Positions 1 to 64,000 of a stretch of 64,000 bases of DNA are shown here, one piece after another. The stretch spans positions 124,001 through 188,000 of the forward strand of contig NZ_MSDO01000004.1 in assembly GCF_001937195.1 (NCBI RefSeq), in the 5' to 3' direction. This DNA comes from Salinicola socius. Lineage in GTDB: Bacteria > Pseudomonadota > Gammaproteobacteria > Pseudomonadales > Halomonadaceae. Position 1 is the first letter of the stretch. The number at the start of each line of letters is the position of its first letter. The position numbers were made by a program, and so were the translations under genes. A model generated the notes under the pieces. The model made no database searches. It was not told the DNA's origin and saw only the letters and a list, made by a program, of their open reading frames with translations.

Positions 1-287
1 GACTGGTCGCGCCGGCATCGTTCATGCAGCACTTCATCGTCTTCGTCCTGGCCTGCTTCGTCGGGTTTCAGGTGATCTGGAACGTCAGCCATTCGCTGCA
101 CACGCCACTGATGGCGGTGACCAATGCCATTTCGGGCATCGTGATTCTGGGCGCCGTGTTGCAGATCGGCTCCGGCAGTTGGCTGGTGGCGCTGTTGGCA
201 GGCCTGTCGGTGCTGATCGCCTCGATCAATATCGTCGGCGGCTTCCTGGTGACTCGCCGCATGCTCGCCATGTTCCAGAAATCCTGA
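1..287 (+). CDS. pntA: NAD(P) transhydrogenase subunit alpha, C-terminal membrane part (5' truncated by window edge)
   Basis: Only the last ~95 residues are present; the frame is open to the first base, so the gene starts outside the window. The visible protein has three hydrophobic segments and the conserved run around '[20 protein letters not shown]', which matches the C-terminal membrane domain of PntA. In the inner membrane it works with PntB to move protons while passing hydride from NADH to NADP+. pntB follows after 16 bases, confirming the assignment. Whether this is the tail of a full-length PntA or the separate small 'part 2' subunit cannot be told from here. Confidence 0.9.
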
Positions 288-303
288 TCCGCGGAGAATC
301 GAT

Positions 304-1746
304 ATGTTGCAACATGAGTTCGTTTCCGCCGCGGCGATCGCGGCGAGTGTCCTGTTCATCCTCTCGTTGGGTGGATTGAGCAACCACGAGAAGGCCAAGC
401 GGGCAGTCTGGTATGGCATCGTCGGCATGGCGATCGCGGTGATCTTCACCGCCATGGGCCCGAAGATCGGCGGCTACGGCTGGATGATCCCGATGATGCT
501 GATCGGGGGGCTGATCGGCGCGTGGCTCTCCCGCAAGGTAGAAATGACCGAAATGCCGCAACTGGTGGCAGCGCTGCATAGCTTCGTCGGGTTGGCCGCG
601 GTCTTCATCGGCTGGAATGCCGAGCTGGAGCGCGCTCGCGTCATGGCGATTCGGGCAGCCGGCGTCTCCTTCGATGGCCTGTCGGCTTTTGCCTCGACCC
701 TGGCACACAAGACCCCAGCGGAGCTCTCTTTCCTGCAGGGCGAAGTGGTGCTTGGCGTGTTCATCGGCGCCGTGACTTTTACCGGCTCGGTCGTCGCGTA
801 CGGCAAACTGGCCGGCAAGATCGGCGGCAAACCGCACAAGCTCCCCGGCGGGCACCTGTTGAACGCCGCGGCGGTCGGGCTGTGCCTGGTGCTGGCCATC
901 GCCTACTTCAACGGTGCCGGCTTCTGGACGCTGGTGATACTGGCAGCGCTGGCTTTCTTCATTGGCTGGCATCTGATCATGGGCATCGGAGGTGCCGACA
1001 TGCCGGTAGTGGTCTCGATGCTCAACAGCTACTCGGGCTGGGCCGCTGCGGCGATCGGTTTCACGCTCTCCAATGACCTGCTGATCGTGACCGGCGCGCT
1101 GGTCGGCTCTTCCGGGGCGATTCTCTCCTACATCATGTGCAAGGCGATGAATCGCAACTTCGTCAGCGTCATCCTGGGCGGATTCGGCGGTCCGCAGGGG
1201 CCGGCGGCGGAGATCGAGGGCGAGCAGGTCGCCATCGATGCCGGCGGGGTCGCCAGCGCGCTCAACGATGCCGACAGCGTCATCATTGTGCCCGGTTACG
1301 GCATGGCCGTGGCCCAGGCCCAGAATGCGGTCAGCGACCTGGTGCGCAAACTGCGCGACGCCGGCAAGGAGGTGCGGTTCGGCATCCATCCGGTGGCGGG
1401 CCGTTTGCCGGGACACATGAACGTGCTGCTGGCCGAGGCGCGAGTGCCTTACGACATCGTGCTGGAAATGGACGAGATCAACGATGATTTCGCCAGCACT
1501 GACGTGGTGATCGTCATCGGTTCCAACGACATCGTCAATCCTGCGGCGCAGGAAGACCCCAACAGCCCCATCGCCGGCATGCCGGTGCTCAAGGTCTGGG
1601 AATCGAAGCAGGTTTTCGTGTGCAAGCGCGGACAGGGTACCGGTTACTCCGGTATCGAGAATCCGCTGTGCTTCAAGGACAACACCCGCATGCTCTACGG
1701 CGACGCTCGGTCCAGTATCGATTCGCTGGTATCGATGATCGATTGA
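304..1746 (+). CDS. pntB: NAD(P) transhydrogenase subunit beta
   Basis: 480 residues, close to the usual ~460-480. The first ~270 residues are a chain of membrane helices; the C-terminal ~180 residues are the soluble NADP(H)-binding domain III with the fingerprint '[10 protein letters not shown]' and a conserved '[20 protein letters not shown]' block. A GGAG ribosome-binding site lies about 8 bases before the ATG. It forms the proton-pumping transhydrogenase with the preceding gene product and supplies NADPH. A strong terminator lies about 50 bases downstream, closing the pnt operon. Confidence 0.96.
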
Positions 1747-1794
1747 TGACGCTCGGCTCGCGGCGGCCCTCCGGTTCGTCACAACGATGCTACT

Positions 1795-1820
1795 AAACGC
1801 CCCGTCTCGGGGCGTTTTTT
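1795..1820 (+). terminator. Rho-independent terminator of the pnt operon
   Basis: A perfect 9-bp stem (AACGCCCCG / CGGGGCGTT) with a 3-base loop is followed by a run of six T. It lies 49 bases after the pntB stop codon. Confidence 0.92.
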
Positions 1821-1860
1821 CGTTACAATGTCGCTAACGCTCATCGTCAATGGAACGACC

Positions 1861-2970
1861 ATGTCTGATAGGAACGGGTCCGATAAAAACGGGTCAGGCA
1901 AGAACGGGTCAGAAGAACGCATGCAGGTCGCCGTACTCGGCGGGGGTAGCTTCGGTACTGCCATTGCCAGCATCGCCGCCGACAATGGCGCCGACGTTCG
2001 GCAGTGGTTGCGCGATGAAGCCCTGGTCGAACAGATCAACCGCGAACATCGCAACGGTCGCTACCTGCCCGATTACTCGATCAATCCGGCGGTGGTCGCA
2101 TCCACCGATCTGGCGGAGACGGTGACCGAGGCCGCCGTGGTGTTCATCGCCATCCCCTCCAAGGCGTTCCGCACCGTGCTGCAGCAGGTACGGCCGTATC
2201 TGCGACCCGAGCAGATCCTTGTCAGCACGACCAAGGGTATCGAGGCCGATGGCTTCAAGCTGATGAGCCAGGTGATCGAGGAAGAGACAGGCTCTTCGCA
2301 CATCGGCGCGCTGTCCGGCCCGAATCTCGCCGCCGAGATCGCCCAGAAGCATTTGACCGCGACGGTGATCGCCAGCGACGATCCGGTGACACGTGCCTAT
2401 GTCCAGGCGGCGTTGGGGTGCAGTTATTTCCGCGTCTATGCCGGCAACGATCGCTATGGCGCCGAACTGGGGGGCTCGCTCAAGAACATTTACGCCATCG
2501 CCGCCGGCATGGCGGCCGCACTGGGCATGGGCGAGAATACGCGCAGCATGCTGATGACCCGGGCGCTGGCGGAAATGAGCCGGTTCGCGGTCGCTCTCGG
2601 TGCCAATCCGATGACGTTCCTGGGGCTTTCCGGCGTCGGCGACCTGATCGTCACCTGTTCCTCGGAGCTTTCGCGTAACTACCGTGTCGGCTACGCCCTG
2701 GGGCAGGGGCACGATCTCGAATCGGCCATCGAAGTGCTCGGGCAGGTGGCGGAAGGTGTCAATACGGTCAAACTGGTGTGCGAAAAGGCCCGCCGGGAAG
2801 ATATCTACATGCCGCTGGCCCAGGGGCTCTATCAGGTCATGTTCGGCGGCGTTCCGGCCAAGGACATGGCCAAGGCGCTGATGGAAAGCGAGCAGAGCAG
2901 TGACGTCGAGTTCATGCTGTCGCGGGAAGCGGTATCCCGGGCCCATGAACTGGCGCCGGATTCCGAGTGA
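1861..2970 (+). CDS. gpsA: Glycerol-3-phosphate dehydrogenase [NAD(P)+]
   Basis: Makes sn-glycerol 3-phosphate from dihydroxyacetone phosphate for phospholipid synthesis. The Rossmann motif '[14 protein letters not shown]' starts just after the internal Met at 1921; further family landmarks are 'STTKGIE', '[10 protein letters not shown]' and '[14 protein letters not shown]', which holds the catalytic Lys. Three ATG codons are possible (1828, 1861, 1921). I chose 1861 because GGA lies about 9 bases upstream, while 1828 sits directly on the pnt terminator without a ribosome-binding site. This choice gives 369 residues with a ~20-residue N-terminal extension made of a 15-bp triplicate; 1921 would give 349, nearer the usual length. 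The stop overlaps the next gene's start. Confidence 0.93.
1873..1917 (+). repeat. 15-bp tandem triplicate at the gpsA 5' end
   Basis: Three consecutive 15-base units starting AACGGGTC encode [10 protein letters not shown] and NGSEE. They lie between two candidate start codons of gpsA, so they are either a flexible N-terminal tail or untranslated leader. Confidence 0.85.
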
Positions 2971-3434
2971 TGGGGTGGCTTGCAGTCGTCAGGCATGGCG
3001 AAGCGGGGCAGGGGCGCCCGGATGCCGCCCGTCAGCTGACCCGGCGCGGGGAGCAGGAGGCCCTGCAAGCCGGCCAGTGGCTGGCGTCACGTCCAGCTCT
3101 CTCCGGCGCGACGATATGGTCGAGCCCCTATCTTCGGGCCCGGCAGACCGCACGGGCCATTGCCGATGCCGTGGATGGCGACATCGAAACGGTCGAAGGC
3201 GTGACGCCGGATGACGATGTCGGCGCGCTGGTCGAACGACTGACCCTGCTCGACGTTTCGCGGCCACTGATCCTCGTCAGCCATATGCCGCTGGTCGGTC
3301 TGCTCACCGGGCGCCTTACCGAAGGCGCCTCCCACTCGGGGGCAATGTTCCCTACGGCGGGTATCGCATTGCTGGAAGCCGATGTCTGGGCCGCCGGATG
3401 CGCGTCGTTGAGGGCTTTCGTTTCGCCCTCCTGA
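2970..3434 (+). CDS. sixA: Phosphohistidine phosphatase SixA-type
   Basis: 154 residues of the histidine-phosphatase (phosphoglycerate mutase-like) superfamily. The 'RHGEA' motif at residues 8-12 holds the phospho-accepting His9, and 'SSPYLRARQTA' and 'SHMPLVG' supply the other catalytic residues. In E. coli SixA removes phosphate from phosphohistidine, including on the NPr protein of the nitrogen PTS. The ATG overlaps the gpsA stop (TGATG), so the two are translationally coupled; a GTG three bases earlier is the alternative start. Confidence 0.88.
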   Translation: MGWLAVVRHGEAGQGRPDAARQLTRRGEQEALQAGQWLASRPALSGATIWSSPYLRARQTARAIADAVDGDIETVEGVTPDDDVGALVERLTLLDVSRPLILVSHMPLVGLLTGRLTEGASHSGAMFPTAGIALLEADVWAAGCASLRAFVSPS

Positions 3435-3496
3435 TGCGGGACTGCCAGCGCGAACGGTAAAGCGGGTCGGGAGCATGGTAACGCAGTAGTGCGGGA

Positions 3497-3510
3497 TGTT
3501 TGCGCTATCA
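3497..3510. promoter_or_regulatory. Putative LacI-family operator upstream of the lacI-type gene
   Basis: TGTTTGCGCTATCA differs at one position from TGATTGCGCTATCA, the sequence found (in reverse) at 4803-4816, and carries the central GCGC typical of LacI-family operators. It is 119 bases before the regulator's start, which suggests autoregulation. This is sequence comparison within the window only. Apart from this site, the gap 3435-3628 holds nothing else I can identify. Confidence 0.6.
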
Positions 3511-3628
3511 ACTTTGGTCGCAAGTCGGCGGCAAAAAATGCCGAATGCTTCGCGTCGAACACCTGACTGGGTGTCGATGGGACGTCGGCTGACAATCACC
3601 ACCAACGGTCGGATGGGTAATCATCACT

Positions 3629-4660
3629 ATGGATGATAGTGACGACAAGCCGCGCTCCTCGCGTTCGACCGGGAGCGCGCGATTGACCGATGTGGCTCGA
3701 GTCGCGGGCGTCGCACCGATGACCGTGTCACGGGCACTCAATCGGCCCGAACTGGTCAGCGAAGGTACGCGGCTGCGAGTGCAACGGGCGGTGCTGGAGA
3801 CCGGCTACGTACCCAATCGGGTCGCCGGTGCCCTGGCTTCGAGCCGGAGTCGGCTGGTGGCGCTGCTGGTGCCGACGGTCGCGCACTCGCTGTTTGCCGA
3901 GGTCGTGCAGACGGTAATGGGCGCTCTGGCGCCTCAGGGCTACCAGGTGTTGCTGGGTCTGGTCGGCTATACGCCGGAACAGGAAGAGACGATTCTCGAG
4001 ACCGTGCTGAGCCGCCGCCCTGACGGGATCGTGCTGACCGGCTGTCGCCACTCCGCACTGACGCGCCAACGACTCAAGTCTGCCCAGGTGCCGCTGGTCG
4101 AAATCTGGGACATGACCGATGATCCGCTGGACATGCTGGTCGGCTTCTCCCACGAGGCGGTGGGACGCGCCGTGGCCGAGCATCTGCTGGCGCGGGGCTG
4201 TCGTCGCTTCGGGCTCATCAGCGCCGATGATTCTCGCGCCAAACGGCGTGCCGTCGGTTTCGTCTCGGCACTGGAGCAGGCGGGGGCAGGGGAGTATCAG
4301 CTGCGAGAGGTCGGTACGCCCTCGAGCATGCCCTGGGGGCGGGAGAAGAGCGCCGAACTGCTGGATCAGCATTCGCTGGATGCCATCGTCTGCAGCTCGG
4401 ACATTCTCGCCCTGGGCGTGCTGGCGGAAGCGCAGAGTCGGGGGTTATCGGTGCCCGGGCAGCTGGCAATCATGGGGTTCGGCGACAGCAGCTATGCCGC
4501 TGCCAGCTTTCCCGCGTTGAGTACCGTCCGTATCGATGGGGCTGCCATCGGTCTGCGTGCGGCCGAGCATCTGCTACAGCGCATGGCGCTGCCGGCCTTT
4601 CAGCGGGCGGGGCAAACGCTGGACATCGGCTTCGAGATCATCGATCGAGACACTACCTGA
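3629..4660 (+). CDS. LacI-family transcriptional regulator, probably of aldarate catabolism
   Basis: 343 residues. After a 20-residue polar leader comes the LacI helix-turn-helix 'LTDVARVAGVAPMTVSRALN' and the hinge region 'YVPNRVAGALASSRS'. The rest is a periplasmic-binding-protein-like sensor domain (about residues 75-335), most like the GntR/IdnR gluconate branch. It is immediately upstream of a talarate/galactarate dehydratase gene, and three copies of a matched operator sequence lie before it and before that dehydratase. The inducer is probably a sugar acid or its breakdown product, but the ligand cannot be read from sequence. The ribosome-binding site is weak (GGATGGG about 10 bases upstream). 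Confidence 0.9.
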   Translation: MDDSDDKPRSSRSTGSARLTDVARVAGVAPMTVSRALNRPELVSEGTRLRVQRAVLETGYVPNRVAGALASSRSRLVALLVPTVAHSLFAEVVQTVMGALAPQGYQVLLGLVGYTPEQEETILETVLSRRPDGIVLTGCRHSALTRQRLKSAQVPLVEIWDMTDDPLDMLVGFSHEAVGRAVAEHLLARGCRRFGLISADDSRAKRRAVGFVSALEQAGAGEYQLREVGTPSSMPWGREKSAELLDQHSLDAIVCSSDILALGVLAEAQSRGLSVPGQLAIMGFGDSSYAAASFPALSTVRIDGAAIGLRAAEHLLQRMALPAFQRAGQTLDIGFEIIDRDTT

Positions 4661-4758
4661 ACGAGCATCCGAATCGCGTTGGTGCATCCGTCGGTGGCGC
4701 GATGAAGCGCCGTCATCCTTTGGTCGTAATTCGGTGGCAGATGCTTTGTCATACAAAT

Positions 4759-4772
4759 TGATTGCGCTAACA
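4759..4772. promoter_or_regulatory. Putative LacI-family operator (distal) before the dehydratase gene
   Basis: TGATTGCGCTAACA, identical to the consensus site at 12 of 14 positions. It lies about 100 bases before the dehydratase start and 44 bases from the next site, measured start to start, a spacing of about four helical turns. Confidence 0.6.
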
Positions 4773-4802
4773 TTCCTGGCATTCGCTGCTCGACACCGTG
4801 AT

Positions 4803-4816
4803 TGATAGCGCAATCA
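4803..4816. promoter_or_regulatory. Putative LacI-family operator (proximal) before the dehydratase gene
   Basis: TGATAGCGCAATCA is the dyad TGAT-N-GCGC-N-ATCA; its reverse complement, TGATTGCGCTATCA, is the best match to the other two sites. The position, 59 bases before the start codon, suits repression by promoter occlusion. Confidence 0.65.
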
Positions 4817-4874
4817 TCAGGGTGCCGGGTCACTCGGGAGAGGAGCCTCTCCGCCACACCCATGAGGTAGTCCG

Positions 4875-6005
4875 ATGTCTAACGACGCCATCAGCTGGAT
4901 CCGTTTTTCTCACGTGCTGTTGCCGCTGGCGACGCCCATCAGTGACGCCAAGGTGCTGACCGGGCGTCAGAAGCCGATGACCGAAGTTTCGTTCCTGTTC
5001 ACCGAGATCGAAACACGTGATGGTCATCAAGGCATCGGTTTCAGCTACTCCAAGCGTGCCGGCGGTTATGGCCAGTTCGCCCACGCCAAGGAGATTGCCC
5101 CGGCAATTCTGGGCGAGGATCCCAACGACACCGGCAAACTGTGGCAGAAACTGGTCTGGGCCGGGGCCTCGGTGGGGCGGAGCGGTCTCTCGACGCAGGC
5201 CATCGCCGCGGTCGATGTCGGGTTATGGGACCTCAAGGCCAAACGAGCCGGGTTGCCGCTGGCCAAGCTGCTGGGCGCGCATCGCGACTCCGTGCAGTGC
5301 TACAACACTTCCGGCGGCTTCCTGCATACGCCGATCGAAGAGGTCAAGGAGAACGCAACGCGATCGCTGGAGAACGGCATCAAGGGCGTCAAGATCAAGG
5401 TGGGTCAGCCCGACATGCGGATCGATCTCCAGCGTGTCGAAGCCGTGCGCAAGCATCTCGGTGACGATGTGCCACTGATGATCGATGCCAACCAGCAGTG
5501 GGATCGCGCGACGGCGCTTCGCTTCGGTCGCGTCATGGAACAGTACAACCTGGTGTGGATCGAGGAGCCGCTGGACGCCTACGACGTCGAGGGGCATGCC
5601 GCGTTGGCCGCCGCGCTTGATACCCCGATCGCGACCGGCGAGATGCTGGCGAGCGTGGGCGAGCATATGGAGCTGATCAAGCACCGCAGTGCCGATATCA
5701 TTCAGCCGGATGCGCCGCGTATCGGCGGGATTACCCAGTTCCTGAAGCTGGCGACGCTGGCCGATGCCGCCGGCCTGCAGCTGGCGCCGCACTTCGCGAT
5801 GGAAATTCACCTGCATCTGGCCGCCGCCTATCCGGCCGAGCCGTGGGTCGAGCACTTCGACTGGTTGGAGCCGTTGTTCAACGAGCGGCTGGAAACTCGC
5901 GACGGCCGCATGGTCGTGCCGGATCGTCCGGGCCTGGGTATTACGCTGACCGAGCAGGCGCGCAAGTGGACCGTGGACAGCGCCGAATTCGGCAAGCGCG
6001 GCTGA
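4875..6005 (+). CDS. L-talarate/galactarate dehydratase (enolase superfamily)
   Basis: 376 residues with N-terminal capping domain and C-terminal TIM barrel of the mandelate-racemase subgroup. The KxK catalytic pair is K173/K175 in 'KGVKIKVGQPD', metal ligands lie in 'LMIDANQQWD', 'WIEEPLD' and 'ATGEML', and the general-base His is H306 in 'APHFAMEIH'. The blocks 'SYSKRAGGYGQFAHAKEIAP' and 'GLSTQAIAAVDVGLWDLKAK' closely follow what I recall of the characterised Salmonella enzyme. It should remove water from galactarate or L-talarate to give 5-keto-4-deoxy-D-glucarate. Two LacI operators precede it. The stop codon lies inside a dispersed palindromic repeat. Confidence 0.88.
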   Translation: MSNDAISWIRFSHVLLPLATPISDAKVLTGRQKPMTEVSFLFTEIETRDGHQGIGFSYSKRAGGYGQFAHAKEIAPAILGEDPNDTGKLWQKLVWAGASVGRSGLSTQAIAAVDVGLWDLKAKRAGLPLAKLLGAHRDSVQCYNTSGGFLHTPIEEVKENATRSLENGIKGVKIKVGQPDMRIDLQRVEAVRKHLGDDVPLMIDANQQWDRATALRFGRVMEQYNLVWIEEPLDAYDVEGHAALAAALDTPIATGEMLASVGEHMELIKHRSADIIQPDAPRIGGITQFLKLATLADAAGLQLAPHFAMEIHLHLAAAYPAEPWVEHFDWLEPLFNERLETRDGRMVVPDRPGLGITLTEQARKWTVDSAEFGKRG

Positions 6006-6146
6006 AAAAGTGCCTGCGCTCGGTCATGCGGCGTTAGAAGTCGACGCGAAAGACCTCATTGGCACGCACGTGAACTGGTGCGCCAGCCCGGTCCGTCTTG
6101 CGCGTCGGTCTTTGCTTGTCTGATCATCGCTCGGCAACTTTATACG
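6001..6146. repeat. Dispersed intergenic palindromic element, diverged copy A
   Basis: The stretch from 6010, GTGCCTGCGCTCGG then T-CATGCGGCGTTA, matches the element at 19042-19180 at 25 of 27 positions, and the far end (TGATCATCGCTCGGCAACTTT) is a weaker match to that element's right end. The terminal repeats are degraded here. It begins over the stop codon of the dehydratase gene. Bases 6147-6193 carry the gudD ribosome-binding site. Confidence 0.7.
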
Positions 6147-6193
6147 GAATCGGCTGGGTAATTCCCGACAGTTTGTTGTACGAGGAGTGCGAT

Positions 6194-7522
6194 ATGAGTT
6201 TTCCCAAAGTGACCAAAATGACCGTCATGCCGGTCGCGGGTTACGACAGCTTTCTGCTTAACCTGAGCGGTGGCCATGCGCCATGGTTCATTCGCTGTCT
6301 GCTGATTCTCGAAGACGATGCAGGTAACCAGGGCGTTGGCGAGATTCCCTCCAGCGAGGGGATTCTGAAGGGTCTCGAACAGTGCCGTTCGCTCGTCGAA
6401 GGTGCCAGGATCAACGAGGTCAAGCAGACGCTCAACCGCGCCCGCTTGCTGCTGGCCAGTAACGGACGCGAGGAGCGAGGACGGCAGACCTTCGACCTGC
6501 GTGTCGCGGTTCACGTCTTGACCGCCATCGAGTCGGCGCTGTTCGATCTCTACGGTCAGGCGGTGGGCCAGCCGGTAGCCGACCTGTTGGGACGTTTTGG
6601 TCGCCAGCGCGATGAAGTCGAAGCGCTGGGGTATCTGTTCCTGCTCGGGGATCCCGACAAGACCGATCTGCCGTATCCCAAGGCTCAAGATCCGGTGGAC
6701 GCCTGGGACGACGTCCGCCGCAAGGAAGCCCTGACTCCGGAGTCGGTAGCCAATCTGGCCAAGGCGGCCTATGAACGCTACGGCTTCAAGGACTTCAAGC
6801 TCAAGGGCGGCGTGCTGCGCGGCGAGGATGAGGCCGACTGCATCCGAGCACTGCATGACGCCTTCCCCGAGGCACGGCTGACGCTGGATCCCAATGGCGC
6901 GTGGAAACTCGACGAGGCGGTCAGGATTCTCGATCCGATCAAGCATCTTCTCAGCTACGCCGAGGATCCGTGCGGGCAGGAAGAGAGCTGGTCCGGGCGC
7001 GAGGTGATGGCCGAGTTCAAGAAGCGGACCGGACTGCCGACGGCAACCAACATGATCGCCACCGATTTCAAGCAGCTGCAATACGCGGTGGCGCTCAATG
7101 CCGTCGATATCCCGCTGGCGGATTGCCATTTCTGGACCATGCAGGGTGCGGTGATGGTCGGTGAGCTGTGCGACGAGTGGGGAATGACCTGGGGCTCGCA
7201 CTCCAACAACCACTTCGATGTATCCCTGGCGATGATGACGCACGTGGCGGCGGCGTGTCCCGGCAACATTACCGCCATTGATACGCACTGGATCTGGCAG
7301 GACGGTCAGCGACTGACCGAAGAGCCGTACACGATCCGTGGTGGCAAGTTGAGCGTACCCAAGACGCCGGGCCTAGGGATCAAGCTCGATATGGCTCAGG
7401 TGGCGCAGGCTCATGCGCTCTACAAGTCGCTCGACGTGCGAAGCCGTAACGATGCCATGGCCATGCAGTACCTGATCGACGGTTGGTCGTTCGATCCGAA
7501 ACGTCCGGCGCTGGTGCGCTGA
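6194..7522 (+). CDS. gudD: Glucarate dehydratase
   Basis: 442 residues, against ~446 for E. coli GudD. An enolase-superfamily protein: '[10 protein letters not shown]' holds the KxK pair, 'LTLDPNGAW' and 'YAEDPCG' the metal ligands, and '[14 protein letters not shown]' the catalytic His region. It dehydrates D-glucarate (and L-idarate) to 5-keto-4-deoxy-D-glucarate, the same product as the preceding enzyme. An open frame continues further upstream, but the start at 6194 has a clear GAGGAG 6 bases before it and matches the family N-terminus '[21 protein letters not shown]'. Confidence 0.95.
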
Positions 7523-7577
7523 GCCCGCCATGACGGCGCGGTGGGACCTGAACCGGCCGCGAGGCTTGGGTGACCGG

Positions 7578-7618
7578 GGAAGAACCGGAGGCGGGCGTCA
7601 GGCGAGCTAGGTTCTTCC
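7578..7618. terminator. Hairpin after gudD, possible terminator
   Basis: GGAAGAACC and GGTTCTTCC form a 9-bp stem around a 23-base loop, 55 bases after the gudD stop. There is no T-run, so intrinsic termination is doubtful. The remainder of 7523-7778 shows no gene; only a purine-rich stretch and a GAGGGGGG ribosome-binding site near its end. Confidence 0.4.
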
Positions 7619-7778
7619 GCAGGGCAGGGCGCCCCGCAGGGCCGGGAGGTGTCGGGCCAAAGGCGTCAGAGTAGGAAGCCAAGGAGAAGCGAGGAAGTGG
7701 CTAAATTACATTTGGATACTTATCTTGACGCTTGGTTTCATGACACTATGAGCTTCCTTGAGCGAGGGGGGGCTCATC

Positions 7779-9689
<1,911 letters not shown>

Positions 9690-9722
9690 ACGCGCGCGAC
9701 ACCAGAACGCGCGCGATACCAG
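9690..9722. repeat. Short direct repeats after the diguanylate cyclase gene
   Basis: Two 16-base copies, ACGCGCGCGACACCAG and ACGCGCGCGATACCAG, lie one base apart. Shorter GCGCGAG and CGAGTAG repeats continue to about 9800. The gap 9690-10167 otherwise holds a terminator at 9891 and a dyad at 10101; I see no gene in it. Confidence 0.6.
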
Positions 9723-9890
9723 CATGCGCTCGAGTAGGAGGGCGCGCGAGTAGCGAGTAGAGAAGGCGTGGTGCTCGAGTAGAAGTCGCGCGAGAGTACA
9801 AAAGCGCAGGCGAAAAAAATACCCGGCACGGGTGCGCTGACGGGCGCATGCAGTTGCGGGTCGCGTTATCCGTATTTACTGTGGCGCCAG

Positions 9891-9918
9891 GCAGCATCTC
9901 AGGATGCTGCTTTTTTTT
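9891..9918 (+). terminator. Rho-independent terminator
   Basis: GCAGCATC-TCAG-GATGCTGC is a perfect 8-bp stem with a four-base loop and is followed by eight T. It separates the diguanylate cyclase gene from the TRAP transporter genes. Confidence 0.9.
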
Positions 9919-10100
9919 GTTTTGAAGTCAACGTCCCAGGCTAGCGGTTGGAGATCGCACAACGTAACTGGGTGGCTCTGGATCTACGAATTATCAAGTG
10001 CTGTTTCATTGTTTTATCAATATCTCAAGTCGACAACGAATACGCTTCTGGCTCGCATGAACGGCGCTCGGCGTCGATTCCAAAGTCTAATATTGAGCAA

Positions 10101-10121
10101 GTATGATGTATGGCATCCTAC
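10101..10121. promoter_or_regulatory. Dyad upstream of dctP, candidate regulator site
   Basis: GTATGATG and CATCCTAC form an imperfect inverted repeat (7 of 8) around five bases, 47 bases before the dctP start. A regulator such as the nearby GntR/FCD protein could bind here, but no second copy was found to support that. Confidence 0.35.
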
Positions 10122-10167
10122 GTTTCGACAATCACAATTCGCTTCAGTCGAGCGAGGGAGCCCTACG

Positions 10168-11169
10168 ATGGCACAACGTTTCTGGGATCATGTTTCCGCC
10201 TCTTTACCCGCTGTAGCTGTCGCTGGAGCGTTATCGGTCGCGGCCTTTCCCGCCCATGCGGAAGACTGGCGGGGATGGAACGTTCATCCGGATGGCTACC
10301 CCAATTCGGTGGCGTTGAAATTTTTCGACGAGGAAGTTTCCGAGAAGACGGACGGCAGAATCAACCCGCGGATCTATAACAACGCGGTGCTGGGCGACCA
10401 GCCCGATGCCATCGATCAGACTCGCAGCGGCGCCCTGGATTTCGGTAATTTCAACATGGGGCCGATGGGGCCGATCGTGCCTGAAACCGACGTGCTGTCG
10501 CTGCCATTTCTGTTCACCAGCGTCGATCAGATGTATCGCGTCATGGATGGTGATATCGGCAAGCGCTTCGCGGATGCGCTGGCCGAAAAGGACCTGATCG
10601 CGCTGTCCTGGTTCGGTTCGGGGGCTCGCAGTTTCTACAATACCGATCATGCGATCAAAGAGCCTGACGACGTCAAGGGCCTCAAGCTTCGAGTGATGAA
10701 CAACGATCTTTACGTGGATATGGTCGATGCGCTGGGCGGCAATGCGACGCCAATGTCCTACGGCGAAGTGTTCCAGTCCTTGAAGACCGGGGTCATCGAC
10801 GGTGCGGAGAACAACTTCCCGTCATTCGAATCCAGCAACCACTATGAGGTTGCCAAGTACTTCTCCGAAACCGGCCACCTGATCATTCCCGAATGTCTCT
10901 GTGTCGCGAAATCCAGCTGGAACGCGCTCTCCGACGAGGACAAGTCGATCGTGCGCACGGCGGCAGAAGACGCGGCCAAGAAACAGCGCGAGCTGTGGGA
11001 AGAAGGGGCAGAGAAAAGCCGCGAGAAAGTCGAGGCGGCTGGCGTCGAGGTCAACGTGGTAGAGGACAAGGCGGCGTTCCAGAAGCGGATGGAGCCGATC
11101 TACCAGGCCTTCATCCAGGAACATCCGGACCTGGAATCGTTGATCGACGATATCCGCAATACCCAGTAA
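10168..11169 (+). CDS. dctP: TRAP transporter solute-binding protein, DctP family
   Basis: 333 residues. A signal peptide ends at 'AFPAHA' (about residue 31). The mature part has the DctP-family landmarks 'AIDQTRSGALDFGNFNMGPM', 'LPFLFTSVDQMYRVMDG', 'DVKGLKLRVMNN' and 'SYGEVFQSLKTGVIDGAENN', where the conserved Arg usually holds the ligand's carboxylate. It is the periplasmic receptor of the DctPQM system encoded by this and the next two genes. Placement beside uronate dehydrogenase and two aldarate dehydratases suggests a hexuronate or aldarate ligand. The start at 10168 has GAGGGAG upstream and gives a proper signal peptide; the longer open frame upstream does not. Confidence 0.93.
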   Translation: MAQRFWDHVSASLPAVAVAGALSVAAFPAHAEDWRGWNVHPDGYPNSVALKFFDEEVSEKTDGRINPRIYNNAVLGDQPDAIDQTRSGALDFGNFNMGPMGPIVPETDVLSLPFLFTSVDQMYRVMDGDIGKRFADALAEKDLIALSWFGSGARSFYNTDHAIKEPDDVKGLKLRVMNNDLYVDMVDALGGNATPMSYGEVFQSLKTGVIDGAENNFPSFESSNHYEVAKYFSETGHLIIPECLCVAKSSWNALSDEDKSIVRTAAEDAAKKQRELWEEGAEKSREKVEAAGVEVNVVEDKAAFQKRMEPIYQAFIQEHPDLESLIDDIRNTQ

Positions 11170-11182
11170 GCCCGCCAAGCAT

Positions 11183-11214
11183 GACGAGCCCCTGATGCCA
11201 GGGGCTCGTCTTTT
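11183..11214 (+). terminator. Intra-operon terminator/attenuator between dctP and dctQ
   Basis: GACGAGCCCCTG-ATGC-CAGGGGCTCGTC is a perfect 12-bp stem followed by TTTT. Placed between the receptor gene and the membrane genes, it would leave more message for the receptor than for the permease, or protect its 3' end. Confidence 0.8.
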
Positions 11215-11243
11215 GTCTTCGATATCAACTAGGGAAAACCATC

Positions 11244-11765
11244 GTGGATAACGTCCCGGATTCGGCCACCAATCCTGACACGACGTCAGACAGGGTGCTG
11301 GACGGTTTGGCGCGTTTATGCCTGATCGTCGCTGGCGTACTGTTAGTGTTCCTGATTTTCTCGTTCGGCTGGTTAGTATTCGGCCGCTACGTGCTCAACG
11401 ATACGCCGACCTGGATCGAGCAATCCTCGCTGTTGATCGTGGTCTATATCACCTGCCTCGGTGCCGGTGCCGGGGTTCGCTTCAACTCCCACCTGAGTAT
11501 CGATTTCCTGCGCGAAGGCGCGCCGCGAATTCCGCGGGCGATCATGCACGCCATCTCCGATGGATTCGTACTGCTTTTCGGCGGCTTCATGGCGTGGCAG
11601 GGGTGGCTGATGATGATCAGCAACGCCGGCCGGCCGATCCCGATGATCGGGCTGTCCGAGAGCTGGCGGGCTGCGCCTCTGGTCGCTTGTGGCGTGCTCC
11701 TGGTGATCTTCACCGGGGCCAATCTCATTCAACGCATCACGCGAACCGGCCGGGCAGGGAGCTGA
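11244..11765 (+). CDS. dctQ: TRAP transporter small permease, DctQ family
   Basis: 173 residues with four membrane helices, the DctQ plan. The conserved 'FGRYVLNDTPTWIEQSSLLI' region between helices 1 and 2 is visible. The start is GTG with AGGGAAA upstream. It forms the inner-membrane complex with DctM, whose gene begins 4 bases after this stop. Confidence 0.9.
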   Translation: MDNVPDSATNPDTTSDRVLDGLARLCLIVAGVLLVFLIFSFGWLVFGRYVLNDTPTWIEQSSLLIVVYITCLGAGAGVRFNSHLSIDFLREGAPRIPRAIMHAISDGFVLLFGGFMAWQGWLMMISNAGRPIPMIGLSESWRAAPLVACGVLLVIFTGANLIQRITRTGRAGS

Positions 11766-11769
11766 CATC

Positions 11770-13050
11770 ATGGGACTAGCCATTCTTTTCGGCGTCTTTC
11801 TTCTCGGACTGATCGTAGGCGCGCCGATCGCGTTTGCGGTGGGTCTGGCGTCTATCGTGACGTTCCTCTACGAGGGATTGCCGCTGTTCGTGGGATTCCA
11901 GCGAATCGTTTCCGGCATTTCGGTGTTCTCGTTGCTGGCGATTCCGTTTTTCATCTTTGCCGGTGAACTGATGCTGCACGGCGGGATTTCCACCCGTCTG
12001 GTACGCTTTGCTTCGGCAGCCGTCGGACGTGTCCGGGGTGGCCTGGGCATGGTCAACGTGACTTCCTCGATGCTGTTCGGCGGCATCTCCGGGTCCGCCG
12101 TCGCCGACACCTCTGCGCTGGGCTCGATTCTGATTCCGGTGATGAAGGAGAAAGGCTACGACACCGACTACGCGGTCAACGTGACGGTGACATCTTCCAT
12201 TGCCGGCGTGGTGATTCCGCCCAGCCACAACATGATTCTCTATGCGGTGGCGGCCGGCGGCGGGATTTCGGTGACCCAGCTTTTCGTGGCGGGCATCGTC
12301 CCCGGCATTCTGATGTGTGTCGCGCTGGCCGTGGCGGCTTACCTGGTGGCGGTCAAGCGCGGCTATGGCGGCGAGCCCTTCCCGGGCTGGTATGCGCTGT
12401 TGATCAGTTTCGTCGCGTCCCTGCCGGGGCTGCTGACGGCGGTGATCATCGTCGGCGGTGTGCTCTCGGGCATCCTCACGGTGACTGAATCCGGTGCGTT
12501 CGGCGCCATCTATGCCATCGTGATTACCGGGCTCGTCTATCGCGAGCTTCGCTGGGCCTCGTTCAAGAAAGCGGTCTACCAGGCGGTCAAGACGACGGCG
12601 TTGGTCATGATTCTGGTCGGCTGTGCCTCGGCGTTTTCCTATCTGCTGGCGCTCTACAACGTGCCGGAGATCCTGGCCAATGCGCTGACATCGTTCTCCG
12701 ACAATCCCATCGTCGTGCTGCTGATGCTCAATCTGCTGCTGCTGGCGCTCGGCATGATCATGGATATGGCGCCGCTGATCCTGATCTGTACACCGATCTT
12801 CCTGCCGGTCGCGCAACAGTTCGGCATGGATCCCATCCAGTTCGGCATCCTGATGATGATGAACCTGGGCATTGGCCTGTGCACGCCACCGGTTGGCGGG
12901 TGTCTGTTCGTCGGCAGCGCGATCGGCGGGATCAAGATCGAGCAGACCGTCAAGACCATCTGGCCATTCTATCTGGCGCTGTTCGTGGTACTGATGCTGG
13001 TTACCTATGTACCGGCCATCTCCCTGACCTTGCCCGAGCTGCTTCAATGA
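11770..13050 (+). CDS. dctM: TRAP transporter large permease, DctM family
   Basis: 426 residues, the normal size, with about twelve hydrophobic segments. Family marks include 'IPFFIFAGELMLHGGIS', 'GGISGSAVADTSALGSILIP' and 'VIPPSHNMILYA'. It is the ion-coupled transport channel that works with DctP and DctQ; sodium coupling is usual for the family and fits a halophile. Uronate dehydrogenase follows 94 bases downstream. Confidence 0.95.
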   Translation: MGLAILFGVFLLGLIVGAPIAFAVGLASIVTFLYEGLPLFVGFQRIVSGISVFSLLAIPFFIFAGELMLHGGISTRLVRFASAAVGRVRGGLGMVNVTSSMLFGGISGSAVADTSALGSILIPVMKEKGYDTDYAVNVTVTSSIAGVVIPPSHNMILYAVAAGGGISVTQLFVAGIVPGILMCVALAVAAYLVAVKRGYGGEPFPGWYALLISFVASLPGLLTAVIIVGGVLSGILTVTESGAFGAIYAIVITGLVYRELRWASFKKAVYQAVKTTALVMILVGCASAFSYLLALYNVPEILANALTSFSDNPIVVLLMLNLLLLALGMIMDMAPLILICTPIFLPVAQQFGMDPIQFGILMMMNLGIGLCTPPVGGCLFVGSAIGGIKIEQTVKTIWPFYLALFVVLMLVTYVPAISLTLPELLQ

Positions 13051-13144
13051 TCCGCCACCGGAGCGGTTCGACCTCCCCATCATCCGATATCTCGACATCC
13101 GGCCATCGACGCGTGGCCGTCCAAACTGACAAGGAGAGATCAAC

Positions 13145-13954
13145 GTGCTGAATCGATTACTGGTCACAGGCGCTGCCGGCGGCGTCGGTCGAGCCATTCG
13201 CCCCTATCTTTCGAAACTGGCGCATCAGGTGCGCCTGTCCGACATCGATGCGATCGACGACGTCGAGAAGCACGAGGAGTTCATCGGCTGCGATCTGGCC
13301 GATGCGGCGGCGGTGGAAAAGCTCGTCAGCGACTGTGACGGCGTCGTCCATCTGGGAGGCATCTCGGTGGAGAAGCCGTGGGAAGGCATTCTGCAGGCCA
13401 ACATCATCGGGGCCTACAATCTTTACGAGGCGGCTCGCAAGCAGGGCAAGCCCCGAATCGTGTTTGCCAGCTCTAACCACACCATCGGATTCTACGAGCG
13501 CTCGACACGAATCGACAGTCAGGTGCCGCGTCGACCGGATTCGCTCTATGGCGTTTCCAAATGCTTCGGCGAGGATCTGGCGAGCCTCTATTTCGACAAG
13601 TTCGGCATCGAGACGCTCAGCGTGCGGATCGGCTCCTGCTTTCCCAAGCCCAAGGATACCCGCATGCTGGCGACGTGGCTGGGGGTCAAGGATTTCATGG
13701 CACTGCTGGAGCGAGCGTTCGTTGCGCCCAAGCTGGGCTATACCGTGATCTACGGCGTTTCCGACAATGCCGAGCAGTGGTGGGACAATCGTCATGCCCG
13801 ATTCCTGGGCTGGGCGCCGCAGGAGAGCTCGGCGCCGTGGCGTAACGAAGTCGAGGCCGAAGCCGCAAAGGCTCCTCAGGATCCGATGGATCCGGCAGTC
13901 GTCTATCAGGGTGGCAAGTTCGTGACACTGGGGCATCCCGACGACGAAGCGTGA
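13145..13954 (+). CDS. udh: Uronate dehydrogenase
   Basis: 269 residues of the short-chain/extended dehydrogenase family. 'LLVTGAAGGVGRAI' binds NAD+, 'FASSNHTIGFYER' is the signature of this enzyme, and Y135/K139 in 'YGVSK' are the catalytic pair. It oxidises D-glucuronate and D-galacturonate to the aldaro-lactones, giving glucarate and galactarate, the substrates of the two dehydratases upstream. The start is GTG with AAGGAGAG 6-13 bases before it. It is likely co-transcribed with dctPQM. Confidence 0.93.
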   Translation: MLNRLLVTGAAGGVGRAIRPYLSKLAHQVRLSDIDAIDDVEKHEEFIGCDLADAAAVEKLVSDCDGVVHLGGISVEKPWEGILQANIIGAYNLYEAARKQGKPRIVFASSNHTIGFYERSTRIDSQVPRRPDSLYGVSKCFGEDLASLYFDKFGIETLSVRIGSCFPKPKDTRMLATWLGVKDFMALLERAFVAPKLGYTVIYGVSDNAEQWWDNRHARFLGWAPQESSAPWRNEVEAEAAKAPQDPMDPAVVYQGGKFVTLGHPDDEA

Positions 13955-14076
13955 CCCAGGGCTGGGCGCGGTCGACCTGTTATGCTGGCAGTCTCGAACG
14001 TCAGACAGTACCGACCGCATCCGCGTGATCGCAGGCGCCATGGTCGGTCAAGAAAATCGATAAGGCAGGCAGCACG

Positions 14077-14814
14077 ATGGAGCAGACCAAGGCTTGGGAG
14101 ATAACCCGCATCTCTTCGCAGGAGAGTCTTTCGCGTCAGATCGCCCGGCAACTGGAAGCCCTGATCACCCAGGGGCGTATCGAGGTGGGGGAGAAATTGC
14201 CGACCGAGAGCCAGCTGTGCGACATGTTCGGCGTCAGTCGCACGGCGGTGCGGGAGGCGATCGCCCACCTCAAGTCGATGGGCCTGGTCGAAACACGCCG
14301 AGGTATCGGTACCCGTGTTCTACGCTCTGCGCCGGAACACCATTTCCCGGCGAGGCGCATCAGTGCCACTACGGTAGAGGACATCCTGCACGTGCTCGAG
14401 ATGCGCATGACGCTCGATTCCCAGGCCGCGGCGCTGGCAGCCGAGCGACGCACGCCGGCCGACGTGGCGGCGATGCAGAGTGCCCATGAGCGGTTCGTGA
14501 CCGCCTGCAGCAAGGGCAGCCAGGCGCGTCACGAGGACTATGTCTTCCACCGGGCGATCGTCGAGGCCACCCACAATCCGTTTTTCGTCTCGCTGTACGA
14601 TCAGCTCAATGAGGGCGCGATACCGCGGACGAAACTGCTTTCCGTCGAGCTCGATCCGGAAGCGGTCTCCTACTATCTTGAAAGGGTCGCGCGTGAACAT
14701 GCCGAGACCCTGCAGGCGATCGTTTCGGGACAGGCCGAAGCCGCCCGCGATGCCATGTATCGTCATCTTCAGCGGGCCTATGACAACTACGCCGCCTATC
14801 AGGACCGTGTCTGA
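14077..14814 (+). CDS. GntR-family regulator with FCD ligand domain
   Basis: 245 residues. The N-terminal winged helix is 'LITQGRIEVGEKLPTESQLC' followed by 'FGVSRTAVREAIAHL'; residues ~95-235 form an all-helical FCD domain with the metal/ligand His residues in 'HEDYVFHRAIVEATHNP' and 'HLQRAYDNY'. FCD proteins of this kind often sense sugar acids such as glucuronate or its breakdown products. As the last gene of the island it probably regulates the udh/TRAP operon, but the operator is not established. A bidirectional terminator follows. Confidence 0.88.
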   Translation: MEQTKAWEITRISSQESLSRQIARQLEALITQGRIEVGEKLPTESQLCDMFGVSRTAVREAIAHLKSMGLVETRRGIGTRVLRSAPEHHFPARRISATTVEDILHVLEMRMTLDSQAAALAAERRTPADVAAMQSAHERFVTACSKGSQARHEDYVFHRAIVEATHNPFFVSLYDQLNEGAIPRTKLLSVELDPEAVSYYLERVAREHAETLQAIVSGQAEAARDAMYRHLQRAYDNYAAYQDRV

Positions 14815-14933
14815 ACGTAGCGACTGTCGGAAGCCGTTCACGAGGGCAAGGCCGTTCGAGCTGCGCCGTCTGCTCGACGGCGAACGCAAGCGCTGATCTC
14901 GCCAGCCGTGCGGCGATCAGCGGCATGATGATG

Positions 14934-14964
14934 AAACGGGCCGCTCGCGAGAGCGGCCCGTTTT
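14934..14964. terminator. Bidirectional terminator between converging gntR-type and AEC genes
   Basis: AACGGGCCGCTC-GCGA-GAGCGGCCCGTT is a perfect 12-bp stem, flanked by A on the left and TT on the right. A second 8-bp hairpin (CGCTGATC / GATCAGCG) lies just before it at 14891-14921. Confidence 0.88.
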
Positions 14965-14989
14965 GCAGGGGTGAGATCAATGGCCCGCG

Positions 14990-15937
14990 TTATACCAGGT
15001 CCAGCCATTTCAGCACGAACAGGCCGAAGCTCAAGGTGAACATCGATGCAAAAGTGGTAATGACGATGATATTGGCCGCCAGTTTGTCGTTGCTCTTGAA
15101 CGCCTTGGCCATGACGAAACTGGCCGCCGCGCCGGGGCAGCCGAGGTAGAGAAAGATGATGCCCAGCGCCGGCCCTTGGATCCCCGCGGCAAGCGCGCCC
15201 AGGACGCCGAACAAGGGAACCCACACCAGCTTCCACAGGCTGGCGTCGAGGGCGATGGTGCTGCTGCGCTTGAACGCGGTGACCGAGAGCGTGCCGCCGA
15301 TGCAGATCAGTCCCAATGGCAGCGACATGCCGGCGAGATACCCACCCGAGGTCATCACCCAGCCGGACAGCTCGATGCCCGACAGCGCTACCGGAATCGC
15401 GAACACCACGCTCAGGATCAGCGGGTTCCTGGCCAGATTCTTGATCAGGCTGCGGAAGTCCGTGTCGACCTCATCGCTGTAGAGCGACAGGATAAAGACC
15501 GAGAAGACGTTGTAGATGACGATGACCGCGCCGGCCAGCACGCCGCCAACGGACAGACCGTAATCACCGTACTGGCCGGCGGCCAGCGCCAGCCCGACGA
15601 TGCCGTTGTTGGCGCGAAACGCCCCCTGGGTGAAAATGCCTCGCTCTACCCGTGGGTGGCGCCAGATGGCCCAGGCCCAGGCGAGGAAGAAGCTGATCGC
15701 GGTATAGCCGATGAAGTAGCCGATCAGGTCCGGCTGCAGCGCCCGGCCCAGATCGGCCTGAATGATGCTCAGAAACAGCAGCGCCGGCATCGTGACCTTG
15801 AATACCAGCATCGATGCGGTGGTGATGAAATGCGCATCGATCCAGCCGAGCCGTTTGAGGCCCAGGCCGAGGAAGACCATCAGAAATACCGGCAGCGTGA
15901 TTTCCAGCGTGTGGGTGAAGGCGGCCAACAGCCCCAT
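14990..15937 (-). CDS. AEC-family transporter (auxin efflux carrier-like permease)
   Basis: 315 residues with about ten membrane helices and the AEC family end pattern 'LYLGCPGAAASFVMAKAFKS'. Bacterial members move small organic acids such as malate, malonate or lactate; the substrate here is unknown. The position next to the sugar-acid island is suggestive, but the gene is convergent with it. A 36-residue membrane peptide gene ends 3 bases upstream and may be co-expressed. Confidence 0.88.
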   Translation of the reverse strand: MGLLAAFTHTLEITLPVFLMVFLGLGLKRLGWIDAHFITTASMLVFKVTMPALLFLSIIQADLGRALQPDLIGYFIGYTAISFFLAWAWAIWRHPRVERGIFTQGAFRANNGIVGLALAAGQYGDYGLSVGGVLAGAVIVIYNVFSVFILSLYSDEVDTDFRSLIKNLARNPLILSVVFAIPVALSGIELSGWVMTSGGYLAGMSLPLGLICIGGTLSVTAFKRSSTIALDASLWKLVWVPLFGVLGALAAGIQGPALGIIFLYLGCPGAAASFVMAKAFKSNDKLAANIIVITTFASMFTLSFGLFVLKWLDLV

Positions 15938-15940
15938 GGT

Positions 15941-16051
15941 TCAGCCTCCGCTGCGCACGAGCCAGAAGCCGACCACCAGCGCCGCAATCAGCAGTGCCCA
16001 GAATAATCGGTTACGCAGACGGGTATCGCGATGGGATCTGTTGCGAGACAC
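15941..16051 (-). CDS. Small single-helix membrane protein upstream of the AEC gene
   Basis: A 36-residue frame starting at GTG with AAGGA about 8 bases upstream. It has a basic N-terminus (VSRNRSHRDTRLRNR) and one hydrophobic helix, and its stop lies 3 bases before the AEC start. The charge pattern predicts the N-terminus in the cytoplasm. I recognise no family; it may be real because of its ribosome-binding site, coupling and helix, but short GC-rich frames can arise by chance. Confidence 0.45.
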   Translation of the reverse strand: MSRNRSHRDTRLRNRLFWALLIAALVVGFWLVRSGG

Positions 16052-16202
16052 AGTACAATCCTTGCTTGGCAAACGTTTCGAACGCGGTCGATCCAGGCGT
16101 CCGACGGGCGTATTGAATGTCGAGTCGGGAATAGACGACCCCGAATGAAGGGGCGAGGATCTATCGCCGGAAATTGACACGCGACAGTCTAAGGGAATTC
16201 AG

Positions 16203-17009
16203 ATGTCGATGCTGCGTTATCCTCTGGTCTTCGCCCATGCCAACGGGTTCACCGGTGCCAGTTACCGGACCCTGTTGTCACCGTTGGCGGACCGTTTCGA
16301 GCTGCATCCGCTGGAACGTCTGGCCCACGATCCCCGTTACCCGGTGGGACGCAACTGGCTGGCTTTGCGCGAAGAGTATCTTGCGGCTGTCGCCTCGGTG
16401 CCGACGCCGATCGTCGCCGTCGGCCACTCCATGGGTGGCGTGCTGTCGATCATGGCGGCCGCCGAGGCGCCGCAGCGATTCCGCGCCGTGGTGGCACTGG
16501 ATCCGCCGCTGCTGCTGGGGCGGGATGCATGGATGCTGAAAGTTGCCAAGCTCACGGGTTTCATCGATCGAGTGACGCCGGCTGGCAAGACGCTACGCCG
16601 GCGCGAGCGTTGGTCCAGTCGAGAAGCGATGGCCGAATCATTGCGTCGGCGTTCGCTGTTTCAGCGCTTCACCGAGACTGCCATGGACGACTATGTCACC
16701 GGCGCGACGACGCTCGACGAAGACAGCGGCGCTGCCCGGCTGCTCTTCGCGCCGCGCACGGAAGCCGCCGTGTTTCGCCACCTGCCGGATCACCTGATCT
16801 CGGTACTGCGCAAGCTTCAGGTACCGCTGACGGTCATCGCCGGTGAAGACTCCGACTTGCTTACCCCCGGCCGTCGGCGCACGCTCTCGCGGCTGGGCGT
16901 TCGGCTGCGCTGTGTACCGGGTGGGCACATGTTTCCGTTCGAACATCCAAAGGCCGCCCGCGGAGCGATCCTGACGGCGATCGATGACATGCTGGGAGAG
17001 AACCCTTGA
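16203..17009 (+). CDS. Alpha/beta hydrolase
   Basis: 268 residues. The nucleophile elbow 'VAVGHSMGGVLSI', an acid region near 'VIAGEDSDLLTP' and the catalytic His in 'PGGHMFPFEHP' form a complete Ser-Asp-His triad. The N-terminal 'FAHANGFTGASY' supplies the oxyanion hole. Substrate unknown. The stop overlaps the start of a second hydrolase, and a patatin-like gene overlaps that one, so the three are translated as a unit. Confidence 0.85.
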   Translation: MSMLRYPLVFAHANGFTGASYRTLLSPLADRFELHPLERLAHDPRYPVGRNWLALREEYLAAVASVPTPIVAVGHSMGGVLSIMAAAEAPQRFRAVVALDPPLLLGRDAWMLKVAKLTGFIDRVTPAGKTLRRRERWSSREAMAESLRRRSLFQRFTETAMDDYVTGATTLDEDSGAARLLFAPRTEAAVFRHLPDHLISVLRKLQVPLTVIAGEDSDLLTPGRRRTLSRLGVRLRCVPGGHMFPFEHPKAARGAILTAIDDMLGENP

Positions 17010-17887
17010 GGGCTCGAGAAATGATCCTGGGGGAAGGGCGTCTCGCCGCGCTGAGTTGGGGTGACGATGCGGCGCCCACGTGGGTGGCATTGCATGGCTG
17101 GCTCGACAACGCTGCGACCTTCTCGCGTCTGGCGCCGGCGCTGGTCACGGCGCTTGGCATTCGTCTGGTGGCGCTGGATCTGCCGGGTCACGGCCACTCG
17201 CCGCTACGCGGCGCCCATGCCGACTACCCGCTATGGGGCTACGTGCCCGATGTGCTCGATGCACTGGATGCGTTGAATCTGAACGCGACGACGCTCGTCG
17301 GCCACTCGATGGGTGCCGGTGTCGCCAGCCTTATCGCGGCCGCGACGCCGGAGCGGGTCGACCGGTTGGTGCTGATCGACGGTCTGGCTTCGACCACCAA
17401 CGAGCCCGGCGAGACGGTGGCGCAGTTGCAAGCGGGATTGCGTGCGCGGCGCCGTTCGCGCAGCGATGCCGGCGACTACGCGAGTCTCGACGATGCCGTA
17501 ACCGCCCGAGTCCGGGGTGGGGTCACCCGGATCGATGCCGACACCGCCCGCCCGATCGTCGAACGCAATCTCGCCAGAAAAGGGGATGGGCGCTATCAAT
17601 GGCGCACCGATCGGCGGCTGGTCTATCCCTCGCTGCTGCGCTGGACACCGGATCAGATGCTGGCCACGGTTGCCGCCATTCGGGCGCCGGTGCTGCTGTT
17701 GCAGGCCTCCGCCGGTGTGTTGACGCAGCGCGCGCATCTTGGCGACGCGTGCCGCCGGATCGACAGACTCGAACGACGGATCCTCTCCGGCGGACATCAT
17801 CTGCATCTGGAGCGCGTCAGCGTGGCGCAGGTGGCATCGGAAATCGTAAGCTGGCATCGATCGACAATCGGGGAGCCCGTGTCATGA
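17006..17887 (+). CDS. Alpha/beta hydrolase (second of a coupled pair)
   Basis: 293 residues starting at a TTG that overlaps the previous stop; an internal ATG at 17021 is the alternative. 'ALHGWLDNAATF' is the oxyanion loop, 'LVGHSMGAGVASL' the nucleophile elbow and 'SGGHHLHLE' the catalytic-His motif. It resembles esterase/lipase or haloalkane-dehalogenase-like hydrolases; the substrate is not predictable. The stop overlaps the start of the patatin gene (ATGA). Confidence 0.84.
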   Translation: MRAREMILGEGRLAALSWGDDAAPTWVALHGWLDNAATFSRLAPALVTALGIRLVALDLPGHGHSPLRGAHADYPLWGYVPDVLDALDALNLNATTLVGHSMGAGVASLIAAATPERVDRLVLIDGLASTTNEPGETVAQLQAGLRARRRSRSDAGDYASLDDAVTARVRGGVTRIDADTARPIVERNLARKGDGRYQWRTDRRLVYPSLLRWTPDQMLATVAAIRAPVLLLQASAGVLTQRAHLGDACRRIDRLERRILSGGHHLHLERVSVAQVASEIVSWHRSTIGEPVS

Positions 17888-18960
17888 AACCTCGAGTCTC
17901 GTTGGTACTGGGGAGTGGTGGCGCACGTGGCTATGCGCACATCGGCGTGATCGAGGAGCTCGAGGCGCGCGGCTACGAAATCGCCTCGATCTCCGGCTGC
18001 TCCATGGGCGCCTTGATCGGCGGGGTCTATGCGGCCGGCAGACTCGAGGGTTACCGCGACTGGGTCTGTCAGCTCGACTATTTCGACGTGCTGCGACTGG
18101 TCGACATCACCTGGAGTGCCATGGGTGCCATGCGCGCCGGCAAGGTGATGACCAAGCTCGAATCGCTGGTCGGGGACATTCGCATCGAGGATCTGCCGAT
18201 GCCATTCACCGCGGTGGCGACGGACCTGAGCCGCCAGCGCGAAGTGTGGTTTCAGAGCGGCCCCTTGCTACGCGCGATTCGTGCCTCCATCGCGGTGCCG
18301 GGGATCATTACCCCGGTTCAGGAAAACGGCCACGTGCTGGTCGACGGCGGGCTGCTGAATCCGCTCCCGATCATTCCCACGGTCTCGGTCGATGCGGATA
18401 TCGTGCTGGCGGTCAACGCCACGGCGCAGACCTCCCGGCCGATCACGCTGGAGGAATTGCTGCCCGCCGAACAGGCGGCCCAGGAGCACGCGCGCGAAAT
18501 CAAGCGCGCAGCCGAAGGCAAGAGTTTCAGCGGCTGGGTGAGGAACGTGCGGACGCGAGTGCAGGGCATGGTGTCGTCATTCGGCGACGAGGAGGAGGTT
18601 ACGGAAAACGTCAGCTGGTCGAGCCAGACCGAGCGCGCCTGGAGCAAGCTCGACATGATGCTGGCTTCGTTCGATATCACTCAGGCGGCGCTGGCCAAGT
18701 ACAAGATCGCCGGTTACCCGCCCGACATTCTGATCGAAGTTCCCAAGAGCGTTTGTGGCGCCTACGAATTTCACCGCGCGGAAGCGCTGATCGAACTGGG
18801 ACGCTATCTCACCGCTCAGGCCCTGGATCGGCATGAGCGCCAGCGGGACCGAACGTCCGTTGCCGCCGAACCGGTCGACGGCCGTCGACATCCGGCCAGC
18901 AGCGCCGACCCGCAGGGGCGTCTGCCGTTGCCTTTATCGTCGCCCAAGCGGCACGGTTGA
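17884..18960 (+). CDS. Patatin-like phospholipase family protein (RssA/NTE-like)
   Basis: 358 residues. The patatin oxyanion motif 'GSGGARGYAHIGVIE' is at residues 10-24, the nucleophile is S40 in 'GCSMG', and the partner Asp is D154 in 'VDGG', so the Ser-Asp dyad is intact. It should hydrolyse acyl esters of phospholipids or lysophospholipids. About the last 40 residues are low-complexity. The start ATG overlaps the upstream hydrolase stop, and a long open frame running further upstream in this phase is only a shadow of that gene. Confidence 0.88.
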   Translation: MKPRVSLVLGSGGARGYAHIGVIEELEARGYEIASISGCSMGALIGGVYAAGRLEGYRDWVCQLDYFDVLRLVDITWSAMGAMRAGKVMTKLESLVGDIRIEDLPMPFTAVATDLSRQREVWFQSGPLLRAIRASIAVPGIITPVQENGHVLVDGGLLNPLPIIPTVSVDADIVLAVNATAQTSRPITLEELLPAEQAAQEHAREIKRAAEGKSFSGWVRNVRTRVQGMVSSFGDEEEVTENVSWSSQTERAWSKLDMMLASFDITQAALAKYKIAGYPPDILIEVPKSVCGAYEFHRAEALIELGRYLTAQALDRHERQRDRTSVAAEPVDGRRHPASSADPQGRLPLPLSSPKRHG

Positions 18961-19041
18961 AGGAGATACTGGATAACCGCCTGCGTGCCATCTCGCTCGG
19001 CAGCTCAATCAGCGCCTTATGGGCGCTCCATGTGACGTCTC

Positions 19042-19180
19042 AGGCTTTGTCTGAAAAGTGCCTGCGCTCGGCCATACGGCGTTAAAAATCGGCTTGAAGT
19101 ACTCATTTACAACCGCGTAAACCCCGTCTTTTCGCCGATTTTTGCCTGACCTTCGCTCGACGATTTTTCAGACAAACCCT
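19042..19180. repeat. Dispersed palindromic element, copy B, with 16-bp terminal inverted repeats
   Basis: The ends AGGCTTTGTCTGAAAA and TTTTCAGACAAACCCT pair at 15 of 16 positions over 139 bases, and a second internal inverted pair (TTAAAAATCGGC / GCCGATTTTTGCC) is nested inside. No protein is encoded. The core GTGCCTGCGCTCGG...CGGCGTTA recurs at 6010-6036, so this is a repeated, non-autonomous element. The gap 18961-19272 is filled mainly by this and the next element. Confidence 0.8.
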
Positions 19181-19276
19181 AGTGTGGCGTCTCGCAGGTA
19201 ACGCGAAGAAATATCGGATGCATGGCGGCGCCAGGGACCGATATTATTGGATGGTATTTATGAGACACCACACTAG
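19179..19276. mobile_element. MITE-like element with 15-bp inverted ends and CTAG at both borders
   Basis: CTAGTGTGGCGTCTC at the left and GAGACACCACACTAG at the right pair at 14 of 15 positions over 98 bases. Both ends carry CTAG, the preferred target of IS630/Tc1-mariner-type elements (established for that family; assignment here is inference). It has no coding capacity. The right CTAG supplies the TAG stop of smrB. Confidence 0.55.
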
Positions 19277-19872
19277 CTATTTGAATCGGCGCGCGTTCGC
19301 AGCAGCACGTAGAGCGCGCCGGTCCCGCCGTCGATATCGCTCGCCGAGCAGAATGCCAGCACCCGCGACCAGTTCTTGAGCCAGCCGTTGACGTGACTCT
19401 TGATCACCGGATAGTCCGCGCCGCTGCCACGATAGCCGCGCGCCTTGCCGTGGACCACCAGCACGCAGCGGGCGCGGTTGGCAATGGCATCGTTGATGAA
19501 CGACTCGAGCTCGATGCGCGCTTCGTCGAGGGTATAGCCGTGCAGATCGAGCCCGCCTTCCCAGGCGATGTGGCCTTTCTTGAGCTGGGCAAAGGTGCGT
19601 GGCGGCAGATCCGGAATCGAGAACTCCAGGCGTTGATGCGGGGTGACCGCCTCGACCCCGCCGTCCGACAGCGTTGACTGCGTCTGCAGCGGCGCCTGCT
19701 CCGCCGCCTCGCGACGTGCGCTGACGTTGAGCGCGTTGCGCCGCGGCCGACCGGTCTGTGCGCGGTTGATCCTCAGTCGCCGGATACCGGCGGCTTCCAG
19801 TGCCTCGCGGAAGGCACTGTCGGGTTTGGCGCTAGCGGCGCGATCGTCGTCATCGCCCGGGAAGTGGGTCAT
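19273..19872 (-). CDS. smrB: Smr-domain endonuclease, SmrB-like
   Basis: 199 residues from the ATG with GAAGG upstream; upstream in-frame starts exist. The C-terminal Smr domain (about residues 100-195) shows 'LDLHGYTLDEARIELESFI' with the DLHG motif at 109-112, and 'VVHGKARG' with HGK at 140-142. E. coli SmrB cleaves mRNA between collided ribosomes. The gene is divergent from prmB and close to aroC, as in E. coli, which supports SmrB. The stop codon comes from the end of an adjacent inverted-repeat element, so the last residues (ADSNS) may differ from relatives. Confidence 0.85.
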   Translation of the reverse strand: MTHFPGDDDDRAASAKPDSAFREALEAAGIRRLRINRAQTGRPRRNALNVSARREAAEQAPLQTQSTLSDGGVEAVTPHQRLEFSIPDLPPRTFAQLKKGHIAWEGGLDLHGYTLDEARIELESFINDAIANRARCVLVVHGKARGYRGSGADYPVIKSHVNGWLKNWSRVLAFCSASDIDGGTGALYVLLRTRADSNS

Positions 19873-20012
19873 TGCCGTTGTGCCTTCGCTGATCGCTGTC
19901 TTGGGCTCGAGTCCTTCAGCGGCGGAAGGGTAACCGATTCCGCGCGTCATGACATGGCCGGCTGTGAACGCGTGAGCCTTGCGCGTACAATCGTCGTCCG
20001 TTTTCCAGCCAG

Positions 20013-20984
20013 ATGCGAGCCCTGCCGATGTCCTCACCGCAGTCGACCCTGACGCTAACCGACGAAGCCATCGTCGAAGACCTGTTCAGCGTGCGCGACT
20101 GCCTGCGCTGGGCGACCACCGAATTCCACGCCCATCGGCTGCATTTCGGTCATGGTACCGATAGCGCCTGGGACGAAGCGGTGGCGCTGGTGCTGGGCGC
20201 GCTGCATCTGCCGTGGGACATCGACCCGGCAGTGCTCGATGCGCGTTTGCTGGGGCTCGAACGGCGCCGCATCGTTTCGCTGGTACGTAGCCGCATCGAA
20301 TCTCGCCGGCCATTGCCTTACCTGCTCGGCGAGGCGTTTTTCGCCGGGTTCCCGTTCGAGGTCGACGAGCGCGTGCTGATCCCGCGTTCGCCTACCGCCG
20401 AACTGATCGAGCAGGGGTTTTCGGCCTGGTTCGACGAGACGCCTCCGGCGCGAGTGCTCGATCTGTGCACAGGCTCCGGCTGCATGGGCATTGCCACCGC
20501 ACTCCACCTGCCGACCTGCGAAGTGGATCTGGTCGATATCAGCGTGGAGGCGCTCGAGGTCGCCAAGGCGAATATCGTACGGCATGATGTCGGTCGGCGC
20601 GTTCGCGCGGTGGCCTCCGATCTGTTCGAGGGGGTGGCGGGGCAGCATTACGATCTGATCGTCAGCAACCCGCCTTATGTCGATACGCGCGATCTGGCAG
20701 CCATGCCGGCGGAGTATCGCCATGAGCCGGGCCTGGCGCTGGGCGCCGGTCGCGACGGGCTCGATATCGTCCGGCGCATCCTGCGAGAAGCCCGCCGCTA
20801 CCTGAACGACGGCGGCATGCTGATCGTCGAGGTGGGCAACTCGCAGCGCCATCTGGAGGCAGCCTTCCCCGAGGTGCCATTCCTGTGGCTGGAGTTCGAG
20901 CGGGGCGGCGAAGGGGTCTTTGCGCTCAGTGCCGAGGATCTCGATAGCCACGCCGATCAGTTCGCGGCTGCCCGTCCGGCCTGA
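20013..20984 (+). CDS. prmB: Ribosomal protein uL3 N5-glutamine methyltransferase
   Basis: 323 residues. The SAM-binding motif 'VLDLCTGSGCMGIATAL' and the glutamine-methyltransferase motif 'NPPYVDTRDL' are present, and 'WGHGT-like' landmark 'HFGHGTDSAWDEAVALV' near the N-terminus matches PrmB rather than PrmC. It methylates a glutamine of ribosomal protein L3. Starts at 20013 and 20028 are both possible; neither has a strong ribosome-binding site. aroC follows 35 bases downstream. Confidence 0.93.
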   Translation: MRALPMSSPQSTLTLTDEAIVEDLFSVRDCLRWATTEFHAHRLHFGHGTDSAWDEAVALVLGALHLPWDIDPAVLDARLLGLERRRIVSLVRSRIESRRPLPYLLGEAFFAGFPFEVDERVLIPRSPTAELIEQGFSAWFDETPPARVLDLCTGSGCMGIATALHLPTCEVDLVDISVEALEVAKANIVRHDVGRRVRAVASDLFEGVAGQHYDLIVSNPPYVDTRDLAAMPAEYRHEPGLALGAGRDGLDIVRRILREARRYLNDGGMLIVEVGNSQRHLEAAFPEVPFLWLEFERGGEGVFALSAEDLDSHADQFAAARPA

Positions 20985-21019
20985 ACCCGAATTTTTCGTC
21001 CATTTCCTGAGGATCGCGC

Positions 21020-22111
21020 ATGTCCGGCAACACCTTCGGCAAACTGTTCACCGTCACCACTTTCGGTGAGAGCCACGGCCCCGCGCTGGGTGCCATCGTC
21101 GACGGTTGCCCGCCGGGGCTCGAGCTCAGCGAGGCGGATCTGCAGCGCGACCTGGATCGCCGTCGTCCCGGCTCTTCGCGTCACACCACCCAGCGGCGCG
21201 AGCCGGACCAGGTCCGGATTCTGTCCGGCGTGTTCGAGGGTCGGACCACGGGGACGCCGATCGGGTTGATGATCGAGAACACCGACCAGCGCTCCAAGGA
21301 CTACTCCAGGATCGCCGAGCAGTTTCGTCCGGCCCACGCCGACTACACCTATCACCACAAGTACGGGACTCGCGACTACCGCGGGGGCGGCCGCTCCAGC
21401 GCGCGGGAAACCGCCATGCGCGTGGCGGCAGGCGCCATTGCCAAGGCATGGCTGGCCGGGCAGGGCATTCAGGTGCGCGGCTACATGAGTCAGCTCGGGC
21501 CCATCGCGATCGACTTCAAGGGATGGGAAGGCGTCGATGACAATCCGTTCTTCTGTCCGGATCCGGACAGCTTGCCGCAGCTCGAGGCCTACATGGACCA
21601 GCTACGCCGCGATCAGGATTCGGTGGGCGCGAAGATCACGGTTGTCGCCGAGGGTGTACCGGTGGGGCTGGGCGAACCGGTGTTCGATCGGCTGGACGCC
21701 GATCTGGCTCATGGGCTGATGAGTATCAATGCGGTGAAAGGGGTCGAGATCGGCGATGGCTTCGATGTCGTCGCCCAACGCGGCAGCGAGCATCGCGACG
21801 AAATGACGCCGGAAGGCTTCCTCTCCAATCACGCCGGCGGGGTACTCGGCGGCATCTCCAGCGGCCAGCCGGTGGTCGCCCATCTGGCACTGAAGCCGAC
21901 CTCAAGCATCACTCAGCCGGGGCGCTCCATCGATATCCATGGCAACGCGGTCGAGGTAGTGACCAAAGGTCGACACGACCCCTGCGTCGGCATCCGAGCC
22001 ACCCCGATCGCCGAGGCGATGATGGCGCTGACGCTGATGGATCATCTGCTGCGTCATCGTGCCCAGAACGGTGACGTTCGGGTCGATACGCCGCGTCTCG
22101 GTCAGGCCTGA
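21020..22111 (+). CDS. aroC: Chorismate synthase
   Basis: 363 residues, the standard length. Family signatures are '[20 protein letters not shown]', '[20 protein letters not shown]' and '[17 protein letters not shown]'. It uses reduced FMN to convert 5-enolpyruvylshikimate 3-phosphate to chorismate, the last step of the common aromatic pathway. It probably shares a transcript with prmB. It converges with the LysR-type gene, 12 bases away, with no clear terminator between them. Confidence 0.97.
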
Positions 22112-22123
22112 AGGCAATAGCTC

Positions 22124-23008
22124 TCAGGCAACGGGTGCCACGCGTGCGCCTTCCAGCTCCGCGATCATCGCGCGTCCGGCGTTGGAAAGCGTGCGCTCCT
22201 TGTGCACCAGATAGCCCAGCCGGCGCTCGATGGGCGGATGCGACACCGGCAGTACCGCGATCTCCTCGTCGATCATGCTCTCCGGCAGCACGCTCCAGCC
22301 CAGCCCGATACCCGCCATCATTTTCAGCGTCTCCAGGTAGTTGGTGGAGAGCGCCACATCGATTGCCAGTCCGGCCCGATTGAACGAACCCACCACGATG
22401 TCGCGAGTAAACGTGAGCGGCCCCGGCAGTACCGCCGGATAGTTCACCAGTGTCGATAGCGGCAGCTCGCCGCGCGTCGTCAGCGGGTGTTCGGGCGCCG
22501 CGACGAAGCGCAGCTGATCGATCCACACCGGGACCGATTCCACCTGCGGGTTGGGGTGCGGCGACAGCGTCACCACGGCCAGCTCGATCTCGCCGGCGAC
22601 GACGCCGTGATAGGCCTGTTCGGAATCGAGAAAGCGCAGATCCAGATCGACCCCGGGGTAGCGCTGGGTAAAGGCCTTGAGGATCGGCGGGAGCCGGTGC
22701 AGGCCGACATGGTGACTGGTGGCGAGCGTCAGGCTGCCCTCGACGCTGCCGCTCAGATTGCTCATGGTCCGGCGACTGTCCTCGACCAGCTGCAGGATCT
22801 GCCGCGCGCGGGGCAGCAGCAGCCGGCCGGCCTCGGTCAGGCTGACGCGCCGATTGATCCGGTCGAAGAGCCTGGCGCCGGTCTGATGTTCCAGCGTGGC
22901 GATCCGTTTGCTGACCGCCGGCTGGGTCAGATGCAGTTGCTCGCCGGCCAGCGAGAACGACGCCGTATCGGCGACCGCGATGAAAGCCTGCAGGCTCTGT
23001 GTGTCCAT
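22124..23008 (-). CDS. LysR-family transcriptional regulator, divergent from leuC
   Basis: 294 residues. The N-terminal helix-turn-helix is 'ASFSLAGEQLHLTQPAVSKR', followed by the linker helix and a two-lobe effector domain (about residues 90-290). It lies back to back with leuC, and two TTATG/CATAA dyads sit in the intervening region within 85 bases of its start, which suggests it regulates itself and the leucine genes. A LysR gene beside leuC is also found in Pseudomonas. The effector is unknown. Confidence 0.88.
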   Translation of the reverse strand: MDTQSLQAFIAVADTASFSLAGEQLHLTQPAVSKRIATLEHQTGARLFDRINRRVSLTEAGRLLLPRARQILQLVEDSRRTMSNLSGSVEGSLTLATSHHVGLHRLPPILKAFTQRYPGVDLDLRFLDSEQAYHGVVAGEIELAVVTLSPHPNPQVESVPVWIDQLRFVAAPEHPLTTRGELPLSTLVNYPAVLPGPLTFTRDIVVGSFNRAGLAIDVALSTNYLETLKMMAGIGLGWSVLPESMIDEEIAVLPVSHPPIERRLGYLVHKERTLSNAGRAMIAELEGARVAPVA

Positions 23009-23044
23009 GGCGTCGTTTTCCGTCAGGTGTATCGTTCAATTCTG

Positions 23045-23064
23045 TTATGGAATCCAAAGCATAA
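23045..23064. promoter_or_regulatory. Candidate LysR box 1 in the lysR-leuC intergenic region
   Basis: TTATG-N10-CATAA is a 20-base inverted repeat located 37 bases from the LysR-type start. Interrupted dyads of this size next to the divergent gene are typical LysR binding sites. Confidence 0.5.
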
Positions 23065-23079
23065 TCAAGATGAATTGAT

Positions 23080-23091
23080 TTTATGCATAAA
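23080..23091. promoter_or_regulatory. Candidate LysR box 2 in the lysR-leuC intergenic region
   Basis: TTTATGCATAAA is a perfect 12-base palindrome with the same TTATG/CATAA halves as box 1, here back to back. The rest of the gap, 23092-23349, is a ~250-base leader before leuC in which I see no convincing leader peptide or terminator. Confidence 0.5.
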
Positions 23092-23349
23092 GGCGCCGTA
23101 TCTTGGCTAACCAATCATTCGCGGCGTCACATGACGTCTCGATTCGCAAGCGTTACGTCACCAAGCTGCGGTAGGGAAAGGCTGAATAAATCGACGAGCA
23201 AGATGAATCGCAAGGCGCACGGAACGCAGGAGACGAGACATAACATAGGGTTAGTTGGGTCTTCGAGTACCGCGCAACGTAGCGATTCGCTGGCGCAGGC
23301 ATTTATGCGGCGTTTCCCGTCAGACAGCGGGACGGAGGAGATGACACAG

Positions 23350-24798
23350 ATGGCAAGCCAGACGCTCTACGACAAGCTGTGGGCGCAGCATTTGGTGACC
23401 CAGCGCGACGACGGTTCCGCGCTGATCTACATCGATCGTCACCTGCTGCACGAGGTCACGTCGCCCCAGGCGTTCGAGGGGCTGCGTCTGGCCGGGCGCA
23501 AGCCGTGGCGTCGCGACGCCAACCTGGCGACGCCGGACCACAACGTGCCGACCACGCTCAAGGAGCGCAGCGCCGGTAACGCCGGGATTCTCGACGACGT
23601 GTCGCGAATCCAGGTCGAGACCCTGGATGCCAACTGCGAGAGCTTCGAGATCGAGGAGTTCCGGATCAACGACGAGCGCCAGGGTATCGTCCACGTGGTC
23701 GGGCCGGAGCAGGGCGCCACGCTGCCCGGGATGACCGTGGTCTGCGGCGACTCGCACACCGCGACGCACGGCGCCTTCGCCGCGCTCTCTCACGGCATCG
23801 GCACCTCCGAAGTCGAGCACGTGCTGGCGACGCAGTGTCTGATCGCCCAGAAGATGAAGAACATGCAGGTGCGCGTCGAGGGCAAGCTTGGGCTCGGCGT
23901 CACCGCCAAGGATGTCGTGCTGGCGATCATCGGGCGTATCGGTACCGCTGGCGGCACCGGCTACGCCATCGAATTCGCCGGCAGTGCGATCCGCGATCTC
24001 TCCATGGAAGGTCGTATGACGATCTGCAACATGGCGATCGAGGCCGGCGCCCGCGTCGGGCTGGTGGCGGTGGACGACAACACCATCGACTATCTGAAGG
24101 GCCGCCCCTATGCACCGACGGCCGAGCAGTGGTCTGCGGCGGTCGAGGCGTGGCGGGATCTGGTTTCCGACGACGGCGCGCACTTCGACAAGATCGTCGA
24201 GCTCGACGCCGCCGAGATCGAGCCGCAGGTCACCTGGGGCACCAGCCCGGAAATGGTCGTCAACGTCTCCGCCGAAGTGCCGGATCCGGCCACGGCCGCC
24301 GATGAAACCGTCACCCAGGGCATGACACGCGCGCTGGAATACATGGGGCTCAGCGCCGGACAGAAGATCACCGATATCCGGCTCGACAAGGTGTTCATCG
24401 GCTCCTGCACCAACTCGCGGATCGAGGACCTGCGCGAGGCGGCCAAGGTGGCGAGAGGGCGCAAGGTTGCCGACAACATTCAACTGGCGATGGTGGTGCC
24501 GGGCTCCGGGCTGGTGAAGCGCCTGGCCGAAGCCGAAGGGCTCGACAGGGTTTTCGTCGAGGCGGGCTTCGAATGGCGCGAGCCGGGCTGTTCGATGTGT
24601 CTGGCGATGAACGCCGACAAGCTGGGCGCCGGCGAGCGCTGCGCGTCGACGTCCAACCGCAACTTCGAGGGGCGCCAGGGCTACGGTGGACGCACCCATC
24701 TGGTGAGTCCGGCGATGGCGGCGGCCGCTGCCATCGAAGGCCACTTCGTGGATGTCCGGAGCTATGACTATGATCGCGCCGATGCGATGAGTGCCTAA
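23350..24798 (+). CDS. leuC: 3-isopropylmalate dehydratase large subunit
   Basis: 482 residues, slightly longer than the usual ~470. It is an aconitase-fold protein with the [4Fe-4S] ligands in '[11 protein letters not shown]' and '[11 protein letters not shown]', plus '[20 protein letters not shown]'. With LeuD it isomerises 2-isopropylmalate to 3-isopropylmalate in leucine synthesis. GGAGGAG sits directly against an ATG at 23341 but 9 bases from the ATG at 23350, so the latter is preferred. The open frame extends much further upstream without family similarity. Confidence 0.96.
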
Positions 24799-24810
24799 GG
24801 AGGCCAGACG

Positions 24811-25455
24811 ATGAAAAAGTTCGAACGCCTGCAGGGTCTGGTCGCGCCGCTGGATCGCGCCAATGTCGACACCGACCTGATCATTCCCAAACAGTTTCTG
24901 AAGTCGATCAAGCGCACCGGCTTCGGCCCCAACCTGTTCGACGAGCTGCGCTATCTCGACGAGGGCTATCCGGGGCAGGACGCCACGGGCCGCCCGCTCA
25001 ATCCGGATTTCGTGCTCAACCAGTCGCGCTACCGCGATGCGCAGGTGCTGCTGGCGCGGCGCAATTTCGGTTGCGGGAGTTCGCGCGAGCACGCGCCCTG
25101 GGCACTGGATGACTTCGGTTTCCGCGTGGTGATCGCGCCGAGCTTCGCCGACATCTTCTACAACAACTCGTTCAAGAACGGGATCCTGTTGATCACGCTC
25201 GACGAGGCCACCGTCGATCGACTGTTCCAGGAGACCGAGGCCGTGGAAGGCTATCGCCTCGACATCGATCTCGAGGGGCAGACGATTACCACGCCGAGTG
25301 GCGAGGCGATCCCGTTCGAGGTCGACGCGTTTCGCAAGCACTGCCTGCTGGAGGGGCTCGACGACATCGGCCTGACCCTCGAGCAGTCCGCGGCCATTCG
25401 CGACTTCGAGAGTCGCCATCGTCCGGCGAACCCCTGGTTGTTCCGGGATGTCTGA
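24811..25455 (+). CDS. leuD: 3-isopropylmalate dehydratase small subunit
   Basis: 214 residues, normal for LeuD. Conserved blocks are '[20 protein letters not shown]', '[18 protein letters not shown]' and '[13 protein letters not shown]'. It completes the LeuCD enzyme. A consensus AAGGAGG precedes the start, 12 bases after leuC. The 3' end overlaps the start of a methyltransferase gene by 8 bases. Confidence 0.97.
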
Positions 25456-26233
25456 CGTGACAGGTCACGGCGACCATAGCGCCGTCGTCGAGCGCCAGTT
25501 CGGAGGGCAGGCTGCGGCTTACCTGTCGAGTCAAGTGCATGCCCAGGGTGAAGAGTTCGCGCAGCTTCACGAACGCGTTGCCCGGATCGACGCGCCACGC
25601 GTGCTGGATCTCGGTTGCGGCTCGGGTCACGTCAGCTTCCAGCTGGCGGATCTGGCGGCGGAGATCGTGGCCTACGACCTGTCGCCGAGAATGCTCGCGG
25701 TGGTCGGCGAGGCGGCCATCGAGCGTGGGTTCAACAATATCCGCACGGTGCAGGGCATCGCCGAGTCGCTGCCGTTCGCGGACGACAGTTTCGACGTGGT
25801 TTGCAGCCGCTTCTCCGCGCACCACTGGCGCGATGTCGGGCTGGCGCTGCGCGAAGCGAGACGGGTGTTGAAGCCGGGTGGACTGGCGGCATTCATCGAC
25901 GTCTCGGCGTCCGAGCAGCCGCTGTTCGACAGCTTCCTGCAGACCGTGGAGATGCTGCGCGACACCAGTCATGTGCGCGACTACGCCCCGAGTGAATGGG
26001 CACAGAGGGTCGGTGAAGCGGGCCTTGTGATGACGTCCAGCTCGCGTCAGCGCCTGCGCCTGGATTTCGAGACCTGGATCGAGCGCATGCGTACCCCGGA
26101 TGTGATGCGCGATGCGATTCGCCACCTGCAGCGCGATGTCGGTCAGGAAGTGCGCGATGCCTTCGAGATCAGCGATGACGGCTCCTTCACCACGGATATG
26201 CTGGTGCTGTGGGCGACCAAAGAACATGTTTGA
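25448..26233 (+). CDS. Class I SAM-dependent methyltransferase within the leu operon
   Basis: 261 residues. The SAM-binding motif is '[19 protein letters not shown]' with the acidic ribose-binding residue in '[10 protein letters not shown]', and '[20 protein letters not shown]' follows. It belongs to the UbiE/YafE-like methyltransferase group; its substrate is unknown. It is inserted between leuD and leuB, overlapping leuD by 8 bases, so it is translationally coupled to leucine enzymes without an obvious biochemical link. Confidence 0.87.
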
Positions 26234-26242
26234 GGAAACTGC

Positions 26243-27322
26243 ATGAGCAAGAAGATTCTGGTGTTGCCCGGTGACGGTATTGGCCCGGAAATTACCGCCG
26301 AGGCGGTCAAGATCCTGAACGCCTGCCGCGAGGCCGGTCTGGACGCCGAGCTGGAAGAGGCGCTGGTCGGCGGCGCCGGTTTTGATGCCGAGGGCGATCC
26401 GTTGCCCGAATCCACCCTGGCGAAAGCCAAGGCGGCGGACGCGATCCTGCTCGGCGCCGTCGGCGGCCCGAAATGGGACACCTTGGAAGACCTGAGCAAG
26501 CGCCCCGAAAAGGGCCTGCTGGGGCTGCGCAAGAATCTCAATCTGTTCGGCAATCTGCGCCCGGCGCTGCTCTATCCGCAGCTCGCCGAGGCCTCGACGC
26601 TAAAGCCGGACGTGGTTTCCGGCCTCGACATCATGATCGTGCGCGAGCTGACCGGTGGCATCTATTTCGGTCAGCCACGCGGCATCGAGGAACGTAACGG
26701 CGAGCGCGTCGGTTTCAACACCTACGTCTACGCCGAGTCCGAGATCGAGCGCATCGGTCGCGTCGCCTTCGAGATGGCCCAGAAGCGCGGCAAGAAGCTC
26801 TGCTCGGTGGACAAGGCCAACGTGCTCGAAGTCACCATGCTGTGGCGGGAAGTGATGAATCGGCTGGCACCGGAGTATCCGGATGTCGAGCTGTCGCACA
26901 TGTACGTCGACAACGCCGCCATGCAACTGGTGCGCGCGCCCAAGCAGTTCGACGTCGTGGTGACCGGCAACATGTTCGGCGACATTCTCTCCGACGCCGC
27001 CGCGATGCTGACCGGTTCGATCGGCATGCTGCCATCGGCGTCGCTCAACGAGCGTCAGCAGGGCATGTACGAACCGTGCCACGGCAGTGCGCCGGATATC
27101 GCCGGTCAGGGCCTGGCCAACCCGCTGGCGACGATTCTGTCGGTGGCGATGATGCTGCGTTATTCGCTGGGCGAACCGACGCTGGCCGATCGCATCGAGC
27201 GCGCCGTGGGCAAGGTGCTGGATCAGGGGCTGCGCACCGCGGATATCGCCTATCCGGGCACCCGCCAGGTCTCCACCAGCGAGATGGGCGACGCGGTGCT
27301 GGCGGCATTCGCCGAGGCCTGA
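26243..27322 (+). CDS. leuB: 3-isopropylmalate dehydrogenase
   Basis: 359 residues. Family signature '[20 protein letters not shown]' and the N-terminal '[19 protein letters not shown]' are present, with catalytic Tyr/Lys in 'ELTGGIYFG' and 'VDKANVLE'. It oxidises and decarboxylates 3-isopropylmalate to 2-oxoisocaproate using NAD+. It follows the methyltransferase gene by 9 bases and is the last leucine gene of the cluster. Confidence 0.97.
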
Positions 27323-27350
27323 GCGCGGATATGTGAGGGCGGGCATGCCA

Positions 27351-27400
27351 GGCCTGTTCACACTATCCACGCGGCTCGCGGTGTATGGCGTGAACAGGCC
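27351..27400. repeat. 11-bp inverted repeat spanning the leuB-asd gap
   Basis: GGCCTGTTCAC (27351-27361) and GTGAACAGGCC (27390-27400) are perfect inverse copies 28 bases apart. No T-run follows, so it is not a standard terminator. The right arm overlaps the likely -35 box of the asd promoter, which fits an operator or a looped repressor site. Confidence 0.6.
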
Positions 27401-27420
27401 CTGGACCCATGCGCTATAAT
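27391..27420 (+). promoter_or_regulatory. Probable sigma-70 promoter of asd
   Basis: A perfect -10 box TATAAT at 27415-27420 is preceded, 18 bases away, by TGAACA at 27391-27396 (four of six to TTGACA). The predicted start of transcription is ~27427, about 80 bases before the asd ATG. Confidence 0.6.
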
Positions 27421-27443
27421 GCGCTTTCAGGATTGACAGGATG

Positions 27444-27465
27444 CGACGACTCGAACGAGTCGTCG
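27444..27465 (+). promoter_or_regulatory. Perfect hairpin in the asd leader
   Basis: CGACGACTCG-AA-CGAGTCGTCG is a 10-bp perfect inverted repeat with a two-base spacer, about 20 bases after the predicted transcription start and 41 bases before the asd start codon. It could be an RNA stem or a DNA-binding dyad. Confidence 0.5.
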
Positions 27466-27506
27466 TGTCGATTCAGGACATTCAAAAAGCTTCGGGGTAC
27501 GCCACT

Positions 27507-28622
27507 ATGTTGAAAGTCGGATTCGTCGGCTGGCGCGGGATGGTCGGTTCCGTGTTGATGCAGCGCATGCTGGACGACAACGATTTCGCCGGACTCGAGC
27601 CAGTTTTCTTCTCCACCTCCCAGGCCGGCCAGGCCGGGCCGAACATCGGCGTCGATGTGCCGGCGCTGAAGGACGCCAACGACATCGAGTCGCTGAAGAC
27701 GATGGACGTGATCGTCACCTGTCAGGGCGGCGACTACACCGGCGCGGTCTATCAGCCGCTGCGCCAGGCGGGCTGGAAAGGCTACTGGATCGACGCGGCC
27801 AGCACGTTGCGCATGGCGGAGGAGTCGACCATCGTGCTCGATCCGGTCAACCGGCACGTGATCGACGCTCAGCTTGCCAAGGGCGCCAGAACCTTCGTCG
27901 GCGGCAACTGCACCGTCAGCCTGATGCTGATGGGGCTGGGCGGGCTGTTCGAAGCCAACATGGTCGAGTGGATGACCTCCATGACCTATCAGGCGGCTTC
28001 CGGTTCCGGGGCCAAGCACATGCGCGAACTGCTGTCGCAGATGGGCGCGCTGCATTCGGCAGTCGCCAGCGATCTCGCCACGCCATCGAGCGCGATTCTC
28101 GACATCGATCGCGACGTCACCGCCGCCATGCGGGGCGGGGAGTTCCCGGTCGACAACTTCGGCGCGCCGCTGGCCGGCAGCCTGTTGCCGTGGATCGACA
28201 AGGCGATGGACAACGGCCAGAGCAAGGAGGAGTGGAAAGGCGGGGTCGAGACCAACAAGATTCTCGCCACCGGCGCCAATCCGATTCCCATCGACGGCCT
28301 CTGCGTACGCATCGGCGCGATGCGCTCGCATAGTCAGGCGTTCACCATCAAGCTCAGGCAGGACGTGCCGCTCGACGAGATCGAGGATCGCCTGGCCAGG
28401 CACAACGACTGGGCCAAGGTCGTCCCCAACGAGAAAGACGCGACGCTCGAGCAGCTGACGCCGGCTGCCGTCAGCGGTACGCTGACCGTGCCGGTAGGGC
28501 GCCTGCGCAAGCTCTCCATGGGGGGGGAATACCTGACCGCCTTCAGTGTCGGAGACCAGCTGCTGTGGGGCGCCGCCGAACCACTCAAACGCATGCTCAA
28601 GATCGTGCGCGAGCAAGCGTAA
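27507..28622 (+). CDS. asd: Aspartate-semialdehyde dehydrogenase
   Basis: 371 residues. The nucleophile is C135 in '[11 protein letters not shown]', the same number as in E. coli Asd; the N-terminal '[18 protein letters not shown]' binds NADP. It reduces aspartyl phosphate to the semialdehyde for Lys, Met, Thr and diaminopimelate. The start at 27507 matches the family N-terminus; an upstream ATG at 27441 lies inside a leader hairpin and is unlikely. An uninterrupted run of eight G at 28520-28527 lies in the C-terminal coding part. Confidence 0.96.
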
Positions 28623-28663
28623 GCGTCACGTTCTCCTGGAGCGTTACGTTCGCCTTAAGCGAC

Positions 28664-28699
28664 AAGGGCCTCGTCAGCATCGGCTGGCGAGGCCTTTTG
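28664..28699 (+). terminator. Rho-independent terminator after asd
   Basis: GGCCTCGTCAGC-ATCG-GCTGGCGAGGCC forms a 12-bp stem with one G-T pair, followed by TTTTGTT. It separates asd from fimV. Confidence 0.88.
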
Positions 28700-28787
28700 T
28701 TATCCAATCGTTACAAATTGTTAAAGTTTGCTGAGGTGCCGCCGATGAGGGAGTCGAGACTCACTCCAATGCGTTGGCGAGGACCCC

Positions 28788-31145
28788 ATGCGGCAATGGC
28801 TCACACTCATGATCGGCGGGCTCTGTCTGTTACTGGCCTCGTCGACTTACGCGCTCGGCGTCGGCGACCCTCGGCAGGTGTCCTCGCTCAATCGGCCGCT
28901 GCATGTGGTGCTGCCGCTGACGGACGACAGTGGCCTCGAGGCCTCGCAGGTATCGGTGACCGTTGCCGATGACGCCGCCTATCGCCAGGCCGGACTGACG
29001 CGCAGCGCGCTCACGGACACGGTGTCGGCCACGGTCGAGCGTCAGGCGGGTGGCCTGGCAGTCGTGCTCGACAGCCCGCGGCGGGTGAGAGAACCCTTTC
29101 TGGATCTGGTGCTGGTGGTGACCTGGCCGGAAGGGCAGTGGCAGCGTGCCGTGTCGCTGTTGTTCGATCCGGTCGATTACGCCAGCGCCCAACCGCTGCT
29201 AAGTGGCGACCGCGATCTGACGCGCGCCTATGCGTTATCGAACGGCGTGACTCCAGTCCCCGTGTCGCATCATCCGTCTTCCTCTCCCTCTTCTTCCTCT
29301 TCCTCTTCCTCTCCTTTGGCGTGGCCCTCGCGAGTGACCGTTCGCCCCGGCGATTCGCTGTCGACGCTGGCGGCCTCGCTGTTGCCGCAGGCCGGCATGA
29401 GCCGTCAGTCGCTGATGCTGGCGCTGTTCCAGTCCAACCCGGCGGCGTTCGTCGATGGCGATATTGATCGCTTGCGCGCCAATGTGGCAATGGATGTGCC
29501 CACGCTGGCGGCCGTGGCCAATATCTCGCCCGCCGAGGCAGCGTCCCGGCTCGAGACGCTCGTCCGCAAGACCAGGGACGGTCGGCCGGTCATCGACATC
29601 GTGGGGCGGGACCCGACGTCGACAGCGTCCGAAGCGCCGGTTTCCAGGACATCCTCCGGGGAAGCGCCAGCTGCGGCCAGACTCGCCATGCTGCAACAAC
29701 GGCTATCCGATCTGACCGCCGAAACCGAACGGCAGCGCGCGACGATCGAAGCCTTGCGGCGCGAACGCGATACGCTGCAGGGGGCGCTGGCAGTCGTCGA
29801 TACGCCGTCGGCCGAGGCCGATCCGGATCGCCAGCCCGGACAGCGCGATGCATCCAACGGCAGCGTATCGCCTGTGGTGTCGAAAACGGCCGACGTTGCC
29901 GTATCGGTATCGGACGCCCCCGGATCGGACGCTCCTGCATCCGGTGTGGTCAGCCAGGCGGTGGCGGCGTCACCGGATCCCTCTCCCGCTTCGCCGCCGT
30001 CACTGTGGCAGCGACTGCTCGGGCACCTCGACTGGATCGGCGGAGGGTTGCTGATCGCGCTTCTGATGCTGTGGGTCTGGCAGCGCCGGCGTCGTCGCGC
30101 CGAACCCGACGTCAGCGAAACCGGCATCCCCGAATCTCTTGACGAGTCGATGTCGGGCGCGGTTGAGATATCACCCCGTGGGACGAGCCGTCAGTCCACG
30201 CCATTACGCCGGTCGGCTGTCGAGCTGGATGTGGATTCGGTCTCGATCAGCCAGGCGGATATCTACATGGCGTACGGTCGTCACGCCGAAGCGCGTGACT
30301 GGCTGCGCGATCAGCTGGCGAATCGGGAGAATTCGCAGTTTCGCCTGGGACTGTTGAAAGCACTGGGGGAGCTGCGCGATATGGACGCGCTGGAGCAGGC
30401 GCTGGCGGGCTTCGGTGACGACGCCACAGCCGAGCAGCGTCGTGAAGGGCAAGCCCTGGTCGATGATTACCGCGCCCGATACGTCGAGGAGAGCTGGCAG
30501 GAGGCGACAGGAGAGGTCGCCTCCGAGCCTCACGAGCCGGTTTGGCGGGGGGCTGCACAAGACGTCGATGCGCTGTTCGAGGCGCAGGTCGATCGGCCCG
30601 ACCCCGCCGCCGCTCGTTTCGATCCGGATCTCGTTTCCCCGGCCCCGATCCCGCGCCATCCTTCATCGATTCAGAACGACGTGCAAGATCACCCCGATCC
30701 GATGTCGGCGTTGTTCGATGACGATCTGACCCCGTCGGTCGATCCATCGGCAACCTCGCTGTTCGCGTCATGCATCGATTACGAAGCGCCGGCCCTGGAG
30801 CTGGACGCGGCTGAGAACGAGACATCGGCTTCGGCATCGGACTCCTCTTCCCTGGCCGCGCTCGTGACGGGGACTCCGGGCTCGCCGTCGGCCATGCCGG
30901 TTATCGATTTTTCCGCATTTTCGCTGGAGCCGGTAGCCATGACACCTCCAGCCGAGCCTGCCACCGGCAGCGGGCCTGAGGTCGTCTTCGATACATCCGC
31001 CCAGGGTGATGGTCTCGAGACGCCGAAGGAGGGCGCGCCGCCAGCTGCCGCGAGGGCCTGTGGCACAAAACGGGAAGTTCCTGCAGCGTGGGATGTCGAT
31101 GAGGTGGAATTCCAGCCGTCGCATCGGGATAATGGTCGCCCCTGA
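28788..31145 (+). CDS. fimV: FimV/HubP-like polar landmark protein, apparently without the C-terminal FimV domain
   Basis: 785 residues. A signal peptide (to ~22) starts 'LGVGDPRQVSSLNRPLHVVLPL', the FimV N-terminal domain. A poly-Ser tract lies at ~163-177, a LysM peptidoglycan-binding domain at ~182-240 ('TVRPGDSLSTLAASL'), a coiled coil at ~305-330, and one membrane helix at ~416-432. A cytoplasmic TPR-like unit at ~485-560 ('SQADIYMAYGRHAEARDWL') and a long acidic region follow. The usual final 'TKLDLARAYIDMGD'-type helical domain is not visible; the protein ends 'VEFQPSHRDNGRP'. Members organise cell poles and type IV pili or flagella. Position between asd and truA is conserved. Confidence 0.88.
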   Translation: MRQWLTLMIGGLCLLLASSTYALGVGDPRQVSSLNRPLHVVLPLTDDSGLEASQVSVTVADDAAYRQAGLTRSALTDTVSATVERQAGGLAVVLDSPRRVREPFLDLVLVVTWPEGQWQRAVSLLFDPVDYASAQPLLSGDRDLTRAYALSNGVTPVPVSHHPSSSPSSSSSSSSPLAWPSRVTVRPGDSLSTLAASLLPQAGMSRQSLMLALFQSNPAAFVDGDIDRLRANVAMDVPTLAAVANISPAEAASRLETLVRKTRDGRPVIDIVGRDPTSTASEAPVSRTSSGEAPAAARLAMLQQRLSDLTAETERQRATIEALRRERDTLQGALAVVDTPSAEADPDRQPGQRDASNGSVSPVVSKTADVAVSVSDAPGSDAPASGVVSQAVAASPDPSPASPPSLWQRLLGHLDWIGGGLLIALLMLWVWQRRRRRAEPDVSETGIPESLDESMSGAVEISPRGTSRQSTPLRRSAVELDVDSVSISQADIYMAYGRHAEARDWLRDQLANRENSQFRLGLLKALGELRDMDALEQALAGFGDDATAEQRREGQALVDDYRARYVEESWQEATGEVASEPHEPVWRGAAQDVDALFEAQVDRPDPAAARFDPDLVSPAPIPRHPSSIQNDVQDHPDPMSALFDDDLTPSVDPSATSLFASCIDYEAPALELDAAENETSASASDSSSLAALVTGTPGSPSAMPVIDFSAFSLEPVAMTPPAEPATGSGPEVVFDTSAQGDGLETPKEGAPPAAARACGTKREVPAAWDVDEVEFQPSHRDNGRP
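29274..29316 (+). repeat. CTTCCT/TCC microsatellite in fimV
   Basis: A pyrimidine-only tract built of TCTTCC/CTCTTC units encodes a run of Ser around residues 163-177. Unit sizes of 3 or 6 bases would change length without breaking the frame. Confidence 0.75.
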
Positions 31146-31169
31146 CGACTTTGGGCTGCACAGCTTTCG

Positions 31170-32135
31170 ATGGCGTTTTTCTCCCGGCAGGACGATAACC
31201 AGCCGCTCTCGGGTCGCCTGGCCCTTGGCGTCGAATACGACGGCACGCGCTATTGCGGCTGGCAGCGACTGCGCCAGGCCGATTCGGTCCAGGGTGCGCT
31301 CGAGGCGGCATTAAGCAAGATCGCCGCCACTCCCGTGCGCGTGCTCTGCAGCGGTCGCACCGACAGCGGCGTTCACGCCACGCGCCAGATCGTTCACTTC
31401 GACGCGCCGGTCGTACGCACCCAGAAGGCGTGGGTGTTCGGTGCCAATGCCAAGTTACCTCGCGATATCGCGGTGCGCTGGCTGGTCCCGGTCGGTGACG
31501 ACTTCCATTCGCGATTTTCGGCGCTGGCGAGACGCTATCGCTACCTCATTCTCAACCAGCCGACGCGCCCGGTCATGGAGCGTCACAACGTGACCTGGTG
31601 TCGCGAACCGCTCGATGCCGATCGCATGCATCGCGCCGCGCAGGCGCTGGTCGGCGAGCACGATTTCTCGAGCTATCGTGCCGCCGGCTGTCAGTCGAAG
31701 GTGCCGGTGCGCCATCTGCATTTCATCGACGTCCGCCGTTTCGGGCCACTGGTCATGATCGATGTCCAGGCCAATGCCTTCCTTCACCACATGATTCGCA
31801 ACATCGCCGGCGTGCTGGTGGCGGTCGGACGGGGTGACGAGGGAGAAGCGTATCCCGCCGAACTGCTGGCGCTGAGGGATCGTCGGCTGGGCAACGTGAC
31901 GGCACCGGCCTGCGGCCTGCATTTCGTCGACGTGCGCTTCGACGAACGTTTCGAACTCCCGGAAGAGCCGGTGGGGCCACAGCTGCTGTCGTTTCTGGGC
32001 GACTGGACCGGCGAACGAGGCGAGATCCCGGATACCCCGCTGATGCGTCGTCGCCGGGTCTGGCCAAAATGGATCGACGATGAGGGACGGGTGGTCGACG
32101 AGCCGCCTCGGGCCCGTCTGGAGACCACGCCATGA
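31170..32135 (+). CDS. truA: tRNA pseudouridine synthase A
   Basis: 321 residues, about 50 longer than the E. coli enzyme through N- and C-terminal tails. Catalytic D65 lies in '[19 protein letters not shown]', with '[10 protein letters not shown]' and '[13 protein letters not shown]' also conserved. It makes pseudouridine at tRNA positions 38-40. The stop overlaps the trpF start (ATGA), giving translational coupling. Confidence 0.96.
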
Positions 32136-32842
32136 ACCCCGTCAGGATCAAGATCTGTGGATTGACCCGCCGTGAAGACATCGCGGCGGCCGTTGCCAGT
32201 GGCGCCGATGCGCTGGGTTTCGTGATGTGGCCGGGCAGCGGGCGCGCCATCGATATCGATACGCTGGCAGCGTTGAGCGTCACGGTGCCACCGTTCGTGA
32301 CACGGGTGGGGCTGTTCGTCGACCCCAGCGTGGCCGATGTCGAAGTGTGTCTGCCGTATCTCGACCTGCTACAGTTTCATGGCGACGAATCGCCCGAATT
32401 CTGCGCGCGTTTCTCCAGACCCTGGATCAAGGCGCTGCGCATGCATGACGATATCGATCTGCAGGCTGCGGCCGACAGCTACGCTGGCGCTGGCGCGCTG
32501 TTGCTCGATGCCTACCGTCCCGGCGTGCCAGGGGGAACGGGAGAGACCTTCGACTGGCAGCGCATTCCGGGGGATCTGGCGAAACCTGTTATTCTCGCCG
32601 GAGGGCTGACGCCGGATAACGTCGCCGACGCGGTGGCGCAGGTGCACCCCTATGCGGTCGATGTCTCCGGTGGCGTCGAGGTGACGTCATCTCCGGATGA
32701 CGACACCCGCCGCAAGGGTATCAAGGATCCCCGGCGTATCCGCGCCTTCTGCGATCGTGTGCGGGCGGCCAATGCCGCGCTCCACGCGGTGTCGTCCAGC
32801 GCCGACTCCGGCACGCCTCGTTCATTCACCGCCACATCATGA
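32132..32842 (+). CDS. trpF: Phosphoribosylanthranilate isomerase
   Basis: 236 residues. A TIM-barrel protein with the catalytic Cys in '[11 protein letters not shown]', Asp in 'GLFVDPS...', and the phosphate-binding '[11 protein letters not shown]' and 'VDVSGGVE' motifs. It catalyses the Amadori rearrangement in tryptophan synthesis. A C-terminal tail of ~25 residues rich in Ser/Ala exceeds the usual length. It is coupled to truA and lies 10 bases before trpB. Confidence 0.96.
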
Positions 32843-32852
32843 GGGTCCCTTC

Positions 32853-34067
32853 GTGAGCCGATTCCACGACTTGACGCAACTCCCGGACGCTCGCGGCCAT
32901 TTCGGGCCTTACGGTGGCCGCTTCGTTTCCGAAACCTTGAGTTTCGCCCTCGAAGAGCTCGAGAACATCTATGCGAGTCTCAAGAACGATCCCGAGTTCC
33001 AGGCCGAGTTCGACCGTGATCTGAAGCACTACGTCGGCCGACCGTCACCGCTCTATCACGCCGAACGCTGGTCGCGCGAGATCGGTGGCGCCCAGATCTG
33101 GCTCAAGCGCGAGGATCTGAACCACACCGGCGCCCACAAGGTGAACAACACCATCGGCCAGGCGCTGCTGGCCAAGAAATCAGGCAAGCCGCGCGTGATC
33201 GCCGAAACGGGGGCGGGTCAGCACGGCGTCGCCACGGCGACGGTTGCCGCGCGGCTCGGGCTGAAGTGCGAAATCTACATGGGCGCCGAGGACGTGCAGC
33301 GCCAGAAACTGAACGTCTATCGCATGCATCTGCTGGGTGCCAAGGTGGTGCCGGTCGAGTCCGGCTCGCGCACGCTCAAGGATGCCATGAACGAGGCGTT
33401 GCGGGACTGGGTGACCAACGTCGACGATACCTTCTACATCATCGGCACGGTGGCCGGCCCGCATCCTTATCCGATGCTGGTACGCGATTTCAGCGCGGTG
33501 GTGGGACGCGAGGCGCGGCGGCAGTCGCTCGAGCAGATCGGTCGGTTGCCCGACGCACTGGTTGCCTGCGTCGGCGGTGGTTCCAACGCCATGGGGCTTT
33601 TCTATCCGTTCGTCGAGGATGACGACGTCGCCATGTACGGCGTCGAGGCCGGCGGTGAAGGCGTTGCCACCGGTCGCCATGCGGCACCGCTGACGGCCAA
33701 CGCCCCGCGCGGGGTGCTGCACGGCAACCGGACCTATCTGATGTCCGACGAAGGCGGGCAGGTCGCAGACACCCAGTCGATCTCTGCCGGCCTGGATTAT
33801 CCCGGCGTCGGCCCCGAGCATGCGCTGTGGAAGGATGTCGGCCGCGTGCGCTACGTGGCGGCGGACGACAATGAGGTGCTGGCAGCGTTCCGTGAGCTGA
33901 CCCTGGTCGAGGGCATCATGCCGGCACTGGAGTCGGCGCACGCCCTGGCCCACGCCAAGAAGCTGGCGGGGGAAATGTCGCCGGATCAGCATATCGTCGT
34001 CAACCTTTCCGGACGCGGCGACAAGGATATCCACACCGTCGCCGAGCTCGACGGCATCGAATTTTGA
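32853..34067 (+). CDS. trpB: Tryptophan synthase beta chain
   Basis: 404 residues. The PLP lysine is K96 in '[16 protein letters not shown]' and the phosphate loop is '[10 protein letters not shown]'. It condenses indole with L-serine. The start is GTG at 32853 with GAGGG upstream, matching the family N-terminus; an in-frame reading into trpF is a shadow. trpBA placed directly after trpF differs from Pseudomonas, where trpBA sit elsewhere. Confidence 0.97.
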
Positions 34068-34078
34068 CGGGGCCCGAC

Positions 34079-34909
34079 ATGAACCGAACCGAACCGAACC
34101 GCATCGACCGGCGCTTTGCCACGCTCAAGGCTCAGGGCCGCACGGCGTTAATCCCCTACATCACCGCTGGCGATCCGGCGCCGGCGCATACGGTCGAGTT
34201 CATGCACGCCTGCGTGGAAGCCGGTGCCGATGTGATCGAGCTCGGCGTACCGTTCTCCGATCCGATGGCCGATGGGCCGGTGATCCAGAAGGCTTGCGAG
34301 AGAGCGCTCAAGCACGGCACGCGGTTGCAGCACGTGCTGGAGATGGTGGCAGAATTCCGCCAGCGGGACAGCGAGACGCCGGTGGTGCTGATGGGGTATC
34401 TCAATCCCATCGAGCGAATGGGGTATGACGTCTTCGCCGAACAGGCGCAGACTTGCGGTGTCGACGGCGTACTGGTGGTCGACATGCCGCCCGAAGAGGC
34501 CGGCGATAACGCGGCGCTGTTCGCGGCGCACGGCCTGCAGTCGATCTTCCTGCTGGCGCCGACGACGTCCGACGCGCGGGCCAGAGCGATCTGCGAGCAC
34601 GGCGAGGGATATCTCTACTACGTTTCGCTAAAGGGCGTGACCGGTGCGGCTACGCTGGATGCCGACGCCGTCGGCGAGCAGTTGAGCAAGCTGCGCCAGG
34701 TGACCGAGCTGCCACTGTGCGTCGGGTTCGGCATTCGCGATGGGGCGACGGCGGCGGCCATTGGTCGTGTCGCCGACGGTGTGATCGTCGGTAGCGCTCT
34801 GGTCGGGCGTATTGCCGAACGAGCCGATGATCCGGCGTCCATTCCTGCCGCGTTGAAATCGATTCTCGGCGAAATGCGCGAAGCGCTCGACCGCGATGCG
34901 GTTAGCTGA
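34079..34909 (+). CDS. trpA: Tryptophan synthase alpha chain
   Basis: 276 residues. The catalytic Glu is in '[20 protein letters not shown]' and the Asp in '[15 protein letters not shown]'; 'GFGIRDG' binds phosphate. It cleaves indole-3-glycerol phosphate and channels indole to TrpB. ATG 34079 is preferred to the TTG at 34064 that overlaps trpB. Four AACCG units mark the first codons (34081-34100). Confidence 0.96.
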
Positions 34910-34952
34910 GCCGTCGCCATCGATTTGGTATCATTCGGCATCTGCGGTTATC

Positions 34953-34981
34953 ACGACAGTCGTTTTCATGACGACTGTCGT
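34953..34981 (+). terminator. Hairpin between trpA and accD
   Basis: ACGACAGTCG and CGACTGTCGT form a perfect 10-bp stem with a 9-base loop, 43 bases after trpA. T-rich but interrupted sequence follows, so termination would be partial. Confidence 0.5.
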
Positions 34982-35021
34982 CATTACTTTCTATTTTGGC
35001 AAATAGGGAATCGTTCCTGAC

Positions 35022-35957
35022 ATGAGCTGGCTAGACAAGATCGTCCCGTCGATGAGCCGCACCCAGCGCAACGACCGCCGCGCCAGCGTGCCGGACGGCC
35101 TGTGGCGCAAGTGCCCGAACTGTGAAGCGGTGCTCTATCTCCCCGAGCTGGAGAAACACCAGAACGTTTGCCCCAAGTGTCAGCACCATCTGCGGCTGAC
35201 CGCGCGCAAGCGCCTCAACTGGTTCCTCGATGCAGAAGGGCGTGAAGAGATCGCGGGCGATCTTCAGCCGAGCGACCGTCTCAAGTTTCGTGACTCCAAG
35301 AAGTACAAGGATCGGCTGACCTCGGCCCAGAAGTCGACCGACGAGAACGACGCCCTGATCGCCATGCGCGGCACGCTGGATGGCCTGCCCGTGGTGGCGG
35401 TGGCGTTCGAGTTTTCGTTCATGGGCGGCTCCATGGGTGCCGTGGTCGGCGAAAAATTCGTGCGCGCCGCTACGCTGGCGCTCGAGAACGAGATACCGCT
35501 GGTCTGCTTCGCCGCCTCCGGCGGTGCGCGCATGCAGGAAGCGCTGTTCTCGCTGATGCAGATGGCCAAGACCTCGGCGGCGCTGGAGAAGCTCAAGCTG
35601 GCCGGCGTTCCCTATATCTCCGTGCTCACCGATCCGGTCTTCGGCGGCGTCTCGGCCTCGCTGGCGATGCTCGGCGATCTGAACGTGGCCGAGCCCAATG
35701 CGTTGATCGGCTTTGCCGGTCCGCGCGTCATCGAACAGACGGTACGCGAAACCTTGCCGGAAGGCTTTCAGCGCAGCGAGTTTCTGCTCGAGCATGGCAC
35801 CGTCGACATGATCGTGGCGCGTACCGAATTGCGCGAGCGCCTGGGTGGCATTCTGCGCAAGCTGACGCATCAGCCGGCGGTTGGTCACAGTGTTGACGAG
35901 AGCGATGATTTCTCGCCGCTGGCCGACGAGCCGGATACGGCCAAGACAGCGCGCTAG
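35022..35957 (+). CDS. accD: Acetyl-CoA carboxylase carboxyltransferase subunit beta
   Basis: 311 residues. A zinc ribbon at the N-terminus uses C31, C34, C50 and C53, followed by the crotonase-like carboxyltransferase domain with '[17 protein letters not shown]' and '[17 protein letters not shown]'. With AccA it transfers the carboxyl group from biotin to acetyl-CoA, the first step of fatty-acid synthesis. folC follows after 25 bases. Confidence 0.97.
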
Positions 35958-35982
35958 AATTTGTCAGAGGAATCGCCGATTC

Positions 35983-37296
35983 ATGAGTGCCCCCCTCAAC
36001 GACTGGCTGGCGCGCCTCGAGCGCCAGCATCCGATCGCCATCGACATGGGTCTCGAACGGGTGGCGATCGTCGCCGAGCGGCTGGGTCTGACGCAGGGTC
36101 CGATCGCGAAGCAGGTGGTGACCGTTGCCGGTACCAACGGCAAGGGCTCCACGGTGGCCATGCTCGAACGGCTGGCCCGCGCCCATGGCTCGACCACGGC
36201 CAGTTATACCTCGCCCCATCTGCTGCGCTACAACGAACGACTCTGTTTCGATGGCGTGGCAGCCGATGACGCCACGCTGGTGAACGGGTTCGAGCGGGTG
36301 GACGCGGCGCGCCTGGCCGGCGACCCCGTCAGCCTGACCTACTTCGAAGCGGGAACCTTGGCGGCGCTGGTGGCGATTGCCGATGTCCGCCCCCAGCTGG
36401 CCATTCTCGAAGTGGGGCTCGGCGGGCGGCTGGACGCGGTCAACGTGATCGACAGCGATATCGCCGTCATCACCACAATCGCTCATGACCACGCGGATTT
36501 CCTCGGCACCGATCTCGAGATCATCGGCTCCGAGAAGGCAGGTATTCTTCGCCAGGGCCGCCCGGTGGTACTCGGTAGCCGTCAACTACCCGCCAGTGTC
36601 TCTCAGCGTATCGAAACGCTCGGCGCGGTCGCCCATTGGCTCGGCCGCGATTTCGATCACGCCATCGGCGAAGGCGGTGACTGGCGCTGGCAGGGCCAGT
36701 CCGCCGAGGGAGCTCGCTATCATCTCGATAGCTTGCCCGATCCGGGGCTGCCGCTGGACAATGCCGCCGTCGCGCTGCAGGTGCTCCGGCTTTGCGGCGT
36801 CATGCCGCAACCCGCGGAGTCTCGCCAGGCGATGGCCACCGTTGGGCTGGCAGGAAGACTGCAGTGGGTGGGAAATTGGTGCTTCGACGTGGCGCACAAT
36901 CCGCATGCTGCCCACTATGTAGCAGCCAGGTTGGCGCAGCGCTCGGCGCCTCGGCGACGTATCGGCCTGCTCGGTGTGCTCAAGGACAAGGACGCCGAAG
37001 CGTTGATCGAGGCGCTGGCGCCCGTGGTCGATGCATGGCTTCCGGTGGGACTCGAAGGGCCGCGTGGTCGTTCGGGTGAAGAATTGGCTGAATCCATCGC
37101 GCGCCGCGGCGGCGAGACGTTATCGGTGGCCTCTTCGCCGGCAGCGGCCGTCGACTGGCTGGCCCCACGTCTTGCGCCCGACGAAGAAGTGTTAGTATGC
37201 GGTTCGTTTCTGACCGTGGCCGGTGCGCTCGAAGCATTGAAAGCTGGCGCGGGTGACGAAGGTCCAGGTGCTACCAAGGAGGTCAAGGTCCTATGA
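35983..37296 (+). CDS. folC: Bifunctional folylpolyglutamate/dihydrofolate synthase
   Basis: 437 residues of the Mur-ligase family. The ATP-binding loop is 'VAGTNGKGSTVAMLE', and 'GLGGRLDAVNVID' and 'HDHADFLGTDLEIIGSEKAG' are FolC marks. It makes dihydrofolate from dihydropteroate and adds glutamate tails to folates. The start at 35983 has AGAGG upstream; the frame remains open into accD without similarity. The stop overlaps the next start. Confidence 0.95.
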   Translation: MSAPLNDWLARLERQHPIAIDMGLERVAIVAERLGLTQGPIAKQVVTVAGTNGKGSTVAMLERLARAHGSTTASYTSPHLLRYNERLCFDGVAADDATLVNGFERVDAARLAGDPVSLTYFEAGTLAALVAIADVRPQLAILEVGLGGRLDAVNVIDSDIAVITTIAHDHADFLGTDLEIIGSEKAGILRQGRPVVLGSRQLPASVSQRIETLGAVAHWLGRDFDHAIGEGGDWRWQGQSAEGARYHLDSLPDPGLPLDNAAVALQVLRLCGVMPQPAESRQAMATVGLAGRLQWVGNWCFDVAHNPHAAHYVAARLAQRSAPRRRIGLLGVLKDKDAEALIEALAPVVDAWLPVGLEGPRGRSGEELAESIARRGGETLSVASSPAAAVDWLAPRLAPDEEVLVCGSFLTVAGALEALKAGAGDEGPGATKEVKVL

Positions 37297-38060
37297 AGTA
37301 TGGATGGCGTGAGCGTATCAGCGGGGCGGTCATTCTCGTCGCATTGGGGGCCATTTTTCTGCCGATGCTGTTCGATGATCCCGAACCGAGACAGCAGGAA
37401 CCTGGACCGGTCATGGCCATCGAGCAGCCGATCGACGGTGGCGAAACGCGCCAGCGCATCATCGAGTCGCCCGAGCCGCCGGCATCGGTCGCTGCCAATG
37501 GCGGCCAGAATGCGGGCAGTCAGAGCACTGGAAACCAGAACGGCGGCAGCGCCGGTAACGTCCCCGTGCCGGAGCCGGATACGCGCAGTCAGTTGGGTGC
37601 CGGCAGCGAGGATTCGTTCGGTCAGAGCAGCGATGGATCGTCAGATAACGGTAGGGTGTCGAGCGGTGGCGATGACCCGATTGCCGATATCGCGCAGTCC
37701 GAACAGGCCCAGCCCGAGCCCCGCCCATCCAATCCGGCTCCGTCCGAGCCGGCGCCGGCGCAGCCTCCCTCGACGTCGTCCTCTTCACCGTCGTCCTCCA
37801 CGCCCGAGCGTACTTCGGCGAGCAGCGACGGGGGCTGGGTCGTGCAGGTGGGCAGCTTCGGTCAGTCCGACAACGCCACCCGGCTCGCCGCCAAGCTCAA
37901 GGAGCAGGGTTTCGCCGCCTATTCGCAGCCACGGGACAACAACCTGACCACGGTCTACGTGGGCCCGTTCTCTTCGTCTGACGCAGGCGAGAAGGCCAGA
38001 TCCGAACTCAAGCAGGCCGCCAATATCCAGGGGCTGCTGATTCGCAAACCGGGTAGCTGA
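37293..38060 (+). CDS. dedD: SPOR-domain cell-division protein, DedD-like
   Basis: 255 residues: short cytoplasmic N-terminus, one membrane helix (~10-26, 'SGAVILVALGAIFLPMLF'), a long Gly/Asn/Ser/Pro-rich linker (~75-180), and a C-terminal SPOR domain ('WVVQVGSFGQSDNATRLAAK', 'TVYVGPFSSSDAGEKARSEL') that binds denuded septal peptidoglycan. DedD helps constriction in E. coli. The folC-dedD-cvpA-purF order is conserved in gammaproteobacteria. Start and stop overlap the neighbours by four and one bases. Confidence 0.92.
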   Translation: MKYGWRERISGAVILVALGAIFLPMLFDDPEPRQQEPGPVMAIEQPIDGGETRQRIIESPEPPASVAANGGQNAGSQSTGNQNGGSAGNVPVPEPDTRSQLGAGSEDSFGQSSDGSSDNGRVSSGGDDPIADIAQSEQAQPEPRPSNPAPSEPAPAQPPSTSSSSPSSSTPERTSASSDGGWVVQVGSFGQSDNATRLAAKLKEQGFAAYSQPRDNNLTTVYVGPFSSSDAGEKARSELKQAANIQGLLIRKPGS

Positions 38061-38719
38061 TGACATTGACCTGGCTCGACTACGCTTTCCTGCTGGTGTT
38101 GACGATATCGATGCTGGCAGGTTTCATGCGGGGCCTGGTGAGAGAAGCGCTCGGACTGGGTGCCTGGATCGTGGCGCTGCTGGCGGCGCGAATATTCGCC
38201 AAACCGATCGCGGACCTGCTGGAACCCTACATCTCGCATCCCGATGCGCGACTGGTACTGGGGTTCGTTCTGATCATCTTCGTGGTGGTGATGGTCTGCG
38301 GATTCATCATCCGGCTGCTCAACGCGGCGATCGAATGGGTCGGAATGGGGTTCTTCAACCGGGTCGCCGGGGCGATCTTCGGTCTGGCCCGCGGCGGGGC
38401 CATTCTGGTTATCGTCACGGTGGTGATCGGCCTGACGCCGTTGGCCCAGTTGCAGGCCTGGCAGCAGGCCCAGTTGAGGCCTTCGTTCGAATCGCTGCGT
38501 GAATGGGCGGTGGTTCAGCTCCAGAGCTGGGATGTGGATCCGTCCGCTGCCGAGGACGCCATGCGGCACTTGCCGATGACGTTACCGGGGCGGAGCAATT
38601 TTCCTTCCAGCGCTTCACCCGATTCTTCAAACGGCTCTTCAGACAGTTCTTCACGAAGTCAGGATGGGCAAGGGGTGACGATTCCGATCCCCGTTCCGAA
38701 CGAAAAACCGGCGCCCTGA
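38060..38719 (+). CDS. cvpA: CvpA family protein
   Basis: 219 residues. Four membrane helices in the first ~140 residues ('WLDYAFLLVLTISMLAGFMR', 'VLGFVLIIFVVVMVCGFII') are typical of CvpA, originally linked to colicin V export and now to envelope stress and bile resistance. The last ~50 residues are Ser-rich and look disordered. It is followed by purF, the classical arrangement. Confidence 0.92.
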   Translation: MTLTWLDYAFLLVLTISMLAGFMRGLVREALGLGAWIVALLAARIFAKPIADLLEPYISHPDARLVLGFVLIIFVVVMVCGFIIRLLNAAIEWVGMGFFNRVAGAIFGLARGGAILVIVTVVIGLTPLAQLQAWQQAQLRPSFESLREWAVVQLQSWDVDPSAAEDAMRHLPMTLPGRSNFPSSASPDSSNGSSDSSSRSQDGQGVTIPIPVPNEKPAP

Positions 38720-38750
38720 ACCGGGGTGCGACCAAGCGAGGTAAGGCGGC

Positions 38751-40265
38751 ATGTGCGGTATCGTAGGCCTCATGGCCAATGAAGCGGTCAATCAGTTGAT
38801 TTACGACGCATTGACGGTTTTGCAGCACCGCGGACAGGATGCCGCCGGCATGATGACCTGGGATGAAGGTCGCTTTCTGCTGCGCAAGAACAACGGACTG
38901 GTGCGGGACGTGTTCCACACGCGTCACATGAAGCGGCTCCAGGGCCAGCTCGGTATCGGTCATGTTCGCTATCCGACCGCGGGTACCGCGAGCGAGGCCG
39001 AGTCCCAGCCGTTCTACGTCAATTCCCCTTACGGCATCACGCTGGCCCACAACGGTAATTTGACCAACTCCGATCAGCTCAAGCAGGAGCTGTTCTCCTC
39101 CGACCTGCGTCACATCAACACCAGCTCCGATTCCGAGGTGCTGCTCAACGTGTTTGCCCATGAACTGGGCAAGCAGGGGGTGACGCTGACGCCGGAGGAT
39201 ATCTTCGATTCGCTGCGTCGCGTTCACCGGCGCTGCAGCGGCGGTTACGCCGCGGTGGCGATCATCAACGGTTTCGGACTGGTGGCGTTTCGTGACCCCC
39301 ACGGGATTCGTCCGGTGGTCTATGGCACCCGACAGACCGCCGAGGGCCAGGACGTGATGATCGCTTCCGAATCGGTCGCACTCGACGTTGCCGGTTTCGA
39401 GCTGGTGCGGGATCTCGCGCCGGGTGAAGCGATCTTCGTCGACATGGACAAGAACATCCATACGCAGATGTGCGTCGACAAGCCGCGCCTGACGCCGTGT
39501 ATTTTCGAGCATGTCTATCTGGCACGCCCCGATTCGATGCTGGACGGCGCGTATGTCTACGGCACCCGGATGCAGATGGGCCGCAAGCTGGGCGATCGGA
39601 TCGAGCGCGAATGGCCGGATCACGATATCGACGTGGTGATCCCGATTCCCGATACCTCGCGCACCACGGCGCTGGAGTTGGCCCAGCACATCGGCGTGAC
39701 CTTCCGCGAAGGCTTCATGAAGAACCGCTATATCGGTCGGACGTTCATCATGCCGGGGCAGACCCAGCGCAAGAAGTCCGTTCGTCAGAAGCTCAACGCC
39801 ATCGCCAGCGAGTTCGAAGGCAAGAACGTGATGCTGGTGGACGATTCGATCGTGCGCGGAACGACCTGCAAGCAGATCATCCAGATGGCCCGCGACGCCG
39901 GCGCCAACAAGGTCTACTTCGCCTCGGCCGCGCCAGCCGTGCGCTTTCCCAACGTCTACGGAATCGACATGCCGGTCGCCACCGAGCTGGTCGCCCATGG
40001 CCGCACCGATGCCGAAGTGGGAGAGCTGATTGGCGCCGACCGCCTCATCTACCAGGATCTCGAGGATCTCAAGGCGGCGTGCCGCGAGGTCAATCCGGCG
40101 CTCGACGATTTCGACTGTTCGGTATTCGACGGCCACTATGTCACCGGCGATGTCGACGACAACTACCTGGCGGCGCTGGAAGCGGCGCGTAACGATGCCG
40201 CCAAGTCCGGGCGCGAGAGCCTCAACGCCGTCGTCGATCTGCACAATGACAGTGAAGACGACTGA
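38751..40265 (+). CDS. purF: Amidophosphoribosyltransferase
   Basis: 504 residues, the E. coli length. After Met removal the N-terminal Cys2 ('MCGIVG') is the glutaminase nucleophile; the phosphoribosyltransferase domain shows '[13 protein letters not shown]' for PRPP binding. It makes phosphoribosylamine, the committed step of purine synthesis. Short hairpin GATCGCC-AA-GGCGATC follows at 40265-40280 before metZ. Confidence 0.97.
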
Positions 40266-40341
40266 TCGCCAAGGCGATCGAACCTGAGTCCGGACACGTA
40301 CGCCGGGCTCTCACGGGATCTTGTTTTTCAGGAGCTGCTGG

Positions 40342-41559
40342 ATGAGTTTTGACGACGATCTCACGCCGGGGTTGGAAACGCCGGGCTCGGAAACATTAGG
40401 CCTGGAGACGCTGGCAATCCGCGCGGGGCATGAGCGTACCCATGAACAGGAGCACGCCGAGCCGATCTTCCCGACCTCCAGCTTCGTTTATGGCAGCGCG
40501 GCGGAAGCGGCGCGCAAGTTCAAGGGCGAAGAGCCCGGCAACGTCTATTCCCGCTTCACCAACCCGACGGTGCGCACGTTCGAGCAGCGGCTGGCGGCAC
40601 TCGAAGGTGGTGAACGCTGTGTCGCCACCAGCTCCGGCATGGCGGCGATTCTGTCCACCGTGCTGGCGCTGCTCAAGGCCGGTGACGAGGTGATCGTCTC
40701 GCGGTCGGTGTTCGGCTCGACCATCGCGCTGTTCGACAAGTATCTGGCCAAGTTCGGCGTGGTGCCACGCTATGTCGAGCTCAACGACCTGGCGCAGTGG
40801 GAAGCGGCGATCACGCCCAACACCAAGCTGCTGTTTGCCGAGACGCCGTCGAATCCGCTCAACGAGTTGGTCGACGTCGCCGCGCTGGCCGAACTGGCCC
40901 ACCGGCATGGCGCCTGGCTGGCGATCGACAACTGCTTCCTGACGCCGGCGCTGCAGCGGCCGCTGGATCTGGGCGCGGACCTGGTGATTCACTCCGCCAC
41001 CAAGTATCTCGACGGGCAGGGGCGGGCGATCGGCGGTGCCGTGGTCGGCCGCAACGAGGAACTGGAGCAGCTCTACGGCGTGGTGCGCACCTGCGGGCCG
41101 TGCATGAGTCCGTTCAATGCCTGGATTTTCCTCAAGGGGCTGGAGACACTCAGCCTGCGGATGCACGCGCATAGCCGGAGCGCTCAGGCGATGGCGGAAT
41201 GGCTCGAGTCCCAACCGGCCATCGAGCGTGTCCACTACAGCGGTCTCGAAAGCCACCCGCAGCATGCGCTGGCCAAACGTCAGCAGCAGGGGTTCGGGGC
41301 GGTGATGGGCATCGAGGTGAAGGGCGGTCAGGCCGCAGCTTGGAAGGTCATCGACAATACGCGCGTGATGTCGATCACCGGCAATCTGGGCGACGTCAAG
41401 ACGACGATCACCCATCCCGGCACCACGACGCATGGTCGTCTCACCGATGAACAGCGCGCTTCCGCCGGCATTCGCGATGGCCTGATTCGTATCGCCGTCG
41501 GGCTGGAAACGCTGGACGACCTCAAGGCCGATCTCGAGCGAGGCCTGAGGCTGCTCTAG
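40342..41559 (+). CDS. metZ: O-succinylhomoserine sulfhydrylase
   Basis: 405 residues of the Cys/Met-metabolism PLP family. PLP lysine K221 lies in 'HSATKYLDGQG', with 'YSRFTNPTVRTFEQRLAALE' and 'SSGMAAIL' also conserved. It makes homocysteine from O-succinylhomoserine and sulfide (direct sulfhydrylation). Its place after purF is the Pseudomonas arrangement. ATG 40342 has GGAG about 8 bases before it. The N-terminus has a short GLETPGSETLGLETLA repeat. Confidence 0.94.
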   Translation: MSFDDDLTPGLETPGSETLGLETLAIRAGHERTHEQEHAEPIFPTSSFVYGSAAEAARKFKGEEPGNVYSRFTNPTVRTFEQRLAALEGGERCVATSSGMAAILSTVLALLKAGDEVIVSRSVFGSTIALFDKYLAKFGVVPRYVELNDLAQWEAAITPNTKLLFAETPSNPLNELVDVAALAELAHRHGAWLAIDNCFLTPALQRPLDLGADLVIHSATKYLDGQGRAIGGAVVGRNEELEQLYGVVRTCGPCMSPFNAWIFLKGLETLSLRMHAHSRSAQAMAEWLESQPAIERVHYSGLESHPQHALAKRQQQGFGAVMGIEVKGGQAAAWKVIDNTRVMSITGNLGDVKTTITHPGTTTHGRLTDEQRASAGIRDGLIRIAVGLETLDDLKADLERGLRLL

Positions 41560-41642
41560 TCGGCCGAGCGGGTTGGCCTGGCTTTTCGCAAGCCTTCGCC
41601 GATCTGGAAAAAGCCTGCGCTCGTGGGTTCTGGATTGCAGAT

Positions 41643-41679
41643 GAAGCTCTGGCATCTCCGCCGGAGCTTCGTCGTTTTT
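41643..41679 (+). terminator. Probable terminator after metZ
   Basis: GAAGCTCTGG and CCGGAGCTTC pair at 9 of 10 positions around eight bases and are followed by GTCGTTTTT. The rest of 41560-41828 shows no gene. Confidence 0.65.
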
Positions 41680-41828
41680 GACCGACGGACCCTCGCTGAC
41701 GGCGCCTATCTATTGGTCATGCTTAGGGCCATACTGATGGTCACGCCAGCTTGGCTGCTTGGGAAATCAGTCGGTGGTCACAGCTGTCCGGCTGGCTAAA
41801 TTGGCTTCATGTCGATGAGGGAAGTGCC

Positions 41829-41945
41829 ATGAGTAAAGGACAAGACAGCAAGAAGAACGCCAAGAAGAAACCGCTACTAACCGCCAAAGAGAAGAAAGCC
41901 GCAAAAGTGTCCAAGAAGTCCACAAGCAGCATTTTTGATAAGTAA
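41829..41945 (+). CDS. Small Lys-rich basic protein
   Basis: 38 residues starting MSKGQDSKKNAKKKP, with 13 Lys and no hydrophobic segment. GAGGG lies about 9 bases upstream and a strong terminator follows 10 bases after the stop, which argues for a real one-gene unit. Tiny proteins beginning MSKGQDSKK are, from memory, common in proteobacterial annotations, without a known function. Its charge would suit binding to nucleic acid or ribosomes, but that is only a guess. Confidence 0.65.
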   Translation: MSKGQDSKKNAKKKPLLTAKEKKAAKVSKKSTSSIFDK

Positions 41946-41955
41946 GTCCACGACT

Positions 41956-41986
41956 GCCATCGATGATTCGATGGCTTTGTTTTTTT
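41956..41986 (+). terminator. Rho-independent terminator after the Lys-rich gene
   Basis: GCCATCGA-TGAT-TCGATGGC is a perfect 8-bp stem followed by TTTG and seven T. The remaining gap 41987-42238 holds no gene I can support. Confidence 0.88.
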
Positions 41987-42238
41987 CGGCGATCAATAGC
42001 GTCATCGCTGTCGCGGAAGAGGTCTTCACTACCACCGAAGTCAGCAATACGCCTTGTGCCGTCGATCGCTCGCTGGTGACGGGGGTATCTGTCGGTCTCG
42101 CCTGGGGTGCGAGGCACTTGGGCGTGTCTTCGGCCACGGCTTTATTGTTTCCCTCTCGTCACCAATGGTTTCACGGATCGGGTCTGGCTTCCTGCCGGTC
42201 ACGCCGTATGCTGAGCGTAGATGAAAGGGAGACGTGCC

Positions 42239-42793
42239 GTGTGGGGTAATACGCGATCGGGTTGGGGTTGGGTCAGCATCGTCGTTCACTGGTCGAGCGC
42301 GCTGGCGATCGTCGGTTTGTTCGCGCTGGGCTGGTGGATGACCGGACTGGGCTACTATGACCATTGGTATCATCTGGCCCCGTGGTGGCATAAGTCGATC
42401 GGTATTGCGGTCCTGCTGGTCAGCATCTTCCGGGTAGTGTGGCGGCTGTTGCAGCCGACGCCGGTCGCCCATGGCAAGCCGCTGGAGCAGCGTGCGGCGC
42501 ATCTGGGTCACGGTCTGATCTATGCACTGATGTTCGTGGTGATGATTTCGGGCTATCTGATTTCCACGGCGGAAGGCGAGGGCATCAGCATGTTCGGCTG
42601 GTTCACCGTTCCGGCGCTGGTGTCCGGGTTGCCGGATCAGGCGGTGCTGGCCGGCGACATCCATTGGTATGCGGCGTGGGCGCTGGTCGTCCTTGCCGCG
42701 GGTCACGGACTGGCAGCTTTCAAGCATCACTGGGTAGATCGCCAGGATACGCTAACCCGTATGCTCACTCCCCGCGCGGCCAGACGCCGCTGA
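42239..42793 (+). CDS. Cytochrome b561 family protein
   Basis: 184 residues from the GTG with AAAGGGAG 7 bases before it (an ATG at 42221 would put the ribosome-binding site inside the gene). Four membrane helices carry the haem-binding His residues in 'SIVVHWSSAL', 'WWHKSIGI', 'LGHGLIYALM' and 'GDIHWYAAWALVVLAAGHGL'. It is a di-haem membrane protein of the quinone/superoxide oxidoreductase type (CybB-like). yceI follows, a common pairing. Confidence 0.9.
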   Translation: MWGNTRSGWGWVSIVVHWSSALAIVGLFALGWWMTGLGYYDHWYHLAPWWHKSIGIAVLLVSIFRVVWRLLQPTPVAHGKPLEQRAAHLGHGLIYALMFVVMISGYLISTAEGEGISMFGWFTVPALVSGLPDQAVLAGDIHWYAAWALVVLAAGHGLAAFKHHWVDRQDTLTRMLTPRAARRR

Positions 42794-42884
42794 CAGTTTC
42801 ATTCTCCCGCCCCGGCGAGTGCCTGCCGTCGCCGGGGCTGGACCTTCTGGCTAGAAGACTCAAACCGCTTCAAGGAGCATGACG

Positions 42885-43472
42885 ATGTTGAAAAAGACCG
42901 CACTCGCAACGCTGATCGCCGCCGCGTCGGCTCTGCCGCTGGCCCAGGCGCAGGCTGCCGATTACCAGATCGACAGCGAAGGACAGCACGCCTTTATCCA
43001 GTTCAAGATCAGCCACCTGGGGTATTCGTACATTCTGGGTAGCTTCAAGCAGTTCCAGGGCGATTTCAGCTACGATCCCGAGTCGCCGGATGACTCCAGC
43101 GTCGACGTGACCGTGGACGTGGACAGCCTGGACACGAATCATGCCGAGCGTGACAAGCACATCCAGAGCGGCGATTTCCTGAATGTGAGCGAGTTTCCGC
43201 AGGCCACGTTCAAGTCGACGAGTTTCGACGTCGATGACGAAGGCGACGAGGCCGAGATGACCGGCGACCTCACGATTCATGGTGTTACCAAGCCGGTGAC
43301 GTTCGAGGTCGATCACATCGGCGGTGGCGAAGATCCTTGGGGCGGTTATCGTCAAGGCTTCGAGGCTTCCACCACGCTGGATCTGGCGGACTTCGATATC
43401 GACATGAGCGATTTCCCGGAACCGATGCACAGCGTCGAGCTGTATATCGTGCTCGAGGGCGTTCGTCAGTAA
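42885..43472 (+). CDS. YceI family periplasmic protein
   Basis: 195 residues with a signal peptide ending 'LAQAQA' (about residue 22). The lipocalin-like beta-barrel is marked by 'YQIDSEGQHAFIQFKISHLG', 'DTNHAERDKHIQSGDFLNV' and 'GDLTIHGVTKPVTFEV'. YceI proteins bind isoprenoid quinones or lipids in the periplasm, which fits its partner cytochrome b561. AAGGAG is 7 bases before ATG 42885 but touches the ATG at 42879, so the later one is chosen. Confidence 0.92.
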   Translation: MLKKTALATLIAAASALPLAQAQAADYQIDSEGQHAFIQFKISHLGYSYILGSFKQFQGDFSYDPESPDDSSVDVTVDVDSLDTNHAERDKHIQSGDFLNVSEFPQATFKSTSFDVDDEGDEAEMTGDLTIHGVTKPVTFEVDHIGGGEDPWGGYRQGFEASTTLDLADFDIDMSDFPEPMHSVELYIVLEGVRQ

Positions 43473-43560
43473 GAGGGTTCGCGCTGGAGCCAGCGTTAGC
43501 CGCGCTAGTCATGAAAGGTGGCTATGCAAGGCGGTCGCGAAAAGCCGCCTTCAAAATAGG

Positions 43561-43586
43561 AGATCCCGGCCCTGGTGCCGGGATCT
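43561..43586. terminator. Hairpin between yceI and the convergent oxidoreductase gene
   Basis: AGATCCCGGC and GCCGGGATCT form a perfect 10-bp stem around six bases. T-runs are short on both sides, so it is a weak bidirectional terminator at best. Nothing else is visible in 43473-43654. Confidence 0.55.
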
Positions 43587-43654
43587 TGCGTTTGCGCCGG
43601 TCTGCTTGGTCATGGCTGGCGACTCGACATTCCGGCTCGGAACGGCGCCGGCGG

Positions 43655-44797
43655 TCAAGCGTTGCCGAGATAGTGCGCCACTTCGCGGCGGTCGCGGCGA
43701 TGCTTCCAGCGCCGTACCCAACGACCGCGGCACCACAACGAGCCGCGCCATGCGATGTCACGAAGATCGCCCAGATTGAGCGCCTTCCAGCGCTCGAACT
43801 GATCGTAGCGCAGGGTCCGCGATTCCCCGCTGAGCGTCTGATCCAATGCTTCCAGCAGCAGGGCGGCTCGCTCGCGGGTCGTCGGCGGGTGAGCAAGATC
43901 CGCCAGCAGTCCACGTGCCAGGAACAGTCGCGGATCCTCGCGACTGCGCAAGGCGGGTCCGACGGCGATGCGGCCATTCCCGTCGGTCTCGAGGCCGAAC
44001 GGCGTCAGTCCCGGCGAGGGCCGTAGATGTTCGGTAACGAGCAGCAGATCGGCGTCGACCCCGCTGCCATCGTCCAGAATCAGCTGGTTGCGATCGTAGC
44101 GGGTTGCCGTTGCGACCAGCTCCAGCCGCAACCCTCTACGATGTAGCCGCTGCAATAGCCAGCGATTGGCGCGCTGACAGGCGCCGGGCAGCGGGCGGCG
44201 ATCATTGCCGACCAGAGTCACCGTCAGCCGGCGGCCATAGCGCTCGCCCAGCGCCAGCAGGTTGGCGGCGAGCTCGACGGCGGTGGGTCCATTGCCGATG
44301 ACGGCGATACTGGGCAGGTCGCCTGTGGCGCCGGCAAGCTGAGTCTCCAGTCGCTGACGTAGTATCCAGAGATCGTCGGCGGAGGCGGTGAAGACGCCCT
44401 TGGCCGTGTAGAAGCCGGGGATCGCATGCTCGTCGACCACGGGCGGTAGATCGAGCGACAGCCAGTCGTAGTCGAGTTGCCTGCCGTCCTCGAGGGTGAT
44501 TCGACGCTGCTGGCGGTCGACCTGCACCACCTCGGCGGCAACATGCTCGCCACCGTGGGCAACGATACGGTCTGCGGGGAGACGGACATCATCGAGCTGC
44601 CATTCGCCACCCAGCATGCCGCCGAGCCAGTCGGCGAACGCGAAGTCCTGCCGCGTCACCAGCGTCACCCGGGCGCCTCGCTGCACGAGACGCTCGGCGT
44701 GGGCGGCGACGTGAAGATGGGAATCGCCGTTGCCGACGAGTATCAGATGCTGGCCTACGGGCCGGTTGTCAAGGTGGCTCGGCTGGGTATTCGTCAT
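43655..44797 (-). CDS. FAD/NAD(P)-binding oxidoreductase, NADH dehydrogenase-like
   Basis: 380 residues with two dinucleotide folds: 'HLILVGNGDSHLHVAAHAER' at the N-terminus for FAD and 'SIAVIGNGPTAVELAANLLA' at about residue 165 for NAD(P)H. It belongs to the pyridine-nucleotide-disulphide oxidoreductase group without a redox-active CxxxxC motif, so type II NADH dehydrogenase or a similar membrane-bound dehydrogenase is the best guess. The C-terminus is very basic and Trp/Arg-rich ('WRGSLWCRGRWVRRWKHRR'), which could bind the membrane. Confidence 0.75.
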   Translation of the reverse strand: MTNTQPSHLDNRPVGQHLILVGNGDSHLHVAAHAERLVQRGARVTLVTRQDFAFADWLGGMLGGEWQLDDVRLPADRIVAHGGEHVAAEVVQVDRQQRRITLEDGRQLDYDWLSLDLPPVVDEHAIPGFYTAKGVFTASADDLWILRQRLETQLAGATGDLPSIAVIGNGPTAVELAANLLALGERYGRRLTVTLVGNDRRPLPGACQRANRWLLQRLHRRGLRLELVATATRYDRNQLILDDGSGVDADLLLVTEHLRPSPGLTPFGLETDGNGRIAVGPALRSREDPRLFLARGLLADLAHPPTTRERAALLLEALDQTLSGESRTLRYDQFERWKALNLGDLRDIAWRGSLWCRGRWVRRWKHRRDRREVAHYLGNA

Positions 44798-44935
44798 GCC
44801 TCGATCCGGGCGGGGAGTCGGACTTCAGTCTAGCATGTGCTGAGAGCGAGGCTCGAAGAGGTCGTTTTTCATCCGTGGTGTCCTGTGCCCGACTTCGAGC
44901 CTCGGCTGATCGTTGAACTCTAGGAGAGCGCATTG

Positions 44936-45748
44936 ATGACACGCCATATTCTGCCGCAGCCCGGTCTGGGTACGTATCGCCTCAAGGAGCGGGCGGTGAT
45001 CGACTCGGTAACGTCCGCCCTCGAACTCGGCTATCGCCATCTCGACAGCGCCCAGATGTACGAGAACGAAGTCGCGGTGGGCAAGGCCATTCGCCACAGC
45101 GGTATCGCGCGTGACGAGCTGTTCGTGACCACCAAGATCTGGTGGGACAAGCTCGAACCGAAGCCATTGACCGCCGCCATCGAACAGAGTCTGGAGAACT
45201 TCGGACTCGAGCAACTGGACCTGGTGCTGATTCACTGGCCATCACCCAAGGGCGAGGTACCGATGGCCGACACCATCGCCGCGCTGGATGCCGCACGCGC
45301 TCGCGGTCTCACCCGGCATATCGGCGTTTCCAACTTCACCATCGCCCAGATCGACGAGGCCCTCGGCTTGCCGGGCGGCGAGAACATCGTCACCAACCAG
45401 ATCGAGGTGCACCCGTTCCTCGCCAACCGCAAGCTGGTCGAACACTGTCAGGCCAAGGGGCTCGATGTCACCGCCTACATGCCGCTGGCGGTGGGCAAGG
45501 TGATGGATGACCCGGTGCTCAAGCGCATCGCTGACGCCCATGATGCCTCGGCTGCGCAGATCGCACTGGCCTGGATCGCGGCACGCGATATCATCGTGAT
45601 TCCCTCCTCGACCAAGCCGGCCAACCAGAAATCGAACCTGGAGGCGATGGACATTCGTCTTGGCGCCGACGAGATCGAGCAGATCGATCGTCTCGATCGT
45701 GGTGACCGCCAGGCCAACCCGTCATTCGCTCCCCGATGGGATGAGTAG
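44936..45748 (+). CDS. dkgB: Aldo/keto reductase, 2,5-diketo-D-gluconate reductase B-like
   Basis: 270 residues, near the 267 of E. coli DkgB. The catalytic tetrad Asp-Tyr-Lys-His is seen in 'YRHLDSAQMYENE', 'TTKIWW' and 'LVLIHWPSPKG'; NADPH is bound by 'IPSSTKPANQKSNL'. It reduces small keto-sugars and aldehydes such as methylglyoxal. TAGGAG is 9 bases before ATG 44936; a TTG at 44933 is unlikely. Confidence 0.88.
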   Translation: MTRHILPQPGLGTYRLKERAVIDSVTSALELGYRHLDSAQMYENEVAVGKAIRHSGIARDELFVTTKIWWDKLEPKPLTAAIEQSLENFGLEQLDLVLIHWPSPKGEVPMADTIAALDAARARGLTRHIGVSNFTIAQIDEALGLPGGENIVTNQIEVHPFLANRKLVEHCQAKGLDVTAYMPLAVGKVMDDPVLKRIADAHDASAAQIALAWIAARDIIVIPSSTKPANQKSNLEAMDIRLGADEIEQIDRLDRGDRQANPSFAPRWDE

Positions 45749-45809
45749 TGGCTGAATTTTTGTCGTAATCGCGGGTCTCAGGAACGTTACCGTTTCAAGA
45801 GGAATAGCG

Positions 45810-46280
45810 ATGCTTACGCGGACGGTGGGAAGACGGATGGCGTCTTGCCTGTGTGTTGGTTTGCTGGCCGGCGGTCTGGCGTTGCCGGTGTGGGCCCAGG
45901 ATGCGGCGGCGGAGCAGGATTCGATGTCGGCGGGGAGTTCGGGGTTGAACGTCAAGCAGGACAGCGACGAGCCTCAGGCGCCTGCCAACGCGTCCCAGGT
46001 CGATCATGAGTCGATCGAGAAATCCGGCGGCGTAGGGCGTGAGAATGCCGGGTTCACCGACGGCGGCGCACAGACCCCGGTCGATCAGCGGCCCAATGCC
46101 TTGAGCTTCGAGCAACTGGATGTGGATGGCGATGGCGTCATCGATCAGGACGAAGCGGTCAGCGCCAGGCAGCGGACGATGTTCGAGCAGCTCAGCACGC
46201 CAGGAAGCGAGGGAAAGCCCAGTGGCGTGACACGGGAAAGCTTCGAGCAGGCAATGGGGTCGGACACGTTGTCGGAGTGA
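45810..46280 (+). CDS. Exported EF-hand domain protein
   Basis: 156 residues with a signal peptide ending 'LPVWAQ' (about residue 30). A single canonical calcium loop 'DVDGDGVIDQDEA' lies at about residues 104-116, and the C-terminal helix 'GVTRESFEQAMG' could form a second, degenerate half. The middle is acidic and probably disordered. It lies directly upstream of the two-component genes and could be a periplasmic metal-binding accessory, but its role is unknown. Confidence 0.75.
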   Translation: MLTRTVGRRMASCLCVGLLAGGLALPVWAQDAAAEQDSMSAGSSGLNVKQDSDEPQAPANASQVDHESIEKSGGVGRENAGFTDGGAQTPVDQRPNALSFEQLDVDGDGVIDQDEAVSARQRTMFEQLSTPGSEGKPSGVTRESFEQAMGSDTLSE

Positions 46281-46323
46281 GCCCTGGCGTGTCACTCCGC
46301 TGGGCTGGGTGCCCTCGCGTGGT

Positions 46324-46341
46324 CATTCAGCCGGCATTCAG
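46324..46341 (+). promoter_or_regulatory. Direct repeat, candidate response-regulator site before the two-component genes
   Basis: CATTCAG-CCGG-CATTCAG repeats seven bases with an 11-base period, the spacing expected for tandem OmpR/PhoB-family binding. An inverse copy, CTGAATG, follows at 46359-46365. The core TCAG-N7-TCAG recurs before copA at 48363-48377. Other bases of 46281-46386 carry no gene. Confidence 0.6.
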
Positions 46342-46386
46342 ATTGTCGATATAGGATGCTGAATGCGTTTGTCAGCGAGTCGAATC

Positions 46387-47061
46387 ATGAAACTGTTGCT
46401 GGTCGAGGATGACGAGCTGCTCGGCGACAGTCTGGCCGAGCGGCTGGACGAAGAGGGCTATCGGGTGGACGTCGCGACGCAGTGCCGTGATGCCGAAGCC
46501 TTGATCGCGAGCGAGGACTACGCCGCCATCCTCCTCGATCTCGGACTGCCGGACGGATCGGGTCTGGGCATACTGGAGCGCTGCCGGGATGCGGGAAATC
46601 TCGTTCCGGTGCTGGCGCTGACGGCCCGCGACAGTTGGGAGGACAAGGTCAAGGGGCTGCAGGGCGGCGCCGACGACTACGTCACCAAGCCTTTTCACGA
46701 GGCGGAGCTGTTGGCCCGCTTGCAAGCCTTGATTCGCCGCTCCCACGGGCAGGCCAAGGCGCTGCTGACACTGGACGACCTGCAACTGGACGAAGCGCTC
46801 AAGCGCTGTCGCATCGGCGAGTCGGACTGGCAGACGCTGACGGCTACCGAGTATCGGTTACTGCGTTTCATGATGCACAACCCCGATCGTGTCCACTCCA
46901 AGCAACGGCTACTGGACCAGCTCTATACGCTGTCCCAGGACATATCCACACCCAATATGATCGAGGTCTACGTCGCGCGTCTGCGTCAACGCTTCGGGCG
47001 CTCTCGCATCGAAACCCGCAGGGGTGAAGGTTACGTGCTCCATGCCGTTCGCCAGTCGTAG
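46387..47061 (+). CDS. OmpR-family response regulator, linked to copper resistance
   Basis: 224 residues from ATG 46387; an ATG at 46363 with AGGA 7 bases upstream would add eight residues. The receiver domain has the acidic pair in 'LLVEDDE', phospho-acceptor D51 in 'LLDLGLPDG' and Lys in 'DDYVTKPF'. The C-terminal winged helix ends 'EVYVARLRQRFG' and 'RGEGYVL'. It is the partner of the overlapping sensor kinase. Because copA and copB follow and share a candidate binding motif, it is probably a CopR-type copper regulator; PhoP/QseB-like roles are possible. Confidence 0.88.
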   Translation: MKLLLVEDDELLGDSLAERLDEEGYRVDVATQCRDAEALIASEDYAAILLDLGLPDGSGLGILERCRDAGNLVPVLALTARDSWEDKVKGLQGGADDYVTKPFHEAELLARLQALIRRSHGQAKALLTLDDLQLDEALKRCRIGESDWQTLTATEYRLLRFMMHNPDRVHSKQRLLDQLYTLSQDISTPNMIEVYVARLRQRFGRSRIETRRGEGYVLHAVRQS

Positions 47062-48355
47062 CCTGCGGATACGGTTGCTGAGCCGGCTGGCGCTGGTCGC
47101 GGTCTTCATCATGGGAGTGACCTGGTTCCTTCATGGCATGTTGCTGACGAACTTGGCCCGAGACTTTCTGGCCGGCCGTCTGCAGCAGGAAGCCGAGTAC
47201 ATCATTTCCCGCCTGGCGCTGGGCGACATGCCGCTGGCACCGGTCGAGCGGGACGTGTGGCCCGACACTTCCGTTTTTCACCATGTCTATCTGGTACGTC
47301 GCGGGGGGCAGGTGTTCGTCTCGCCTTCCGAGGGGGTCCGTGAACTGGAGAGCTTCCTGAAGGGGCCGGACCGCCAGGTTCTGGATATCGAGTGGCAGGG
47401 ACACCCTTTCCTGGCTTGGCGCGAGCAGGCGGAAATCCGAGACGAAATGGTCACCGTGCTGGTCGGGGAGGACTTCGCTCAGGTCGACCGAGGGCTTGCA
47501 CGTCTGCATCTTTGGATCGGCGCCACGGCGGCATTGATCTCGCTGCTGTTGCTGCTGCTGAGCTGGGTCGTCGTACAGCGTGCGCTTCGGCCGCTGGCTG
47601 GGCTCAAGCGCCAGCTCTGGGCCCTGCGCCGGGGCGAGCGCGATTGCCTCGATGTCTCCACGGTCTCCGAGCTGGAGGATGTCGTCGCCCAGATCAACGA
47701 GTTCGTCGATGAGCAGCGCTTTCGTCAGCTACGTTCCCGGCAATCGCTGGCCAACCTGTCGCATGCCATCAAGACGCCGCTGGCCGCCATCATTCAGGCG
47801 CTGGGCCAGCGTAAACCACTGACCGACAAGCGTCGCGAGCAGATTCTGCATCGTCTTTACGTCATCGACGAGAAGCTGACCGAAGCGCTGCGGCGCTCGC
47901 GTATCGCGGGCCAGGCTACCGGGCAGCGCCGTCTGAGCGAGGATGATGTCGATACGATGCTGGGCATGATGGCAACGCTCTATCCCGACATCGACTATCG
48001 CTTCCTGCCGGATCGATTGGCGCTGACCCGACTCCCGCTCGAGCGTCACGATGCGATGGAAGTGCTGGGGATCGTGCTCGACAACGGCGGCAAGTGGGCC
48101 GCGCGTTCGGTGACGGTCGACTGTGTCTCGGCCTATCGGCTCGTCGTCGAGGACGATGGACCGGGGGTACCGGAAGGGCAGCGACACCGGCTGGGAGAGC
48201 GAGGCTGGCGTCTCGACGAACAGCGCCCCGGGCACGGTCTGGGGCTATCCATCCTGCGTCAACTGGTCGAACGCTATCGCGGCGATGTGCACTTCGGGCA
48301 AGCGAGCGGCGGCGGGCTAAGGATCGAGCTGATCCTGCCGTCGGGCGATTCGTGA
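47042..48355 (+). CDS. Sensor histidine kinase, linked to copper resistance
   Basis: 437 residues from ATG 47042, overlapping the regulator gene by 20 bases; a GTG at 47024 is possible. Helix 1 (~15-37) and helix 2 (~158-182) enclose a periplasmic sensor of ~120 residues. A HAMP-like segment leads to phospho-acceptor H241 in 'LSHAIKTPLAAI', N348 in the N-box 'VLDNGGKWAA', and the ATP-lid boxes 'DDGPGVPEG' and 'GHGLGLSIL'. The H-box resembles PhoQ. The signal is inferred to be copper from the following genes only. Confidence 0.88.
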   Translation: MPFASRSLRIRLLSRLALVAVFIMGVTWFLHGMLLTNLARDFLAGRLQQEAEYIISRLALGDMPLAPVERDVWPDTSVFHHVYLVRRGGQVFVSPSEGVRELESFLKGPDRQVLDIEWQGHPFLAWREQAEIRDEMVTVLVGEDFAQVDRGLARLHLWIGATAALISLLLLLLSWVVVQRALRPLAGLKRQLWALRRGERDCLDVSTVSELEDVVAQINEFVDEQRFRQLRSRQSLANLSHAIKTPLAAIIQALGQRKPLTDKRREQILHRLYVIDEKLTEALRRSRIAGQATGQRRLSEDDVDTMLGMMATLYPDIDYRFLPDRLALTRLPLERHDAMEVLGIVLDNGGKWAARSVTVDCVSAYRLVVEDDGPGVPEGQRHRLGERGWRLDEQRPGHGLGLSILRQLVERYRGDVHFGQASGGGLRIELILPSGDS

Positions 48356-48362
48356 CCGTTTC

Positions 48363-48380
48363 TCAGCTTGGTGTCAGCTT
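48363..48380 (+). promoter_or_regulatory. Direct repeat, candidate response-regulator site before copA
   Basis: TCAGCTT-GGTG-TCAGCTT repeats seven bases with an 11-base period, 47 bases before the copA start. It shares TCAG-N7-TCAG with the site upstream of the regulator gene. Confidence 0.6.
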
Positions 48381-48426
48381 CGGGGGTTAAGGTCTGCGAC
48401 TACCGCTGTATGTCGGAGAGCCTGAA

Positions 48427-50322
48427 ATGAATGAATTCTGTCCTCGGCGTCGAACGCTGATACGCGCGCTGGGTGCACTCGGCGTGCTGGGCGGCTGGAA
48501 TGCCTTGATGCCGCCGGCCGCCTTCGCGGCAGCGGGGAGCCGCTCGGCAACCCCCGGCCACATCGGGCGTCTGCAGAAAGGCCCTCCCCGAAACGTGACC
48601 TTCGATGCACACGTGCGTACCGATCGCTTCCATGTCGCCGGTCGTGGCGGCGCGGCGTACAGCGTCAACGACAGCGTGCCGTCGCCGCTCATCGAGTTGT
48701 GGGAAGGGCAAACCGCGCGTCTGCGCGTTCACAACCACCTGGATGTCCCCACGTCCCTGCACTGGCACGGCCTCCTGCTTCCCTTCACGATGGATGGCGT
48801 TCCCGGCGTCTCGTTCCCCGGTGTTTCTCCGGGCGAGACGTTCGAGGCCTATTTTCCGGTGCGCCAGAGCGGCACCTACTGGTATCACAGCCATTCGGGC
48901 GTGCAGGAACAGAAAGGCCTGACGGGACCGCTCGTCGTGCATTCCGCCGAACCGGATCCACATCCGGTGGCGTGTGATTTCGTCGTCATGCTCAACGACT
49001 GGACCTTCGACGATCCTCATCGGATCATGACCAAGCTCAAGGCACAGAGCGATTACTACAACCTCGACGAGCGGACCGTCGGTGATTTCTTCGAGGAAGT
49101 GGAGGCCAAGGGCTGGTCAGCGACGCTGCAGGAGCGCCGGATGTGGGGCGACATGCGCATGAGCCCGCGGGATATCGCCGATATCTCCGGGCTCACCTAC
49201 GACTACCTGCTCAACGGTCACCATTCGGCCACGCCATGGGAAGGGCTCTTCGCGCCGGGGGAGCGGGTTCGGCTGCGGTTCATCAACGCTTCCGCCATGA
49301 CCTATTTCAACGTCCGGATTCCAGGGTTGGCCATGACAGTGGTGGCCGCCGACGGACAACCGGTCGAGCCGGTCGAGATCGACGAATTCCAGATCGGCGT
49401 GGCCGAAACCTTCGACGTGATAGTGGCGCCGGAGGCCCGCCCCTACACGCTGATGTGCGAAAGCATGGATCGAACGGGATTCGCACTCGGCAGCCTGACA
49501 CCAAGTCTTGGCGAATTCGCGCCGGTGCCGTCGTTGCGCAAGCCGCCTCGTCGAACCATGGCCGACATGAGCATGGGAGCGATGGCCGGTATGGACACGG
49601 GTTCCATGGCTCGCATGAGCGGCACTCAGGGGGCGGACATGACGATGGGGGCGAGCGATATGGGCCAAATGCACGATGGTGGCATGGTCGACCACAGGGT
49701 GCCTCATGGCGCGTGGGATGCCGGCATCGGCATGAAGGAAGGCGCCATGGACGATGACGCCATGCAAGGAGGCTCCATGGCGGCCCCGATGGGGCACCAA
49801 AGCCACGGCGAGCGGAGCCAGGGGATGATGCACGCGGCCATGCGCGACCGGCTCGACGAGCCCGGCCTAGGTCTCGAGAATGTCGATCACCGTGTACTGC
49901 GCTACACACAGCTCAGACGCCCCGTGGCGATCGAGGATCAGCGGTCGCCGACCCGTACCGTGACCTTGCATCTTACCGGCAACATGGAGCGCTACATGTG
50001 GTCGTTCGATGGCAAGGCCTACAGCGAATCCGGGCCTATCGACTTCCACTATGGCGAGCGATTGCGGTTGGTGTTGATCAACAACACCATGATGGAGCAT
50101 CCGATCCACCTGCATGGCATGTTCATGGCACTCGAGAACGGACAAGGTGCACACCTGCCGCTCAAGCACACCATCAGCGTGCGACCGGCGGCGCGGGTAT
50201 CGCTGCTGGTGACCGCCGACGAGCCGGGACGCTGGGCCTTCCACTGCCACCTGCTTTACCACATGGAGATGGGCATGTTTCGGGTCGTTCGCGTCCTGGA
50301 CAAGGAGCACGCGCATGAATAA
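48427..50322 (+). CDS. copA: Copper-resistance multicopper oxidase CopA
   Basis: 631 residues. The N-terminus 'PRRRTLIRALGALGVLGG' is a Tat-type signal for export of the folded enzyme. Copper ligands appear in order as 'LHWHGL', 'YWYHSHSG', 'EHPIHLHGMF' and 'FHCHLLYHMEMGMF', so type 1, 2 and 3 sites are complete. Between ~375 and ~475 lies a Met/His-rich segment with many MxxM and MSMGAM patterns that should hold extra Cu(I). It oxidises Cu(I) in the periplasm. The stop overlaps copB, and a two-component system lies just upstream. Confidence 0.95.
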   Translation: MNEFCPRRRTLIRALGALGVLGGWNALMPPAAFAAAGSRSATPGHIGRLQKGPPRNVTFDAHVRTDRFHVAGRGGAAYSVNDSVPSPLIELWEGQTARLRVHNHLDVPTSLHWHGLLLPFTMDGVPGVSFPGVSPGETFEAYFPVRQSGTYWYHSHSGVQEQKGLTGPLVVHSAEPDPHPVACDFVVMLNDWTFDDPHRIMTKLKAQSDYYNLDERTVGDFFEEVEAKGWSATLQERRMWGDMRMSPRDIADISGLTYDYLLNGHHSATPWEGLFAPGERVRLRFINASAMTYFNVRIPGLAMTVVAADGQPVEPVEIDEFQIGVAETFDVIVAPEARPYTLMCESMDRTGFALGSLTPSLGEFAPVPSLRKPPRRTMADMSMGAMAGMDTGSMARMSGTQGADMTMGASDMGQMHDGGMVDHRVPHGAWDAGIGMKEGAMDDDAMQGGSMAAPMGHQSHGERSQGMMHAAMRDRLDEPGLGLENVDHRVLRYTQLRRPVAIEDQRSPTRTVTLHLTGNMERYMWSFDGKAYSESGPIDFHYGERLRLVLINNTMMEHPIHLHGMFMALENGQGAHLPLKHTISVRPAARVSLLVTADEPGRWAFHCHLLYHMEMGMFRVVRVLDKEHAHE

Positions 50323-51115
50323 CTCTCAATGCGCGCTCCAACCCCTATTGCTGGCCGCCATGATTTTGATGCCCGTCTCGGCGCAGGCGACCCCGCCCGG
50401 CAAGGCGTCTCTGGAGTCGGTCGTGCCGGCGGATCCCGACGCGCACAGCGGGGCGCCGGCCAGCTGGGCGCGGCCGGTTGTGGACGATGCCAACTACGCC
50501 AACTTCACTCTGGATCGACTGGAGTATCGTGGCTACGACGGTGGCGAAGGCTATCTATGGGAGGCCGAAGGCTGGTACGGCAACGATCGCGACAAGTTCT
50601 GGTGGAAGACCGAAGGGGAGGGTGACTGGCGCACCGGGCAGACGGAGAGTGCCGAATTCCAAGGCCTCTACGACCGCATGCTGGACGATTTCTGGGATCT
50701 ACAGGTGGGCTTGCGGCATGATGCCGACCCCCATCCCTCGCGCACCTACGGGGTTATTGGCCTTCAGGGGCTCGCGCCCTACGGCATCGACACCGAGGCG
50801 TCGCTGTTCGTCAGCGAGCGCGGCGATACCAGCGCGCGGCTCGAGTTCGAGCATGAGTGGCTGCTCACGCAGCGGTGGATCCTTTCACCGCGCTTCGAGA
50901 TCAACGCCTCCGCGGATCGTGTAGCCGATTACGAGCTCGGCAAGGGCATCACCAGCACCGAGGCCGGATTGCGTCTGAGCTATGACGTGACCCGCCAATT
51001 CTCGCCCTATGTCGGGATGAGCTGGGAAAACGTCCATGGAGAAACGCGGGATATGCGGACGCGAGAAGAGGCTGACCGGCTCTCTCTGGTGGTCGGCCTG
51101 AGCGCTTGGTACTGA
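50315..51115 (+). CDS. copB: Copper-resistance outer-membrane protein CopB
   Basis: 266 residues with a signal peptide ending 'VSAQA' (about residue 25). The mature part is the CopB beta-barrel: 'LDRLEYRGYDGGEGYLWEAE', 'WDLQVGLRHDADPHPSRTYG' and a C-terminal barrel strand ending in an aromatic residue. The N-terminal Met-rich stretch seen in the Pseudomonas protein is absent. It overlaps copA by 8 bases, forming the cop operon, and is thought to limit or store copper at the outer membrane. Confidence 0.93.
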   Translation: MNNSQCALQPLLLAAMILMPVSAQATPPGKASLESVVPADPDAHSGAPASWARPVVDDANYANFTLDRLEYRGYDGGEGYLWEAEGWYGNDRDKFWWKTEGEGDWRTGQTESAEFQGLYDRMLDDFWDLQVGLRHDADPHPSRTYGVIGLQGLAPYGIDTEASLFVSERGDTSARLEFEHEWLLTQRWILSPRFEINASADRVADYELGKGITSTEAGLRLSYDVTRQFSPYVGMSWENVHGETRDMRTREEADRLSLVVGLSAWY

Positions 51116-51134
51116 GTGCTTGGTACTGAGTGCT
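51107..51134 (+). repeat. 14-bp tandem duplication at the copB stop codon
   Basis: TGGTACTGAGTGCT occurs twice with no spacer; the first copy contains the copB TGA. A further imperfect pair (GCGTGGGCTTTCAAGG / GCGTGGGCCTTCAG) follows at ~51141-51170. Such duplications suggest replication slippage. Confidence 0.8.
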
Positions 51135-51191
51135 TAAAGGCGTGGGCTTTCAAGGGCGTGGGCCTTCAGCGCCAGGAGTCGCCGATGGCAA

Positions 51192-51215
51192 GACACCCAG
51201 CCGTGGCTGGGTGTC
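51192..51215. terminator. Hairpin between copB and the aminotransferase gene
   Basis: GACACCCAGC-CGTG-GCTGGGTGTC is a perfect 10-bp stem between converging genes. It has no T-run on either side, so it may be a weak or Rho-assisted terminator. Confidence 0.55.
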
Positions 51216-51257
51216 TCGGGTCCGACCGGAGGACGTTCGGCCGACCTCCGCTCGGGT

Positions 51258-52448
51258 TCAGTCGACGACGGCGGCGATCGCCTTGGCCACGTAGGGCAGG
51301 TTCTCGCTGGTGAATCCGGCGACGTTGGCGCGGCCGGAACCCACCATATAGATGCTGAACTCGTCCCGCAGCCGCTTCACCTGGGCCGTGGATAGCCCGG
51401 TGTAGGAGAACATGCCGCGCTGCTCTGCCACATGGGCAAAACGCTGATCCAGTCCGTAGGGTTTGAGCGAGTCGACCAGGTCACGACGCAGCGTATTGAT
51501 GCGATCGCACATCTCGGTCAGTTCGCTTTTCCACAGTTGGGTCAGCTCCTCGGATTCGAGAATGTCGACCACGATCGCCGCCCCGTGCGAGGGAGGCGTG
51601 GAGTAGTTCTCGCGGGCGACGATCGCCATCTGCGAGCGCACGTTCTCCATCTGCTCCGCGGTCCTGGCAATCACGATCAGGCAGCCGGTCCGCTCGCGGT
51701 AGAGACCGAAGTTCTTCGAGCAGGAGCTGGTGATCAGCATCTCGTCGAGGTTCTCGGCCAGCAGGCGGGCACCGAAAGCGTCGACGTCCAGCCCGTCGCC
51801 GAAGCCCTGATAGGCGAAGTCGACCAGCGGCAACAGCTCGCGCTCCTGGACCACCGCCAGCACCTGGCGCCACTGGTCCTGATTGAGATCGAAGCCTGAC
51901 GGGTTGTGGCAGCACGCATGCAGCAGCACCACGTCACCGTGAGGGATCTGCTTGAGCGCGGCCAGCATGCCGTCGAAATCGAGGCGATTGTCGCCATCGA
52001 CGTACGGATAACGCTGAATCGGAATCTCGGCACCTTCGAAGATACCGATATGATTGGGCCAGGTCGGGTTGGAAAGCCACACGCTCTTGCCCGGCAGCTG
52101 GGTGCGGATGAAATCCGCGGCCAGACGCAGCGCACCGGTGCCGCCCGGTGACTGGGTGGCACTGGCGCGATTGGCGGCCAGCACCGGCGAGCCTGCCCCC
52201 AGCACCAGCGGCAGGATCGCCTTGCCGTAGCGCGGATCGCCATGAGAGCCGATGTAGCTCTTGGTCTGTTCGCTTTCCAGCAGGCGCGCCTCGGCTTGTT
52301 TCACGGCGCGCATGATCGGGGTATGGCCATTCGGATCCCGGTAGACGCCGACGCCAAGGTCGACCTTCTGCGGGTTGGCATCCTGATTGTAAGCTTCGAT
52401 CAGCCCGAGGATGGCGTCCCCGGGGACACGCTCGATCTTCTCAAACAT
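51258..52448 (-). CDS. tyrB: Aromatic amino acid aminotransferase
   Basis: 396 residues of the class I aspartate/aromatic aminotransferase family. The PLP lysine lies in '[17 protein letters not shown]', with '[15 protein letters not shown]' and '[12 protein letters not shown]' also conserved. It interconverts aromatic amino acids or aspartate with their keto acids. It is the second gene after phhB, as in the phhABC operon of Pseudomonas where the aminotransferase is PhhC, so phenylalanine/tyrosine breakdown is likely. phhA is not next to it. Confidence 0.92.
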
Positions 52449-52804
52449 CGGTCTTCTCCAGCATAGGAGTGCGCTACCTCGTCGGTTCTGGCGGCCATGA
52501 TGAAATCATTGCGATGCAGGCCCCTGATCTTGTGCGTCCACCAGGTCACTGTGGTCTTGCCCCATTCGGTGGTGAGCGCCGGATGATGGCCTTGCGACTC
52601 GGCAAGTTCACCCACCCGGTTGGTAAAGCTCAGAGCCTGCGCAAAATCGCGAAACGTGAAGCTTCGCTGCAACTGCATGATGCCATCGTGCTCCAGGATC
52701 TGCCACTGGGGCAGTTCCGGCAGCAACTTATCGATCTCTATCGGTGTCAACGTCGCTGCACCCGCGTCACAGGCGGTGCACGGCTGTTCGGCGAGCGTCG
52801 TCAT
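52400..52804 (-). CDS. phhB: Pterin-4a-carbinolamine dehydratase
   Basis: 134 residues from the ATG with AGGGAGA upstream. The family core is clear: '[20 protein letters not shown]', '[20 protein letters not shown]' and '[15 protein letters not shown]'. It regenerates the tetrahydropterin cofactor of phenylalanine hydroxylase. Relatives usually stop soon after the last motif at ~110-118 residues; here the frame runs ~25 residues further and overlaps the aminotransferase gene by 49 bases. The aminotransferase ribosome-binding site lies inside it. No phhA is present upstream. Confidence 0.9.
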
Positions 52805-52870
52805 GGTCGAATCTCCCTGCGGGAACGGCAAGCGTCATGCGGCTTCGTCATGGGGAAGCCGCAAGAAATG

Positions 52871-53857
52871 TCATTCGAACCCGACGACGTCGTGCGGCAC
52901 GTAGGGCGCTTCCAGTTGTTCGACTTCGTCTGCCGTCAGCGCGATATCCAGCGCACCCAGCGCCTGATCCAGGTGGTGCGATTTGCTGGCGCCGACGATC
53001 GGTGCGGTGATGCCGGGTTTCTGCAGCACCCAGGCCAGCGCGATCTGGGCGGGCGAGACCTGGCGGGATTCGGCAACCTGCTGCAGCGCTTCGATGACCG
53101 CTGCGTCACGCTCGAGCCCCAGTTTCCAGTTGCGCATCTGCTCGTCGCTCCTGGCGCGAGTCGTGCTGCCTTCGCTGCCCACCGCCTTGCTGCCGGCGAG
53201 AATGCCGCGGCCCAACGGGCTCCAGGGGATCACGCCCACGCCCTGATCCAGGCACTGGGGGATCATCTCGCGTTCTTCCTCGCGATAGATCAGGTTGACC
53301 ATCGGCTGCATGGTCGCGAACTTCGTCCAGCCATTGCGCTCGGCAACGTGCTGCGCCTTGGCGAATTGCCAGGCATGCATGCTGGAAGCGCCGATGTAGC
53401 GTGCCTTGCCGGCTTTGACCACTTCGTGGAGCGCTTCCATGGTCTCTTCGATCGGCGTGTCGTAATCCCAGCGGTGGGTCTGGTACAGATCGACGTAATC
53501 CATGCCCAGTCGCTCCAGCGACGCGTCGATGGCGTGGTGGATGTGCTTGCGCGACAAGCCGCGCTCGTTGGGAGACTTGTTGCCGGTGGGGTTGTAGACC
53601 TTGGTCGCCAGCACCACCTCTTCCCGGCGTGCGAAGTCCTTGAGCGCCTTGCCGACGACACGCTCCGATTCGCCATCGGAATACATGTCGGCGGTGTCGA
53701 AAAAGTTGATCCCGGCATCCAGTGCCTGCTGGATGAAAGGGCGGCTCCCGGCATCGTCCAGCACCCAGTCGCGCCACTGTGGCGTGCCGTAGGTCATGGT
53801 GCCGAGACAGAGTGGAGAAACCTTGAGGCCGGTACGGCCGAGACGACGATATTCCAT
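52871..53857 (-). CDS. Aldo/keto reductase, YajO-like
   Basis: 328 residues, aligning along its whole length with E. coli YajO as I recall it: 'GINFFDTADMYSDGESERVV', 'FARREEVVLATKVYNPTG', 'MDYVDLYQTHRWDYDTPIEE' and the C-terminal 'PHDVVGF'. The Asp-Tyr-Lys-His tetrad is complete. YajO has been linked to xylose reduction and to a step toward thiamine-related metabolites. It is divergent from the condensin-like operon. The frame stays open for a further ~600 codons upstream, but that part is antisense to the condensin genes. Confidence 0.88.
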   Translation of the reverse strand: MEYRRLGRTGLKVSPLCLGTMTYGTPQWRDWVLDDAGSRPFIQQALDAGINFFDTADMYSDGESERVVGKALKDFARREEVVLATKVYNPTGNKSPNERGLSRKHIHHAIDASLERLGMDYVDLYQTHRWDYDTPIEETMEALHEVVKAGKARYIGASSMHAWQFAKAQHVAERNGWTKFATMQPMVNLIYREEEREMIPQCLDQGVGVIPWSPLGRGILAGSKAVGSEGSTTRARSDEQMRNWKLGLERDAAVIEALQQVAESRQVSPAQIALAWVLQKPGITAPIVGASKSHHLDQALGALDIALTADEVEQLEAPYVPHDVVGFE

Positions 53858-53971
53858 GATGTGCTCCCGATGAATTCCGAGTGAAGGGACTTCCACACCA
53901 TAGCAGGCATCGACGACACCGTGACGTGACGAGATCGTTACGCGGATCGTCATGACCCGACCGGCCATCCT

Positions 53972-53980
53972 TGGCATAAT
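53972..53980 (+). promoter_or_regulatory. Possible extended -10 promoter of the condensin-like operon
   Basis: TGGCATAAT fits the extended -10 form TGnTATAAT with one mismatch and lies 40 bases before the first gene's ATG in the 162-base gap between divergent genes. No convincing -35 box was found. Confidence 0.4.
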
Positions 53981-54019
53981 GCTGCGCTTTCTCTTCGTTG
54001 TTCCCCGTCTGGAGTCGAC

Positions 54020-55480
54020 ATGACCGCCTGGAACAAGCTGCTGGTCGCGACGTCGCGGCTGCTGGATCTGCATGACAGCGCCCACGAGCCGGGTTCGCCC
54101 TTCGTTCAGGTAACGCAGGAGCAGCGCCGCGGCCTGCGTGACGGCTACTGGCTCGATCTGGGCTGCCTGCTGCTCGATTATCTGCTGGAGGTCGATTTCG
54201 CCACCAACAGCGCGTTCGTTACCCAGCGTCGCTGTCTTTCGCACCTGCGCGGGGACTATCCCGACCTCCCGGCCGATGATCTGAGCTTCGTCATCAACCT
54301 GCTCGCGACACCCAGCGAAATTCACTATCGCGAATGGCGGGCGAGTCCCGGCGACGCGGGGGAACCCGATGGCGACGAAACGTCGCCGGGCGTGCGCAGC
54401 GGGCGCAGCGGGCGCAGTACCAAGCGCACGGCGCTGATCGAGAAGCAGGGCCAGACCGGCCAGGTGCGCCTCACCCCGAGCGGTCGCCAGGCGGTGACGC
54501 TGGCGAGCCAGGTCGAGGACCTGCTCTATTCCGAATACGATGCGGCCAAGGTCATCGCGGCGCTTTCCCGCGGCGATTACGCCCGCGTGCCGGATATCAC
54601 CCAGCAGATCCTGATGGCGATCCGCGCGTTGACCCAGGAGCTGCGACGAGTCCGCGAGAACCCGACCCACGAAGGCAAGCTGGCCGCGCTGCTGGATAAC
54701 GAGCGCCACTACCACAACGCCCTGAGCACCATTCAGGGCACCCTGCTGAGCGCGCGTTCGCAGCTCTCGACACCGGCGCTGATCGCCAACTTCGATAGCT
54801 GGGCCGAGCGGCAGGAAGAGGAGTGGGATCTGCGCATGCTCTCCGCCACCATCGGGCGCGTGTTGAACGCCATCGAGAACCTGTCGCGGCGACTCTCCGA
54901 GCTGCTGTCGGACATCGCCGAAGGCCGAATCCAGTCGATGGGGGTGATCGACTTCGCCGGGCTGGCGCATCGGTTGCTCATCACCCCGCCGCCCGGACGT
55001 CTGCAGGACGCGGTGGTCGCGCGGATGATGCCGCTGGGCTCTCGCGTGGCGATGCCGCGCGTCGAGACGCTGCTGCCGCTGGTGGAGACCCGGCGTGCCG
55101 AGCGCAGCGGTGCGGCGCTGGTGTTCGACGAGGCCAGCGACAGGCCCAACGCCGATCCGTTGCTGGCGCGCTATCTCAAGGCGCGCGGCCCGGCCCTTCG
55201 CCAGCGACTGCGCCAGGCGCCGCTGTCGTTGCCCGATGCGCTCAGCGAAGGCTGGCACCACTTCGAGGCGGGTTCGGACGGGGCGAGCGCCGAGACCCTG
55301 GACTGCCTGCCCCAGCTTCTCAACACCTTCGTCGATACCCAACTGCTCGACGACCACCTGAGCGTCGGCATCGACGACACCCCATTCGTGATCGAGTTGC
55401 CCGATGGACGTTGCATCGAGGGCGCCGTCACGCCGTCGCTGCGCCTGCGTGAGACGGCAACAGAAGAACAGGAAGTCTGA
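54020..55480 (+). CDS. MukF/MksF-like kleisin subunit of a condensin-type complex
   Basis: 486 residues, against ~440 for MukF. The N-terminal ~170 residues look like winged-helix modules, ending 'GQVRLTPSGRQAVTLASQVE', comparable to 'YRLTPLG' in MukF. A helical middle (~175-320) has coiled-coil character, and the C-terminal third is a second globular part. Residues ~115-140 are a disordered Gly/Ser/Arg insert. In MukBEF and MksBEF the kleisin bridges the SMC heads. Assignment rests on the F-E-B gene order, architecture and the SMC-like third gene, not on a strong motif. Start 54020 follows TGGAG. Confidence 0.7.
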   Translation: MTAWNKLLVATSRLLDLHDSAHEPGSPFVQVTQEQRRGLRDGYWLDLGCLLLDYLLEVDFATNSAFVTQRRCLSHLRGDYPDLPADDLSFVINLLATPSEIHYREWRASPGDAGEPDGDETSPGVRSGRSGRSTKRTALIEKQGQTGQVRLTPSGRQAVTLASQVEDLLYSEYDAAKVIAALSRGDYARVPDITQQILMAIRALTQELRRVRENPTHEGKLAALLDNERHYHNALSTIQGTLLSARSQLSTPALIANFDSWAERQEEEWDLRMLSATIGRVLNAIENLSRRLSELLSDIAEGRIQSMGVIDFAGLAHRLLITPPPGRLQDAVVARMMPLGSRVAMPRVETLLPLVETRRAERSGAALVFDEASDRPNADPLLARYLKARGPALRQRLRQAPLSLPDALSEGWHHFEAGSDGASAETLDCLPQLLNTFVDTQLLDDHLSVGIDDTPFVIELPDGRCIEGAVTPSLRLRETATEEQEV

Positions 55481-55483
55481 TTT

Positions 55484-56401
55484 ATGAACATGATGGAAAT
55501 GGGCGAAGTCGTCGCCTACCTGCTGCGCTACCGCACCGCCGAACGTGTCCCCAGTGGCGGTCGCAAACGCCGCTCGGCGAGAGAAGGACAGCTCTCCGAG
55601 CGTGACGTCTGCGCACTGATCGACGACGCCCAGGAGAGCGAGCGCGAGGCGCTGCGAGACTTCCTCGCCGGGCAAGGGCTGCGCCTCAAGGCCTTCGAGT
55701 CCGGCGACTATCCCGGCATCGCGCCGGGATCTCGCTTCTTCGCGCTACTGCCGGATCCTGAGCTCGAACAGCCGCCGCTCTACACCCGCGAGCCGGTGTT
55801 CGAGGCGCTCAAGCTGCGCCAGGAGAGTCGGGCCGAACTGGCGCTGTGGTATCTGCAACTGTGGCTGTTGCTGCACACGCTGATCTACACCCGGCTGAAC
55901 CGGGCGCTGTCCGATGTCAGTCGCTACCAGGAGGCCACGTTCGCCACCCGCGAACTGGTCGAGCTGGTGCGGGAACAGCTGGAAACGCTGCGTGGCCTGG
56001 GCGACCGCGCGCCTCAGAATAGCCGCGTGCTGCTCGATGAGCGGGGCGAGGACATTCCCCGCCGAGTCAAGGCGTTCATCGACCTACTGATGCGTGCCGG
56101 CCATCTCGAGGCCGTCCGCGAGGCCGCCGACGAGGATGTCTGGCAGCAGACCCTGCTGGGGGCGCTGGAAGCCGAGCAGATCGGGGTCAACCATCTGACG
56201 CATCTGATCGAACTGACCGCCGGCGAATCCGAAACTAGCCTGGACGAGGCGGGCGAGATTGCCGTGGCGGCGGACGATGTCGCGGAAGGCAGCGATGCCG
56301 CCGGCGAGGACGATCCGGACGTCGCCGACATGTTCGACACCTCGACGGACGAGAACACCGACCGACCGACGACCCAGAATGCCGAGGGGGATCGCCGGTG
56401 A
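55484..56401 (+). CDS. MukE/MksE-like (KITE) subunit of a condensin-type complex
   Basis: 305 residues, longer than MukE (~234). The first ~235 residues are helical with winged-helix-like segments ('LSERDVCALIDDAQESEREA', 'DIPRRVKAFIDLLMRAGHL'); the last ~65 form a strongly acidic, disordered tail. KITE proteins bind the kleisin and DNA. The gene starts 4 bases after the kleisin gene and its stop overlaps the SMC gene's GTG start (GTGA). A JetB (DUF4194-like) Wadjet subunit is the alternative; context decides for a MukE/MksE-like role without a nuclease. Confidence 0.65.
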   Translation: MNMMEMGEVVAYLLRYRTAERVPSGGRKRRSAREGQLSERDVCALIDDAQESEREALRDFLAGQGLRLKAFESGDYPGIAPGSRFFALLPDPELEQPPLYTREPVFEALKLRQESRAELALWYLQLWLLLHTLIYTRLNRALSDVSRYQEATFATRELVELVREQLETLRGLGDRAPQNSRVLLDERGEDIPRRVKAFIDLLMRAGHLEAVREAADEDVWQQTLLGALEAEQIGVNHLTHLIELTAGESETSLDEAGEIAVAADDVAEGSDAAGEDDPDVADMFDTSTDENTDRPTTQNAEGDRR

Positions 56402-59400
56402 GCGTCATCAACCGTATCGAAATCGCCAATCTGCTCAACAAGCACGGTGATATCGCCTCGCCCTGGGAAGCCAAGATGCGCCATCTGCTGCTCGATCTGC
56501 GCGGGCAGTCGAGCGCGATCAGCATGGAGAACGGCTTCGGCAAGACCACCATGGCCGAAGCCCTGATCGGCATGCTCTCGCGAGATCGCCAACTGCTGAC
56601 CCGGACCCGGCGCAAGTGTTCGCCGTCCAAGGTCAACGGCGAAGGCCGCAGCTGGACGCATCTGCGCGTGGAATTCCGTGCCCAGGACAGCGCCAGCCAG
56701 CAGGACGACATGCTGGCGGTCGCTGGCGAAGAGGTCGCCGGCGAGACCTTCGTGTTCGGCATGTACGGCTACAGCGACGGCAGCGGTCTGGTGTTCTATC
56801 ACTACCCGGGCAAGCTCGCCGACGTGCCGGTGCACCACATCACTCGCGACGGCAAGCTGGCGCTTTACGCCAATGCCGATTTCCAGAGCACGATGCGGGC
56901 CCAGGGCGTGACGCGTGCCCACAACCGCGAGGAGTGGCTGGAAGCGGTCGGCGTGCATATCTCTCGCCGCGAACTGGCGCAGATGGCGGCATTCCAGAAA
57001 GAGGGCGGCGCCGACAAGAGCCAGATCTTCAACGCCATCAAGCCGCGGGCCGGCGAGAAGGCCGATCAGGCGTTTTTCTACGAAGTGCTGGCCCCGCAGA
57101 TACTCTCCGGAGCGACGCGCGGCGAGACCGACGAGGAAGAAGAGCTGATCGAGGACGTGATCCTCAACTCCGGCACGCGTATTACCGAACTGCGACACCG
57201 GCTGGCGGAAGCCGCCAGCGATCAACAGCGCGCCGACGAGAAAGTCGAACGGCTGGCCACGCTGAACGAGGAGGGAGAAGGGCTGCTCGAGGCGCGCCGC
57301 CAACTGACCGCGCTCGACGCGTCGCTGCTCGAGGCCGAACGTCTGCTGGGCGGGCAGGCGCTGGCGCCACTGCCCGGTTTGCCCGGCGCCGATGGTGACG
57401 AGAAGGGTCGCGGGCTTGCCAAGGAGGTTGCCGACAGCGTGATCGGCTTCGCCTGGGTCACCGGCGATACCGAACGCCCACGGGTCTCGACCTGGCTGTT
57501 GGCGAAACTCTCGCGCCAGTCCGAACGCAATGTGCGTCTTGCGCTGTCCGAGCGCGGCGCGCGGGTCGACACGCATCGGCGCCTGATTCATCTACCGGCG
57601 GCGGCCTGGGTCAGCGCCCGGGATATCGGTCATGTGTCGTTCGATCAGGCCCGCGCCTGGCTGGCGGATAGCCACGCGTTCCACGACGATGCCGCGCGCT
57701 ACCGGGCGCTCGGTGTGCTCGATGATGGTGCCGAGGCCTTCGAGGCGCTGGATGGCAACCGGTTCCGCGAAGAGGTGATCGCCGATCGCGAGTATCGACG
57801 CTCGCTGCGCCTCGATGCCGAGCAGCTGGACGAGGAAGTCGAGCGTCTCGAGCAGGAGCGCGAACAGCTCGAATCACGCCAGCGCGACTTCATCGACAAC
57901 CAGAGCGTCTACACCCAGGCGCTGGCGGAGGGGCTATTCACCGAAGCCGAGCTCGAAGCACCGGAAGCGACCCGAGAGGCGGCTCAGAGTCGGCTCGGTG
58001 AAGCACGCAAGGCGCATGCCGATCATCTCGGCCGCATGGGCGAGCTCAAGCAGCCCGCGCAGTGGTATGACGAATTTCTCCTCGAACATCCCGATGCCTC
58101 GCCCGAGGAGCTGTTGGCGACCAAGGGCGAGCAGCAGGAGATGCTGGAGGCCCAGCTCGGCGACTGGGATGCCCAGGCCAGCACGCTGGAGCGTCAACGC
58201 GAAACGACCAGAGAAGCGCTGCAGGCACGCCGCGAGCAGCGTCAGCGCCTGGAGGGCGAGCTGGCACCCTTGGCCGCGGGACGCGACGCGTGGCAAGCGT
58301 TTGCCGCACAGTGGCCCGAACATGCCGCGGTGGGCTTCTGGAGCGAGCGCAAGAGCGCGCTGGCCGAGCTGGAACAGGCGCTGGCCGAGGTCCGGCGGGC
58401 GCAGAATGATGCCAAGGCGCGCCTGGACCGACTGTCGCCGCTCAGGGATGCGGCCGAACGTTATCGTCACTGGCACGGCGAGGCGTCGCCGGTGCATCTG
58501 CGCGAAACGCTCTACCGCCAGTCCCGGGAAGCACAGGACCGTCTTCATCAGCTCACACAGCAGGGCCAGCAGCTCGAGGTGCTCGAGCAGGCATTGAGCG
58601 CATTTCGCGAGACCAGCGAGCAGCCGCCCTCGGCCTGGCTCAAAGACGCCAAACTGCGCTACCCGCGGCTGCTGCGGGAGCGCGAAACCCTGGCCGGGTC
58701 CATCGAGGCGCGAGAAGGCTATCTCGACAGCTTGAGTGGCGACCCGCTGGCCCGCCTGGCCTCCGAGGCCGAAGCCCAGCATTGGCTGGAGGCGCGCGAG
58801 ATTGCCTTCCGGCCGTTGCATGAGGTGCTCGCCGCGCTCGAAGCCGACGATGAACAGCGTCGAGGCTGGCTGGCGCAGTCCGCCGGCCAGCTGTTTGCCC
58901 CCGTGGTCGAGGGCGAAGACGACGCCCGGGAGGCCTCGCAGTGCCTGGTCGATGCCGGCTGTGGCGTTCCGGTGCTAGAGGCCAACCGACTGCGGGCGAC
59001 ACTGGCGCGGGGCGAGCTGCCGCTGGGGGCAGTGCAGGGCGTCGAGACGCTGGCGGTCAAGGCCGCGCTGGATCCCGCTTACCTCACGGCCCTTCGCGAA
59101 GAGACCCAGCAGCGTCTTGCGGTGGACCGCGAACGCCAGCAGGCACTCCAGGAAGAGATCGAGCGTCTCGATCCTCACGGTGAGCGCTTCCGCCAAGCGC
59201 TGCAGGCGGACGAGGCGCTGACGCAGGAGGTCGAACTGCAGCTGGCGACGCTGGCGGAACAGCGCGAGAGCGCCGAAGCCGAGCGGGACGCGCTCGAGCC
59301 GCGCCTGGGCGAAGCCGCGATGAAGTCGATCGACGATTTTCAGCGCTTTCTCGAGGAGGGCGGCGAGCCGGCACTGCAGTCCGCTGCCGAGGCGGCACAG

Positions 59401-61326
59401 AGCGCCGCCGAGCGCGTCGAGTCGCTGAGTCCGCAGCGCGAGCAGGCCGCGCGTGAGCTGGAAACCCATGGCGAGCTCTGGCTGAGCGCCGAGCGATTTG
59501 CCACGGCTGGCGGTGTCGAACGGCTCGGGGAGATCGATGCCAGTCTCTCCGCGCTGGCGGAGGAGCTGGCCGAACATGACGAGCGCTTCGCCGAGATCCT
59601 GCTTCAAATCGAGGAATTGAACGCGCGTCGCGAGACGTGTCGCGATCAATTGCGTCATCTATTCGCCGACGGCGAGCGTGAACGACTGCGGCGGCTGGCG
59701 GCTTTCGTTGCCGAAGGTGGACCGCACTTCATGCGCGATGCCGACGCTCGCGAGGCCGCACTGGCGGAGGCGCTGGCGCACGCCAGCCGGCGTGCCGATT
59801 TCGATTTCGACCGGATTCGGGCGTTTCTGCAGGTGCGAGACGATCAGGGCGGCAACCGTACGCTGGAGCGGGACATCGGTCGCCTGAAACAGTCGCTCAA
59901 GGAGATGCGTGAACGGCGCAAGGCCAGCGCTCGCGAGCAGAGCGAGCTCGAGAGCCGGCTGGCGCGCCATCAGCAGGCGTTGACGGTGGTCGACCAGTTG
60001 GCAGTGGCGTGGCTGGAGGTGCTGCGTCAATTGCCGGAGGGCTGGTTCGAGCGGGCCACGGCGGATGCGAAGGCTCGCTGGCCGGCGAGCGGCGAAGAAA
60101 CCGCGCACCTCGATGCCGCGATGGACGAGTGGCGGCGCTGGGCGCTGGCCTCGCTCGATGGCGCCGGCGATACGCCAGGCAAGAACAGGGACGCCGATGT
60201 CTTCGACCTGGAAGCTTTCGAGACCTGCCAGCAGACACTGCTCGATGGGCTTGGCAGTCTCAATCTGGGCGAGCGCGCGCGCAATCGCGAGCGCCAGGCA
60301 CGGGACGTGACGTCACGGGAAAAGGCGCTGGCGGATTCGCTGGAATCGGCCAGCGCCAGTCGGCTGTTCAACGAGACTGAACGGGCTCGGCTCGGTACGC
60401 TGGAAGGCGTCAGTCATGCCGCCCTGGAATCGCTTCGCGGCCTACACCGCCAACTGGGCGGCCAGCTCGACGAGCACCGTCAGCGCGTGGCGCGACTGCA
60501 TGCCTCGCGGGAGCAGATCGAAGACACGCTGGTCGAGCGCCTCAGCTCGATCATCATCGATGCGGCCGGCAATCTGGAGATCCTCAAGCGGGTGGCAAAA
60601 CGCACCAGCGACGGGGGGGCATACTTCGAGGTCAAGGCCGACCTGATCGCCGACGAGTCGGTGCGAGAGCTGATCCAGCAGCTGCTGGCGGATATCGATG
60701 CGCATCTCGCGGTGCAGCGACGCCGGCTCGAGCAGGCCAGCGACGGCAGTCAGCCCAAGGGAGGGCGCGACGATGAGTTGACCCGCCAGATCCGTCGACG
60801 CATCTACCGTGGCCTGTTCTGCGACGTCACCATCCGGCTCAAGCACGACGCGATTCGCCCGCACGGCCGACTGTTCTCGCTCAACGAGGACATGTCGGAA
60901 GGTCAGCGCGAAGCCGTCTCGCTGATGTGGCTGGTGAAACTGTCCGAGTTCGCCATCGAGCGCGAGTTGCGGGAACTGCCCGGCAGCCACAAGCGCCGGG
61001 CGCGCGCCAGCCGCGAGAGCGTCATCCTGCTCGACGGCCTGTTCTCGAAGCTATCGCACCGGCGGTTGATCCAGGACTCGCTGGAATCGCTGCGCAACAC
61101 GCGCGGGCGTTTCCAGATGATCGGCCTGATCCACAACCCCAACTACGAGAACGATCCGAGCATATTCCCGACCTATCTGGTCGGCAGCGTGATCGGTGGC
61201 CAGCAGGGCCAAGGGGGGCATGTCATCGTACGCGAAGGGCAGGCCGTCGCGCCGGAAGAGACCGGCCGCGGTAGCGGGGAGGCGAGCCTGTTCGGCATTC
61301 ACGTGACGCCCGCGCCGGTGGCGTGA
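56398..61326 (+). CDS. MukB/MksB-like SMC ATPase, very large, with atypical ATPase motifs
   Basis: 1642 residues (E. coli MukB has 1486). The N-terminal head carries a P-loop M43-E-N-G-F-G-K-T50 in place of G-x-N-G-x-G-K-S. About 1000 residues of Glu/Gln/Arg/Leu-rich coiled coil, with at least one break, lead to the C-terminal head with signature 'MSEGQREA' (1499-1506) and Walker B 'VILLDG' (D1546), where G1547 stands at the usual catalytic Glu. SMC-kleisin complexes extrude DNA loops and organise chromosomes. The start is GTG overlapping the previous stop. A terminator follows at once; there is no MksG/JetD-type nuclease gene. Confidence 0.75.
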   Translation: MSVINRIEIANLLNKHGDIASPWEAKMRHLLLDLRGQSSAISMENGFGKTTMAEALIGMLSRDRQLLTRTRRKCSPSKVNGEGRSWTHLRVEFRAQDSASQQDDMLAVAGEEVAGETFVFGMYGYSDGSGLVFYHYPGKLADVPVHHITRDGKLALYANADFQSTMRAQGVTRAHNREEWLEAVGVHISRRELAQMAAFQKEGGADKSQIFNAIKPRAGEKADQAFFYEVLAPQILSGATRGETDEEEELIEDVILNSGTRITELRHRLAEAASDQQRADEKVERLATLNEEGEGLLEARRQLTALDASLLEAERLLGGQALAPLPGLPGADGDEKGRGLAKEVADSVIGFAWVTGDTERPRVSTWLLAKLSRQSERNVRLALSERGARVDTHRRLIHLPAAAWVSARDIGHVSFDQARAWLADSHAFHDDAARYRALGVLDDGAEAFEALDGNRFREEVIADREYRRSLRLDAEQLDEEVERLEQEREQLESRQRDFIDNQSVYTQALAEGLFTEAELEAPEATREAAQSRLGEARKAHADHLGRMGELKQPAQWYDEFLLEHPDASPEELLATKGEQQEMLEAQLGDWDAQASTLERQRETTREALQARREQRQRLEGELAPLAAGRDAWQAFAAQWPEHAAVGFWSERKSALAELEQALAEVRRAQNDAKARLDRLSPLRDAAERYRHWHGEASPVHLRETLYRQSREAQDRLHQLTQQGQQLEVLEQALSAFRETSEQPPSAWLKDAKLRYPRLLRERETLAGSIEAREGYLDSLSGDPLARLASEAEAQHWLEAREIAFRPLHEVLAALEADDEQRRGWLAQSAGQLFAPVVEGEDDAREASQCLVDAGCGVPVLEANRLRATLARGELPLGAVQGVETLAVKAALDPAYLTALREETQQRLAVDRERQQALQEEIERLDPHGERFRQALQADEALTQEVELQLATLAEQRESAEAERDALEPRLGEAAMKSIDDFQRFLEEGGEPALQSAAEAAQSAAERVESLSPQREQAARELETHGELWLSAERFATAGGVERLGEIDASLSALAEELAEHDERFAEILLQIEELNARRETCRDQLRHLFADGERERLRRLAAFVAEGGPHFMRDADAREAALAEALAHASRRADFDFDRIRAFLQVRDDQGGNRTLERDIGRLKQSLKEMRERRKASAREQSELESRLARHQQALTVVDQLAVAWLEVLRQLPEGWFERATADAKARWPASGEETAHLDAAMDEWRRWALASLDGAGDTPGKNRDADVFDLEAFETCQQTLLDGLGSLNLGERARNRERQARDVTSREKALADSLESASASRLFNETERARLGTLEGVSHAALESLRGLHRQLGGQLDEHRQRVARLHASREQIEDTLVERLSSIIIDAAGNLEILKRVAKRTSDGGAYFEVKADLIADESVRELIQQLLADIDAHLAVQRRRLEQASDGSQPKGGRDDELTRQIRRRIYRGLFCDVTIRLKHDAIRPHGRLFSLNEDMSEGQREAVSLMWLVKLSEFAIERELRELPGSHKRRARASRESVILLDGLFSKLSHRRLIQDSLESLRNTRGRFQMIGLIHNPNYENDPSIFPTYLVGSVIGGQQGQGGHVIVREGQAVAPEETGRGSGEASLFGIHVTPAPVA

Positions 61327-61352
61327 GTCGGTGAAGGCGTGCGGCAACGAAG

Positions 61353-61382
61353 AAGGGGCCTGCCATGATGGCAGGCCCCTTT
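61353..61382. terminator. Bidirectional terminator between the SMC-like gene and cfa
   Basis: AAGGGGCCTGCCA-TGA-TGGCAGGCCCCTT is a perfect 13-bp stem followed by TCTTTT on the plus strand and a C/T-rich stretch on the minus strand. It ends the condensin-like operon 27 bases after its last gene. Confidence 0.88.
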
Positions 61383-61434
61383 CTTTTCCACTCGAGTGGC
61401 CCTCTGCGACACTGGTTTCGGCTCGTGGCTCGGG

Positions 61435-62586
61435 CTAGCGCGGCGAATCGTAACGGCCACCCCGGCCGTTGGAATAGACCACCTGCCACAGCTGGAGATC
61501 TCTTGCCCGGAAGGCCCCCGCGCAGGAGCCGAGATAGTAGAGGAACATCCGCTTGATGCGTTCATCGTAGCGGTCGGCGATTTCGTGCCAACGGGCGAGC
61601 AGATTGTCCTGCCACGCCATCAGCGTGGTGTCGTAGTCGGCACCGAAGTTCTGCCAGTCTTCCATCACCAGCTTGCCCTCGCTGGCGTCGCCGATCTGCT
61701 GGATCGACGGCAGAATGCCGTTGGGGAAGATGTACTTGTTGATCCAGGGGTCGATGCTGACTTCGTTGGTATTGGAACCGATGGTGTGCAGCACGAACAG
61801 GCCGCCGGGTTTCAACAGGCGCTTGATGGTATCGAAGTAGGTGGCGTAGTTGCGTTGGCCGACGTGCTCGAACATGCCGATCGAGACGATACGGTCGAAC
61901 TCGCCGGTGAGCTCGCGATAGTCCTCGAGCAGGATCTCGACCGGCAGGCCGGCGCAGCGCTCGCGGCCCAGTTTCGCCTGCTCTTCGGAGATGGTGATGC
62001 CGGTCACTTCGACGCCGTACTGGCGAGCCGCATGTTCGGCAAAACTGGCCCAGCCACAGCCGATATCCAGCACCTTCATGCCTGGCTCGAGATCGAGCTT
62101 GCGGCAGGCCAGATCGAGCTTGGCGATCTGCGCTTCATGGAGCGTCTGCGCCTCCTTCCAGTAGCCGCAGGAGTAGCACAGCGTCTCGTCGAGCATCCGG
62201 GTGAAAAGGTCGTTGCCGAAATCGTAGTGCTCTTTGCCGACGATGTAGGCTCGCGCCTTGCTCTGCAGATTGACGAAGCTCGACTGCAGTTTGTAGACCA
62301 CGCGTTCGGTGGTGGTGTGTGCCACGCCGCCGAGGCCGTGACGCAACAGGCGATGGATCATCTCGTCGATGCGATCGCACTCCCACCATCCGTCCATGTA
62401 GGCTTCGCCAAAACCGATGGAGCCTTGGCGGATGACTCGCGAGAACAGATCGGGATGATGAACGCGAATATCCCACGGCTGGTTACCATTGAGGGTAACG
62501 CCGGAGCCTTGCAGCAGTTTTTCCAGGGTTTGACGAGCTCGGGTGTCGGGCAGCGCGACGGGAGCGATAGGCGTATTACTGGTCAT
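61435..62586 (-). CDS. cfa: Cyclopropane-fatty-acyl-phospholipid synthase
   Basis: 383 residues, as E. coli Cfa (382). 'MKVLDIGCGWASFAEHAARQ' binds SAM, 'YSCGYW' and 'EHVGQRNYATYFDTI' are family marks, and 'GSIGFGEAYMDGWWECDRID' is the N-terminal lipid-binding part. It adds a methylene bridge to unsaturated membrane lipids, usually on entry into stationary phase or under acid or osmotic stress. AGGAAA lies before the ATG; the frame continues upstream without similarity. Bases 62743-62999 upstream hold no gene I can support. Confidence 0.95.
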   Translation of the reverse strand: MTSNTPIAPVALPDTRARQTLEKLLQGSGVTLNGNQPWDIRVHHPDLFSRVIRQGSIGFGEAYMDGWWECDRIDEMIHRLLRHGLGGVAHTTTERVVYKLQSSFVNLQSKARAYIVGKEHYDFGNDLFTRMLDETLCYSCGYWKEAQTLHEAQIAKLDLACRKLDLEPGMKVLDIGCGWASFAEHAARQYGVEVTGITISEEQAKLGRERCAGLPVEILLEDYRELTGEFDRIVSIGMFEHVGQRNYATYFDTIKRLLKPGGLFVLHTIGSNTNEVSIDPWINKYIFPNGILPSIQQIGDASEGKLVMEDWQNFGADYDTTLMAWQDNLLARWHEIADRYDERIKRMFLYYLGSCAGAFRARDLQLWQVVYSNGRGGRYDSPR

Positions 62587-62999
62587 GGTTTTTCCTGGCG
62601 AGGGGCGCAGCCCGTTCCCCGGCCGCCCGATCGCATCGCTCCGCTCGAGCGGCAGAAAATAACCTGTTGACTTGCGGGTTCGACCGCGATGACGCGTTGG
62701 TTCGGTCATTTTCCACTCGCTTGGATCGGTACGGAGGATCAAGCTATGGCGGCGGTGACGTGGTGCGCCACGGTCCCTGTTTCCTACTGGTTAGCCTTGT
62801 GGAGATGCTAGCCGCAAATGCCATGTTGGCTTTATTTACATTGCGTGCTAACGGCTTTCCCGTCAATAATCCTAGCGCTATTCTCTCAATAGTCCAGCCA
62901 TGCACGGCTTTTTACGCCGGGAAATCGACAAGCCTGATTCGAATGAGGCTGAATGAGGGCCGATCTCAGCAATCCAGCAGTCATTCAAGGAGGCAGACC

Positions 63000-63302
63000 A
63001 TGCACGTGATCATCGATCTCTGTGTCGTGCCGTTGGGGGTGGGAGTTTCTGTGTCATCGCACGTGGCGGAGTGCCAGCGCGTGATCGAGGCCTCCGGCCT
63101 GCATCATCGAATGCATGCCTACGGCACCAATATCGAAGGTCCCTGGGATGAGGTGATGGCGGTGGTCAAGGCTTGCCATGAAGCGGTGCACGCGATGGGA
63201 GCGCCAAGGATCACCACGACACTGAAGATGGGGACCCGTACGGATCGGGAGCAGCGCATGGATGACAAGGTCGGGAGCGTGGAGAGCCTTCGGCGGGATT
63301 GA
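63000..63302 (+). CDS. MTH1187 family thiamine-binding-type protein
   Basis: 100 residues. The compact ferredoxin-like fold of the MTH1187/YqgV family is indicated by 'HVIIDLCVVPLGVGVSVSSH', 'HAYGTNIEGPWDEVMAVVKA' and 'PRITTTLKMGTRTD'. Relatives bind thiamine or related ligands as oligomers. AGGAGG is 5-10 bases before the ATG. The last six codons run into the first unit of a 21-bp tandem repeat, so the C-terminus (ESLRRD) may have been altered by the repeat. No TPP riboswitch is seen upstream. Confidence 0.88.
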   Translation: MHVIIDLCVVPLGVGVSVSSHVAECQRVIEASGLHHRMHAYGTNIEGPWDEVMAVVKACHEAVHAMGAPRITTTLKMGTRTDREQRMDDKVGSVESLRRD

Positions 63303-63427
63303 AAGAACCTTCGGCGGGTCTGAGAGAGCCTTCGGCGGAATTGAAAGAGCCCCCGGCGGGTCTGAGAGAGCCCTCCGCGGGATTGAAAGAGCCCTCGGCG
63401 GGTTTCGAAAGAGCCCCCGGCGGGCCT
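63281..63427. repeat. 21-bp tandem repeat array, about seven units
   Basis: Contiguous units of the form GARAGARCCYYCGGCGGGNYT (20-22 bases) run head to tail without spacers. Odd and even units differ (GAAAGA...TCT versus GAGAGA...ATT), giving a 42-bp higher-order period. As 21 is a multiple of three, the plus strand can read a seven-residue repeat (EPSAGLR/EPSAGLK) from a TTG at 63299 to a stop ending at 63484, and the minus strand another. I do not think either is clearly a gene. Confidence 0.9.
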
Positions 63428-63449
63428 GAATCGCCGAGAAATCGGGACA

Positions 63450-63485
63450 ATCAGCCCCGCCGGCAATGCGGTCGACGGGGCTGAT
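63450..63485. terminator. Hairpin after the tandem repeat
   Basis: ATCAGCCCCG and CGGGGCTGAT form a perfect 10-bp stem with a 16-base loop between the converging thiamine-binding and lipoprotein genes. No T-run follows. Confidence 0.5.
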
Positions 63486-63513
63486 GGGGTGGTTTCGATG
63501 ACGGTCCGTCGGT

Positions 63514-63894
63514 TCAGCGACAGCGGATCGTCCAGGTCGCCTTGTAGCCATCTCCTTCCTGAGTGGCAGCCTGTAGCTCGGTGTCCTCGTCGACGGTCGC
63601 GCCTTCGAGCTGATCGTTGGCGCTTGCCGCTTTGTTGGCGCTGTCGTTCGGTCCCATCATCTGTTGCTCGACGATGACGAAGGCATCGCGATCCTGGCTC
63701 TCGCACTGCTCGAGAGAACGTTCCTTGGCGTTGCTCATCGCTTCATCCTGGTCGTCACCCAATCCGGTCACGACGTAATCGGAGGAATCTTTCTCGATCG
63801 AGCTGCTGTCGCTGGCGCAGCCGGAAAGGACGCCCAGTGTCAGCACGCCAGCCAGGGCCATCCATGCCGGGGTTCTGGTTGTCGTCTGCATCAT
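63514..63894 (-). CDS. Small lipoprotein of unknown function
   Basis: 126 residues from the ATG with AAGGAG 8 bases upstream. A type II signal peptide with the lipobox 'LSGCASD' places Cys at about residue 26. The mature part has one conserved-looking domain: 'SDYVVTGLGDDQDEAMSNAK', 'CESQDRDAFVIVEQ' and an ending 'YKATWTIRCR' with a pair of Cys that could bridge. Asp after +1 Cys is not directly adjacent (Ala at +2), so outer-membrane sorting is likely. I do not recognise the family. Bases 63895-64000 carry its upstream region only. Confidence 0.72.
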   Translation of the reverse strand: MMQTTTRTPAWMALAGVLTLGVLSGCASDSSSIEKDSSDYVVTGLGDDQDEAMSNAKERSLEQCESQDRDAFVIVEQQMMGPNDSANKAASANDQLEGATVDEDTELQAATQEGDGYKATWTIRCR

Positions 63895-64000
63895 GTCACT
63901 CACTCCTTGTGTCACGGTTCTTGAACCAGCGTCGGCAAGATCCTTTGACGACGCTGTGGCTATCAGTCTTCAGTCTAGACCGTACGTTTCGATCTTCAAG

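Follow-up and report, generated by a model that had tools for sequence, protein, structure and literature searches.

The three-gene operon FEB of Salinicola socius encodes a putative SMC complex whose family, judging from its relatives, forms a divergent Wadjet-type (JetABCD) branch. On balance, we find it reasonably probable that FEB is a former plasmid-defence complex of this type, which lost JetD and retained its three-protein motor, probably in a condensin-like capacity. The operon lies in a window of 64,000 nucleotides (the whole stretch of DNA analysed), with the following features, numbered from its first letter.

53952-53980, plus strand: promoter-like site upstream of F (ATGACC-17-CATAAT, 9/12, a consensus match only)
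54020-55480, plus strand: F, kleisin-like subunit, 486 aa, with a MukF-like predicted fold
55484-56401, plus strand: E, KITE-like subunit, 305 aa, with predicted tandem winged-helix domains and a variable acidic tail (about residues 241-305)
56398-61326, plus strand: B, SMC-like ATPase of 1642 aa with a GTG start, conserved ends and an N-head matching type III-like JetC
56530-56550, plus strand: Walker A of B, NGFGKTT (residues 45-51); N45, G46, G48, K49 and T50 are invariant in 8 diverse members
60892-60915, plus strand: ABC signature-like motif of B, MSEGQREA (residues 1499-1506); S1500, G1502, Q1503 and A1506 are invariant in 8 members
61018-61056, plus strand: Walker B-like motif of B, SVILLDGLFSKLS (residues 1541-1553), with D1546-G1547 against the canonical Asp-Glu
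61355-61387, plus strand: intrinsic terminator at the end of the operon, a position occupied by jetD in some relatives
within the frame 61435-62742, minus strand: putative cfa, convergent to FEB, named from its sequence

A preliminary description of this DNA had proposed three tightly coupled genes for a kleisin, a KITE and an SMC protein in F-E-B order. The coupling is as described, with 3 nt between the F stop and the E start and a 4-nt overlap of E and B; the order also holds, for B by its motifs and for F and E by moderate fold support. The perfect terminator placed after B is an 11-bp GC-rich hairpin followed by a T tract, about 30 nt 3' of the B stop (folding energy −29.7 kcal/mol, z −6.25); a simple terminator scanner run over the operon region listed none. 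Two promoter-like matches occur in the region, where shuffled sequence gives 0.6 on average. The convergent minus-strand frame is presumably cfa, as the description had it, and no fourth gene, nuclease or other, stands between it and B. The distant jetD for which a genome search had been suggested was not found either: no JetD homologue occurs in the S. socius genome at E ≤ 0.001. Since F and E precede B in those relatives whose loci extend far enough, and dN/dS is close to 0.1, the FEB genes are confirmed as real, well above chance.

B has the general make-up of an SMC protein, with a conserved Walker A at one end, signature and Walker B at the other, and a long, less conserved middle in which a central segment is partly conserved; the catalytic glutamate is absent. 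Walker A reads MENGFGKTT in 88 of 89 B rows, the exception being L075 (GFGRTT). Walker B contains DGLFS in every one of the 89 rows (69 distinct), with D1546 and G1547 invariant in 8 members, so that Asp-Gly stands throughout in place of the Asp-Glu pair. This exchange of Glu for Gly across the family had gone unmentioned in the preliminary description. It would predict that ATP turns over slowly, or that the catalytic residue lies elsewhere, also in members that carry jetD.

In profile comparisons with hhalign, the N-head of B aligned to a four-member set of type III-like JetC proteins with a probability of 96.5 (E 8.8e-10, 185 columns), against 81.5 for JetC1 and 59.7 for MukB, the latter over only 38 columns around the P-loop. 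Only L125 in this set was typed by PADLOC, the others being tblastn relatives of L125 on plasmids; with L125 alone the probability was 20.3, and the C-head of B against the set gave 0.2, which is not significant. The type III-like JetC set thus appears to be the closest recognisable relative of the SMC N-head. The window's B matched none of the PADLOC JetC models, JetC3 included, at E ≤ 1, whereas the SMC protein of an MksBEF reference (L119) matches a JetC1 model at 5.5e-109. Across 22 members of the B alignment, Pfam gave weak matches to ABC_tran (8/22, best 0.007) and AAA_23 (2/22, best 1.3e-4). The Lamassu LmuB model matched B weakly (E 3.8e-4) at residues 436-735, outside both heads. Matches to the JetC3 model PDLC00583, seen in 18 of 321 genomes, all fell at model positions 744-1163; they were taken as coiled coil and left unused.

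For the window's F, E and B, searches with Pfam, NCBIfam and PADLOC returned no family assignment, nor did sequence and profile searches of the PDB. Comparison of F and E with MukF, JetA, MukE and JetB by hhalign gave no assignment. F scored 12.3 over 225 columns against a type III JetA profile and E 0.2 against a type III JetB profile, although such profiles rarely match in controls. The predicted fold of F is nearest to MukF among the matches listed, JetA being absent from the best 50 listed, and the predicted KITE model of E covers JetB over two domains. There is accordingly moderate support from these models for F as a MukF-like kleisin and E as a JetB-like KITE. Pfam matches for F (to 0.0012) and E (to 0.0094), over 22 chosen rows for each as for B, were scattered and unrelated and were taken as chance.

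The 65-residue tail of E is indeed acidic (21 D+E against 3 K+R), as first described. We rejected it as a functional mark: homologues of E range from 256 to 378 aa, and because the tail differs among them in length and make-up it is not a conserved feature. Size fares similarly. Each subunit is longer than its E. coli counterpart (MukF, MukE and MukB, 440, 234 and 1486 aa from coordinates), but length does not distinguish the family, as type III-like JetC proteins span 1441-1524 aa.

The relatives of FEB change the picture that the S. socius locus gives in isolation. From 71 named loci, 69 were kept for the jetD count and the tree (L070, with a broken B, and L094, a fragment, were left out). 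A gene for a JetD-like Toprim nuclease starts at most 25 nt from the end of B in 22 of the 69, two of the loci counted as D-less having short sequence 3' of B (L078, 205 nt; L046, 629 nt). Both distant relatives, L140 and L141, carry such a gene right after B, and in the sample of relatives it accompanies B in 3 of the 24 genomes that have B. All three D proteins scanned exceed the PF09983 cut-off, and the PADLOC model PDLC00527 (JetD1), the best-scoring one, was matched by 18/18. In the alignment of 18 of the 22 D proteins, the IEN and D-x-D motifs (E205-N206, D270-x-D272) are invariant. With jetD adjoining B in these loci and in both distant relatives, the family is therefore, at the level of sequence, a divergent branch of the Wadjet kind. 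The four-gene A-B-C-D arrangement occurs in part of it, and neither at the S. socius locus nor elsewhere in that genome. Two earlier statements consequently fall: that the operon is unlike Wadjet, and that it is specific to this lineage, relatives being found outside Salinicola. The proposal of a divergent MukBEF/MksBEF branch or a new SMC family stands insofar as FEB diverges from both MukBEF/MksBEF and JetABC; the family itself is Wadjet-like, with four-gene members.

The FEB family shares with Wadjet type III a large SMC protein, the kleisin-KITE-SMC-nuclease gene order, the N-head match and the missing Walker B glutamate: all four type III-like JetC proteins read have Asp-Asn. The family thereby shows that the canonical residue can be missing from a conserved SMC-like machine, which bears on ATP use in systems of this sort. 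Their Walker A reads NGGGK[ST] in the three references whose start was read. FEB differs from type III in the Asp-Gly of its Walker B, its SEGQ-type signature, the lack of a significant C-head match and the frequent absence of jetD; the PADLOC type III models matched no F or E and one distant B, at the P-loop only (E 0.0054). Type I resembles FEB in JetB, covered by the KITE model of E, and in JetD1, best matched by the relatives' nuclease. In contrast, JetC1 references measure 1085-1217 aa and have Asp-Glu in Walker B, and PADLOC type I models recognised none of F, E and B. Lamassu LmuB is like B in its Walker B: an excerpt of PMC10586767 presents it as a defence ATPase of SMC/Rad50-like type in which Gln generally takes the place of the Walker B Glu. 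It differs in its size of about 650 aa and in its partners. With MukBEF and MksBEF, FEB has in common the three-gene order without nuclease and the kleisin model, and it differs in Walker B and in coexisting with ScpA. The same paper (PMC10586767) reports a proposal that both descend from Wadjet, MksBEF through nuclease loss; nuclease-free FEB and MukBEF/MksBEF are likely the same sort of evolutionary outcome.

FEB was found in 18/18 Salinicola genomes, S. socius included; one copy is broken, the B of S. tamaricis (L070, presumably G013) lying in several pieces. Among Halomonadaceae genomes of other genera, 13 of 19 gave no B match, and in a phylum sample 5 of 398 genomes gave one, two of these matches being short, marginal (E 3.5e-4 and 8.6e-4) and discounted. 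None of 40 pattern matches on viral contigs was a relative, and the phages searched yielded none. In 38 of the 69 loci (12 with jetD, 26 without), tyrB or phhB stands upstream and cfa or ykoF downstream. Such recurrent chromosomal neighbours, the presence of FEB in every sampled Salinicola genome and the lack of a JetD homologue in S. socius (E ≤ 0.001) argue against a continued role in defence, in which D-less FEB would entrap plasmid or phage DNA and compact or silence it uncut, as proposed for eukaryotic Smc5/6, or would use a nuclease in trans. We judge this rather unlikely, in spite of the kinship with Wadjet, the compaction of circular DNA by Smc5/6 (described in PMC10586767) and the patchiness of jetD, which differs even between two S. 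salarius strains. Also in its favour, the G405 locus sits among SbcCD-like, Fic-like, nucleotidyltransferase-like and reverse-transcriptase-like genes, named by reading of their sequences.

On the B tree, the presence and absence of jetD require 14 changes, 13 of them forced by starred branches, a count that cannot separate gain from loss. It is thus compatible with a three-gene, MksBEF-like condensin as ancestor, to which jetD was added several times. The D tree lends this some weight: 8 of its 21 splits are missing from the B tree, and the jetD of L069 groups with Chromohalobacter (support 78) instead of following its B. However, the other 13 splits are common to both trees, and when the D tree is rooted on the distant pair, the Endozoicomonas genes fall outside those of Halomonadaceae. 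Both distant members have D, as do 2 of 4 in the Endozoicomonas-containing clade. Deletion remnants of jetD, moreover, persist in L059, L068 and L071 (in L071 also by profile), beside relatives with an intact gene; the search compared the DNA of 9 of 47 named D-less loci with 7 D-bearing ones and scanned all by profile. These remnants show loss in two separate clades, other than Salinicola, and a late arrival of jetD is improbable. For Salinicola, too, loss most plausibly accounts for the missing gene.

Loss of the nuclease does not seem to have relaxed the rest. Over 13 chosen D-less pairs, dN/dS was 0.054-0.163 for F, 0.030-0.207 for E and 0.058-0.147 for B, no higher than in 8 D-bearing pairs; one pair with unusually high ratios, L051/L058 (B 0.384), was retained in the ranges. 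F, E and B thus remain under purifying selection where jetD is missing. A decaying FEB, on its way out after nuclease loss, might account for the broken B of S. tamaricis and the 13 same-family genomes without B; it is largely refuted for Salinicola by the low ratios, and with Walker A intact in nearly every row and FEB in all sampled Salinicola genomes we find it very hard to credit. Sites fixed in D-bearing and loose in D-less members numbered 0 in F, 2 in E and 21 in B; because many of them split Salinicola-sized groups of rows, we claim no D-contact signature.

In the favoured scheme of nuclease loss from a Wadjet-like complex, FEB would be a ring, with B as the ATPase arms, F as kleisin and E as KITE. 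The ancestor may have been a divergent gammaproteobacterial F-E-B-D system, presumably for anti-plasmid defence; jetD would have been lost in the Salinicola lineage itself and the motor kept. FEB may still bind ATP and encircle DNA, which it would probably draw into loops, a condensin-like folding role. Without JetD it should not cut, and could serve beside Smc-ScpAB as a chromosomal organiser or as a silencer of extrachromosomal DNA. We propose more tentatively, and with some doubt, that Wadjet-type complexes are caught here mid-conversion, many times within one family, into nuclease-free chromosomal condensins. The jetD-less complexes of Salinicola and other Halomonadaceae would then have arrived at a MukBEF/MksBEF-like organiser independently, by a second path, and would work without the Walker B catalytic glutamate. 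FEB in Salinicola offers a good case in which to study how a defence system might become a chromosome organiser. The proposed descent of MukBEF and MksBEF from Wadjet is testable with matched D-plus and D-minus complexes, since jetD varies at a shared locus among related species and between two strains of a single species.

Finally, the second SMC system for which a genome search had been suggested is represented in S. socius by SMC_N and ScpA matches; the MukB N-terminal domain (PF04310) had none at E ≤ 0.001. We take a 1249-aa SMC_N frame in this genome as the housekeeping Smc.

The operon consists of three tandem genes, F, E and B, coding for kleisin-like, KITE-like and SMC-like proteins.

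54020-55480, + strand, F, kleisin-like protein (486 aa)
55484-56401, + strand, E, KITE-like protein (305 aa)
56398-61326, + strand, B, SMC-like protein (1642 aa)

A 3-nt gap separates F from E, and E overlaps B by 4 nt. Behind B lies a hairpin of 11 perfectly paired bp, followed by a T tract; the convergent gene beyond it is presumably cfa, judging by its sequence. None of the three proteins is assigned to a family by Pfam, NCBIfam or PADLOC. The sole family match of B is a weak one to LmuB (residues 436-735, E 3.8e-4), and its relatives show weak matches to ABC (8/22) and AAA (2/22) models. Matches from PDB profile searches with F, E and B resemble coiled coil or chance, and no paper on the F-E-B family was found in a literature search of mainly open-access papers. 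B carries a Walker A motif (NGFGKTT), a motif resembling the ABC signature (MSEGQREA) and one resembling Walker B (VILLDGLFSKLS); its conservation is high at both ends and lower in the middle.

The preliminary description had suggested looking for a second smc-scpAB or mukBEF in the Salinicola socius genome (156 contigs, 4.17 Mb). ScpA has a match in this genome, as does SMC_N, whose matches include the two ends of a 1249-aa frame; the genome thus probably encodes a housekeeping Smc-ScpAB in addition to FEB. The MukB domain PF04310 has no match there.

To place the family, B and its relatives were compared with small reference sets of our own selection, typed by PADLOC as type III Wadjet (L125) or type I (L119, L121 and L126); L160, L162 and L163 were retrieved by tblastn with L125 and for that reason counted as type III-like. 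The N-terminal head of B, aligned together with the distant relatives L140 and L141, matches the type III-like set with a probability of 96.5 (E 8.8e-10, 185 columns), against 81.5 for JetC1, 59.7 for MukB, 57.5 and 40.8 for two other type I sets, and 20.3 for L125 alone. A narrower alignment of 22 B rows gives 90.6 with JetC1, over 27 P-loop columns, and 9.2 with L125. Accepted sets compared with one another in this way reach 95.6 for MukB with JetC1, 97-98 inside type I and 55-85 for type III with the rest. With the C-terminal head of B no set is significant: type III reaches 0.2, the expected motifs being aligned nonetheless, and accepted pairs span 0.3 to 96. Between families, kleisin sets do not match (best 2.8); KITE sets succeed partially inside type I (36-57) but not in other comparisons. 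For the nuclease D, encoded behind B in part of the relatives, JetD1 gives 96.0, the type III-like set 92.0 and the D of L125 alone 45.4. We class FEB(D) as a divergent Wadjet branch whose SMC N-head looks type III-like, without placing it in type III.

Glycine takes the place of the catalytic Walker B glutamate in L140, in L141 and in every one of the 89 B rows, 69 of which are distinct. The four type III or type III-like JetC proteins that were read (L125, L160, L162 and L163) have asparagine there (Asp-Asn), and the MukB, JetC1 and C126 references have glutamate, as does L119 by eye. Lower ATP turnover would be expected of B by analogy with a Lamassu case (PMC10586767) and with ABC transporters bearing degenerate sites (PMC7544095).

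The operon had been set apart from Wadjet for want of a nuclease. For S. socius this holds: neither the Pfam model nor the family's own D alignment finds a JetD homologue in the genome at E ≤ 0.001. It does not hold for the relatives. The Pfam JetD_C search matches directly 3' of B in three of them, the operon of the distant members L140 and L141 runs F-E-B-D, and among the matches listed an intact JetD-like gene occurs in 22 of the 69 named loci where B is complete. These genes start between 25 nt before and 6 nt after the end of B, with start positions chosen mechanically. Their products carry the Toprim motifs IEN and D-x-D; all three scanned pass the PF09983 cut-off, and 18/18 match a PADLOC JetD1 model. 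The three-gene form is therefore one state of a system also found with four genes.

On a quick tree in which long branches meet, built from 72 B proteins (24 D-bearing, 48 D-less), the D state takes 14 changes, of which starred branches force 13. Shuffled labels require a mean of 20.2; the D state therefore also tracks ancestry. With D as the ancestral state and no re-gain, the tree calls for 27 losses, or for 25 if the copy in the Salinicola salarius strain L069 is a re-gain, both counts resting on weak branches. Both distant members have D, as do two of the four in the Endozoicomonas-containing clade, and the B tree shares 13 of the 21 splits of the D tree. In L059 a deletion fuses the first codons of jetD to sequence past the gene, its sister L068 keeps a start-like remnant, and L071 retains both ends. 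Loss is thus established in two clades (L059 and L068 may go back to a single event), and it is likely the direction of change overall. No jetD remnant was found in Salinicola, and D may have been regained in S. salarius DSM 18044 (support 78). Two S. salarius strains are unlike in jetD, complete in L069 and missing from L067; their flanks are the same, and the DNA between is unrelated and of different length.

Selection was gauged by Nei-Gojobori dN/dS on pairwise alignments of chosen pairs, some with dS > 1 and one (L079/L084) nearly without synonymous change. In 13 D-less pairs the ratios are 0.054-0.163 for F, 0.030-0.207 for E and 0.058-0.147 for B; in eight D-bearing pairs they are 0.048-0.353, 0.047-0.232 and 0.051-0.384, with 0.203-0.343 for D. 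The low values in D-less pairs indicate that FEB is kept up without the nuclease. In Halomonas beimenensis (L075), the Walker A lysine is replaced by arginine (GFGRTT), the sole case in 89 B rows, and the C-terminal part of jetD is no longer alignable; this copy is possibly non-functional.

B turns up in 24 of the 58 genomes sampled, with every one of the 18 Salinicola genomes (S. socius counted), 6/19 from other genera of the family and 0/21 from the rest of the order. The contig collection holds at least 71 B loci, mainly from Halomonadaceae and also from Oceanospirillum, Endozoicomonas and Terasakiispira, and the suggestion of a lineage-specific SMC family has to be given up. B is rare at larger scale, since even samples contain it in 3/369 genomes of the class (S. 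socius and two distant members) and give three sound matches in 398 genomes of the phylum. The order F-E-B is kept; an F match is missing solely from three loci (L021, L035, L094), all cut off upstream. Among the matches listed, 38 of 69 named loci have tyrB or phhB 5' together with cfa or ykoF 3' (12 with D, 26 without), 59 have one or both of these flanks, and 10 have neither (Oceanospirillum, Halotalea, the Endozoicomonas clade and two others). The Halomonadaceae FEB looks like a single old chromosomal locus.

FEB would most likely form a ring, as a dimer or dimer of dimers, that holds DNA between the B heads and the kleisin and draws segments of it together. Where D is present, JetD would cleave the circular DNA so trapped, following the proposal made for type I Wadjet (PMC10586767); in Salinicola, trapping and folding alone would remain. 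The substrate may be either the chromosome or plasmids. We favour a resident role because the locus is recurrent, present genus-wide and under purifying selection.

Several single loci deserve mention. On the Pseudomonas aeruginosa plasmid pPUV-6 (L159), two overlapping hypothetical genes, one resembling the C-terminal head of B, precede an annotated Wadjet JetD-domain gene and adjoin a Tn3-family transposase and mercury genes; this is apparently a partial copy of the F-E-B-D family on a conjugative plasmid. Two contigs of the MFB021 assembly (L034, L035) encode identical B, one being cut upstream within E, through either locus duplication or an assembly artefact. A contig filed under an uncultured Chloroflexi MAG (L094) carries the end of B, at 92% identity, together with the N-terminal 130 residues of a jetD frame that matches the one in S. 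salarius DSM 18044 without a difference; mis-binning is probable. In S. tamaricis (L070 and G013:C1:3258212-3263097, inferred to be the same species), B is split over three frames, one of them interrupted by a stop codon, and is either a pseudogene or a sequencing error.

In a clade of Halomonas organivorans, maura, nitroreducens and beimenensis, each of which has jetD, a segment made up of the 3' end of E and the initial ~50 codons of B, P-loop included, is tandemly repeated (L052, L058, L060 and L075 ~8970-9560). The unit is 188 bp, seen in 2-3 copies, with one 176-bp spacing in L052, where Ns intervene. Since every copy keeps the ATGA stop-start overlap, short N-terminal B peptides could be made ahead of full B. 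Finally, 48427-51115 of the window holds what we take, judging by sequence, to be a gene of multicopper-oxidase type that includes a Met-rich segment and, behind it, a CopB-like gene; the two probably form a pair for copper resistance.
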